In this document: positions 1 to 40,810 of the stretch, piece after piece
How positions within the stretch are numbered: the stretch's first letter is position 1
How the letters are laid out: each line of letters opens with the position of its first letter
Assembly (NCBI GenBank): GCA_029974925.1
Contig: JARKQH010000069.1
Coordinates: 1 to 40,810 of the forward strand
Length of the DNA stretch: 40,810 nucleotides
Reading direction: 5' to 3'
Source: Verrucomicrobiota bacterium
Lineage (GTDB): Bacteria; Verrucomicrobiota; Verrucomicrobiia; Limisphaerales; UBA8199
The notes under the pieces: generated by a model
What the model was told of the DNA's origin: nothing
Database searches by the model: none
The model's input: the letters and a program-made list of their open reading frames with translations, nothing else
Position numbers and translations under genes: made by a program

Positions 1-166
1 CCGCCTGGGCTTCCAGATGACCGAGATTTTGGTCGGCGGCCAGCACATGGCGCTGGATGGCGCGATCCAAGGCACAGGCGGTGCGCGCCGCCAGAACGGC
101 CAGGGGCTCAGGCGTGGCGGGGGCCGGGGTAGAATGAGCAACAGGGGGGCAACAAGTAGTTTTCAT
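1..166 (-). CDS. Hypothetical protein, 5' part only (runs off left edge)
   Basis: An open minus-strand frame starts at ATG 166-164 and continues to the window edge, giving 55 residues that begin MKTTCCPPVAHSTPAPATPE. The start is followed by a Pro/Ala/Thr-rich stretch and then a helical-looking segment (LAVLAARTACALDRAIQRHV). No signal peptide or known motif is visible. A weak AAGG lies about 17 nt upstream, so ribosome-binding support is poor. I do not recognise a family. It could be the N-terminus of a short cytoplasmic protein or a chance open frame. The next gene on the same strand ends at 318, about 150 nt upstream of this start. Confidence 0.35.
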   Translation of the reverse strand, partial: MKTTCCPPVAHSTPAPATPEPLAVLAARTACALDRAIQRHVLAADQNLGHLEAQA

Positions 167-317
167 GCCCCAAGCTTACACCACCTTGCAAGAAATTGAG
201 ATGCGCCCGCCTCGAACCCGGACGCCCGGCCCGCCCAAAGCCGCGTTTCGAAAGCGGCGAAGTCGCGCGCAAAGTTGAACCGCCAACCGTTTACGGCGGA
301 GGAGTGGGGGGGGCCGG

Positions 318-1040
318 CTACTCGCCGGGTTTGGGGGTGTCGGCGGCTGGGTCCTCGGCCGGGGCGTCCGCCGTGGCCTGTTCCGCGGCCTCGAGACTGG
401 CATAATACACGCCGAGGTTGTGCTGGGCGGTCTTGTCGCCGGCCCGGGCGGCACGGCAAAACCAGCGCACGGCCTCCCGCACATTCTGAGGGACGCCCCG
501 CCCCGTTTCGTAGCACAGCCCCAAATTGCATTGGGCCGGCGCGCATTCCTGCTCGGCTGCCAGGCGATACCACTTGACCGCTTCCTCGTAATTCTGCGGC
601 ACCACCTGGCCGGTCTCGTAAAACACGCCCAGGTTGAATTGCGCCTGCGGCTCGCCTTGCTCCGCGGCGGCATGATACCACTTCACCGCCTCGGCGTAAT
701 TCTGCGGCACCCCCTGCCCCGTCTCGTACAGCACCCCCAGGTTGAATTGGGCGGCGGGGTCCCCTTGCTCGGCGGCTTCCCGGAACCACTTGGCCGCCTG
801 GCCATATTCCTGCGGCACGCCGCTGCCGGTCTGGTAGCAGAACCCGAGATAACACTGCGCCGTCGCGTCGTTCTGTTCCGCCGCCCGCCGAAACCACTTG
901 ACCGCCTCCACATAATCCTGCGCCACACCCTGCCCGGTCTGGTAACAGATGGCCAAATAACATTGCGCGGCCGGATCGCCCTCCTCGGCGGCCCGGCGCA
1001 CTTCTTCCAAAGACTGCCATGTGCGGCGATTGATGCCCAT
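318..1040 (-). CDS. Sel1-like repeat protein (six SLR/TPR-like repeats)
   Basis: The product is about 240 residues and consists almost wholly of tandem 36-residue Sel1-like repeats with the pattern AQxxLGxxYETGxGVPQNYxEAVKWYxxAAEQG. Six units can be counted, followed by an acidic Ala/Pro tail. Sel1 repeats form alpha-solenoids that act as protein-protein adaptors. No signal peptide is visible, so a cytoplasmic location is inferred. I prefer the ATG at 1040 because GGAG lies 4 nt upstream; a GTG at 1118 in the same frame would add 26 residues without repeat character. Several adjacent repeats are nearly identical at DNA level (108-nt period, for example 590-640 against 698-748), which suggests recent internal duplication. 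The binding partner cannot be inferred. Confidence 0.85.
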   Translation of the reverse strand: MGINRRTWQSLEEVRRAAEEGDPAAQCYLAICYQTGQGVAQDYVEAVKWFRRAAEQNDATAQCYLGFCYQTGSGVPQEYGQAAKWFREAAEQGDPAAQFNLGVLYETGQGVPQNYAEAVKWYHAAAEQGEPQAQFNLGVFYETGQVVPQNYEEAVKWYRLAAEQECAPAQCNLGLCYETGRGVPQNVREAVRWFCRAARAGDKTAQHNLGVYYASLEAAEQATADAPAEDPAADTPKPGE

Positions 1041-1419
1041 ACGGCTCCGTTCACTCTGCCCCACCCGGCAGACGCTCCCGCGTCTGTCTTGGGGTTCAGC
1101 CTGATTCAGCTTAAACACTGCTGCCCCGATTTCAAGCGGCTAGTGCGAGAGCCGCTCCGCCAGGGCAAACGCCATGGTCCCGAATTGAAGGCCCCGGAGG
1201 GGTTTCTGAGGCGGGAGCCAAACGTCTGTTTGAGGCGCCCGGATAAGCTTTGCGGCGGGGCCGGAGGTTTGGGGGCATGGGCCCTGGGGTGGCAGGCGCG
1301 GGGCGCGCGGGGACGGGAGGGCGGGCGCATCGGACGGGTCGGAGGGGTTCGACGAGTGGGACGGTGGGCGCGGAGGAGGTTTGCCTCGCGCGCGGGTCTT
1401 TGCCTAGATTGGGGGAACG
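1041..1419. other. Intergenic region, divergent promoters expected
   Basis: About 380 bases separate the divergent Sel1 and methyltransferase genes. Open frames here have no recognisable protein features. It should hold promoters for both genes, but I see no convincing -35/-10 pair, hairpin or repeat. Confidence 0.5.
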
Positions 1420-2481
1420 ATGCAACCAGGAACTGCCACGGCTGACCCGGTGCCGGTTATTCGCACGCTGGGCCGGCCCGATTGCGTGCTGTGCGGGGCG
1501 CCCGGCGTCCCGCTTTTTTCGGGCTTGCGGGATTTTTGTTACGACGCACCGGGTGAATGGGGTTTCCGGGAGTGTTCCCGTCCCGAGTGCCGGGCGGTGT
1601 GGCTTGACCCGGCACCGGTGCCTGAAGACTTGGGGAAGGCTTACACCGGCTATTACACGCACCATCAGCCCGAGCCGGGGGCGCGGTTGCTTCGGGACGT
1701 CTGCTGGGCGGTTTGGATGAGCTATCTCGGCGTCCGGTTCGGTTACACCCGGGGGGTCGGTCCCCGGTGGCGGCGCGTATTCTCGCCGCTGGCGCTGCTG
1801 CACCCGGGGGGGCGGGGTGAACTGGATGCGGCGGCCATGCATCTGCCCGCGCCGGCGGGCCCGGCGCGTGTGCTGGACGTGGGCTGCGGCAGCGGTGTGC
1901 TGCTGGCGCGGATGAAGTCGCTGGGGTGGGAGGTGGAGGGACAGGATGTGGACCCGGGGGCGGTGGAGGCGGCGAGAGCGCGGGGCATTCCGGTGCGGCT
2001 GGGGGCGCTGGAGCAAGTGGGTTTTGCGGACAACTCGTTCGAGGCGGTCCACTCGGCGCATGTCATCGAGCATGTGCACGACCCCGCGCGCCTGCTGCGG
2101 GAGTGTTACCGCATTTTGAAACCCGGCGGTACGCTGGTCATCCTCACTCCGAACGCCCGCAGCCTGGGTCATGAATTCTTTGGGCGTCATTGGCTCTGCC
2201 TGGATCCGCCGCGCCACCTGGTGTTGTTCACCGCTTCCGCACTCCGGAAGGCCGCGCAGGAAGCGGGATTTTCGGTGCGGATGCTGGATACCACGGCGCG
2301 GACGGTTTGGGTGTATGCCGCGCTGAGCCATTGCGTGCGGCAGACGGGTCGCGGGGAGATGAAGGAACTGAACCGGCCGGCGAACCTGCTGCGGGGGGCG
2401 CTCTTCCAGTTGCGCCAGCGCTGGGCGCTGGGCCGGCGGCCGGAGATTGGCGAGGAGCTGAGATTGATCGCCACCAAGTAA
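1420..2481 (+). CDS. Class I SAM-dependent methyltransferase with N-terminal Cys motif
   Basis: This is a 353-residue protein with a Methyltransf_11/23-type Rossmann domain. SAM-binding motif I is LDVGCGSG at about 152-159, the acidic strand-2 residue lies in EGQDVDPGA, motif II-like SAHVIEHVHDP follows, and LKPGGTLVILTPNARS is the post-II motif. The N-terminus has C22-x2-C25 and C52-x4-C57, a possible zinc-binding module as often seen ahead of methyltransferases acting on sugars or cell-surface intermediates. The start is an ATG preceded by GGGGGAAC. The dehydrogenase starts 12 nt after its stop, so the two are probably co-transcribed. The substrate is unknown. The methyltransferase call is firm; the zinc-binding idea is inference. 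Confidence 0.88.
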   Translation: MQPGTATADPVPVIRTLGRPDCVLCGAPGVPLFSGLRDFCYDAPGEWGFRECSRPECRAVWLDPAPVPEDLGKAYTGYYTHHQPEPGARLLRDVCWAVWMSYLGVRFGYTRGVGPRWRRVFSPLALLHPGGRGELDAAAMHLPAPAGPARVLDVGCGSGVLLARMKSLGWEVEGQDVDPGAVEAARARGIPVRLGALEQVGFADNSFEAVHSAHVIEHVHDPARLLRECYRILKPGGTLVILTPNARSLGHEFFGRHWLCLDPPRHLVLFTASALRKAAQEAGFSVRMLDTTARTVWVYAALSHCVRQTGRGEMKELNRPANLLRGALFQLRQRWALGRRPEIGEELRLIATK

Positions 2482-2493
2482 CCTTTCACGCCA

Positions 2494-3918
2494 ATGAAAG
2501 AGAACTCACGCACGCAAGCGGGATCACCCGGAGTCCTGGTGAGCCTCAACCCGGCGACGGGCGAGGTGCTGGGGCGCTTCCCCGAGCACGACGAGGTTGA
2601 AGTCGAGCGGCGGCTGGCGGCCGCGGCGGAAGCCTTCCGCCAGCACCGCGGGACCTCGTTTGGCCAGCGCGCGGAGTGCTTGAGGCGCGCGGCCGAAGTG
2701 CTCGAAACGGACAAGGCCCGGTGGGCGCGAATCATGACCCTCGAGATGGGCAAGCCGATCCGCGCCGCCGTGCAGGAAGTGGAGAAATGCGCATGGGCCT
2801 GCCGCTATTACGCCGAGAACGGCGAGAGCTTTCTCGCGGATGAAGTGGTGCAAACGGCGGCTGCGCGAAGCGGGGTGAAGTATCAGCCGCTGGGTCCGGT
2901 CCTGGCGGTGATGCCGTGGAATTTCCCCTTCTGGCAAGTGTTCCGGTTTGCCGCCCCGGCGCTGATGGCGGGCAACGTGGCGCTGTTGAAACACGCGTCC
3001 AACGTGCCGCAATGCGCGCTGGCCATTGAGGAAGTGTTCCAGCGGGCGGGTTTCTCCCCAGGCGCCTTTCAAACCCTGTTGATCGGTTCCCACCGCGTGC
3101 AACCGGTCATCGAGGATCCGCGAGTTCGGGCGGTGACGCTGACGGGGAGCGTTCCGGCCGGGCGCCGGGTGGCGGCGGCGGCTGGCAACGCGATCAAAAA
3201 GAGCGTGCTGGAGCTGGGCGGCAGCGACCCGTTCATCGTGATGCCCAGCGCGGACCTCGAACGCGCCGTGGCCACCGCCGTTCAGGCGCGGACGATTAAC
3301 AACGGGCAGTCGTGCATCGCGGCCAAACGCTTCATCCTCGACCGGCGCATCGCGGAGGCGTTTGAAAAGCGGTTTGTGGAGCGCATGGCCGCGCTCAAGG
3401 TGGGCAATCCGCTTGAGGAAACCACCGAGCTTGGCCCGCTGGCCACCGCCGAGGTGCTCGAGACCCTGGAGCAGCAGGTCGAAGCCAGCGTGCGATTGGG
3501 GGCCAAACTGCTGCTGGGCGGCCGGCGGCTGGGCGGGCCGGGCTATTTCTTTCCGCCGACGGTGCTGACCGGCGCGCCGCCGGGATCCCCGGCGCATGGC
3601 GAGGAATTGTTCGGGCCGGTGGCGGTGTTGTTTCGCGTGGACGGCATGGCGGAGGCGCTGCGGGTGGCCAACGACACGCCGTTCGGCCTGGGCGCGTGCG
3701 CGTGGACGCGGGACGCCGGGGAACAGCGGCTGTTTGTGGAACAGGTCGAGGCCGGCGCGGCCTTCGTCAACGGGATGGTTGCGTCGGACCCGCGGCTGCC
3801 ATTTGGCGGAGTCAAGCAATCCGGGTACGGACGCGAGCTGAGCCGCCACGGCATCCTCGAGTTTGTCAACGTCAAGACCGTGGTGGTGCAGGAACCCGCT
3901 GCCGGCGAGGCCGGATAG
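2494..3918 (+). CDS. NAD(P)+-dependent succinate-semialdehyde dehydrogenase-like aldehyde dehydrogenase
   Basis: This 474-residue protein is of aldehyde dehydrogenase superfamily length. It oxidises an aldehyde to the acid, most likely succinate semialdehyde to succinate. The oxyanion Asn is in PWNFPFW (N143), the cofactor Lys is in LLKHASN (K166), the general base Glu is in [11 protein letters not shown] (E240) and the nucleophilic Cys is in [12 protein letters not shown] (C274). [12 protein letters not shown] and the start [12 protein letters not shown] resemble the YneI/Sad and GabD1 type rather than classical GabD. It lies 12 nt after the methyltransferase and about 60 nt before the NAD+ synthetase. 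No GABA transaminase is nearby, so the physiological aldehyde is uncertain. Confidence 0.88.
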
Positions 3919-3977
3919 GCTGGGGCGGCGGGCAGTTTGGGGTTGGAAACGCGCCCGGGTTCGTGTATGGGGAGGGC

Positions 3978-6032
3978 ATGGGCGAGCTGTTTAACTCGAT
4001 CTACACACACCGGTTCATCCGGGCGGCGGTCGGCGTTCCCTCGCTGCGCGTGGCCGACCCTGCCTACAATCTCGAACGAACCCTCGAACTGGCGCGGCAG
4101 GCGGACCGCGCCAAAGCCGCCCTGGTGCTGTTTCCCGAGCTGGGGCTGTCGGCCTACTCGAACGAGGACCTTTTCCACCAGGAAGCCTTGCTGGACGCGA
4201 CGCGGGCCGCGCTGGCGGAGCTGGTCCACCAGAGCGCCAGACTTTCGCCCGTGCTGGTGGTGGGGGCGCCCTTGCCGTTTGAGGCGAAGCTCTTCAACAC
4301 CGGGGTGGTGATTTACCGGGGGCGGGTGCTGGGGATTGTGCCGAAGAGTTATCTGCCGAATTACCGCGAGTTCTACGAAAAGCGGCAGTTTACTTCGGGG
4401 CGGCAGGCGCTCAGCCGCGAGGTGTCGTTTCTGGGGCAGACGGTTCCCTTTGGGAACGACCTCGTGTTCGAGGCGGTGAATTTCGACGGCCTGCGGCTGC
4501 ATGTTGAGATTTGCGAAGACGTTTGGACGCCCATTCCGCCAAGCACCTATGCGGCGCTGGCGGGCGCGACGGTGCTGGCCAACCTGTCGGCCAGCAACAT
4601 CACCATCGGCAAAGCGGATTACCGGCGAAGCCTGTGCGCGGGCCAGTCGGCCAAATGCCTCGCGGCCTATCTTTATTCCGCCGCCGGGGCGGGGGAATCC
4701 ACCACCGACCTGGCGTGGGACGGGCACGCGCTGATTTACGAGAACGGGGAACTCCTGGCCGAGGCGGAGCGGTTTTCGGAAAACGAGCAACTGGTCCTGG
4801 CCGACATTGATTTGGAGCGTCTGACGCAGGAGCGAATGCGGCTGACGAGCTTCAACGACGCGGCGGCCGACTGCCGCGAGCGGGTGGCCGCCATTCGCCG
4901 CGTGCCGTTCGAGTTCTCGGCGCCGGCGGGCGAGGTGCCTCTGATGCGGCCGATCCGGCGGTTCCCGTATGTTCCGAGCGATCCGCGGCAACTGGACCAG
5001 CGCTGTTTCGAGGCTTACAACATCCAGGTCAGCAGCCTGGCGCGGCGGCTGGCCAGCACGGGGCTCAAGCGGCTGGTGGTCGGGGTTTCCGGGGGGTTGG
5101 ACTCGACCCAGGCGCTGATCGTGGCGGCGCGGACGATGGACCGGATGAAGCTGCCGCGGCAAAACGTGCTGGCGTACACGCTGCCCGGTTTTGCGACCAG
5201 CGAGCAGACCAAGTCCAACGCGCACAAACTGATGCAGGCGCTGGGCGTGTGCGCGGGCGAAATTGACATCCGGCCCTCGTGCCTGCAGATGTTTCGCGAC
5301 CTGAACCATCCGTTTGCGCGCGGCGAGCCGGTCTATGACATCACCTTCGAGAATGTGCAGGCGGGCGAACGCACGTCGCATTTGTTCCGGCTGGCGAACC
5401 TGCACCAGGCGCTGGTGGTGGGGACCGGCGACCTGAGCGAGCTGGCGCTGGGCTGGATGACCTACGGCGTGGGCGACCACATGTCACACTACAACGTGAA
5501 TGTGTCGGTGCCCAAAACGCTGATTCAACACCTGATTCGGTGGGTGGTGTCCTCGCGCCAATTCGACGAGGCAACCTGCGCGGTGTTGCAAGCGATACTC
5601 GAGACGGAGATTTCCCCCGAGCTGGTGCCGCACGCCGCGGGGGATGCGTCGCGGCCGGCCCAGAAGACGGCGGCGGTGGTGGGGCCCTACGAGCTGCAGG
5701 ATTTCAATCTGTACTATCTCACGCGGTACGGATACCGCCCCAGCAAGGTGGCGTTTCTGGCGCAGGCGGCCTGGGGTGACAAGGACCGCGGGGAGTGGCC
5801 GGAGCTGCTGCCGGCGGAGAAACGAGTGGCGTATGATCTGGCGACGATCAAACACTGGCTGGAGGTTTTCCTGGTGCGGTTCTTCAAGCTGAGCCAGTTC
5901 AAACGCTCGGCCCTGCCCAACGGGCCGAAGGTTGGATCGGGCGGCTCGCTTTCGCCGCGCGGCGACTGGCGGGCGCCCAGCGATGCAGAAGCGGAAGTGT
6001 GGCTGGCCGAACTCCGGCAGCACGTGCCCTGA
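3978..6032 (+). CDS. nadE: Glutamine-dependent NAD+ synthetase
   Basis: The product is 684 residues and has two domains, matching the long glutamine-hydrolysing NadE class. The N-terminal nitrilase-like glutaminase has the expected triad: Glu in [10 protein letters not shown] (E54), Lys in VPKSYLPNY (K123) and Cys in VEICEDVW (C179). The C-terminal synthetase has the ATP-pyrophosphatase P-loop SGGLDST at 371-377. The enzyme amidates nicotinate adenine dinucleotide to NAD+ using ATP and ammonia channelled from glutamine. I chose ATG 3978 because MGELFNS begins the conserved region and GGGAGG lies just upstream; the open frame extends further 5' only as overlap with the dehydrogenase. It is the fourth-to-last step supplier of cofactor only by pathway context: it performs the final step of NAD+ biosynthesis. 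Confidence 0.95.
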
Positions 6033-6123
6033 GCAGCAAGGGGTCCCCGCAGGGGGCGACGGCGCGCGCCGCGTTGACCGCTTCGGGGCTCGCCAATCCG
6101 GCGGCTCGCGCTAGACTGGACGC

Positions 6124-7947
6124 GTGCCATTCCTGACGAACACCAAGTATCTGCGCCAGGTGGAGCAGGTGGTTCGCCGTCACTGGCAGCGGGCCCTGAA
6201 AATCCGGGAGACGCTGCGGTTCAGCGAGGAAGCGTTCCATCTCCTGCTGGCCGGCGGCGTGGGGGTCATCGGCGGATTCGTCAACCTGTGCTTCTTTTAC
6301 GCCCACGAGTGGGTGAAGCTGTTGTTCTTCCGGCGGCCCGGCGACCCGGTCGAGGTTGCGGAGATGATGGTGCCGTGGCAGCGGGTGCTCACTCCGACGG
6401 TGGGGGGATTGTGCGCCGGGCTGGTGCTGTATTGGGGTCTGCGGCTGGTGGGGACCCATCGGTCCACGAATTTTCTCGAAGTGGTGGTGGCCGGCGACGG
6501 GCGGCTGCCGTTCCGGAAAGCGGTGATCAAAGCCCTCTCCTCGCTGATTAGCATTGGCTCCGGCGGATCCATCGGACGGGAGGGCGCCATTTCGCAGCTC
6601 TCAGCCGCCATCGCCTCGAAGTGGGGCCAGCTTGCCGAATGGCACCCGTACCGGCTCCGCATGCTGGTGGCGTGCGGGGTGGCCTCGGGCATTGCCGCCG
6701 CCTACAATGCGCCCATCTCCGGCGCGGTGTTCGCCGCGCTGATTGTGCTGGGGAATTTTTCGATGAACCTGTTCGCGCCGCTGGTGTTTTCGTCGGTGAT
6801 CGCCACCATGGTGTCGCGAAGTTTTTTCGGCATCGAGCCCTGGTACCACGTGCCGCCGATGGAACCGCCGCGGCTGGTTCATCTGCCGTGGTTCATTCTT
6901 CTGGGGCTGGTCGTCGGCGTGGCGGGCGCGGGATTTCTGAAGCTGCTGAACCGGGCCGAGTCGGTGTTCAAGAAGCTCGACGCGCCTCCCTACCTGCGGA
7001 TTGCGTTGGGGGGCTTGTGCGTCGGCCTCATTGCGCTGAAGTTTCCCGGGGTGTGGGGCAACGGTTACGCGGTGACGAACCGAATTCTGCTGGAACAGTA
7101 CCCCGCGGAGGTGGCCGGCTTGCTGTTTCTCGGCGGTCTGTTCCTGGCCAAGCTGTTGGCCACGCTGGCAACGGTGGGTTCCGGCGCGGTGGGCGGCGTG
7201 TTTACCCCGACCTTGTTTCTGGGGGCGGCGCTGGGGGGCGCGTTCGGGTTGGGACTGCACCTGCTGCACGGGGGGAAGGACCTGCCGGTGACGGCGTTTG
7301 CGGTGGTGGGGATGGGCGGCATGCTGTCGGCGACGGTGCGTTCGCCGCTGCTGGCGATGATCATGGTGTTTGAGATTTCCCTTGACTACACGGTGATGCC
7401 CTCGCTGATGCTGGCCTGCGTGGTGTCGGTGCTGGTGGCGCGCAAATTGCATCCGGAATCCATTTACACCGAGCCGCTGCGCCGGAAGGGACTCACCGTT
7501 TTGCAGGACGCCAGCGCCTCGGAAGCCGCCACGGAGCGGACGGTGGGCGATTTGATGCGGGCGCCGGTGCCGCCCATCCGCGAAACGGCCACGTTGCGCG
7601 AAATCGCCGACCGTTTCCTGACCAGCTCGAATAATTTTCTGCCGGTGGTGAATGGCCGGAACCAGTTGGTGGGGCTGGTCGCTTTGCAGGACCTGAAGGA
7701 GCACCTGGGCACGCAGGAACAGATGCTGGGCATCATTGCGTACGACGTGATGCGGCCGCCGCCGCCCTGTGTGACGCCGAACCAACGGTTGCTGGACATC
7801 CTGCCGGTCGCCCTGGCCAGCGAACAACGCAACATTCCCGTGGTCAACACGCTGAAGGAGAACCGTCTGGTTGGCGCGCTGGCGCGCGCGGAGGTGCTGG
7901 GGATTTTCTCCGAGTTGATTGCCGCGCGCACTGGAACCGAGGGCTGA
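6124..7947 (+). CDS. ClC-family chloride channel/transporter with C-terminal CBS pair
   Basis: This is a 607-residue membrane protein: a ClC core of many hydrophobic helices (about 35-460) followed by two CBS domains (about 475-600) that often bind adenine nucleotides and regulate gating. The gating glutamate is present in IGREGAIS (E153), and the Cl-binding helix N motif is GSGAVGGVFTPT. Two positions are unusual. The first filter motif is GDGRLP instead of GSGIP, and the helix carrying the internal proton glutamate reads GAVFAALIVLGN, with Leu206 where related bacterial proteins have Glu. The start is GTG with no clear ribosome-binding site. It lies 91 nt after nadE and converges on the transferase gene at 7968. 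Confidence 0.9.
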   Translation: MPFLTNTKYLRQVEQVVRRHWQRALKIRETLRFSEEAFHLLLAGGVGVIGGFVNLCFFYAHEWVKLLFFRRPGDPVEVAEMMVPWQRVLTPTVGGLCAGLVLYWGLRLVGTHRSTNFLEVVVAGDGRLPFRKAVIKALSSLISIGSGGSIGREGAISQLSAAIASKWGQLAEWHPYRLRMLVACGVASGIAAAYNAPISGAVFAALIVLGNFSMNLFAPLVFSSVIATMVSRSFFGIEPWYHVPPMEPPRLVHLPWFILLGLVVGVAGAGFLKLLNRAESVFKKLDAPPYLRIALGGLCVGLIALKFPGVWGNGYAVTNRILLEQYPAEVAGLLFLGGLFLAKLLATLATVGSGAVGGVFTPTLFLGAALGGAFGLGLHLLHGGKDLPVTAFAVVGMGGMLSATVRSPLLAMIMVFEISLDYTVMPSLMLACVVSVLVARKLHPESIYTEPLRRKGLTVLQDASASEAATERTVGDLMRAPVPPIRETATLREIADRFLTSSNNFLPVVNGRNQLVGLVALQDLKEHLGTQEQMLGIIAYDVMRPPPPCVTPNQRLLDILPVALASEQRNIPVVNTLKENRLVGALARAEVLGIFSELIAARTGTEG

Positions 7948-7964
7948 CGCGTCGGAAAGACGCG
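7948..7964. terminator. Possible shared hairpin between convergent genes
   Basis: CGCGTC, loop GGAAA, GACGCG forms a 6-bp hairpin immediately after the ClC stop codon and just before the stop of the opposite-strand transferase. There is no T-tract on either side, so intrinsic termination is only a possibility. Confidence 0.25.
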
Positions 7965-7967
7965 CAA

Positions 7968-8975
7968 TCAGAGCCTGGAAAAAACCGCAAGCGCGCCCAC
8001 GGCGGTCGCCGCCAGCCAGATGAGCAAGACCGCCCGGGTGGGGCTGAGGCCCCACCGCACCAGGCGGTGTGACAAGTGGTTGGTGTCGCCGACATAAAAA
8101 GGCCGGCCCGCCCGCCAGCGCCAAACGACCACCCAGGCCATGTCGGCCAGGGGGAGGGCCAGAATCAGCAAGGGGGCCAGCACGGCCCAGGGCCGCGGCA
8201 TTCGGGAAGAATAGAAATGGGGCAGAATGGCCAGCACCGCGAGCAGGTAGCCGACGAGGTGGCTGCCGGCATCTCCGAGGAAAGCGCGGGCGTTGGGGAA
8301 GTTGTAAGGGAGGAAACCCAGGAGGGCGCCCAAGGTCAGAAAGGCGATGAGCGCCACCAGGTACTGGCCGTCCACCGCGGCAATGGCGGCAAAATACCAG
8401 GCGCCAATGGCCCCCAAGCCGGCGCAGAGCCCATTCATGTTGTCCATGAAATTGAAGGCGTTGATGACCGTCAGCATCCAGAGGATGGTCACGACATAGC
8501 TGAAAAGGATGCTGGGGACGAACAGCGTGATGCGCACGCCGCCGGCGGCGACCAAGGCCGCCACCAGCACCTGGCCGGCAAATTTGGCGCGGGGGCGCAG
8601 CTCATGTTTGTCGTCCAGCCAGCCCAGGAACAGCATGCCGAGTGCGCCGGCGAAAATCACCGCCAGTTCCGTGCTCCGGCGGGAGAGCCCGTAGCCGATG
8701 GGCACGAGTGCGGCCGTTGCGGCTCGAAACCCGGTCTGTTGCATCACCGCCAGCAGCAGAACCCCGCCTGCCGCCGGCAGGACCAGCCCCGTCATCACCG
8801 CCAGGCCGCCCGCCAGAGGGACGGGGTGAGCATGGATTTTGCGATGGCCCGGATCGTCCACCAACCCCGTGCGAAGACACCACCTGCGCCACAGGGGCAG
8901 AGCCGCCAGCGTCGTGAGGCAGGCGCTCACGACCGCGAGCAAGTACAGGTTGAACGGAAAACTCACTTTCCTCAC
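7968..8975 (-). CDS. Glycosyltransferase family 4 (WecA/MraY-like) polyprenyl-phosphate sugar-1-phosphate transferase
   Basis: This 335-residue polytopic membrane protein is of the WecA/TagO/MraY superfamily, which moves a sugar-1-phosphate from a UDP-sugar to a polyprenyl phosphate to start envelope glycan synthesis. Visible motifs are DDPGHRKIHAHPVPLAGG (about 40-57), the Mg-binding pair LGWLDDKHELRP (D121, D122), NAFNFMDNMNG (172-182) and FPNARAFLGDAGS (about 227-238). In the third motif the usual second aspartate (DGxDG) is Asn181, encoded AAT. WecA-type function in O-antigen or capsule initiation fits better than MraY because no mur genes are near. The gene is single and diverges from the EamA gene. 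Catalytic competence is uncertain because of N181. Confidence 0.88.
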   Translation of the reverse strand: MRKVSFPFNLYLLAVVSACLTTLAALPLWRRWCLRTGLVDDPGHRKIHAHPVPLAGGLAVMTGLVLPAAGGVLLLAVMQQTGFRAATAALVPIGYGLSRRSTELAVIFAGALGMLFLGWLDDKHELRPRAKFAGQVLVAALVAAGGVRITLFVPSILFSYVVTILWMLTVINAFNFMDNMNGLCAGLGAIGAWYFAAIAAVDGQYLVALIAFLTLGALLGFLPYNFPNARAFLGDAGSHLVGYLLAVLAILPHFYSSRMPRPWAVLAPLLILALPLADMAWVVVWRWRAGRPFYVGDTNHLSHRLVRWGLSPTRAVLLIWLAATAVGALAVFSRL

Positions 8976-9062
8976 GTTATTTCAGCGCCCCGCCCGGTCA
9001 ACGAGATTCAGTTTGAGGAAATTCGGTTTGCGTTGCCCGGCGGGCGCAGGCTTATTACGCGG

Positions 9063-9986
9063 GTGCTGCGTCAGCCCAGCCATAAAATACTGGCCTTGAG
9101 TCTGCTGGCCGCCGTGTTCCTATGGGGCGCCAACAACGCGGGGACCAAACACTTGGTGGAAACGTGGCCGCCCGCGTGGACGGGCGGGTCACGGTTTTTC
9201 CTCGCGGGGTTGCTGCTGCTGGCGGTGCTGCGGCATACGACGTGGCTGGGGAAGGCTTCGAGCCCGCGGCCGGGATTGGAACTTCAGCTCTGGCTGCGCG
9301 GGGGACTGAGCCTGGCCATCTATATCGTGGTTTTCAACTCCGCCCTGCGTTACACGGCCGCCTCGCATGTTGCGCTCTATCTGGGGGCTTCCCCGGTCTG
9401 GGCCTTGCTGTGGGAGGGGCATTCCGCGACCACGTGGGACGGTTTCCGTCGCTACCTGGCGGCGGGTCTGGCGCTGGCTGGGGTGGCGATTCTATTCTGG
9501 CCTTCGCTGAGCCACACGAATGCAAACTGGGTTGGTGAGACGCTTGGCCTGGCGGCCAGTGTGCTGTGGACCCATTACGGCCGCCAATGCCGAATCCTGG
9601 GCGCGCAGCTTTCGGGGCCGGAAGTCAGCGCGCACGGCATGTGGCGGGCGGGGCTGATTTTGCTGCCGTTCGGGGCGGTGGAGTTGCTGAAGACGGGGCT
9701 GGTTCTGCGGCTCGACCTGGTGCTGACTCAGGCTTACTGCATCGTGGCGGGCGGCGTGGTGGCGTTTGCCATCTGGAGCAACGCCCTTCGGCATTGGCAC
9801 ACCAGCCAGGTGCTGCTGTTTAACAACCTGATCCCGCTCAGCACCATGGCCTGGGCGTGGGTCCTGCTCGGCGAAAAAGTCACTCCCACCTTTTGGCTGG
9901 CGATGGTGTTCGTCATCGGAGGCGTTCTGCTGGGCCAGGCGAACTGGGAGAAGTTGCTTCCCGCCAGAACCGTTCCGCCGGAATAG
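9063..9986 (+). CDS. EamA/DMT-family transporter
   Basis: A roughly 307-residue protein with about ten hydrophobic segments arranged as two EamA repeats: FLWGANNAGTKHLVETWPP opens the first, and a second repeat ends with WVLLGEKVTPTFWLAMVFVI. These drug/metabolite transporters usually export amino acids or other small metabolites; the substrate here cannot be told. The open frame extends far upstream but that part is antisense to the opposite-strand gene. No ATG occurs near the conserved start. GTG 9063 gives a typical N-terminus, and TTG 9033 with an upstream GAGGA is an alternative, so the start is uncertain by ten codons. Confidence 0.85.
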   Translation: MLRQPSHKILALSLLAAVFLWGANNAGTKHLVETWPPAWTGGSRFFLAGLLLLAVLRHTTWLGKASSPRPGLELQLWLRGGLSLAIYIVVFNSALRYTAASHVALYLGASPVWALLWEGHSATTWDGFRRYLAAGLALAGVAILFWPSLSHTNANWVGETLGLAASVLWTHYGRQCRILGAQLSGPEVSAHGMWRAGLILLPFGAVELLKTGLVLRLDLVLTQAYCIVAGGVVAFAIWSNALRHWHTSQVLLFNNLIPLSTMAWAWVLLGEKVTPTFWLAMVFVIGGVLLGQANWEKLLPARTVPPE

Positions 9987-10038
9987 GCGGTTTCCGGGAG
10001 GCTTTGCTCTCGAAGCGGGAAGGCGCGTCCGCGTTGGG

Positions 10039-13000
10039 TCAACGAAACGCGGCCCGTTGCAGCGCCTGAAGCCGAACCGGGCCCAAGAGGCCCGACTCGA
10101 GCAGGGGCGAGTCTTTGGACCAGCCCTTCCAGGGGGTGAACGTGATGCGGCCGGTGGGGCTGGGCTTGCCCTCGACAAGCCACTGCGGCCAGTTCGCCAG
10201 GACGCGCCCGCTCTGCAAATGGGCCGGACGCCATTCACAGTCCTCCGGCAGGAACTCGTCGCCGATAAGGCGGTTGACCCACAGATTCGCAACCTGGATT
10301 TCGAGGCGGTTTGGGCCGGGAATGGCGGCCTTCGTCACCTCCACTTCGAACGGCGGTTTCCACACAATGCCGAGGTCCTGTTCGTTGAGGAGGACCCGTG
10401 CGATGACCGCGACCCGTCCCAAGTCCAGGCGCAAGAGCCGGTCCGGTCCTGCAAAATCGGAAGGCAGTTCGAACGTGGTCGAATAAGTTGCGGTGCCGGA
10501 AAAGTACTTTACGCCGGGGTCTGAATGCCCGGTCCATGAAATCAACTGGTCGAGCCGGATTTGAGTTGGCGCTCCGGAGTTGGAGGGGAATTGCACTGTC
10601 CAAGGCCCCGTGATCTCCACCGGCTTGGGCAACGGACCGACGCTGGCCCGGCGCACGGCCGCCTTGGCGGTGGTAAGCGAGTATTCGCCCGGTTGGGCGG
10701 TTGTGAGCTCGAGGGAGTTATCAGGGCCCCACTCCAGGTCCGCAGCCGGCCGGGGGCGTCCGTCGAGATGAAGAGCCGACACGGGGTCCGCTTCCCGCGC
10801 AGGCTTGTGGAAAACGACAAATGCCGAGCCAGCGGGGCCCAAGGCAAGGGGGACAAGGGTGTGACTGCCCGCGGACCGCCAGGCGGGAATGGCGCGGGAA
10901 CGTCCCGTCTCCGGGTCCCAAAGCTCGGGCGCCTTGCCCGTTACGCGAAACTTGCACTCGGCAGTGACCGGATGCGAATTGGAGTTGGCGACGAAGTAAA
11001 TGTCCGCGTCGCCGACACGCCGATGGATGTGGCGCAGGGGAATGCCGTGAACGGGAGCGAGTTGCTCGAAGTCGGGCGGTATCCCGAGGTCTGCCAGGAC
11101 CTCCTGAAGCGCCTTGCCCCACACCACCCGGCCTTTGCCGAAACGATGGTCCCGCACCCGGTGGCCATCGGTGTCGCCCCAGAGCTCCTTCGCCATATTC
11201 TGGACGTCGTGGTCGGCTTGGGGGAAATCCGCCAGGCTGGGTGATTGCAGCGGCGGGGGGCCCACGACCGTGGCGCCGCCGGCGACCAGGTCCCTGAGCT
11301 TGCGGAGCAATGCCGGGGTCATGGTTCGGACTGGCGGAAGGGCCAAAACGCGGTAGCCCATGCCGTCCGGCAGTGTCAGCCAGCCGTTGCTGGCGGACAT
11401 GCGGTCCATAAACAAGCGGGGATGGATTACGTCGTAGTCGTAGCCGGGCGGCAGACTCGGGTCCAAATCCTCCGTTGAAGGCGGGCTGGCAAATGCGCTT
11501 TCGGTGGTCAGGTAACAGACATCGGCAACGAACCGGCCGGCCTGAAGCAGCAACTGGCAGCGGGCGAGGTATTCGTGCCAGGGTTTGGAAAAGTCCCACC
11601 ACGTTTGGGTGCGTTCGTATTGGATGCCCCATTGTCCCATGGCCATGCCGGGCTTGCGGTCCAGCCACGGCTGATGGGCGAAGCGATGGAATACAAACCA
11701 GTTCACTCCCGCGCAAAACATGCCGTCGCCCAGCGCTTTCAAACCATAAGGATGATTCTGCCAGGTGGCGTCCTGCGGGTAGGCGGTAAAGGCCTCGGCC
11801 GCGACCCGGCGCCGGCCGGCGGTGTGCGCGGCGGAGGCCATGCTTTTGGAGAGGCTGTGACGGGAAAAGTCGTCTTTCTCGGTCCAGAATTCACTCATGG
11901 GCACGTCCGCCTGCGCCCCGTAGAGGAGGTTGTCGAACGGCCCATTTCCATGGCCCTGGATGAGCACCTGCAACCCGCGCGCCCGGGCGAGTTGAACCAT
12001 CTGCGCGGCGTAATGCTCCGCCTGCAGGTCCGCAATCGTGCGCCGGATATCCCATAAGAAGCGCTCGGATTCCTCCGCTCCCGCCACCACCCGGCCGGTC
12101 ATGGCCGGCAGCCAAGGCAGGGGGTCGTAGCCCCGCCGTTTGTGAAACTCCTCCCGAAAGCCCGGCGTCCAGTTCTGAAAGCCGACTTCCCAGCTATCAA
12201 TGAACATCGTGCTGAATACGCGCCCGGCGGCGGGGCCCGCCTCGTCGGCCAGTTTGGCGACAAAGGCTGCAAAATGCCTGGCGGCTGCGTCCCGGCTCAG
12301 TTTGTCGCATTCCAGTCCGCGCGCTTCGGGCCGCGCCGGGTTGTTCGTGCGGCCGGTGGGGGCATGCCCCACCCGTAGAACGGTCCATAGGCCAGCCGGC
12401 ACGTTCCACGTCAGCCGGCCGGCGGGGTCCATTCGATCGGTCAAGTCAACGACTTGGGCCGCATCAACCCGTCCGTAATCCGGCACCGGGCGCTTTCGCC
12501 AGGGTTCGACAAAATCCACCGGATGCATTCGGCCCATGCCCGCTTTAGTTGAGAAAGTCGGGATGCGGAACCGGGGACCCAGGTCCAGTTCGGCAATTTC
12601 AAGCGGTTTGGCCGCGGTCATGGCGCGGGTTATGACGAAGCGGAAATAGCGCGCTGACACTTCCGGGAATTCCACGGACAGCTCGCTGCGGTTGCACACG
12701 AACTCGCGCACCGTGCGAAAGGAGCGGCCGTTGTCCGAAACCTGCACTGCGCCCTCGAAGGGGGGCGTGGCGCGGCTGACCGTCGCGGAGAGGTAACTTG
12801 CCGCGAAGGGCTCGTCAAAGGCGAGCTGGAGGAACGCCGGCCGCCGGGTTGGCGGCGTCAGCCGCACTGCAGTAGCCGGGTTTCCGTCGAGCAGGTGGCC
12901 ACCCTCGAACGAGGGCGCTTCGCTGGCCGTAATGCGCGGCTTGAAGCCGGGCACACGCGCACCGTCGCCCGCAATCGCGGGAAACGCCAGCACCACGGCG

Positions 13001-13629
13001 TCATGGGGGGGAAGCCGGGTTCCCTTGGTCAGCGGCGGGAGGAAGTCCTCGAAACGCGCGGGGCCGGTCAGGTTGGTCCAACTGCAAACGACCTTGCGCA
13101 TTGCCCAATCCGGCTCGACCCACGGGCCGCCGCTGCCGCACCACCCGGGGGCGTTATGCACGCCGATTTCGAGCCCCCAACGCTCCGCTTCCCGGACAGC
13201 GTGCCGGAAGAGACTGCGCCATTCCTCGCTCATGAACCGGACCGGTCCGGGCGGAATCTCGTGGGTGATGTCCACGACAATCGCGCCGCCGATTCCCACG
13301 CGCTGCATCGCCTCGAGGTCCGCGGAGATGCCCTCGCGGGTAATGTTTCCGTCCATCCAATGCCACAGCACCCAGGGCCGGTACGCCTTCGGCGGTTGGG
13401 CGAACTGCCGGCGCAAATCCTCAAGGTCCGGGCGCGGGTGTTCCAAGGCAAGGCTCGCTGCCCCGGGAACATCGGGCGAGGCGGGCGGGAAGGTCCGCGT
13501 TCCGGCGCTCGGGGAGGCTGCCGCCGCGGCTGGGTCGAGCGCCCCGCCGCAAGAAGGCGCCGGCAGCAGGAGCGCCAGCAGGAGGCCGCCACACAAAAGC
13601 CGTTCAAGTTGGCGGCGGGGCGGGCTCAT
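10039..13629 (-). CDS. GH106-like alpha-L-rhamnosidase, secreted or lipoprotein
   Basis: This is a 1196-residue exported glycoside hydrolase. The N-terminus has a hydrophobic signal ending LLPAPSCGG, a possible lipobox. The catalytic part starts with PWVLWHWMDGNITREGI and continues with GLEIGVHNAPGWCGSGGPW, characteristic of the GH106 rhamnosidase group. A discoidin-like segment (about 230-340, FLQLAFDEPF, AVQVSDNGRSF) interrupts it, and a GH2-type sugar-binding beta-sandwich closes the protein (YFSGTATYSTTFELP, LRLDLGRVAVIARVLLNEQDLGIVW). The activity is inferred to be release of terminal L-rhamnose from pectic or other glycans. Its ATG overlaps the stop of the upstream ABC-F gene in ATGA, implying translational coupling. 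Exact linkage specificity is not determinable. Confidence 0.85.
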   Translation of the reverse strand: MSPPRRQLERLLCGGLLLALLLPAPSCGGALDPAAAAASPSAGTRTFPPASPDVPGAASLALEHPRPDLEDLRRQFAQPPKAYRPWVLWHWMDGNITREGISADLEAMQRVGIGGAIVVDITHEIPPGPVRFMSEEWRSLFRHAVREAERWGLEIGVHNAPGWCGSGGPWVEPDWAMRKVVCSWTNLTGPARFEDFLPPLTKGTRLPPHDAVVLAFPAIAGDGARVPGFKPRITASEAPSFEGGHLLDGNPATAVRLTPPTRRPAFLQLAFDEPFAASYLSATVSRATPPFEGAVQVSDNGRSFRTVREFVCNRSELSVEFPEVSARYFRFVITRAMTAAKPLEIAELDLGPRFRIPTFSTKAGMGRMHPVDFVEPWRKRPVPDYGRVDAAQVVDLTDRMDPAGRLTWNVPAGLWTVLRVGHAPTGRTNNPARPEARGLECDKLSRDAAARHFAAFVAKLADEAGPAAGRVFSTMFIDSWEVGFQNWTPGFREEFHKRRGYDPLPWLPAMTGRVVAGAEESERFLWDIRRTIADLQAEHYAAQMVQLARARGLQVLIQGHGNGPFDNLLYGAQADVPMSEFWTEKDDFSRHSLSKSMASAAHTAGRRRVAAEAFTAYPQDATWQNHPYGLKALGDGMFCAGVNWFVFHRFAHQPWLDRKPGMAMGQWGIQYERTQTWWDFSKPWHEYLARCQLLLQAGRFVADVCYLTTESAFASPPSTEDLDPSLPPGYDYDVIHPRLFMDRMSASNGWLTLPDGMGYRVLALPPVRTMTPALLRKLRDLVAGGATVVGPPPLQSPSLADFPQADHDVQNMAKELWGDTDGHRVRDHRFGKGRVVWGKALQEVLADLGIPPDFEQLAPVHGIPLRHIHRRVGDADIYFVANSNSHPVTAECKFRVTGKAPELWDPETGRSRAIPAWRSAGSHTLVPLALGPAGSAFVVFHKPAREADPVSALHLDGRPRPAADLEWGPDNSLELTTAQPGEYSLTTAKAAVRRASVGPLPKPVEITGPWTVQFPSNSGAPTQIRLDQLISWTGHSDPGVKYFSGTATYSTTFELPSDFAGPDRLLRLDLGRVAVIARVLLNEQDLGIVWKPPFEVEVTKAAIPGPNRLEIQVANLWVNRLIGDEFLPEDCEWRPAHLQSGRVLANWPQWLVEGKPSPTGRITFTPWKGWSKDSPLLESGLLGPVRLQALQRAAFR

Positions 13630-15587
13630 TCCAATGCCTCGAGGCGGGTGGCTTCCTGTTCCCAGCGAGGGTTCAGTTCGGTCAGACGTTGCTGAATGTC
13701 CAGCAACTCGCGGTTTATCCGCACCGCCTGACCCGAATTATGGTAGGTCTCGGGGTTTTCGAGTTCGGCGACCAATTCACGGTGCCGGACTTCCAACTGT
13801 GCAATTTCCTCCTCGAGGCGGCGCACGACCTCCTGCTGGGCCCGGCGTTCGCGCGAGCGGGCCTGGCGCTGTTCGGCCTCCCTCCGCTTCTGGTCTTTAC
13901 GGGAGGGAGTGGTTGGGGCGGGCCGCGACGGGGGGTTGGCTGAGTCATGAGCTTGCGCCGCGCCGGCTCCCGAGGCTGTCAATGCGGCGCGGGCCGATTC
14001 GGCCTTGATCTTGTCGAGGTAGTATTCGTAGCCGCCGGGATAACGGGTGAGGCGGCCCGCGTTGATATGGACCACGTGGTTGGCCAGCACGCGAATGAAA
14101 TAGACGTCGTGGCTGATGAAAATGAGGGTGCCCTCGAACTGGTCGAGCGCGTAGGTGAGCGCGTCAATGCTCGACATGTCCAGGTGCGTTGTGGGCTCGT
14201 CCATGAGCAGGAGGTTGGGCGGGTCCAGGAGCAGCTTCACCAGCGCCAAACGGCTCTTCTCGCCTCCGCTCAAGACGCTCACCGGCTTGAAAACGTCGTC
14301 GCCGCGAAAGAGGAAGCACCCCAACAAGGTCCGCGCGAACTGCTCCCCCACCAATTGCGGCGTGTCCAGGGCCTCCTCCAGGACGGTTCGCTCCGGCTTG
14401 AGCATGTCCACCCGATATTGCGAGTAATAGCCGACCTTCACGTTGTGCCCGAGGGCGCGCGTCCCGCTCTGCGGCGTCAAAACCCCTGCCAGCAGCTTCA
14501 GCAGGGTGGACTTGCCGGCGCCGTTCGGCCCCACCAAAACGATGCGCTGGCCCCGTTCCGCTTCGAAATTCAGGCCACGGTAAACGACCCGGTCGCCGTA
14601 GGCATGGGCCACGTTTTCCAGTTTGATGACCCGCTGGCCGCTGCGCGGGGGTTGGGGAAACTCGAAGTCAATTTTGGCCTCCTCGCCCGCCGGGGCCTCG
14701 ATTCTCTCCATTCGTTCGATCTGCTTGAGCTTGCTCTGGGCCTGGGTGGCCTTGGTGTTCTTGGCGCGAAAGCGGTTGACGAACTCCATGAGGCGGGCGA
14801 TCTCGCGTTCCTGGTGTTTCCACGCGGCGATCAACTGCTGTTCCTGGGCCTCGCGCTGCTCGAGATAATCGTCGTAGTTGCCGCGGTAACGCCACAAGCG
14901 GCTCTGCCGGATTTCGACGATGCTTCCCACCAGTTGGTTCAAGAACTCCCGATCATGGGAAATGATCAGGATCGCTCCGGGATAAGTCTTCAGATAATCC
15001 TGGAACCAGAGCAGCGCCTCGAGGTCCAGGTGGTTGGTGGGCTCGTCCAGCAACAACAGGTCCGGTTCCAGCGTCAACAAACGCCCCAGGTGCGCCCGCA
15101 TCACCCATCCCCCGCTCATCTCCGCCGCCGGCCGGTCCAAATCCCCGGGCCGAAAGCCCAAGCCCGCCAGAATCTGGCGCGCCTTGGCCTCGAGGCGGTA
15201 GCCGCCGAGCTGGTTGAAGCGGTCATGGACATCATCGTGAATCTCCTCGGGATGCAGCGCTTCGAGAGGATGATCCGCTTCCCAAGCCTTCAGAATCCGC
15301 CGCAGTTTCACATATTCCGGCGTTACGGCGGTGGCCAGCTCGATGACCGTCTCGTCTCCCGCCGGCGCGCTTTCCTGGGGCAGGTAACCCAGCGACACCC
15401 CGCGCTCGAAGGTGATTTGCCCCGCATCGGGAGTGTCCAGCCCCAGAATAAACGAAAAGAGCGTGGTCTTGCCGGCCCCGTTCGGACCGACCAGCCCAAT
15501 CCGGTCCAGCCGGTTCACCTGCAGGGTCGCGTCGGCGAACAAAACCCGCTCGCCATACGCCTTGCGAATGCCTGACAACGTCAACAT
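13626..15587 (-). CDS. ABC-F family ATPase (ribosome-associated type)
   Basis: The 653-residue protein has two ABC ATPase domains and no membrane segments, the hallmark of ABC-F factors that act on the ribosome rather than in transport. Walker A motifs are GPNGAGKTT and GPNGAGKST. Signature and Walker B are SGGWVMRAHLGRLL...LLLLDEPTNHLD in the first domain and LSGGEKSRLALVKLL...LLLMDEPTTHLD in the second. A charged linker rich in Arg/Glu lies between them (about 235-300), and the C-terminus is a predicted coiled coil rich in Glu/Arg/Gln (about 555-650), as in Uup-like members. The subfamily (Uup, YbiT or antibiotic-resistance type) is not clear. It is co-transcribed with the GH106 gene by overlap. 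Confidence 0.92.
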   Translation of the reverse strand: MLTLSGIRKAYGERVLFADATLQVNRLDRIGLVGPNGAGKTTLFSFILGLDTPDAGQITFERGVSLGYLPQESAPAGDETVIELATAVTPEYVKLRRILKAWEADHPLEALHPEEIHDDVHDRFNQLGGYRLEAKARQILAGLGFRPGDLDRPAAEMSGGWVMRAHLGRLLTLEPDLLLLDEPTNHLDLEALLWFQDYLKTYPGAILIISHDREFLNQLVGSIVEIRQSRLWRYRGNYDDYLEQREAQEQQLIAAWKHQEREIARLMEFVNRFRAKNTKATQAQSKLKQIERMERIEAPAGEEAKIDFEFPQPPRSGQRVIKLENVAHAYGDRVVYRGLNFEAERGQRIVLVGPNGAGKSTLLKLLAGVLTPQSGTRALGHNVKVGYYSQYRVDMLKPERTVLEEALDTPQLVGEQFARTLLGCFLFRGDDVFKPVSVLSGGEKSRLALVKLLLDPPNLLLMDEPTTHLDMSSIDALTYALDQFEGTLIFISHDVYFIRVLANHVVHINAGRLTRYPGGYEYYLDKIKAESARAALTASGAGAAQAHDSANPPSRPAPTTPSRKDQKRREAEQRQARSRERRAQQEVVRRLEEEIAQLEVRHRELVAELENPETYHNSGQAVRINRELLDIQQRLTELNPRWEQEATRLEALE

Positions 15588-15751
15588 CGAGCGGCTCAGC
15601 TTACGAGGAAATCGGCCCCGAACTCAAGCGAGCCCCCCGCTTCTTTTCGCTCAGACTCCCACCCCGCGCAGAAGCGGAACGTTCGCCGCCGCCTTCATGC
15701 TTTATGTTCTCGCCTGAATAACGCCGTGGGTGAAACGGACGAAGCGGTGCC

Positions 15752-15780
15752 TTGACTCGCCCGGGGTGGCTGGTTCTATC
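15752..15780 (+). promoter_or_regulatory. Candidate sigma70-like promoter for the fucosidase operon
   Basis: TTGACT at 15752-15757 is followed by a 17-nt spacer and TCTATC at 15775-15780, about 78 nt before the GH29 start. The -35 matches the consensus in five of six positions and the -10 is weaker. This is pattern inspection only; sigma-factor preferences in this lineage are not known to me. Confidence 0.3.
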
Positions 15781-15857
15781 CTCCTGATCATGACTCACCA
15801 CCGCGGCATGGGGCGTTCTCAGGGCGCCGGGCCGGGTGGCGTTTGTCTGATGCACTT

Positions 15858-17537
15858 ATGAAAAACTTCTCACGTTTATTCGGCATCCCGCTGGCAGTCC
15901 TGTTTCTGACAACAAGCGCTTCTCCCGGGGCCGGGGAGGCGCGGGGCGGTGTCGAGGGGCGGAGCGAGGGGGACCGGCTGCAATGGTGGCGGGAGGCGCG
16001 GTTCGGCCTGTTTATTCACTGGGGGCCGGTGTCGCTGAAGGGGACGGAGATTGGCTGGTCGCGCGGGGGCGAACGGCGCGGGTATGGGTCAAAGGGTGAC
16101 CAGGTGACGGTGGAGGTTTACGACAATCTCTACAAGGAGTTCAATCCAACGAATTTCAACGCCCGCGAGTGGGTGGCGCTGGCGCAGGCCGCCGGGATGA
16201 AGTATCTGGTGTTCACGAGCCGGCATCACGACGGTTTCAGCATGTTCGACACGAAGGCCAGCGACTATAAAATCACCAGTCCGCTGAGCCCGTTCCGCCG
16301 CGACGTCGTCAAGGAGCTGGCCGAGGCCTGCCACGAGGCGGGACTTCGCTTTGGTCTTTATTATTCGCAACCCGACTGGCATCACCCCGACGCCTTTACG
16401 CCCGACCGGCACGAGCGGTATCTGGCCTATCTGAAGCAGCAGGTGACCGAGCTGTGCTCCAACTACGGCCGACTCGACATTTTTTGGTTTGACGGGCTGG
16501 GGAAGGCGGCGAAGGATTACGATGGAGAGAGCTTGGTGAAAATCATCCGCAGCCTGCAACCGAACATCATCATCAACAATCGCACGGGTTTGCCGGAGGA
16601 TCATGACACGCCCGAGCAGCGGGTGGGCAAGTATCAGGATCATCGGGCCTGGGAATCCTGCATCACCATCTGCCGGCAATGGGCCTGGAAACCGAACGAC
16701 GACATGAAGTCGTTGAGGGAATGCCTGCAGACCCTGGTGCTGTGCGCGGGCGGGGACGGGAACCTGCTTTTCAACGTCGGGCCGATGCCGGATGGGCGGA
16801 TCGAGCCGCGCCAAGTCGAGCGGTTGAAGGAGATGGGGGCGTGGCTGGCGAAGAACGGGGAGAGCATTTATGGCACGCGCGGGGGGCCGTGGAAGCCGAC
16901 CAAAGCTGTCGCCAGCACGCGCAAGGGAAACACGGTGTTCGTGCATGTGTTTCGCGCCCCTGACGGGCGGGTGGAATTGCCCGATATTCCGCGCCGGGTT
17001 AAAGCGGCGGCGCGGCTCGGCGGGGGGGCGGTCCAATGCAGGCAGCAGGCCGGCAAGCTGGCGCTGAGTTTTGACCCGGGGACGGCGGACGCCCTGGACA
17101 CCATTGTGCGGCTGGAGCTGGACGGCTCGGCAATGGATTTGCCGGCGCAGTCCCTTGCTCCCGACATCAAAGCCACAGCCTCGAACGTGTTTCAAGGCCG
17201 GACGGAGGATTACGGTCCGCAACACGCGTTTGACAATGACCCGGGCACGCGGTGGGCCACCGACGCGGGCACGAAACAGGCGTGGGTGGCGGCGGATTTG
17301 GGCAAGCCGCTGACGGTCGAGCGGATTCGCATCGAGGAGGCGTATGCGGGGCGGGTGCGGCGGTTCGAGTTCCAATATCGCGACGGGGAAACATGGAAGA
17401 CGATTTTCACCGGCACGCAGCTTGGCCAATGGTTTCAAAAACGGTTTGCGCCGGTGACGGCGCGGGAGTTTCGGCTCAACATTCTCGAGGCGAGCGAGGG
17501 GCCGACGATTGCGGACATTGAGCTGTTTGAGAAATAG
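15858..17537 (+). CDS. GH29 alpha-L-fucosidase with C-terminal discoidin (F5/8C) domain
   Basis: This 559-residue secreted enzyme removes terminal L-fucose with retention. The signal peptide is MKNFSRLFGIPLAVLFLTTS. GH29 landmarks are WWREARFGLFIHWGP (about 43-57), FTSRHHDGFSMFDT (about 119-132), LYYSQPDWHHPD, and the nucleophile region LDIFWFDG with D212; NLLFNVGPMPDG ends the barrel. Residues about 415-559 form an F5/8 type C carbohydrate-binding domain (DNDPGTRWATD, WVAADLGKPLTVERIRIEE). I chose ATG 15858 because it begins the signal peptide; an in-frame TTG at 15843 is less likely. It is followed after 7 nt by the DUF5703 gene, so they are one operon. Mode of action is family knowledge; the natural glycan is unknown. 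Confidence 0.93.
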   Translation: MKNFSRLFGIPLAVLFLTTSASPGAGEARGGVEGRSEGDRLQWWREARFGLFIHWGPVSLKGTEIGWSRGGERRGYGSKGDQVTVEVYDNLYKEFNPTNFNAREWVALAQAAGMKYLVFTSRHHDGFSMFDTKASDYKITSPLSPFRRDVVKELAEACHEAGLRFGLYYSQPDWHHPDAFTPDRHERYLAYLKQQVTELCSNYGRLDIFWFDGLGKAAKDYDGESLVKIIRSLQPNIIINNRTGLPEDHDTPEQRVGKYQDHRAWESCITICRQWAWKPNDDMKSLRECLQTLVLCAGGDGNLLFNVGPMPDGRIEPRQVERLKEMGAWLAKNGESIYGTRGGPWKPTKAVASTRKGNTVFVHVFRAPDGRVELPDIPRRVKAAARLGGGAVQCRQQAGKLALSFDPGTADALDTIVRLELDGSAMDLPAQSLAPDIKATASNVFQGRTEDYGPQHAFDNDPGTRWATDAGTKQAWVAADLGKPLTVERIRIEEAYAGRVRRFEFQYRDGETWKTIFTGTQLGQWFQKRFAPVTAREFRLNILEASEGPTIADIELFEK

Positions 17538-17544
17538 GCGCCGG

Positions 17545-20367
17545 ATGAAGGTGTTGCAAAAGGTTTGTCTGCTCTGCCTGGCCGCCGCCGGCTGTGTGTT
17601 CGGCGCGGGGTCGCCGGTGGACCGTTTCAATGTGGTATGGGACTCGCCCAGCGCGGACCATCACGGCTCGATGCCGGTGGGCAACGGCGATGTCGCGGTG
17701 AATGCGTGGATGACTCGGGAGGGGGACCTGCATTTATACATCGCCAAGACGGATGCCTGGGATGACAACGCGCGGCTGGTGAAGGTGGGCAAGGTGCGAG
17801 TTCACTTCGAGCCGAACCCCATCGCAGCCGGACAGCCGTTTCGCCAAGAGTTGAGGCTCAGGGAGGGCAGCATCGAAATCACCCCAGGCAGGGCCGGGGA
17901 GTGCCGCATCCGGCTGTGGGTGGATGCCAACCACCCGGTCATCCACATCACCGCCGACACCGCCATTCCGGTCGAAGGCACGGCATTCATCGAGCTCTGG
18001 CGGACCAACCGGTACGAAGTGACGGAGTTGCAGGTCAGCGACGTGATGATGAACCGCAAGGCGGCGGACAAGCAACAAGACCGAACGATTGTCGAGCCCG
18101 ACACCATTCTGGCCGGCCAAACGAATCGGATCGGCTGGTTTCATCACAACGGCAAATCCGTCGGCCCAGGTCTCCTGGCGCAGGTGCAGGGTCTGGCCGG
18201 TTTTCCACAACCTGACCCGCTGTTGCATCGCACCTTTGGGGCGGTGGTAACGGCGGCGGATGGCCAGCGGCTGGACGACCGCCGGCTCCGCTCGCCGCGC
18301 GGCACCTCCCATCGCTTCAGCGTCTTTGTCCTCACCCGGCATCCCTCGTCGCCCGAGAAATGGCTGGGGGCGATGGATGACACCATTCGCCGGGTGGAGT
18401 CGCAGTCCTTCAAGGAGCGGGAGGCGGCGCACCGGGCCTGGTGGAGCGAGTTTTGGAACCGGAGTTGGATTCGCGCCACCGTGGGCACGAACGCCAGGTC
18501 TGTCCCGGGGTCCACCGTCCCCGTCAATCGGCATCCGGTTCGGGTTGGCATGGATCAAGGGGGTGACAACCGGTTTGCGGGAGAATGGGGACGATTGACG
18601 ATTTTGGGGAAACCGCTCGCGGCGGCCGAGATTGCCGCCGCGGCGGACCGCAACCAGCGGGCTGCCCCCCTCGGCTCACTCTTGAACCGCGGCGCGCCAG
18701 CCGGCGGCCGGCTTGGTCCCATTCTGTTTGCCGGCACGAATGTCCCGCCGCAAGCCATCCCCGATTCGGCAACGTGGGATTTTGCATCCGGATTTGCGAT
18801 TGAAGCCTGGGTCAAGCCAGGAAAATTCGGCGGGGGCGGCGCCCGTCTAGTGGACAAGATTACGCCCGGTGGAAGCGACGGTTTTCTGTTGGACACCTTT
18901 CCCGGAAACAGCCTTCGGTTTATTTGCGGCCAGACCATTCTCCAGCAGAAGGACGCTTTGCCCGCGGACCAGTGGACGCATGTGGCCGCGGTGGCGGAGG
19001 CGGTGGGGGAGGTTCGGCTTTATGTTAACGGCCAGTGTGTCGCGGCCGAAACCGGTGCGGGGATGCGCGATGAAGCCGCTTGGGTCAGCCAGATGTACCA
19101 CCTCCAGCGGTTCATCACGGCTTGCGCGGGGCGCGGCGCGCACCCCATCAAGTTCAACGGCTCGCTGTTCACCGTCCCCCCCGGTCCGACCGAGCGAGAC
19201 CCGGACTACCGGCGGTGGGGGCCCGGCTATTGGTGGCAGAACACGCGCCTGCCCTACATCAGCCTCTGCACTTCGGGAGACTTCGATCTGCAGCGGCCCC
19301 TCTTCCGCATGTATGCGGAGGAATTGCTGCCATTGTGCAAATACCGGACGAAGCTTTACCTGGGCCATGAGGGCGCGTTCTACCCGGAGTGCCTCATGTT
19401 TTGGGGGGCGATTTTCAGCGAGACTTACGGCTGGACGCCGTTCGAGCAGCGTCAGGACAAACTTCAGGAGAGTGGCTGGCACAAGTGGGAATGGGTCGGC
19501 GGGCTCGAGCTTGCCTGGATGATGCTGGATTACTACGAGCACACCCTCAACGCCCCTTTTCTACGTGAGACCGCACTGCCCTTTGCGAAAGAAATCCTCA
19601 CCTTCTTTGACCAGCATTACCCAACCAACGCGCAGGGCGTGATGGTGATGCATCCCGCTCAAGCCCTGGAAACCTGGTGGCGCTGCACCAATGCCATGCC
19701 CGAGCTGGCCGGCTGCATTGCCGTTGCCGAGCGGCTGCTGGCCCTGCCGCCGGAGCTGGCTTCGCCGGCGGAGCGCGATTTTTGGCGACGCCTCCGCGCG
19801 AAGCTCCCGGCCATTCCGCTGCGCGAGGTCAACGGCCGCAACGCGCTCGCGCCGGCCGGGTTTTATGCCGAAAAACGGAACATTGAGAACCCCGAGCTTT
19901 ACCCCGTATTTCCCTTCCGTCTGTTTGCCTTCAATCGTCCCCAGGTTGACTGGGCGTTGGCCGCCTTGGAGCATCGGTGGGACCGTGGCCATTCCGGGTG
20001 GCGCCAAGACGACATCTTTATGGCTTACCTCGGCCTGACGGAGGATGCGCGGCAGGCGGTGGTCAGCCGCGCCCGCCACCATGATCCCGGCGAGCGCTTT
20101 CCCGCCTTCTGGGAGCCGAACTACGACTGGACGCCCGACCAGGACCATGGCGGCGTGCTCATGAAAGCCTTCCAGTCCATGCTGCTGCAAAGCGACGGCG
20201 GGAAGGTTTTTCTGCTGCCGGCCTGGCCGAAGGATTGGAACGTCGAATTCAAGCTTCATGCTCCGCAGCGGACGATTGTGGAGGGTGAGTATCGCGACGG
20301 CAGGCTCGTGTCATTGAAGGTCAGCCCGGCGTCGCGCCGGCCCGCCGTGGTTTGCATGCAGGAATAA
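17545..20367 (+). CDS. DUF5703-type (alpha/alpha)6 glycoside hydrolase with inserted LamG-like domain
   Basis: This is a 940-residue exported protein (signal MKVLQKVCLLCLAAAGC, with a possible lipobox AAGC). The N-terminal beta domain (DSPSADHHGSMPVGNGDVAVNAW, about 32-54) matches DUF5703, which is related to the GH95 clan. It ends near WWSEFWNRSW (about 298-308). The catalytic helical domain resumes at YHLQRFITACAGRG and continues with PIKFNGSLFTV, LGHEGAFYPE and GHSGWRQDDIF. Between them, residues about 312-508 hold a LamG/concanavalin-like module (FAIEAWVKPG, DQWTHVAAVAEAVGEVRLYVNG). The likely role is exo-acting removal of a sugar, possibly fucose given its GH29 neighbour. The precise activity is unassigned in the family. 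ATG 17545 starts the signal peptide. Confidence 0.82.
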   Translation: MKVLQKVCLLCLAAAGCVFGAGSPVDRFNVVWDSPSADHHGSMPVGNGDVAVNAWMTREGDLHLYIAKTDAWDDNARLVKVGKVRVHFEPNPIAAGQPFRQELRLREGSIEITPGRAGECRIRLWVDANHPVIHITADTAIPVEGTAFIELWRTNRYEVTELQVSDVMMNRKAADKQQDRTIVEPDTILAGQTNRIGWFHHNGKSVGPGLLAQVQGLAGFPQPDPLLHRTFGAVVTAADGQRLDDRRLRSPRGTSHRFSVFVLTRHPSSPEKWLGAMDDTIRRVESQSFKEREAAHRAWWSEFWNRSWIRATVGTNARSVPGSTVPVNRHPVRVGMDQGGDNRFAGEWGRLTILGKPLAAAEIAAAADRNQRAAPLGSLLNRGAPAGGRLGPILFAGTNVPPQAIPDSATWDFASGFAIEAWVKPGKFGGGGARLVDKITPGGSDGFLLDTFPGNSLRFICGQTILQQKDALPADQWTHVAAVAEAVGEVRLYVNGQCVAAETGAGMRDEAAWVSQMYHLQRFITACAGRGAHPIKFNGSLFTVPPGPTERDPDYRRWGPGYWWQNTRLPYISLCTSGDFDLQRPLFRMYAEELLPLCKYRTKLYLGHEGAFYPECLMFWGAIFSETYGWTPFEQRQDKLQESGWHKWEWVGGLELAWMMLDYYEHTLNAPFLRETALPFAKEILTFFDQHYPTNAQGVMVMHPAQALETWWRCTNAMPELAGCIAVAERLLALPPELASPAERDFWRRLRAKLPAIPLREVNGRNALAPAGFYAEKRNIENPELYPVFPFRLFAFNRPQVDWALAALEHRWDRGHSGWRQDDIFMAYLGLTEDARQAVVSRARHHDPGERFPAFWEPNYDWTPDQDHGGVLMKAFQSMLLQSDGGKVFLLPAWPKDWNVEFKLHAPQRTIVEGEYRDGRLVSLKVSPASRRPAVVCMQE

Positions 20368-20413
20368 ACCGCGCGGAATTGCGAAGTCGAACCCGTGAAT
20401 TGAAACCCAGGCC

Positions 20414-21943
20414 GTGAGCGAACCCACCGCGAGGCTCAGCCAAAGCGAAGAACAATTCGAGCGCTGGCGGCGGCGCATCGGTCTTTTGGCGGCGCCGGTC
20501 GTCTTCGTGCTGATCTGGTTTTGGCCGGTCCCGGCCTTGGCGGAACCGGCGCACCGGCTGTTGGCGATTTTCGGGTTGGTGGTGACATTGTGGATTACCG
20601 AGGCGATTCCCCTGGCGGTCACGGCCTTGCTGGGCCCGACCTTGTGTGTCGTGTGCGGCGTGGGCGGGGAAAAGGAGATTTTCAAGAGCTTTGGCAACCC
20701 GATTATTTTCCTGTTTTTGGGCAGTTTCTTGCTGGCGGAGGCGATGTTTCATCACGGGCTGAACCGCCGGATCGCCTTCCATATTCTGGGCCGGCCATGG
20801 ATCGGGCGCAGTCCGGCCCGGATTCTGGCGGCTTTTGGCGCCATCACCGGCTTTCTTTCCATGTGGATCTCGAACACCACTGCCGCCGCCATGATGTTTC
20901 CCATTGGAGTGGCCATCTTGAGTGAAATGGCGCGGCAGCAATCGCGGGTGGAGGGGCGCGAGGTCAAGTTCACCGAGTTGCGATTTGGGACCGGGCTGAT
21001 GCTCACGGCTGCGTTTGGGGCCTCCATTGGGGGGCTGGCCACGCCGGTGGGCACGCCCCCCAACCTGATTGGCATCGGGCAGATCGAAAAAGTGCAGGGC
21101 ATTCACATCACCTTTTTCCAGTGGATGGCCATGGGGGTGCCGGTGACACTGGTCATGCTGCTGTTTCTCATCGTTTACATGAACCGCGCCTGCCCGGCCG
21201 GGGCGGATTTACTGGGCCAGAGCGCGGACTGGATTCGGGCCGAGCAGGCGAAACTGGGCCCGCTCAGCCGGGGTGAGCGCAACGTTCTGGCCGCCTTTGG
21301 CGTGACCATCGCGCTCTGGTTGTTTCCGGGAGTGGCCGCCCTGGTCGCCGGCGCGAAGTCGCCGCTCGCCTTATGGCTGAGTCAACATGTTCCGGAAGCC
21401 GCCGCGGCCCTGATCGGCGCGACGTTGCTGTTTGTGCTGCCGGTGGACTGGCGCACCGGCCGTTTCACCGCAAGCTGGCGGGAAGCGGCGCGAATTGATT
21501 GGGGCACCATTCTGCTGTTTGGCGGAGGGCTGGCCTTGGGGGATGCGATGTTCTCCACCGGATTGGCCAGGTGGATGGGCGAAAGCCTCGCCCACGCTTT
21601 TCAGACCCGATCCGACCTTGGCGTGACGATCCTTTTTGCCGTGCTGGCCGTGTTGCTGACCGAGACGACGTCGAACACCGCCGCCGCGAACATGCTCGTG
21701 CCGGTGGCCATCGCGGTGGCTCAGGCCGCGGGTGTGAACCCGGTGCAACCCGCGATCGCGGTTTGTCTGGGGGCCTCGCTCGCTTTCATGCTGCCGGTTT
21801 CCACTCCGCCCAACGCCATCGTGTTCGGTTCCGGCTGCGTCCCCTTGCTGAAGATGGTGAAGCATGGTGCGCTGCTTGACGCCGCCGGGATCGTCGCCGT
21901 GGTTTGCACCGTCCACTGGGTCGTGCCGTGGATCATTCGGTGA
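20414..21943 (+). CDS. SLC13/DASS-family sodium:anion symporter
   Basis: This is a 509-residue membrane protein with an inverted two-repeat DASS fold. The two hallmark SNT motifs are visible: WISNTTAAAMMFPIGVAIL in the first half and TETTSNTAAANMLVPVAIA in the second, each followed by a Pro-rich hairpin (ATPVGTPPNLIGIG and LPVSTPPNAIVFGSG). Family members import di- or tricarboxylates, sulfate or related anions with Na+. It starts with GTG, 46 nt after the DUF5703 gene on the same strand, so it probably belongs to the same transcript as the two glycosidases. Its substrate may be an acidic end product of their pathway, but that is inference. Confidence 0.9.
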   Translation: MSEPTARLSQSEEQFERWRRRIGLLAAPVVFVLIWFWPVPALAEPAHRLLAIFGLVVTLWITEAIPLAVTALLGPTLCVVCGVGGEKEIFKSFGNPIIFLFLGSFLLAEAMFHHGLNRRIAFHILGRPWIGRSPARILAAFGAITGFLSMWISNTTAAAMMFPIGVAILSEMARQQSRVEGREVKFTELRFGTGLMLTAAFGASIGGLATPVGTPPNLIGIGQIEKVQGIHITFFQWMAMGVPVTLVMLLFLIVYMNRACPAGADLLGQSADWIRAEQAKLGPLSRGERNVLAAFGVTIALWLFPGVAALVAGAKSPLALWLSQHVPEAAAALIGATLLFVLPVDWRTGRFTASWREAARIDWGTILLFGGGLALGDAMFSTGLARWMGESLAHAFQTRSDLGVTILFAVLAVLLTETTSNTAAANMLVPVAIAVAQAAGVNPVQPAIAVCLGASLAFMLPVSTPPNAIVFGSGCVPLLKMVKHGALLDAAGIVAVVCTVHWVVPWIIR

Positions 21944-22023
21944 GCCTGGGGCCCGGCGGCTCGCTGGCGGCGGAGGGCGCCGCGGCGCGGGTGAGACTTC
22001 CACCATACTCCCGCCGGACGCCT

Positions 22024-22367
22024 GGCAGGTTGTCCGGGGACCTGTGTCTGTTCGCCAAAGAGTGCTGATGGGTTCGGTCGTGCGCCGGTTGGGGGCGTTA
22101 AGCGGAGGCCAGGCCTTGGGCGCGGCCGGCGGGGTCGAGCACTTTCCATTTTCCCGGCGGGAGATCGGCCAGGCAAAGCCGGCCGATGCGGACGCGCAGG
22201 AGGCGGAGCGTGGGATGGCCGATGGCGGCGGTCATGCGGCGGACCTGGCGGTTTTTGCCTTCAGTCAGTTCAAGCGCAATCCAGCAGGTGGGCACCGATT
22301 TGCGGAAACGAATGGGGGGATGGCGGGGCGGAATCTCCGGTTGCGGCTCCAGCAGCCAGGCGCGGCA
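22024..22367. repeat. 344-bp direct repeat, copy 1 (rluE 3' end plus flank)
   Basis: This segment aligns without gaps to 27676-28019 (constant offset 5652), with only scattered substitutions concentrated near 22066-22083. It covers the last ~90 codons of the rluE reading frame (minus strand) plus 74 bp beyond the stop. Homology fades shortly before 22024 and stops abruptly after 22367. Confidence 0.95.
22098..22367 (-). pseudogene. Truncated 3' copy of rluE pseudouridine synthase
   Basis: The minus-strand frame reads the RluE C-terminus, including [20 protein letters not shown] and [13 protein letters not shown], and ends at TAA 22098-22100. Compared with the full copy at 27750-28319 it lacks the N-terminal half with the catalytic GRLD motif, so it cannot be an active enzyme. 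The remaining frame is intact with few substitutions (for example LADLPPG against LGDLPPG and AQGLASA against AQALASA), so the duplication is recent or the segment still evolves slowly. An internal ATG/GTG would allow at most about 65 residues. Confidence 0.85.
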
Positions 22368-22485
22368 GCAGGCAGAGTGCGGCCATTATGCCGAGGGTGA
22401 AATCTCGTGAGCAGCCCAGTGGCGATTTCCTGGCGGGGCGGGTGATTGGTTGCCGGGATTGAAAAGTTGGTGAAACTGTGTTCAT
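22368..22485 (-). pseudogene. 5' remnant of a secreted-protein gene, cut by repeat copy 1
   Basis: ATG 22485 is preceded by GAAAGGAG with 6-nt spacing, the best Shine-Dalgarno site I found in the window. The 39 codons before the junction begin MNTVSPTFQSRQPITRPARK and end in the hydrophobic stretch [10 protein letters not shown], which looks like a signal peptide with a long N-region. At 22368/22367 the sequence switches to the rluE repeat, in a different frame from rluE, and the fused frame runs to 22270. The original gene product is unknown because only its export signal remains. Confidence 0.5.
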
Positions 22486-22620
22486 CGTTTTCTCCTTTCG
22501 GCTCTATTTTTTCCTCCGCTGAAAAGTTTGCTGAAGTAACTTCCCGCCGTGCTCACGGGTTGGAATTCGGGTGGAGAAAACCCGCTTGAAGATTGAAGCC
22601 GCCGCTGGCATGTTTCAGCC

Positions 22621-22854
22621 ATGAACGCGCTGTTGTCCCGCATCACGATTGATCCGCAGATTTGCCACGGCAAACCGGCCATTCGGCATCTGCGGTATCC
22701 GGTGGAGTCCATGCTGGAATACTTGGCGGCGGGCGATACGTTTGAGGATTTGCTGAAGGAGTTTCCCGATCTGGAGCGTGAGGATTTGCAGGCGTGTCTG
22801 GAATTTGCCGCGCAATCGCTGAAGCTCAAAAGCCAGCACCTTGTGCTTGCATGA
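22621..22854 (+). CDS. DUF433 family antitoxin
   Basis: A 77-residue protein with the DUF433 pattern: SRITIDPQICHGKPAIRHLR at the N-terminus, then YPVESMLEYLAAGDTFEDLL and FPDLEREDLQACLEFAA. DUF433 proteins carry a small helix-turn-helix-like fold and are usually paired with a PIN-like DUF5615 toxin, as here. Its TGA overlaps the ATG of the next gene (ATGA at 22851-22854), indicating translational coupling. No Shine-Dalgarno is visible before the ATG. The pair lies inside the repeat-bounded island. The antitoxin role is by family and context; autoregulation is likely but no operator was identified. Confidence 0.88.
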   Translation: MNALLSRITIDPQICHGKPAIRHLRYPVESMLEYLAAGDTFEDLLKEFPDLEREDLQACLEFAAQSLKLKSQHLVLA

Positions 22855-23204
22855 AATTCGTGGTGGATGCGCATCTGCCGCCGGACCTGTGCGTCCTGCT
22901 CCAGGCGGCCGGACACGACGCCGTTCATACCCGCCAGTTGACCGACCAAAACCGGACGCATGACGAGGTCATCAACGAACTTTCGCTCCGGGAACAACGG
23001 GTGGTTGTGACCAAGGATGCCGACTTCTATTACTCGCACCTGCTTCTTGGGAAACCGTGGAAGCTGCTGCTCGTCCGCACCGGCAACATCCGCACCCGGG
23101 AACTGAAGGCGCTGTTCCAGCAGCACCTGCCGACTATTGTCGCCGCCCTGGACCGGAACTCTTTGGTTGAATTGGATTGGCGGGCAGTCAACGTGATTGC
23201 CTGA
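22851..23204 (+). CDS. DUF5615 PIN-like toxin
   Basis: A 117-residue protein typical of DUF5615 (PIN-like, VapC-related nuclease fold). The N-terminus is KFVVDAHLPPDLCVLLQAAG, with the acidic residue of the first PIN motif (D6 of VVDAHLP). Further landmarks are DAVHTRQL and VVVTKDADFYYSHLLLG with the second acidic pair, and WKLLLVRTGNI near the end. Such proteins are presumed RNases neutralised by the DUF433 partner. ATG 22851 is chosen because the conserved domain starts there and it overlaps the antitoxin stop. All expected acidic positions seem present, so the pair is probably intact. Toxicity itself is inferred. Confidence 0.87.
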   Translation: MKFVVDAHLPPDLCVLLQAAGHDAVHTRQLTDQNRTHDEVINELSLREQRVVVTKDADFYYSHLLLGKPWKLLLVRTGNIRTRELKALFQQHLPTIVAALDRNSLVELDWRAVNVIA

Positions 23205-23472
23205 AAGCGGCAATGGATCTCCGTAGTCCAGACCCTTCGTGTGTTTGCCGAGGTGCGCGGTTTGAATTGCCGGGCCGGTTTTCATTTCTTCTTCCCTCCG
23301 CCGAACCAACTGCTGATGGTTTGGGCAACACTTTTCACCCCACTGGAGTTGGCGTGCCGGCCTTGGCCGCCGTGCTCCGGACGCTGTTGACCACGCTGCT
23401 GAACGCCGTTTTGCCGCTGCCGGAGGAACTGCCGCCGGTCTTGACCGAGGCGGGGGTCGTGGCAACGCCGGC

Positions 23473-24030
23473 TTGATCGAGGCCGACCAGAACGTCCACG
23501 GCCGGGTTTACATGAGCACCGCCGGCCGCGGTGTGGTCGTGATGGACTCGGCGGTGCCGGTCACGGGGGTGGTGGTGACGCCCCCGGTCGTGAGCACGTT
23601 CACTGGCGGCACACTGCAACTGACCGCGAGCGGCCTGCCCGGGGACGCGACCTATTCCACGGTGACGTGGGTTTCGAGCAACAGCGCCATCGCTTCCGTC
23701 AGTGCGTCCGGCCCGGTCACCGGCGTGTCGCCCGGGGGTACCGCGATAAGCGCGATCACGTTGGACGGTGGTTTTGTCTCCAGTTCGGTGGTGACCGTTA
23801 CGAACCTGGCTCCGCCGAGCCTCTCGGTGGCCGTGGGCGAGGGCCTCGCTCTTGCTCTGAACTGGCCCGCGAACTACCGGGGGTGGACTCTGGAGGCCCA
23901 GACCAATCCGCTGGACACGGGCCCGGGTACCCACTGGTTCCCCGTGGCGGGATCGGCGGCCACCAACCAGTGGCTCGTGCCGATCAGCCCGGCCAACGGC
24001 TCGGTCTTCTATCGGTTGGTGTCCCCATGA
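23473..24030 (+). pseudogene. 3' fragment of a secreted GH74-like protein (BIG_2 and FYRL module)
   Basis: The frame opens with ADQNVHGRVYMSTAGRGVVV, which matches the end of the last beta-propeller blade of GH74/sialidase-like proteins (GRVY-GT-GRG). A bacterial Ig-like BIG_2 domain follows (VVVTPPVVSTF, YSTVTWVSSNSAIASVS), then a C-terminal module of the LSWP...FYRL kind (LALNWPANYRGWTLEAQTN, ending VFYRLVSP). The catalytic propeller, signal peptide and a credible start codon are missing; only a TTG at 23473 opens the frame. I read it as the decayed 3' end of a once large gene. It is not expected to be functional. Confidence 0.7.
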
Positions 24031-24084
24031 GCGAGCGGCGCTCATCCAGCCGCTGCGGGCGGCCTGGAGCGGCGCTGACAACGG

Positions 24085-24105
24085 GGCAGGCGCATCGCGC
24101 CTGCC
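24085..24105. repeat. Perfect 9-bp hairpin
   Basis: GGCAGGCGC, loop ATC, GCGCCTGCC. It lies 55 nt after the GH74 fragment stop codon and has no T-tract, so it is more REP-like than a normal terminator. Confidence 0.5.
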
Positions 24106-24243
24106 GCGTTCCGGGGTCAAGGCGGATGGTTATGTTGGCGGGCTCGGGCTCATCGGGAGCCTCCCAGGTGATGCGCGGGACAACCCCGGCGTTCGACGGC
24201 CACGGACGCTTCGCCATGGCCGGCAGGGTGGCCCGGACGGTTT

Positions 24244-24297
24244 CACCCGTGCAGCGCTCAGTAAATGCGGGCGCCAAAAAAGCAATTCCTATCAGTG
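24244..24297. repeat. 54-bp imperfect direct repeat, copy 1
   Basis: This resembles 26315-26368: CACCCG-GCAG-GCTCAGTAAA-CGGGCGCC followed by an A-rich stretch and TATCAGT. The two copies flank the 24701-26293 gene in the same orientation. Confidence 0.65.
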
Positions 24298-24340
24298 CCA
24301 TCAAAGGCGACCGGCTGATGTACGACATAATGGCAATCAT

Positions 24341-24700
24341 GCGACAGTATAAGTTTCCTTGGGAGGCTATCGGGGCCGGCGTGAAATCACCATGGGCACT
24401 GCTTCTTTCTCCGGGCAGGTGTGGAGATAGCGACGATACCGGAGACACTTTTCGAGCAACTTGATCAGCACCCGCTTGCCCAGGTGGGCTGTCCCCGTTT
24501 GAACGGGATTGGAGGGGGTCGTTCGTCAATCATAGGTGTGTGGTTCTTGGTTTGAGGAAGGGCGCACGGCAACGGCCGCGCGAACCTGTTGGCAGGGCCG
24601 CGTGTTTCGGCCAAATGGGACAGGAAAAACTGATGGTTCGGTCGATCGCTCGCCGTTTGGCCTCGTGACCGTGTCGAGATTTGGATAAACAAAGTCGCTT
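24341..24700. other. Intergenic region with no supported gene
   Basis: About 360 bases upstream of the unknown secreted-protein gene. Short open frames in both directions have no recognisable features. No clear promoter, hairpin or repeat was found in this part. Confidence 0.4.
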
Positions 24701-26293
24701 ATGCCCAAGAAGGCCAACTCTTGGATTGGTTACAGTAGTGGCACTTTTCTTGATCGAATGAAGATTCAACGAGCTGAAACCGCCAACCTTCGACGCAGGG
24801 GGTTGGCTGAGCTTCTGGTGGGTCGTGGGACGGGGCGCCTGCGGACTGGCAGGCCAAGGGGCAAGCGGGGGTTCGCTTTGTCACACTCTGCTTTGTTTCA
24901 GAGGGTTGGCGCCTTGGCGCTGGCGAGCAGACTGCTCCTCTCGGCAGCATTTGCCGCGGCTGCCGCAGGTCCGCCGCTGAACATTGAACGCTTGGGCAAT
25001 CATGCCTGCATTTCCTGGCCGACCCAGGCCAGTGAGTTTGTCTTGAAGCAAACAGAGCGCTTGCAGGCGCCTGACTGGACGATCGTAGCTGAGCCGGTTT
25101 TGACCAATGGACCGTTTCAGATGACCACTGTGGTTATCGGGGAAGGCTCCTGCTTCTACCGCTTGGAAAAGCGACTGTATCAATACCGCCTGCCGCTTCA
25201 TATCAACGCCGCCGGTTCGCCACGTGTGGACAAACCCGTTGAGGTGGAGCTCCGGCTAACGGCGCTTCTGAATGAACGTCAACTCACGGCAGAAGTGGAT
25301 CCCAAGTCCTTCCAGGTGGCCGAGACCGACGCTCAAGGCCAGCTCGTGAATGACCAGGTCGCCTTTCAGTTCGATCCGTCGGCAGAATACCATCCCGCAA
25401 CAAACGCGTCGGGTAATCTAGTCTTCCTGCTGTCGGGAACGACCGCCGCCAGCGCGACCCGCCACTTTTGCCTGTCTTTTGGCGCCACGACCAGCACGAC
25501 TCCCGTTGAGGTGACCAACCTGGTCTCGGTTGGAACCGAAACCGTGGTCTATCAAGGGCAAGCCAGCTTTCAAATATCCACGCTCAACGCCTCTTACTAT
25601 TATCACATTCCGGGAGCGGGCCTTGCTGCAATGGTGGACCAAGCGGGAAACGATTGGATAAGCTATCGTCCTTTGGGCGGGTCGGCCGGCTCTTACCGAG
25701 GGATTCCGAATCTCGTCTATCCGGAGGGTCACTTCCATCCGGGAAGTACTACTTGCACCAGCACGGTGGTCAGCGTGGGCCCCATCAAGATCAAGGTGCT
25801 GTCGGAATCGCGGGACAAAAAGTGGGCCTGCACGTGGGAATTCTTTCCTTCCTGCGCGAGGCTGACGGTTCTCAAAACCAACGCGCCATACTGGTTTCTG
25901 TACGAAGGCACCCCCGGCGGAAAGCTCGATCCCAGTTCGGATTTTGTGATTCGATCGCCGGGTGTCCGAACGGCGGCCTCCGTTTCATGGGACGAGGATT
26001 TGCCAGCACCGGAGTGGGTGTGCTTTGGCGATGCGGCAAGTGCGCAAATGCTTTATTTGTCGCATCACGAGGATGACAATGCTCGCGATTCATATTGGCC
26101 CATGGAGAACAACATGACGGTTTTTGGATTCGGGCGGTCCGGTCTATCAAAGTACTTGGACCAGGTGCCGGGCCGTTTCACGATCGGCTTTGCTCCAACC
26201 AATGAGCTGGCCAACATCGGCCAGATCATTAATGGGATTTGCCGCGACCTGATAATCAACATTGGACCGTTAGAGGCGATTCCGGTTCCATAA
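24701..26293 (+). CDS. Secreted protein of unknown function with N-terminal FYRL-type module
   Basis: The frame encodes up to 530 residues. A hydrophobic segment (LALASRLLLSAAFAAAAAG, about 71-89) looks like a signal peptide, so the true start may be one of the TTG codons just before it; ATG 24701 and ATG 24758 would leave a long basic leader. Residues about 90-155 form the LSWP...FYRL module (CISWPTQASEFVLKQTERL ending CFYRLEK), here N-terminal instead of C-terminal. The main part (about 160-530) contains ASYYYHIPGAGLAAMVDQAG, NDWISYRPLGG, YRGIPNLVYPEGHFHPG and WFLYEGTPGG. I do not recognise the family. A secreted beta-rich, perhaps carbohydrate-active, protein is a guess from composition only. 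It is flanked by the 54-bp repeats. Confidence 0.7.
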   Translation: MPKKANSWIGYSSGTFLDRMKIQRAETANLRRRGLAELLVGRGTGRLRTGRPRGKRGFALSHSALFQRVGALALASRLLLSAAFAAAAAGPPLNIERLGNHACISWPTQASEFVLKQTERLQAPDWTIVAEPVLTNGPFQMTTVVIGEGSCFYRLEKRLYQYRLPLHINAAGSPRVDKPVEVELRLTALLNERQLTAEVDPKSFQVAETDAQGQLVNDQVAFQFDPSAEYHPATNASGNLVFLLSGTTAASATRHFCLSFGATTSTTPVEVTNLVSVGTETVVYQGQASFQISTLNASYYYHIPGAGLAAMVDQAGNDWISYRPLGGSAGSYRGIPNLVYPEGHFHPGSTTCTSTVVSVGPIKIKVLSESRDKKWACTWEFFPSCARLTVLKTNAPYWFLYEGTPGGKLDPSSDFVIRSPGVRTAASVSWDEDLPAPEWVCFGDAASAQMLYLSHHEDDNARDSYWPMENNMTVFGFGRSGLSKYLDQVPGRFTIGFAPTNELANIGQIINGICRDLIINIGPLEAIPVP

Positions 26294-26314
26294 AAAAGCG
26301 CAAGCCATCCCCCT

Positions 26315-26368
26315 CACCCGCGCAGGGCTCAGTAAAGACGGGCGCCCTAAAGCAAATTTTTATCAGTT
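26315..26368. repeat. 54-bp imperfect direct repeat, copy 2
   Basis: This is the partner of 24244-24297, starting 21 nt after the stop codon of the unknown secreted gene. On the minus strand both copies read similar peptides (LIGIAFLAPAFTERCTGE and LIKICFRAPVFTEPCAGE), but this copy has no start codon, so it is probably a remnant. Confidence 0.6.
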
Positions 26369-26388
26369 AAACGCTTCCGAACGCACCG

Positions 26389-26577
26389 GTGCAACTTGGA
26401 TTCACCCGCAGATACGGCTCTGGCTTCAGTGTCATGGCCACGGGAAATGGGGCTGCGCCGTTGAGTGGCTGGTCTGCGCTCGGGGTTGCCACAGGGACTT
26501 CGCCAGGCCAGTTCCAGTTCACCGATTCACAGGCGACGAATCGTGCTCTGCGGTTCCACCGCGTCTGGTCTCCTTGA
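26389..26577 (+). pseudogene. Orphan C-terminal FYRV-type module fragment
   Basis: The frame reads GFSVMATGNGAAPLSGWSAL then GQFQFTDSQATNRALRFHRV and ends WSP-stop. This is the usual tail of a verrucomicrobial secreted protein (ending RFYRV-SP), with FHRV in place of FYRV. There is no signal peptide or catalytic domain ahead of it and no good start codon. I interpret it as the 3' remnant of a lost secreted-protein gene. It could have belonged to the upstream gene's former neighbour; that cannot be resolved from sequence. Confidence 0.6.
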
Positions 26578-26747
26578 CCCGGCAAACACCTTCAGGTCGG
26601 ATTTCGCGGCCAGCACAATGAAATCGCCGAATCAAATCGCTGCAGCGAAGGCGGGCGGTCCACGCCGCCTGCCAGTCCGAGCACCTCGGGCGGCCCGCAT
26701 CGCTGAGTTGGGGTGTTCGTCTGAAACCATGGCTTGAAACAATGGCT

Positions 26748-26776
26748 TTGCCGAGGTTGGGAGGCGAGTGTATCGT
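26748..26776 (+). promoter_or_regulatory. Candidate promoter for hicBA
   Basis: TTGCCG at 26748-26753, a 17-nt spacer and TATCGT at 26771-26776 lie just before the hicB ATG at 26783. If used, the transcript would be leaderless or nearly so, consistent with the absence of a Shine-Dalgarno site. The matches are partial. Confidence 0.25.
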
Positions 26777-26782
26777 TGACGC

Positions 26783-26974
26783 ATGAAAGTCCTTCGGTAT
26801 GTGTATTGGCAGGATGGAGAGTTCTGGCTCGGTTATCTCGAGGAATATCCGGATTACTTGACCCAGGGCGAGTCCCTTCAAGACCTGCAGGAGCATCTCC
26901 GCGACTTGCACGCGGATTTGTCCAGCGGGCACATTCCGGCGGTTCGGAGGCTGGCTGAAATGGAGGTGGGGTGA
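26783..26974 (+). CDS. hicB: HicB-type antitoxin
   Basis: This 63-residue protein has the small UPF0150/HicB fold: KVLRYVYWQDGEFWLGYLEE, then YLTQGESLQDLQEHLRDLHA. HicB antitoxins bind and block HicA mRNA interferase. This one is the short form with no added DNA-binding domain, so it may not be the sole autoregulator. The order is hicB before hicA, the reverse of the E. coli hicAB operon but common elsewhere. Its TGA overlaps the GTG of hicA (GTGA at 26971-26974). No ribosome-binding site is seen. Confidence 0.88.
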   Translation: MKVLRYVYWQDGEFWLGYLEEYPDYLTQGESLQDLQEHLRDLHADLSSGHIPAVRRLAEMEVG

Positions 26975-27144
26975 AGCGCCGCGACCTCGTGCAGAAGATA
27001 GAAGAGATGGGCTGCGTGCTCATCCGACACGGCGGGAAGCACGACTGGTATCAGAACCCGCGGACGCGCATGGCGCAGCCGGTTCCGCGGCATCGCGAGA
27101 TCAACGAGTTCCTCGCCAAGTCTATTCTCAAGAAGCTTTCCTGA
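26971..27144 (+). CDS. hicA: HicA-type mRNA interferase toxin
   Basis: A 57-residue protein starting with GTG: KRRDLVQKIEEMGCVLIRHG, then GKHDWYQNPRTRMAQPVPRH and EINEFLAKSILKKLS. It matches the HicA double-stranded-RNA-binding-like fold: the N-terminal helix with K-R-R-D-L, the strand with the catalytic-type His in RHGGKHDWY, the PVPRHREI loop and the terminal helix. HicA cleaves mRNA and is inhibited by HicB. The GTG overlaps the hicB stop, so expression depends on hicB translation. The length is normal, so the pair appears intact. Confidence 0.88.
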   Translation: MKRRDLVQKIEEMGCVLIRHGGKHDWYQNPRTRMAQPVPRHREINEFLAKSILKKLS

Positions 27145-27611
27145 GAGGCAAACCAGGCGCCGCAGCGAATGGCGGCCCGGCAGCACCGCCGGGGAAGTCG
27201 GGCGTCACAAAGGGGCCGGCGTCAGCGAGCTGAAAACGTTGCACATACAGGCCGTCGCGGGGGGCCGCTTTCCCGTTCTTCCACAGTCAGTAGCGGCGTT
27301 TTGTATTGGCCTCCGGATAAAAGTTCGGCGGCGGGTTGGCACCGTCTGCCGGAGCACTTTCTGGCAGGTCTCGAAGTGGATCATGAGCTCGTGAATAGGA
27401 CCAGTCGGTCGGTTGTCTTTGCGGATGGTCTGCGGGCCTGCCTAAAGATAGCCTCGCCGGCAGGCCGGAGCATCCGACTTTGGTGTAATGCTTTCCTGAT
27501 CAGGATGTTGGCGTTGACTGTCTGAGATTCCCGAACTAATCGCGAGGGTCAACCGATGGCACGGTTCATTGTTCTTTTGAGCGGGTGGAGGGAATGGTGT
27601 GACCGGACGGG
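27145..27611. other. Intergenic region, no supported gene
   Basis: About 470 bases between hicA and the RAYT remnant. An open frame spans 27169-27525 but shows no recognisable motif and an odd composition. No tRNA or clear hairpin was found. It is likely decayed mobile or accessory DNA. Confidence 0.4.
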
Positions 27612-27675
27612 ATGGCAGGCGAGGTGCGAGTTGAGTATGAAGGTGCCATGGATCCGGTCATGAGCCGGGTCGCCC
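27612..27675 (+). pseudogene. 5' remnant of a REP-associated tyrosine transposase (RAYT/TnpA_REP)
   Basis: ATG 27612 opens MAGEVRVEYEGAMDPVMSR, which matches the conserved RAYT N-terminus (M-A-R-x-x-R-V-E-Y-x-G-A-x-Y-H-V-x-S-R-G). After about 20 codons the match stops exactly where repeat copy 2 begins. The Y1 catalytic HUH and Tyr motifs are absent. RAYT proteins mobilise REP hairpins such as those at 37492-37740. Confidence 0.6.
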
Positions 27676-28019
27676 GGCAGGTTGTCCGGGGACCTGTGTC
27701 TGTTCGCCAAAGAGCGCTGCCAGTTTTGGTCCTGCGCCGGTTGGGGGCGTTAAGCGGAGGCCAGGGCTTGGGCGCGCCCGGCGGGGTCGAGCACTTTCCA
27801 TTTTCCCGGCGGGAGATCGCCCAGGCAAAGCCGGCCGATGCGCACGCGCAGGAGGCGGAGCGTGGGATGGCCGATGGCGGCGGTCATGCGCCGGACCTGG
27901 CGGTTTTTGCCCTCAGTCAGTTCAAGCGCAATCCAGCAGGTGGGCACCGATTTGCGGAAACGAATGGGGGGATGGCGGGGCGGAATCTCCGGTTGCGGCT
28001 CCAGCAGCCAGGCGCGGCA
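27676..28019. repeat. 344-bp direct repeat, copy 2 (within and beyond intact rluE)
   Basis: This is the likely source copy because the rluE frame continues through its far end into a full gene. It matches 22024-22367 without gaps. Its near end abuts the RAYT remnant. Confidence 0.95.
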
Positions 28020-28319
28020 CGGGCGGGTGAGGCGTCCTTGGATGACAATACCCCGCCCCAGGCGTTGCAGCGCTTCAGGGCTGGGGATGCGCTCGACTTG
28101 GGCCCAGTATTCGCGCTGGTGGGCCTGGCGCGGATGCAGCAACCGGGGGTTGAGGGCGGGTTCGTCGCTGAGAAGCAGCAAGCCCTCCGAGTCCGCATCC
28201 AGGCGTCCGAGGGGATAGACCTCTCGGGGAAATCCGAACTCGGCCAGGGTCCGGTTGGGCGACCCGTCCGGCGTGAACTGAGAGAGGACCCCGTAAGGTT
28301 TGTTGAAGGCGATGACCAA
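27750..28319 (-). CDS. rluE: 23S rRNA pseudouridine synthase, RluE-type
   Basis: A protein of about 189 residues of the RsuA/RluB/E/F family, which isomerises a uridine in rRNA. Landmarks are IAFNKPYGVLSQFTPDG, PLGRLDADSEGLLLLSDE with the catalytic Asp of [35 protein letters not shown] and [20 protein letters not shown]. The lack of an S4 domain and the RKSVPT-W motif match RluE (E. coli site U2457). No ATG or GTG lies at the family start; TTG 28319, 4 nt after the protease stop at 28324, is best, with ATG 28442 inside the protease gene as an alternative. It is probably co-transcribed with the protease. Confidence 0.9.
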   Translation of the reverse strand: MVIAFNKPYGVLSQFTPDGSPNRTLAEFGFPREVYPLGRLDADSEGLLLLSDEPALNPRLLHPRQAHQREYWAQVERIPSPEALQRLGRGIVIQGRLTRPCRAWLLEPQPEIPPRHPPIRFRKSVPTCWIALELTEGKNRQVRRMTAAIGHPTLRLLRVRIGRLCLGDLPPGKWKVLDPAGRAQALASA

Positions 28320-28323
28320 AGGC

Positions 28324-31300
28324 TTAAGGCTGGACTTCGAGACGATAGAACTGCGGCGAGACCGGGACCGGGAGGTTGGTGGCGGAGGTGGTGGTCGCAA
28401 GCGCGCGGAACCAGCCGGTGGCTGGAATCCAATTGATGGCATTGGTGCTGCTGAGCAGACGGTAGCCGCGTCCGGCTGCGGAAGGCCAGGATAGCCGCAA
28501 CGTGTTGTTGGTGGAAGGGGCGACGGTCAGGCGCAGGTTGGGAGGCAGGCCGGCCGGGCTGTTGGTCGCCCCAGCTTGCACCCGGTAGAATGCGGGGGCG
28601 GCCCCTGTTGGAATGGGGATGTCGAGGCGGGAAACAGTCGAAGTCGCCTCGGACCACGAAGTGTAGGGTGTCCAGCCCGAAAAGTTGGTGGTTTGGAGCA
28701 CGCGGTATTGCTGGCCCGGAACGGAGGCCCATTCCAGCCGGAGCGTGTTGCCCGAGGTCTGGCGCGCCAGGAGGTTGAAGGCGCGGGGAGGGCTGTTGGG
28801 GTCCGTGCCGGCGACGAACTCCGACCAATCGGACATCCCATCGCCGTCGGTGTCGGTGGTGTTGGAGCGGTAGGCGGAAACGTTGCCGAAGTAACGTTGT
28901 TCCCAACCATCGGCGATGCCGTTGCCATTGGCATCGGCGAGGGTGTAAACGCCAGTGAAGGTCACCGTGCCGCCCTCGGCCAGGAGTTTGGTCTGGGCGG
29001 CAGGGGTTTGGTAGTAGGCAAGGTCGGCGTACTCAATGGTGTACGAGCCTGGCGGGGCGTTGGACAGCGCGAGGAAGCGGCCGCCGGCATTGGTGCTGAG
29101 GGGCCCGCTGAGGGAGTAGCCCGCCTGCCAGAGGTTGTTGGTGATTACCACCGTCCCGGGTTGCACATTCGAGACGGTGATGGAAATGTCGTCCACCATC
29201 CAGCCCATGCGCGGCCAGGGATCGAACGAAAGCATGAAGTAGTGCCAGGCGATGTACACGACCTTGCCCAGGTGGGGCGAAAGGTCGAACTCGACTTCAT
29301 GCCAGTCGGCCAGATCGTCCGAGTACTCGGCGAGCGTGATGGGCGCCAGCGCGTCGTTGGGGATCAGCAGCACTTCGCCGGCGTGGAAAATGTCAAACTC
29401 GAACGGGTAGGTGAAATCGTAGGTCTGGGCAAACCGGAGGACCGCCTGGTTGCCTCCGGTTAGAACGATGGCAGGGCTGATGAGGTAGCTTTCCACCTGG
29501 GAGATGAAGGCGTAATTGAGATTCGCCGCCCAGCAATTGACGGGGGAATTGGCCGGGGTGCCGAAGAGCGGATTGGGCTGACCGAGCTGCCATCCGATCT
29601 CGGATTCCTCCGGGGTATAAACAACCCAATTGGTGCTGCCGTGCTCGAGGTTGTCGTACCACGGCGGTTGAAGGGGCGCCAGGGTGCGGAACGTGTAGAG
29701 CCGGCCACCGTTGTCGTCCATGGCCACGTTGCCGGCGCGGTCGCGACTGATGACGCGGAAGTAATAGGTCCGGTCGGGCTGGAGCTGGTAGAGGTTGATT
29801 TCATGGTAATCGCTCAGCTCGTCGCTGGCGGCGCTGCGGCCGAGCAGCGGCGATTCGCCGAACTGGACGGTGCTGTCGGCCAGTTCGGACGTTTCCCACG
29901 TGATCAAGGCGTCCACATATCCCGGCGTGGCCGAGACCAGGCTGATGGACGGCGGGTTGGTTTCGATTAGCGCCTGGGCCGTGACCAGGGCATTGAGAGA
30001 GCTGTCGAAATACGTCGCGCGGATGGTTTCACCGTCCCGGACCACAAACTCCGCCGGCGACCCGGAGGGGGTTGCTGAGAGCGAAACGGTGCCGCGGAAG
30101 ATGCCCGGCCGGGTGGTGGCGGCCAGAGTCAGCGGGGTGCCGGCCGGCAGCGTTTCAGTGTAGAAAGTGGCTGTGGCCTGGGATTGGCCTTCGAGGTCGG
30201 AATCCGCAATTTCCAAGGTCACCTGGCTGGGGATGGTGTAGGCGCCGCGGTCAAAGACGAGGCTGCCTTCGCCGTTGAGACCCGGGGCCAGAAACACCAG
30301 GACGCGGCGCATCAGGGTGGTGCGATCGCCGGGCGGCGGTTCGTCTGCTGGAATCGCGTCGAAAGGGAACCCGAGATAAACCACCCGAGCGGGGCTGTCC
30401 ACCCCCGCGCGGGGAAATCGAATTCCGGCGTATTTGCCGGTGCCGCTTTTGTAAAGGATGCCGGCCGCGTTGGGTCCTGGTGTGAGCGTATCCGAAAAAT
30501 CGAACCCGAAATAGTCGAAGGTGTAATCCAGCGAAAAGAACAGGCCGTCTCCGATGGGATCATCGGGGACGCCTTCCGCGTCGGGAACCCCCGCGTCCAC
30601 CTCGAAGTCGGCAATGTGCAGAACCTCTTTGCGGAAGGACTGTGCGCCGGTGTCGTCCAGGCGGGAGGCCGCCTCCATCGAGGCGACGAACAGCCCGCCG
30701 CCGCCGTTGAGGTATTCAATCAGTGCCGCGCGTTCCCCGGCGGTAAACGTGGGGCGGCTCAGGCTGAATTCCGGCAGGCGCCAGAGCACCACGCGGTAGG
30801 GCCGAAGGTCCGCCGCGGTGATGGGCCGCGGCTCGGTTTCAATCTTCCAGACATCATAGGAAAGCCCGAGTTGGTCGAGGCAGCGGGTGTAATTCCCCAG
30901 GTCGGGAGGCTCGAGCAAAAAATCCTCGACGAACCCGTCCACCATGAGAATCGCCGGGGCGCGCGGCGGAACGACCACGAACAGTTCCCCGTTATTGTCG
31001 TTGGTGACACGATTGCCGGCCACGTCGGCGCAGACGATGAAGAAGAAATTGGTTGTGCCTGAAATCAGGCCGGTGAGCGGCACGGCGTGAGCAGTTGCAA
31101 AGGTGGCGCCGGTGAGGGAAAGCGAGAGGGGCAGGTTGGACCCGTAAAAGACAATGCTGCTGGCGGGTTCATCGGTGGTCCAGCGGACTTCGGCGCGGCC
31201 GAAACGATTGGTCACATGCAAATTCGAGATGACAGGGGGCAGCAAATCGGCCTTGGCGGTAAACAGCCGCGTGGCCGGCGGGGCGGCGTCCTGGTAGCGC

Positions 31301-33636
31301 GCCTCAATCACGTCGCCGTGGGAGACCTGCAACCGCCCGTCGGGCGCGGGGGGGCCGGTGACCGTGGCAACCGTGCCGGTGAAATTGCCTGCGGGTCCGC
31401 TGGCCTGAAGGAGGATGGTTTCCGGGGTGGTTTCCGTTGTGCTCGAAAGGGCGATGGTGGCGTTGGGCGCTCCGGCGAGGTTGTGGTCCACCAGGGCCAG
31501 CCGCATCTGGTCGGGCGCCCGGTAGCTCAGGCGGTCGAAGGTGAGAATGCCGGTGCCGGGCGGGGCGATGCTGGCGGAAACAACCAGCGCGAAATCCTGG
31601 TCGAGTCCGGGCGTGTCGGTGCGCGCGTCGGTGACCACATTGCGGGCGCGAACGCGAATGACATATTCACCGGGGATGGGCGTCCACAAGTGCACCGCTT
31701 CGACGTTGTTTCGGTCGTCGGAGGCAACCGTGTCGGGAACGGACTCGCCGTTGGCAAAGCTGTTGCCGCGATAGACCCTGCCGTTGGGGCCGACGACTTC
31801 CAAGTCCAGGTCATTGACCAGCGCGGGAATGGCGCCGGGGAATCCGGCTGCGTCGGTGTAAACCAGAGTGATCTTCAGCGGCTCATCCTGGGTGTCCACC
31901 AGGATTCGTTGTTCATACTGCTGGCCGGTGGTGAGCAGGACGGATTGGTCAAGAAACTGGTAAGTGCGAGCTGAATCGAGCAACTCGACGAGGTCAATCC
32001 GGCCCCAGCCTTCGTCGTTGTTGGGGACGGGGCCGGTGCCGAATTCGTCGTAACAATCCACCGCCGAATTAATGAGAGCGGCTTTGACGAGGGCGGGGGA
32101 AGGGGTCAGGTTGGTGTGGGTCTGACGATAGTATTGGACGAAGACGGCCGCGGCGCCTGAGGCATGGGGGCCGGCCTGGCTGGTTCCGCCCTGGTATTGG
32201 TAGTTGGGCGAAATGGGCGACCAGGCGTATTGGTCGGTGGCGGAGGCGGATTGGAGCGAGGCAATCCAGGTTCCGGGCGCCACCACGTCCGGCTTGATGC
32301 GGCCATCCTCGCAGGGACCACGGCTGGAGAAGTCCGCCATGGCATCCGGGCCATCGGCATAAATCAGAAAATCCTGGCGATCGTTTTCGACGGCGCCGGT
32401 GGCGATGACATTCTTGGCAACCGCCGGGCTGCCGATGGTTTGGGTTCCCGGTCCGGCGTTCCCGGCCGAAAACTCGAGGATGTAGGGCTGATCGCCCTCG
32501 GCCAGCCAGTCGGCATCGCGGACCAACAGGTCGAATTCCCGGGCGCTCAGGTCGTAGCGGCCCTGAGTGTCATCCCCCCAACTGTTCGAGCCGATGTCGG
32601 CGCCAACGCGGACGGCGTCGCGGGTCATGCGGTCAAAACTTGAGGGCGGTTCGTAGCCGCCAACGGCGTCAAACAGGCGCTGGGCAATAATGCTGGCGCC
32701 CGGGGCGACCCCCAATCCGTAAAGGGCGCCGAACTCGTCCACCTCGCCCGTGGCGCCGTTGCCGGCGACAATGCCGGCAACGTGGGTTCCGTGGCTGTGC
32801 TCGTCGGCCGCATCGGTCAGATTGCCATAGTAAAAAAAAGCCGGCGTGCGCCCCAAGAGGTCCGGATGCATGGAGGCGGCATCGCCGTTGTGGAGCCCGC
32901 TGTCCGCCACGGCAATCCTGACGCCGGCGCCGTCGTAGCCCAGTGACATCGTCAGCAACGTGTTGGGGCCGCCGTCGCCGGCGACGATCTTCGAGGCGAC
33001 CTCGTCATAGAGCTTCATGGCCGGCGCCGATTCAATCCACAGCACCGCCTCGGACCTCGCCAAGGCCTCGAGCCGGCCCGCGGGAATCCGGCCCCGGAGG
33101 ATCGGCCCCGAGCGATGGTTGGACTCCTGGCGTATGGCGGAGAAAGCACGCCGGACCTCGGCGAGCTCGGATGCCGGCAGACGAGGGGCCAGCAGAACGG
33201 CCACGTCCAGAGGGCCGTCCGCCGCGCGTCCTTTAACTCGGTCAGCCAGGCCGCGATGCACCTTGTGTTCGGGACGGTAAGGTCCCATCCAGTGGATGAA
33301 GGGCAGTGCGCGCAGCAGTCCCGGCCGGGCCTGGTGACAGCGAGCGACAAAAGCGTCCGTGGGCACCGGTTCGAGCAGCGCCACCCCCAAGGCCGCCAAT
33401 TGCTCGCGCCATTCAGGCTGGACCGGCCCCTCGAACTGGATGAGGAACAGCCCGGTGACCGGCGCCTGGGCGGCAGGCGCGGCCGGGGCCCGTTCGGCAG
33501 CCCTCAGGGGCTTCGTTGGGATGACCTCGTTCCGCAGTTGAATGAAGCGGGTATGGGGCGAAGAAGCCGCCGCGGCGGCCAGCACGCTTCCCAGGATCAG
33601 TCCGGCCGCCGTTGGTGCAAGCAAACGAAACTTCAC
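28324..33636 (-). CDS. Large secreted S8 subtilase with GATase-like, beta-sandwich and FYRL modules
   Basis: This 1770-residue exported protease has signal MKFRLLAPTAAGLILGSVLA and an inhibitor-like propeptide. The S8 domain (about 220-560) carries the triad Asp in IAVADSGLHN (D245), His in EHSHGTHVAG (H282) and Ser in GGTSQAGPHASG (S486), with oxyanion Asn in FSAGNAG (N393); GTSQA replaces the usual GTSMA. A P-domain-like and FN3-like region follows. A class I glutamine-amidotransferase-like segment begins at APAILMVDGFVEDFLL (about 890-1110). Then come more FN3-like repeats, an immune-inhibitor/MAM-like sandwich (WYDNLEHGSTNW), a Ca-binding TDTDGDGMSDWSEF loop, and two C-terminal FYRV/FYRL modules. 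The role is probably extracellular protein degradation. It shares a transcript with rluE. Confidence 0.9.
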   Translation of the reverse strand: MKFRLLAPTAAGLILGSVLAAAAASSPHTRFIQLRNEVIPTKPLRAAERAPAAPAAQAPVTGLFLIQFEGPVQPEWREQLAALGVALLEPVPTDAFVARCHQARPGLLRALPFIHWMGPYRPEHKVHRGLADRVKGRAADGPLDVAVLLAPRLPASELAEVRRAFSAIRQESNHRSGPILRGRIPAGRLEALARSEAVLWIESAPAMKLYDEVASKIVAGDGGPNTLLTMSLGYDGAGVRIAVADSGLHNGDAASMHPDLLGRTPAFFYYGNLTDAADEHSHGTHVAGIVAGNGATGEVDEFGALYGLGVAPGASIIAQRLFDAVGGYEPPSSFDRMTRDAVRVGADIGSNSWGDDTQGRYDLSAREFDLLVRDADWLAEGDQPYILEFSAGNAGPGTQTIGSPAVAKNVIATGAVENDRQDFLIYADGPDAMADFSSRGPCEDGRIKPDVVAPGTWIASLQSASATDQYAWSPISPNYQYQGGTSQAGPHASGAAAVFVQYYRQTHTNLTPSPALVKAALINSAVDCYDEFGTGPVPNNDEGWGRIDLVELLDSARTYQFLDQSVLLTTGQQYEQRILVDTQDEPLKITLVYTDAAGFPGAIPALVNDLDLEVVGPNGRVYRGNSFANGESVPDTVASDDRNNVEAVHLWTPIPGEYVIRVRARNVVTDARTDTPGLDQDFALVVSASIAPPGTGILTFDRLSYRAPDQMRLALVDHNLAGAPNATIALSSTTETTPETILLQASGPAGNFTGTVATVTGPPAPDGRLQVSHGDVIEARYQDAAPPATRLFTAKADLLPPVISNLHVTNRFGRAEVRWTTDEPASSIVFYGSNLPLSLSLTGATFATAHAVPLTGLISGTTNFFFIVCADVAGNRVTNDNNGELFVVVPPRAPAILMVDGFVEDFLLEPPDLGNYTRCLDQLGLSYDVWKIETEPRPITAADLRPYRVVLWRLPEFSLSRPTFTAGERAALIEYLNGGGGLFVASMEAASRLDDTGAQSFRKEVLHIADFEVDAGVPDAEGVPDDPIGDGLFFSLDYTFDYFGFDFSDTLTPGPNAAGILYKSGTGKYAGIRFPRAGVDSPARVVYLGFPFDAIPADEPPPGDRTTLMRRVLVFLAPGLNGEGSLVFDRGAYTIPSQVTLEIADSDLEGQSQATATFYTETLPAGTPLTLAATTRPGIFRGTVSLSATPSGSPAEFVVRDGETIRATYFDSSLNALVTAQALIETNPPSISLVSATPGYVDALITWETSELADSTVQFGESPLLGRSAASDELSDYHEINLYQLQPDRTYYFRVISRDRAGNVAMDDNGGRLYTFRTLAPLQPPWYDNLEHGSTNWVVYTPEESEIGWQLGQPNPLFGTPANSPVNCWAANLNYAFISQVESYLISPAIVLTGGNQAVLRFAQTYDFTYPFEFDIFHAGEVLLIPNDALAPITLAEYSDDLADWHEVEFDLSPHLGKVVYIAWHYFMLSFDPWPRMGWMVDDISITVSNVQPGTVVITNNLWQAGYSLSGPLSTNAGGRFLALSNAPPGSYTIEYADLAYYQTPAAQTKLLAEGGTVTFTGVYTLADANGNGIADGWEQRYFGNVSAYRSNTTDTDGDGMSDWSEFVAGTDPNSPPRAFNLLARQTSGNTLRLEWASVPGQQYRVLQTTNFSGWTPYTSWSEATSTVSRLDIPIPTGAAPAFYRVQAGATNSPAGLPPNLRLTVAPSTNNTLRLSWPSAAGRGYRLLSSTNAINWIPATGWFRALATTTSATNLPVPVSPQFYRLEVQP

Positions 33637-33896
33637 ACACTTACGTTACGGTAATTAAGCCCCCAAAACAAGCGAGGTCAGAGGGGTTGACCGGGATGGT
33701 GTTCGCCAAAGAAGGCTTGAATCGAACGCCCAGGTCCTTACTTTGCGGCTCATGCTCGCGCGCCAGATCAGGTGTTCGCGGAAAGTTTCAGCCTCGGGGC
33801 CGGCCGGGGCGGAGAGATTGACCGCCGGGCACCGGGGCTTGAAGGCGGGTCTGGCGTCGCTGGTGGCGGGCGGCCGGATCCAACGCGAAACAGATT

Positions 33897-35138
33897 ATGA
33901 AAGCTGCATCACCAGAATCGTCTGCGCTGCCGGCTGAAGGCCAGACTCCGGCGCCGGCTGCGTCAAGGCGGCTCATGTCACTGGATGCGTTGCGCGGGTT
34001 CGACATGTTCTGGATTGTCGGCGGGGAGGGAATCATCCACGGGCTGTGTGACGCCTACCCGGAGCAGCCCTTTTTCAAATTCCTGCGCGGACAGGTCACC
34101 CACAAGGCCTGGGCCGGGTTCGCTTTTTATGACCTGATTTTCCCTTTGTTCATCTTCATTGTGGGGGTCTCCCTGGTGTTTTCGCTGAGCCGGATGCTCG
34201 AACGCGAGGGCCTGGGCCGGACCCTGAGGCGGATCGCCTTCCGAACTTTATTTCTTTACATTTGTGGTTTGCTGGTTTATGGCGGCATTTCGCAAGGGGT
34301 GGACCAGATTCGCTGGATGGGGGTGCTGCAGCGCATTGCGATCTGCTACGGGTTCACCGCCCTTTTGTTCTGCCTGTTCCGGCTGCGCGGGATGGTTGTG
34401 ATTTGCGTTTCCCTGTTGCTGGGCTATTGGGCGGTGACCAGCCTGGCGCCCATCCGTGATTTCAACCTTCAAACCGCCCGGTTGGAACGCGCGGGGCTTG
34501 CGCCTCGCGACCCCGAAACCCGCGCCTTGTTCCTGGCGACGACCCGGTTCGTTCGGGGCCGGTTTGAGGATGGGCTGAATCTGCCCCAGCAGATTGATTT
34601 TCAATATCTGCCGGGCCGGAAATGGGATGGGGCATACGACCCGGAGGGAATCCTGAGCACGTTTCCCGCGATAGCCACCTGCCTGTTGGGAGTCTTTGCC
34701 GGGCTGTTGCTGCGCAACGGCAAGGTGCCGGAGCAAAAGAAGGTATGGGTGCTGATGGGCTTTGGCATCGGCGGCGTCATCGCCGGATTCATTTGGGGCC
34801 TGCAGTTCCCCGTGATCAAGAAGATCTGGACTTCCTCCTTCGTGCTGGTGGCGGGCGGCTATTCCTGTCTGCTGCTGGGCGCCTTCCACCAAATCATCGA
34901 GATTTGGCAGTGGCGGAGATGGTGCGTTCCTTTTGTCTGGATTGGGACCAACGCCATCACGATTTATCTGGCCGCCCACCTGTTGCCCTTGGAGAAAATG
35001 GCTGAATTGGTCGTGGGAGGGCCGGTCAAGCAGGCGTTCGGCGTCTGGGGCGAGCTGGTGGTGGCCGTCACGGTGGTTGGCATCATGCTGGCTTTCGTCC
35101 GGTTTCTTTACCAACGAAAGATTTTTCTGAGGTTCTAA
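33897..35138 (+). CDS. HGSNAT-like membrane acyltransferase (DUF5009 family)
   Basis: This 413-residue protein has about ten membrane segments. The N-terminal motif SLDALRGFDMFWIVGGEGI is typical of heparan-alpha-glucosaminide N-acetyltransferase-like proteins, and FPLFIFIVGVSLVFS and GVLQRIAICYGF follow. The family uses acyl-CoA to acylate amino sugars across a membrane in eukaryotes. In bacteria the substrate is unknown, and members often sit among glycan-degradation genes, as here. About 260 bases separate it from the divergent protease gene; I saw no promoter or riboswitch there. ATG 33897 is the only good start, with no clear ribosome-binding site. Confidence 0.85.
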   Translation: MKAASPESSALPAEGQTPAPAASRRLMSLDALRGFDMFWIVGGEGIIHGLCDAYPEQPFFKFLRGQVTHKAWAGFAFYDLIFPLFIFIVGVSLVFSLSRMLEREGLGRTLRRIAFRTLFLYICGLLVYGGISQGVDQIRWMGVLQRIAICYGFTALLFCLFRLRGMVVICVSLLLGYWAVTSLAPIRDFNLQTARLERAGLAPRDPETRALFLATTRFVRGRFEDGLNLPQQIDFQYLPGRKWDGAYDPEGILSTFPAIATCLLGVFAGLLLRNGKVPEQKKVWVLMGFGIGGVIAGFIWGLQFPVIKKIWTSSFVLVAGGYSCLLLGAFHQIIEIWQWRRWCVPFVWIGTNAITIYLAAHLLPLEKMAELVVGGPVKQAFGVWGELVVAVTVVGIMLAFVRFLYQRKIFLRF

Positions 35139-35211
35139 ATGGCGGGCCAACGGCAGCGCCGGAATCCGACTCAGGATGAAACGTCCGGGCCCCGGATAAG
35201 GACAGGGAAAA

Positions 35212-35289
35212 TGGTCGGGGCGGTGAGATTCGAACTCACGACCTCTTGTACCCGAAACAAGCGCGCTAGCCAGGCTACGCTACGCCCCG
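35212..35289 (-). tRNA. tRNA-Pro, anticodon CGG
   Basis: The minus strand folds as a full cloverleaf. The acceptor is CGGGGCG paired with CGCCCCG, then TA, a D-arm with the AGCCTGGCTAGC loop, anticodon stem CTTGT/ACAAG with loop TTCGGGT, variable loop AGGTC, T-arm GTGAG-TTCGAAT-CTCAC, discriminator A and an encoded CCA end (35212-35214). The anticodon CGG decodes CCG. The D-loop has one more base than E. coli tRNA-Pro. Confidence 0.95.
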
Positions 35290-35477
35290 ACCCGGTATCC
35301 CAAGCATGGCCGGTTTCGCGCCGGAATGCAAATGAGAAATTTTCGGGATTTCCGCCGGGAAGCCCGCCGCCGGTCAGCCCCCCACTTTCCACTTGTGGGA
35401 GAGCCTGCTTTCGGTAGGATTCTGGCATGTTGCCTTGGTCAGTTGTAGTGAATGTCCGCAAATAACCGGGTTCGCTT

Positions 35478-36770
35478 ATGATCATGTCCGCTCCTGTTGA
35501 ACGCGAGGGTTCCCCCCTCGCGCCAGCGCAGGCATCCCCGCCCGCCCCCCGTCGCAAAGGGACCCTGCTGATCGTGGACGACGAGGAAGGCCCGCGGCTC
35601 TCCCTGAAGCTGATTTTCAAGGACGATTACGAGGTGCTGCTGGCTGAAGACGGCCCGTCGGCGATTCAACTGGCCCAGGAGCACCGGATTGACGTGGCCA
35701 TCCTTGACATCCGGATGGCCGGCATGTCCGGCATCGAGGTGCTGGAGCGCCTCAAGTACGTGGACCCCGGCATCGAAGTGGTCATGATGACCGCGTTCGA
35801 GACCACCGACACGATCCGGCAGGCCATGCGGCTGCGGGCCTGCGATTACATCAACAAGCCGTTTGATTTGGCCACCGTGCGCGCCGCGGTGGCCAATGCC
35901 ATGCAGCGCCGCACGCTCGAGGGGGAGTTTCATAACAACGCCGAGAGACTCCAGGAACTGCTCAACGAGCTGCAAAACCAGAAGATTGAGGAGCAAATGG
36001 CGCAGACCCGCGGCGAAATCTACGCCAGCATCATTCATGACATCAACGGCCCGCTGACCGTCATCTCGGGCTTTGTGCAGTTGATGAATCAGCGCATCGG
36101 CAATGCCAGCCGCCTGGAGGTCGAGGACCTCGAGTTCATCAAGGACCGGCTCAAGACCATCACGCGGCAAGTGACCAACTGCATCGAGATCTCGCGGCGC
36201 TACCTGAGTTTTCTGCGCCGGCGGGCCGACGACGCGCCGCGGGTGGGGGTGAACCAATTGCTGACGGACCTTCACCATCTGGTGCGGGTCCATCCCAGCA
36301 AGCAGCAAAACGAGTTCGTCATTCGCCCATTGCTCCAGGACATCGCGGTTCGCATGAACGGGACGGACCTGATTCAGGTGCTGTTGAACCTGGCCGTCAA
36401 TGGGTTTCAATGTTCCGCCCAGCCGCACCTCGTCGAGATCGAGGCAGCCGTGCTGGCGGCGGCCCTGGACCTGAGGACTTTCAAAGACGGTCCGCAGGAA
36501 CGGTTCCTCAACGTTGAAAATTTCGCCAACACGGCGCCGCTGCTCAAACTCAGTGTCCGGGACACCGGCCCCGGCATCCCGCCGGAGGTCCTGCCGCGCA
36601 TCTTCCAGCCCTATTTCACCACCAAGAGCGGACGGCAGGGAACCGGCTTGGGGCTGAACATCGTCCAACGGCTGGTCCGCGAAGCGCAAGCCGCTCTGCA
36701 TGTGCGCACCGACCCGGGCCAGGGGACTTGTTTCACGGTGTATCTGCCCGCGGTTTATCTGCCCGATTGA
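35478..36770 (+). CDS. Hybrid response regulator-histidine kinase (REC first)
   Basis: A 430-residue soluble protein. The N-terminal receiver domain (about 28-145) has the acidic pair LIVDDEE (D34, D35), phospho-acceptor AILDIRMAG (D77), Thr105 in MMTAFE and Lys127 in INKPFD. A helical linker leads to a HisKA-type dimerisation region with H-box ASIIHDINGPLTVISGF (H187). The HATPase_c domain has N-box LLNLAVNGFQ, G1 DTGPGIP, F-box IFQPYFTTK and G2 GTGLGLNIV. There is no membrane segment or input domain, so it likely takes phosphate from another kinase or acts in a cytoplasmic relay. ATG 35484 is an alternative start. No response-regulator partner is adjacent. Confidence 0.92.
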   Translation: MIMSAPVEREGSPLAPAQASPPAPRRKGTLLIVDDEEGPRLSLKLIFKDDYEVLLAEDGPSAIQLAQEHRIDVAILDIRMAGMSGIEVLERLKYVDPGIEVVMMTAFETTDTIRQAMRLRACDYINKPFDLATVRAAVANAMQRRTLEGEFHNNAERLQELLNELQNQKIEEQMAQTRGEIYASIIHDINGPLTVISGFVQLMNQRIGNASRLEVEDLEFIKDRLKTITRQVTNCIEISRRYLSFLRRRADDAPRVGVNQLLTDLHHLVRVHPSKQQNEFVIRPLLQDIAVRMNGTDLIQVLLNLAVNGFQCSAQPHLVEIEAAVLAAALDLRTFKDGPQERFLNVENFANTAPLLKLSVRDTGPGIPPEVLPRIFQPYFTTKSGRQGTGLGLNIVQRLVREAQAALHVRTDPGQGTCFTVYLPAVYLPD

Positions 36771-37036
36771 ACGCCACACGGGCCCGTTCCTGCTCGGAAT
36801 CGCGTATCCCAAACTGAAGCAGGTGTCGCGGCCGGGACGGCTCGGGCGCGTTCGGTTTCTCCCTCCCGGTCACTGTCAGCGCCGTGTGGGTTCCGCAGCG
36901 CGCGAGGTGGGGGATGCCTGCGATTTATTCGGTTGTTTTCCGACCGCCTACGCGCAGGTTTACAAGGCCTTGGGCGGCGGGTGGGAAGCGAAGGATCGAA
37001 CCTCGACAATCCGGGCTGCCCCGCCACACTGAGGCC

Positions 37037-37459
37037 ATGGATATTGATAAGCTGCGCTCGATCACCAACAATTATCGGGACGTCCGCCTGATCAGCCTGC
37101 GGGATTGGAAGCGTGCCCAGGAGATCGTTCCCCGCGATGTGGGGGGGCCCTACCTGGTTTGCCAGGAAGGTTACGATCCGCGCGATTTGCGAATGGACCT
37201 CGACGAGTTTGTGTTGAGCAAGTCGGGCAAATGGGTGTCGCTCGGCCTCTTTTTCAAACTGCCCCGCGAAACCCGCCGCCAGGAGTTCATCTTCGGAACC
37301 GCCGCCGAGGTCATGGACTTGCTTCAGTCGCTGCCCTCAAACGCCACGGTGTTTCACCCCGGTGAACCGCCGCCGCCCCAGCCCGAGCCTGGCGAGGACG
37401 ACCTGAAGGCCGCGTTCCTTGCGGCCAAACAAACGCCGGGCAGTTCGCCCACAGGCTGA
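37037..37459 (+). CDS. Small conserved-looking protein of unknown function
   Basis: A 140-residue acidic cytoplasmic protein starting MDIDKLRSITNNYRDVRLIS. Visible segments are PYLVCQEGYDPRDLRMDLDE, FVLSKSGKWVSLGLFFKLPR and RQEFIFGTAAEVMDLLQSLP, followed by a Pro-rich tail with PPPPQPEPGEDDLKAAFLAA. There is no signal peptide or membrane segment. I do not recognise a family. Codon use and the regular charged/hydrophobic pattern suggest it is real. The open frame extends upstream to 36884, but that part is compositionally unlike the rest. It is followed directly by the hairpin array. Confidence 0.7.
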   Translation: MDIDKLRSITNNYRDVRLISLRDWKRAQEIVPRDVGGPYLVCQEGYDPRDLRMDLDEFVLSKSGKWVSLGLFFKLPRETRRQEFIFGTAAEVMDLLQSLPSNATVFHPGEPPPPQPEPGEDDLKAAFLAAKQTPGSSPTG

Positions 37460-37491
37460 TTCGTCACGGCAGACCGTCGGGATCAAACCGA

Positions 37492-37740
37492 CGGCGACGA
37501 GGCGTCGCCGCCCCCGAAGTCATTGAGGGTCTGGATGGGGGCTGGGACGTCTCGTCCCAGGAAGTTTTGGGTTGCGAGGGCGTGGGAGGCTGGAGACGGG
37601 ACGTCTCCAGCCCCGACGTGATTGAGGCTTTGGCTTGGGGCTGGGACGTCTCGTCCCAGGCAGCTTTGGATTGCGACGGGAGGCCACGGCGACGAGACGT
37701 CGCCGCCCCTTACCCATTGGGTTGGGGTGGAGACATCGCC
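37492..37740. repeat. REP/BIME-like array of GACG-N3-CGTC hairpins with a ~99-bp tandem period
   Basis: Five clear hairpins share a core of GACG, three bases, CGTC. They are 37492-37510 (CGGCGACG/CGTCGCCG), 37542-37560 (CTGGGACG/CGTCCCAG), 37588-37612 (GGCTGGAGACG/CGTCTCCAGCC, 11 bp), 37641-37659 (identical to the second) and 37687-37705 (like the first). A degraded sixth lies near 37728-37740. A unit containing ATTGAGG, a T/G-rich spacer and GGGGCTGGGACGTCTCGTCC recurs 99 bp apart. The array occupies the 425-bp gap between the small unknown gene and the prepilin terminator. Confidence 0.85.
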
Positions 37741-37827
37741 GCCCAGGATGACTGCTTTTGGCTGGTAGTTCCGCTCGTTTGGTCTTGAGAGGACTTTAGC
37801 CCCTCAGGCTCTGAGTCCTGTCCGGCA

Positions 37828-37861
37828 TAAAAAAAGAAAAAGGCGCCCTCGCGGGCGCCTT
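37828..37861 (-). terminator. Rho-independent terminator of the prepilin gene
   Basis: On the minus strand AAGGCGCCC, loop GCGA, GGGCGCCTT is followed by a run of T broken by a single C (TTTTTC then TTTTTTT). It lies 25 nt after the prepilin stop codon at 37886. Confidence 0.9.
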
Positions 37862-37885
37862 GAGAAGGTCAGTTGTCTCTTTCGC

Positions 37886-38683
37886 TTACGGGAAGAGCAG
37901 CATGTTGGCCGGGTTGCTCATGTCCCCGGTGTTCTTGCAGGCCTCGCGGAAGCGGGCGGAGCTGAGCTGCTGGACGGAGCCGTCGGAGATCAGCACGTTG
38001 CCGTTCTTCTGGTGCATGCGTTCGGTCCAGCCGAAGGTTGCCGTCGGAGGCACGTTCGTGCCCATGGCGACGGCCTGGCCGGAGTTGGCAGCCACGCGCG
38101 GCGAGTTGCCGTAACCGTTGTTGGGAACCGCGCCGGCCCAGTTGGGAGTCAGGTTGTTGAACCCGCCCCAAATGTTGCGGTCACCGGACAGGAACATCTG
38201 CGGCTGGCCTTCCTGACAATCTTTGCCCACAAAGTAGGAGACGAAATCATTCGCCAGCGAGAATCCACCGGGCTGCGCCACCGAATTCATCTGGTTCGCC
38301 ACGATGATGAAGTTGGTGTGAGCCACCGCGTCGTCGGACGGGCACACGAGAATCTTGGGCGTGCTCAGCTCGTTGGACATGACGCCGAAAACCTGGAAGA
38401 GGTATTGGGCCATGGGAGCCGCCTGCATCAACTGGGTCTGATTGGGCGGACCACCTTCCGTGGCGGAAACCTGCATCGGATACCGGTCTCCGTTGTCAAT
38501 CGCCCAGGTCTTGAAGGCCAGGCCGATCTGCTTCAGGTTGTTGGTGCAATTAATACGTTGGGCGCGTGCCTTGGCGCGGGCCAACGCCGGCAGCAACATA
38601 GCCGCCAGAATGGCGATGATGGCAATCACGACGAGCAATTCGATCAGCGTGAAAGCCCGAGTCTTCTTTCGTTGGTTGTTCAT
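37886..38683 (-). CDS. Type IV/II prepilin-like protein with H-X9-DG tail
   Basis: This 265-residue protein starts with a prepilin leader: [20 protein letters not shown], with Phe and Glu (TLIE) at the processing site, followed by the long hydrophobic helix [17 protein letters not shown]. The C-terminal part contains [14 protein letters not shown], the H-X9-DG motif of PVC-group GspG/pseudopilin-like proteins. Such proteins occur in many copies per PVC genome. Their role in secretion or surface structures is unproven. The protein is predicted to be processed by a PilD-type peptidase encoded elsewhere. A strong terminator follows at 37828-37861, so it is a single-gene transcript. A consensus TTGACA lies at 38763-38758 but no good -10 is evident. 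Confidence 0.93.
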
Positions 38684-38852
38684 TTAATCTCTGCTGGTTT
38701 TCAGTTTAAACGTTCTTGGCAGACAGTCCGCATTCCATTTCGGGGGCGATCCACACTGTCAACCTGATCACAGCTTACCCTTAGCACTGACGGTGCCACA
38801 ACATTTTTCTGCAATTTTCTTAGGGAATCTGGACAGAAAGGGGTGGAATTAG

Positions 38853-38887
38853 GCGTGAATCTCACGCATGGCGCGTGATTTTCACGC
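38853..38887. promoter_or_regulatory. Twin inverted repeats GCGTGA-N3-TCACGC, centres 20 bp apart
   Basis: GCGTGA-ATC-TCACGC at 38853-38867 and GCGTGA-TTT-TCACGC at 38873-38887 are two perfect 6-bp dyads on the same face of the helix (two turns apart). This is the layout expected of a cooperative repressor or activator operator. They sit 170-204 nt upstream of the prepilin start and about 230 nt upstream of the GH43 start, so either gene could be the target. Confidence 0.55.
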
Positions 38888-38911
38888 AAAACCCGTTTTT
38901 AGGCGGGTTTT
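38888..38911. terminator. Possible bidirectional hairpin next to the dyads
   Basis: AAAACCCG, loop TTTTTAGG, CGGGTTTT. It has only four GC pairs, with A/T tracts on both arms, so at best it is a weak terminator. It begins at the base after the second dyad. Confidence 0.25.
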
Positions 38912-39117
38912 CTCCTGACACGGGTTTCACGGGCGCTGGTGGGGGCGGACAATGTCGTTAACGGACTTTCGGTCCTGACTCAAGTTTAGCCCGCCAGGGG
39001 CTGCCTTGGGTTCCCGGCCTGCCGGCTCAAACAACCTCAACGGAGTCACGACCTGTGCCGCCCCAATCCCACTGGTTTTTCTTCCTCGGCCTGGAGGTTT
39101 CGGGATAATTTGGGGGC

Positions 39118-40134
39118 ATGAGATTGTCGCTAATCTTTCTATTGGCGGGGGCATTCAACTCGGTTTTAGGGGGCGAGGCTGCGCCAGCCGGGAGTTCCGA
39201 AGCGGCGGTCCCGGCTGGGCGTCCGACCTATCGCAACCCGCTGCTTCCGGAAGTGCAAATGGCCGATCCCCACGTCATTCGAGTCAATGGCAAGTATTAT
39301 CTCTATGCGACCACGCACACGCGGGGTTATGACGTTTACGTGTCGGATGACCTGGTGAATTGGGAAAACAAGGGACGGGTGTTTTCAGACCCGCGCGGCG
39401 GGGCGTGGGCCCCGGATGTATTTCATCACCGGCGCGGCGACGGCAAGTTCTATCTGTATTACACCGACAACATGCCGGGGGTGCCGCGCACGGGCGGGAA
39501 CAAGCAAATCGGGGTTGCGGTCAGCGACAGCCCCCTGGGCCCGTTCGAGGACAAGGTGGTGCTGGTCACCAACTCGATTGACGCGCACCTGTTCGCAGAT
39601 GAGGACGGCGCCCTTTATTTCTACTGGGTCCATCTGGCGGGTGGATTCAAAATCATGGGCCAGGCGATGGCGGACCCGCTGACGCCGAAAGGTGAGGCGA
39701 AGTTGTTGATCCGGCCGACCGAGGAGTGGGAAATGCGCAGCGGCCACGTGACCGAGGGGCCTTTTATGCTCAAGCGGAACGGCACTTATTACCTGATGTA
39801 TTCCGGCACCGGCGCGGATTCTCCCAACTACGGCATTGGCTACGCCACCGCCAAACATCCCCTGGGGCCGTTCGTGAAGTATTCAGGCAATCCCATTGCG
39901 CACCGGGGCGGCAAGGTGCTGGGACCTGGTCATCACTCCGTGATCGAAGGGCCGGACGGCAAGCTTTGGCTGGTTTACCATCAGAAATGGGATGACAAAC
40001 AGAATTTCAACCGTTTTCTGGCCATTGACCCCCTCTGGTTCGATGACCAGGGCGTGATCCACACTCGCGTCACGCGAGAGAGTCACGAACCCGCCCCCAA
40101 AGTGACAAAGACCCGGGGGCCGGGGGGGAAGTAA
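39118..40134 (+). CDS. GH43 glycoside hydrolase (arabinosidase/xylosidase type)
   Basis: A 338-residue secreted enzyme with signal MRLSLIFLLAGAFNSVLG. It is a five-bladed beta-propeller of clan GH-F. The three conserved acids are visible: general base Asp in QMADPHVI (D50), the pKa-modulating Asp in SIDAHLFA (D155) and general acid Glu in VTEGPFML (E213). Other landmarks are YYLYATTH, AWAPDVFHH and YSGTGADSPNYGIGYA. GH43 members act on arabinan, xylan or galactan side chains with inversion; subfamily and substrate are not determinable here. There is no added binding domain. ATG 39118 starts the signal peptide. Confidence 0.92.
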   Translation: MRLSLIFLLAGAFNSVLGGEAAPAGSSEAAVPAGRPTYRNPLLPEVQMADPHVIRVNGKYYLYATTHTRGYDVYVSDDLVNWENKGRVFSDPRGGAWAPDVFHHRRGDGKFYLYYTDNMPGVPRTGGNKQIGVAVSDSPLGPFEDKVVLVTNSIDAHLFADEDGALYFYWVHLAGGFKIMGQAMADPLTPKGEAKLLIRPTEEWEMRSGHVTEGPFMLKRNGTYYLMYSGTGADSPNYGIGYATAKHPLGPFVKYSGNPIAHRGGKVLGPGHHSVIEGPDGKLWLVYHQKWDDKQNFNRFLAIDPLWFDDQGVIHTRVTRESHEPAPKVTKTRGPGGK

Positions 40135-40205
40135 GCAGCCTGGGCTCAGGTTCCGCACATCACCGGGGACCCGGTTATCCAACCCGCTGATACGAGGAGC
40201 GCGGG

Positions 40206-40252
40206 AGTTTGGGGTGGCCCGCAGAGCACGCAGAAGGACGCAGAAGGGTGCG
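40206..40252. repeat. CGCAGAG-rich direct repeat, copy 1
   Basis: AGTTTGGGGTGGCCCGCAGA at the start, then GCACGCAGAAGGACGCAGAA, ending GGGTGCG. It matches copy 2 at 40430-40475 with one substitution and one indel. Confidence 0.8.
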
Positions 40253-40393
40253 CGGGTTCAGTTCAGGGGGATCGGGACGCTGGCTGGGTTTTCAGCCCTT
40301 TGTTCCTGGTGCTTGCCAGGCGCTCGGATTAGCCAAACGGGCTTGAGTTCTGCCACCACCGTTCGCTGACCAGCCGGAAAGCTGGGGTTGGTT

Positions 40394-40475
40394 CTTTTCT
40401 GTGTGCTCGGCGTGGTCTGCGGGCGAAAAAGTTTGGGGTGGCCCGCAGAGCACGCAGAGGGACGCAGAAGGTGCG
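40394..40475. repeat. CGCAGAG-rich repeat copy 2 within a long imperfect hairpin
   Basis: The repeat occupies 40430-40475. Its 40441-40471 part pairs imperfectly with 40394-40424 upstream, with a perfect 9-bp core TCTGCGGGC/GCCCGCAGA around a 16-base loop. Together they form a large inverted repeat of two 31-base arms. Confidence 0.7.
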
Positions 40476-40583
40476 TGGTTAAAGAAAAAAGAGGCGCTGG
40501 CGGCGGCAGCGGTGGGGGAGGACGCAAGGGTCCCACCGGACCTCTTCGGCTCTTCGCCTCTGCGGTTGAACTGGCGGGGCAGG

Positions 40584-40810
40584 TCAAGCGCCCGGCGTCC
40601 GTGCAAGCCGGCTGTGAAACCGATAATTGCCGGGAGCAAGCTTCAGGACAAGCCGGCCGCGGTCCAGTTCGGTGACGCGAAGGCCGGGGCGGCCTTCCAG
40701 GGACCTCCCCGATTCGCGGGCCGAGGCGGAATCATCCGCCGGCAAACAGACGGTCGCCGTGGTGTTGGGGGGGACGGAAACGTTCCAATGGAAAGCGTCG
40801 CCTTCACGTT
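40584..40810 (-). CDS. GH78 alpha-L-rhamnosidase, C-terminal end (gene runs off right edge)
   Basis: The minus strand at the right edge reads 74 codons and a TGA at 40584-40586. The peptide contains REGDAFHWNVSVPPNTTATV, then PADDSASARESGRSLEG and LVLKLAPGNYRFHSRL. This is the characteristic C-terminal beta-sandwich of GH78 bacterial rhamnosidases (WN-VPPNTTATV-P, later GxYxF). Only the last part of the gene is present, so no start, signal or catalytic residues can be seen. The gene converges with the GH43 gene. Confidence 0.8.
   Translation of the reverse strand, partial: REGDAFHWNVSVPPNTTATVCLPADDSASARESGRSLEGRPGLRVTELDRGRLVLKLAPGNYRFHSRLARTPGA

Follow-up and report, generated by a model that had tools for sequence, protein, structure and literature searches.

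Results

The hairpin array in the window

The window, i.e., the whole stretch of 40,810 nucleotides that was analysed, carries an array of small hairpins between two convergent genes, a plus-strand gene that ends at 37459 and matches no known family and a minus-strand gene at 37886-38683 that is prepilin-like (N_methyl/DUF1559). Five hairpins with a GACG-N3-CGTC core lie at 37492-37510, 37542-37560, 37588-37612, 37641-37659 and 37687-37705, as the initial annotation had it, and are joined by a decayed sixth. Their orientation strictly alternates along 37492-37705, a point that the annotation did not mention, and the 99-bp tandem unit of alternating stem types that was proposed at the same time was recovered as two 88-nt copies, 82% identical and offset by 99 bp. 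The features of the region are as follows.

37492..37510, plus strand: hairpin Z2, C-GGC-GACG-AGG-CGTC-GCC-G, with a CCCC tail at 37511-37514
37515..37537, no strand: tail-to-tail spacer of the GAAGTCATTGAGGGTCTGGAT type, which sets the constant 50-bp core-to-core register
37542..37560, minus strand: hairpin Y, CTGGGACG-TCT-CGTCCCAG as read on the plus strand, with a GGGG tag before it at 37538-37541
37561..37587, no strand: head-to-head spacer, Y / Z1
37588..37612, plus strand: hairpin Z1, 11-bp stem, GGCTGGAGACG-GGA-CGTCTCCAGCC, with a CCCC tail at 37611-37614
37641..37659, minus strand: hairpin Y, copy 2, with a GGGG tag at 37637-37640
37660..37686, no strand: head-to-head spacer, Y / Z2, 46-bp register
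37687..37705, plus strand: hairpin Z2, CGGCGACG-AGA-CGTCGCCG, with a CCCC tail at 37706-37709
about 37728-37744, plus strand: decayed sixth hairpin, GGAGACATCGCCGCCC, with a broken stem (repeat family D3, 93% to the copy at 37694)
37840..37861, minus strand: canonical intrinsic terminator of the prepilin-like gene, outside the array

The pattern GACGNNNCGTC matches the window six times against 1.25 expected, a count that none of 100 shuffles reached, and folding of the array compared with shuffles gave a z of -5.4 as RNA and -5.6 as DNA. An Rfam search of the window left the array without a match and returned only a tRNA (35215-35289).

A genome-wide hairpin family

The array in the window is one member of a genome-wide family of approximately 290 small hairpins. 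When the genome (5.73 Mb in 487 contigs, 97.6% complete, with the window as contig C199) was searched for GACGRGACGTC, 290 matches were found against 3 for the control, so the motif is neither absent elsewhere nor present at chance frequency. The pattern GACGNNNCGTC was counted 371 times, compared with 131 for its reversed form, which served as control, and hairpin Y, allowing up to three mismatches, 135 times against none in the control.

Forty stretches around copies were sampled which, together with the window, gave 41 loci holding 234 hairpins with near-intact stems. The hairpins are built from a perfect 7-11-bp stem, a 3-nt AGA or GGA loop and an invariant GACG/CGTC inner stem, and fall into three stem classes around this one common core: Y (CTGGGACG), Z1 (TGGAGACG) and Z2 (CGGCGACG). 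Read on one strand, the loop was AGA in 174 and GGA in 33 of the 212 hairpins with a stem of at least 6 bp; the AGG of one hairpin in the window departs from the AGA/GGA found family-wide. All AGA-loop hairpins contain GACGTC and CGTCTC (AatII and Esp3I sites), probably as a by-product of the core. Most of the sampled arrays are sited at contig ends, hence the copies are probably under-counted, and some of the breaks that leave this genome in 487 pieces are probably due to the arrays.

Approximately two thirds of the sampled loci (~28) have the array joined to a repeat block of ~575 bp, at times in tandem, with block copies that are mostly 80-92% identical to each other; the array in the window is free of it. 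A search across the order found the entire block in this genome only, while pieces of it (at about 53-128, 233-299, 309-338, 423-455 and 525-562) occur separately across the order, and the block is therefore read as a composite of several families of repeats, put together and amplified here. One example lies at L026 291-870 (C86), with further copies at L037, L042, L045, L053 and others; the block is apparently non-coding and holds the palindromic or repetitive modules AACCCTGAAAGGGTT, CCCCCTCCGC..GCGGAGGGGG, GTCTGCGTGGTCTGCGG and GCGGATTTCGCGGATTTCGCGGAT. Near the end of the window two block fragments (GCCCGCAGAGCACGCAGA..GGACGCAGAA) occur without hairpins, at 40216-40245 and 40440-40469.

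Array architecture and conservation

Across the 234 hairpins of the 41 loci the orientation of Y and Z alternates nearly always. The tail-to-tail distance from Z core to Y core is 50 bp in nearly all cases, and the head-to-head core distance is 49 bp from Y to Z1 and 46 bp from Y to Z2. All three classes carry the foot tag GGGG 5' of the hairpin, i.e., the CCCC tail on the opposite strand, and beyond the core this tail is the sole sequence common to Y, Z1 and Z2.

The earlier proposal of a shared inner core beneath varied outer stems holds across the family. Mean site identity, taken over 74 tail-to-tail units, was 0.94 for the Z core, 0.97 for the Y core and 0.89 for the Y tag; values were lower for the Z outer stem (0.81-0.82), the spacer (0.79) and the outer flank (0.66), although the cores are somewhat favoured here because sites were located via them. 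Changes in the Z outer stem are mostly compensated, the first and fourth pairs varying chiefly on both sides together; the first pair is A-T in 42 and C-G in 17 units, and G-C in Y.

Arrays were also expected to be intergenic, and 42 of 46 clusters indeed lie outside genes predicted by a crude hexamer-based gene caller, the other four including stray single matches and over-extended open reading frame calls. The hairpins are stable as RNA and the array in the window sits between convergent genes, as might be seen if it served its neighbours as a set of transcription terminators or RNA-stability elements. We regard such a role as very improbable, since no T-run terminator was found within the array, the minus-strand neighbour has a canonical terminator of its own at 37840-37861, and termination needs neither strict alternation nor a 50-bp register. 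The gene ends that face arrays, called with the same crude tool, are 3' in 26 cases and 5' in 25, and this near equality likewise argues against a terminator role.

Transposases and the array

The initial annotation took the hairpins to be mobilised by REP-associated tyrosine transposases (RAYTs) and saw a RAYT remnant at 27612. In a one-to-one comparison with the transposase of contig C30, the open reading frame at 27612 matched over 15 residues (E 0.017); it has no protein family match, and from 27750 onward the opposite strand encodes a pseudouridine synthase. A RAYT remnant at this site would thus amount to about 15 codons at best. No RAYT remnants were found at the other array loci.

Pfam Y1_Tnp has two matches in the genome, a protein of 380 aa on C30 and a damaged gene on C104. 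The C30 gene (L031 1360-2600) is flanked by inverted repeats GGGGTCAGTCCTATAAT...ATTATAGGACTGACCCC (GGGGTCAG...CTGACCCC). A third gene, on C391 (L072 4440-5902), is an apparently intact RAYT that scored 72.6 bits against NF047646, slightly below the cut-off of 80, and it alone among the RAYTs lies near an array; a RAYT profile search of the 41 array loci found nothing besides it.

The C391 gene is the natural candidate for a resident enzyme driving a BIME, with a Y-Z1 pair ~330 bp upstream of it. However, it is bracketed on both sides by numerous hairpins of another kind, TTGGAGTGCGGC...GCCGCTTT / TTGGAGTGCGGCG..CGCCGCTTT (TTGGAGTGC hairpins). Its orthologues in four genomes (G002, G003, G006 and G008; 48-66% identity) have flanks with hairpins of the TTGGAGTGCGGC...GCCGCTTT type, in most of them on both sides and with the inner letters changed, whereas GACG hairpins were found neither in these flanks nor as a family in those genomes. 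It is possible, judging from these sequences, that the C391 RAYT and its own hairpin form a co-evolving RAYT/REP pair in the taxonomic family, and it is improbable that this enzyme drives the GACG arrays. Nor do RAYTs and GACG hairpins correlate across the taxonomic family, in which Y1 transposases occur in 13 of 13 genomes and GACG hairpins in 1 of 13.

A demonstrated link to a RAYT was rejected on these grounds, i.e., the match at 27612 covers 15 residues, the C391 and C30 enzymes are partnered by another hairpin and by GGGGTCAG inverted repeats, respectively, and the profile finds nothing else; association with an intact RAYT, and mobilisation by RAYTs as first proposed, were thus not supported. 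A RAYT bracketed by Y/Z hairpins (a REPtron) was not found in this fragmented assembly, where most arrays stand at contig ends. A cognate RAYT may possibly be hidden by assembly breaks, because a gene flanked by arrays could escape assembly if the contig between two arrays were too small to be kept.

With no array-flanked transposase found, the hairpins might instead be an orphan palindromic repeat that has no dedicated transposase and whose copies multiplied through recombination, template switching or the action of unrelated enzymes. The fusion of ~28 loci to a tandem, mosaic 575-bp block resembles growth driven by recombination, and a precedent exists in the CGTC superfamily of REPs, reported without transposases (PMC3733652). 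We nevertheless hold an orphan origin to be unlikely, as dozens of separate loci and block-free arrays such as that in the window are hard to obtain via tandem recombination alone, and as conservation follows the hairpin and its tag, as enzyme recognition would predict.

Distribution among other genomes

The hairpin family is lineage-specific and absent from nearly all of the ~700 genomes of the phylum that were sampled. GACGRGACGTC did not rise above the control in any of 12 further genomes from the taxonomic family, all of other genera; of 320 genomes in the order, G270 alone stands out besides this one (88 copies); and none of 387 genomes of the phylum comes near this copy number, the next being G559 with 24.

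An exact scan of 84,980 species genomes for the Y hairpin with CCCC returned two stretches, in two Akkermansia muciniphila records, both of them a head-to-head hairpin dimer with the tags outward, and one stretch of G559 holds a comparable dimer in which one of the two hairpins carries CCCC. Core and CCCC tail thus recur, arranged head to head in dimers, in remote members of the class (L143, L144 and L187), and given these dimers in A. muciniphila and G559 a low-copy relative of the family is probably present elsewhere in the class. Viral contigs searched with the Y hairpin and tail gave no match.

G270 was rejected as a second host of the family, its repeat being a different composite, in which TCGGACGTCTCGTCCGA adjoins GCGGGCGGGACGCCCGC, that lacks the CCCC tag; it has many GACGAGACGTC, 88 of them with the GGA form. 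At L124 1180-2270 (G270 C275) a RAYT-like gene has two copies of a three-hairpin unit on one side and three on the other, the unit being made up of GCGGGCGGGACGCCCGC, TTCCCGG..CCGGGAA and TCGGACGTCTCGTCCGA. This genome shows that a hairpin with a GACG core can flank a RAYT; the bracketing was not counted as proof because the shared core may be due to chance.

Discussion

The classification of REPs rests on the end tag, which is GTAG or CGTC, and on the enzyme; GTAG is the defining REP tag. The family described here fits neither published tag class, because GTAG is absent from the foot of Y, Z1 and Z2 (all CCCC/GGGG) and CGTC is paired in the stem rather than an unpaired tag. What was found does agree with the BIME-like character first ascribed to the array, i.e., classes of palindromes that alternate in orientation, regular spacing with a 50-bp tail-to-tail register, tandem arrays and dispersed, extragenic copies numbering ~290 hairpins.

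A close parallel in architecture is offered by the BIMEs of Escherichia coli (REP classes Y, Z1 and Z2), in which two or three classes of palindromes likewise alternate in orientation at regular spacings, are amplified in tandem and lie between genes in hundreds of copies. The stems here are perfect, without the conserved AA-GC bulge, the foot is GGGG instead of GTAG and no associated RAYT was found. The Y hairpin has the same geometry as REP_Sm of Stenotrophomonas maltophilia, a GTAG-tagged repeat of the group-3 RAYT type whose 16-nt palindrome is perfect, has a 3-nt loop and directly follows a tetranucleotide (PMC8266576), although that tetranucleotide is GGGG here and no REPtron was found. 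REPs of the CGTC superfamily are likewise hairpins that form head-to-head and tail-to-tail dimers and are reported to lack a dedicated transposase, none having been found here either, but they have an unpaired terminal CGTC tag and 4-5-nt loops and are rarely clustered (PMC3733652), whereas here CGTC belongs to the paired inner stem, the loop has 3 nt and clusters are the rule; the CGTC letters common to both are probably a coincidence. TIRYT genes (TIRtrons) have GGGGWSAS inverted repeats (PMC3733652), which the flanks of the C30 transposase (GGGGTCAG...CTGACCCC) fit; these repeats differ from the GACG hairpins, though both start with GGGG.

Taken together, we think it probable that the array is a BIME-like element of REP-like palindromes that expanded in this lineage, having been spread in the past by a trans-acting Y1/HUH enzyme. 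The dispersal, copy number and geometry of the hairpins were observed directly, as were the conservation of core and tag, the compensated outer stems, the intergenic position and the restriction to one lineage. The hairpins would have spread as non-autonomous single-stranded DNA, recognised via the loop-proximal core and the foot tag, with cutting and joining carried out in trans by a RAYT- or TIRYT-type Y1/HUH transposase, which may since have been lost or may lie on a short contig missing from the assembly. Such a lost or unassembled enzyme is the most likely past mover of the hairpins. The arrays may then have been lengthened by slippage or by unequal recombination of the 99-bp double unit. 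Several points count against this explanation: no cognate transposase was found, GTAG is absent, and recombination by itself could account both for the 99-bp register and for the joining of arrays to the 575-bp block. A present function for the host is unnecessary to explain the data.

A wider and more tentative possibility, to which we give perhaps one chance in several, is that tagged REPs include a third class, with a GGGG foot and a fixed, loop-proximal GACG-TCT-CGTC core, that is low-copy across the bacterial class, exploded in one lineage and is moved by an HUH enzyme to which core and tag matter but the outer stem does not.

What is new here is a lineage-specific variant of the REP/BIME theme whose end tag differs and for which no partner enzyme was identified. 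A GGGG-tagged family in which three interchangeable outer stems surround one core would allow the roles of the tag and the loop-proximal core in recognition to be tested against each other, and a family this large that has no resident partner would help to show whether REPs can persist once their transposase is gone.
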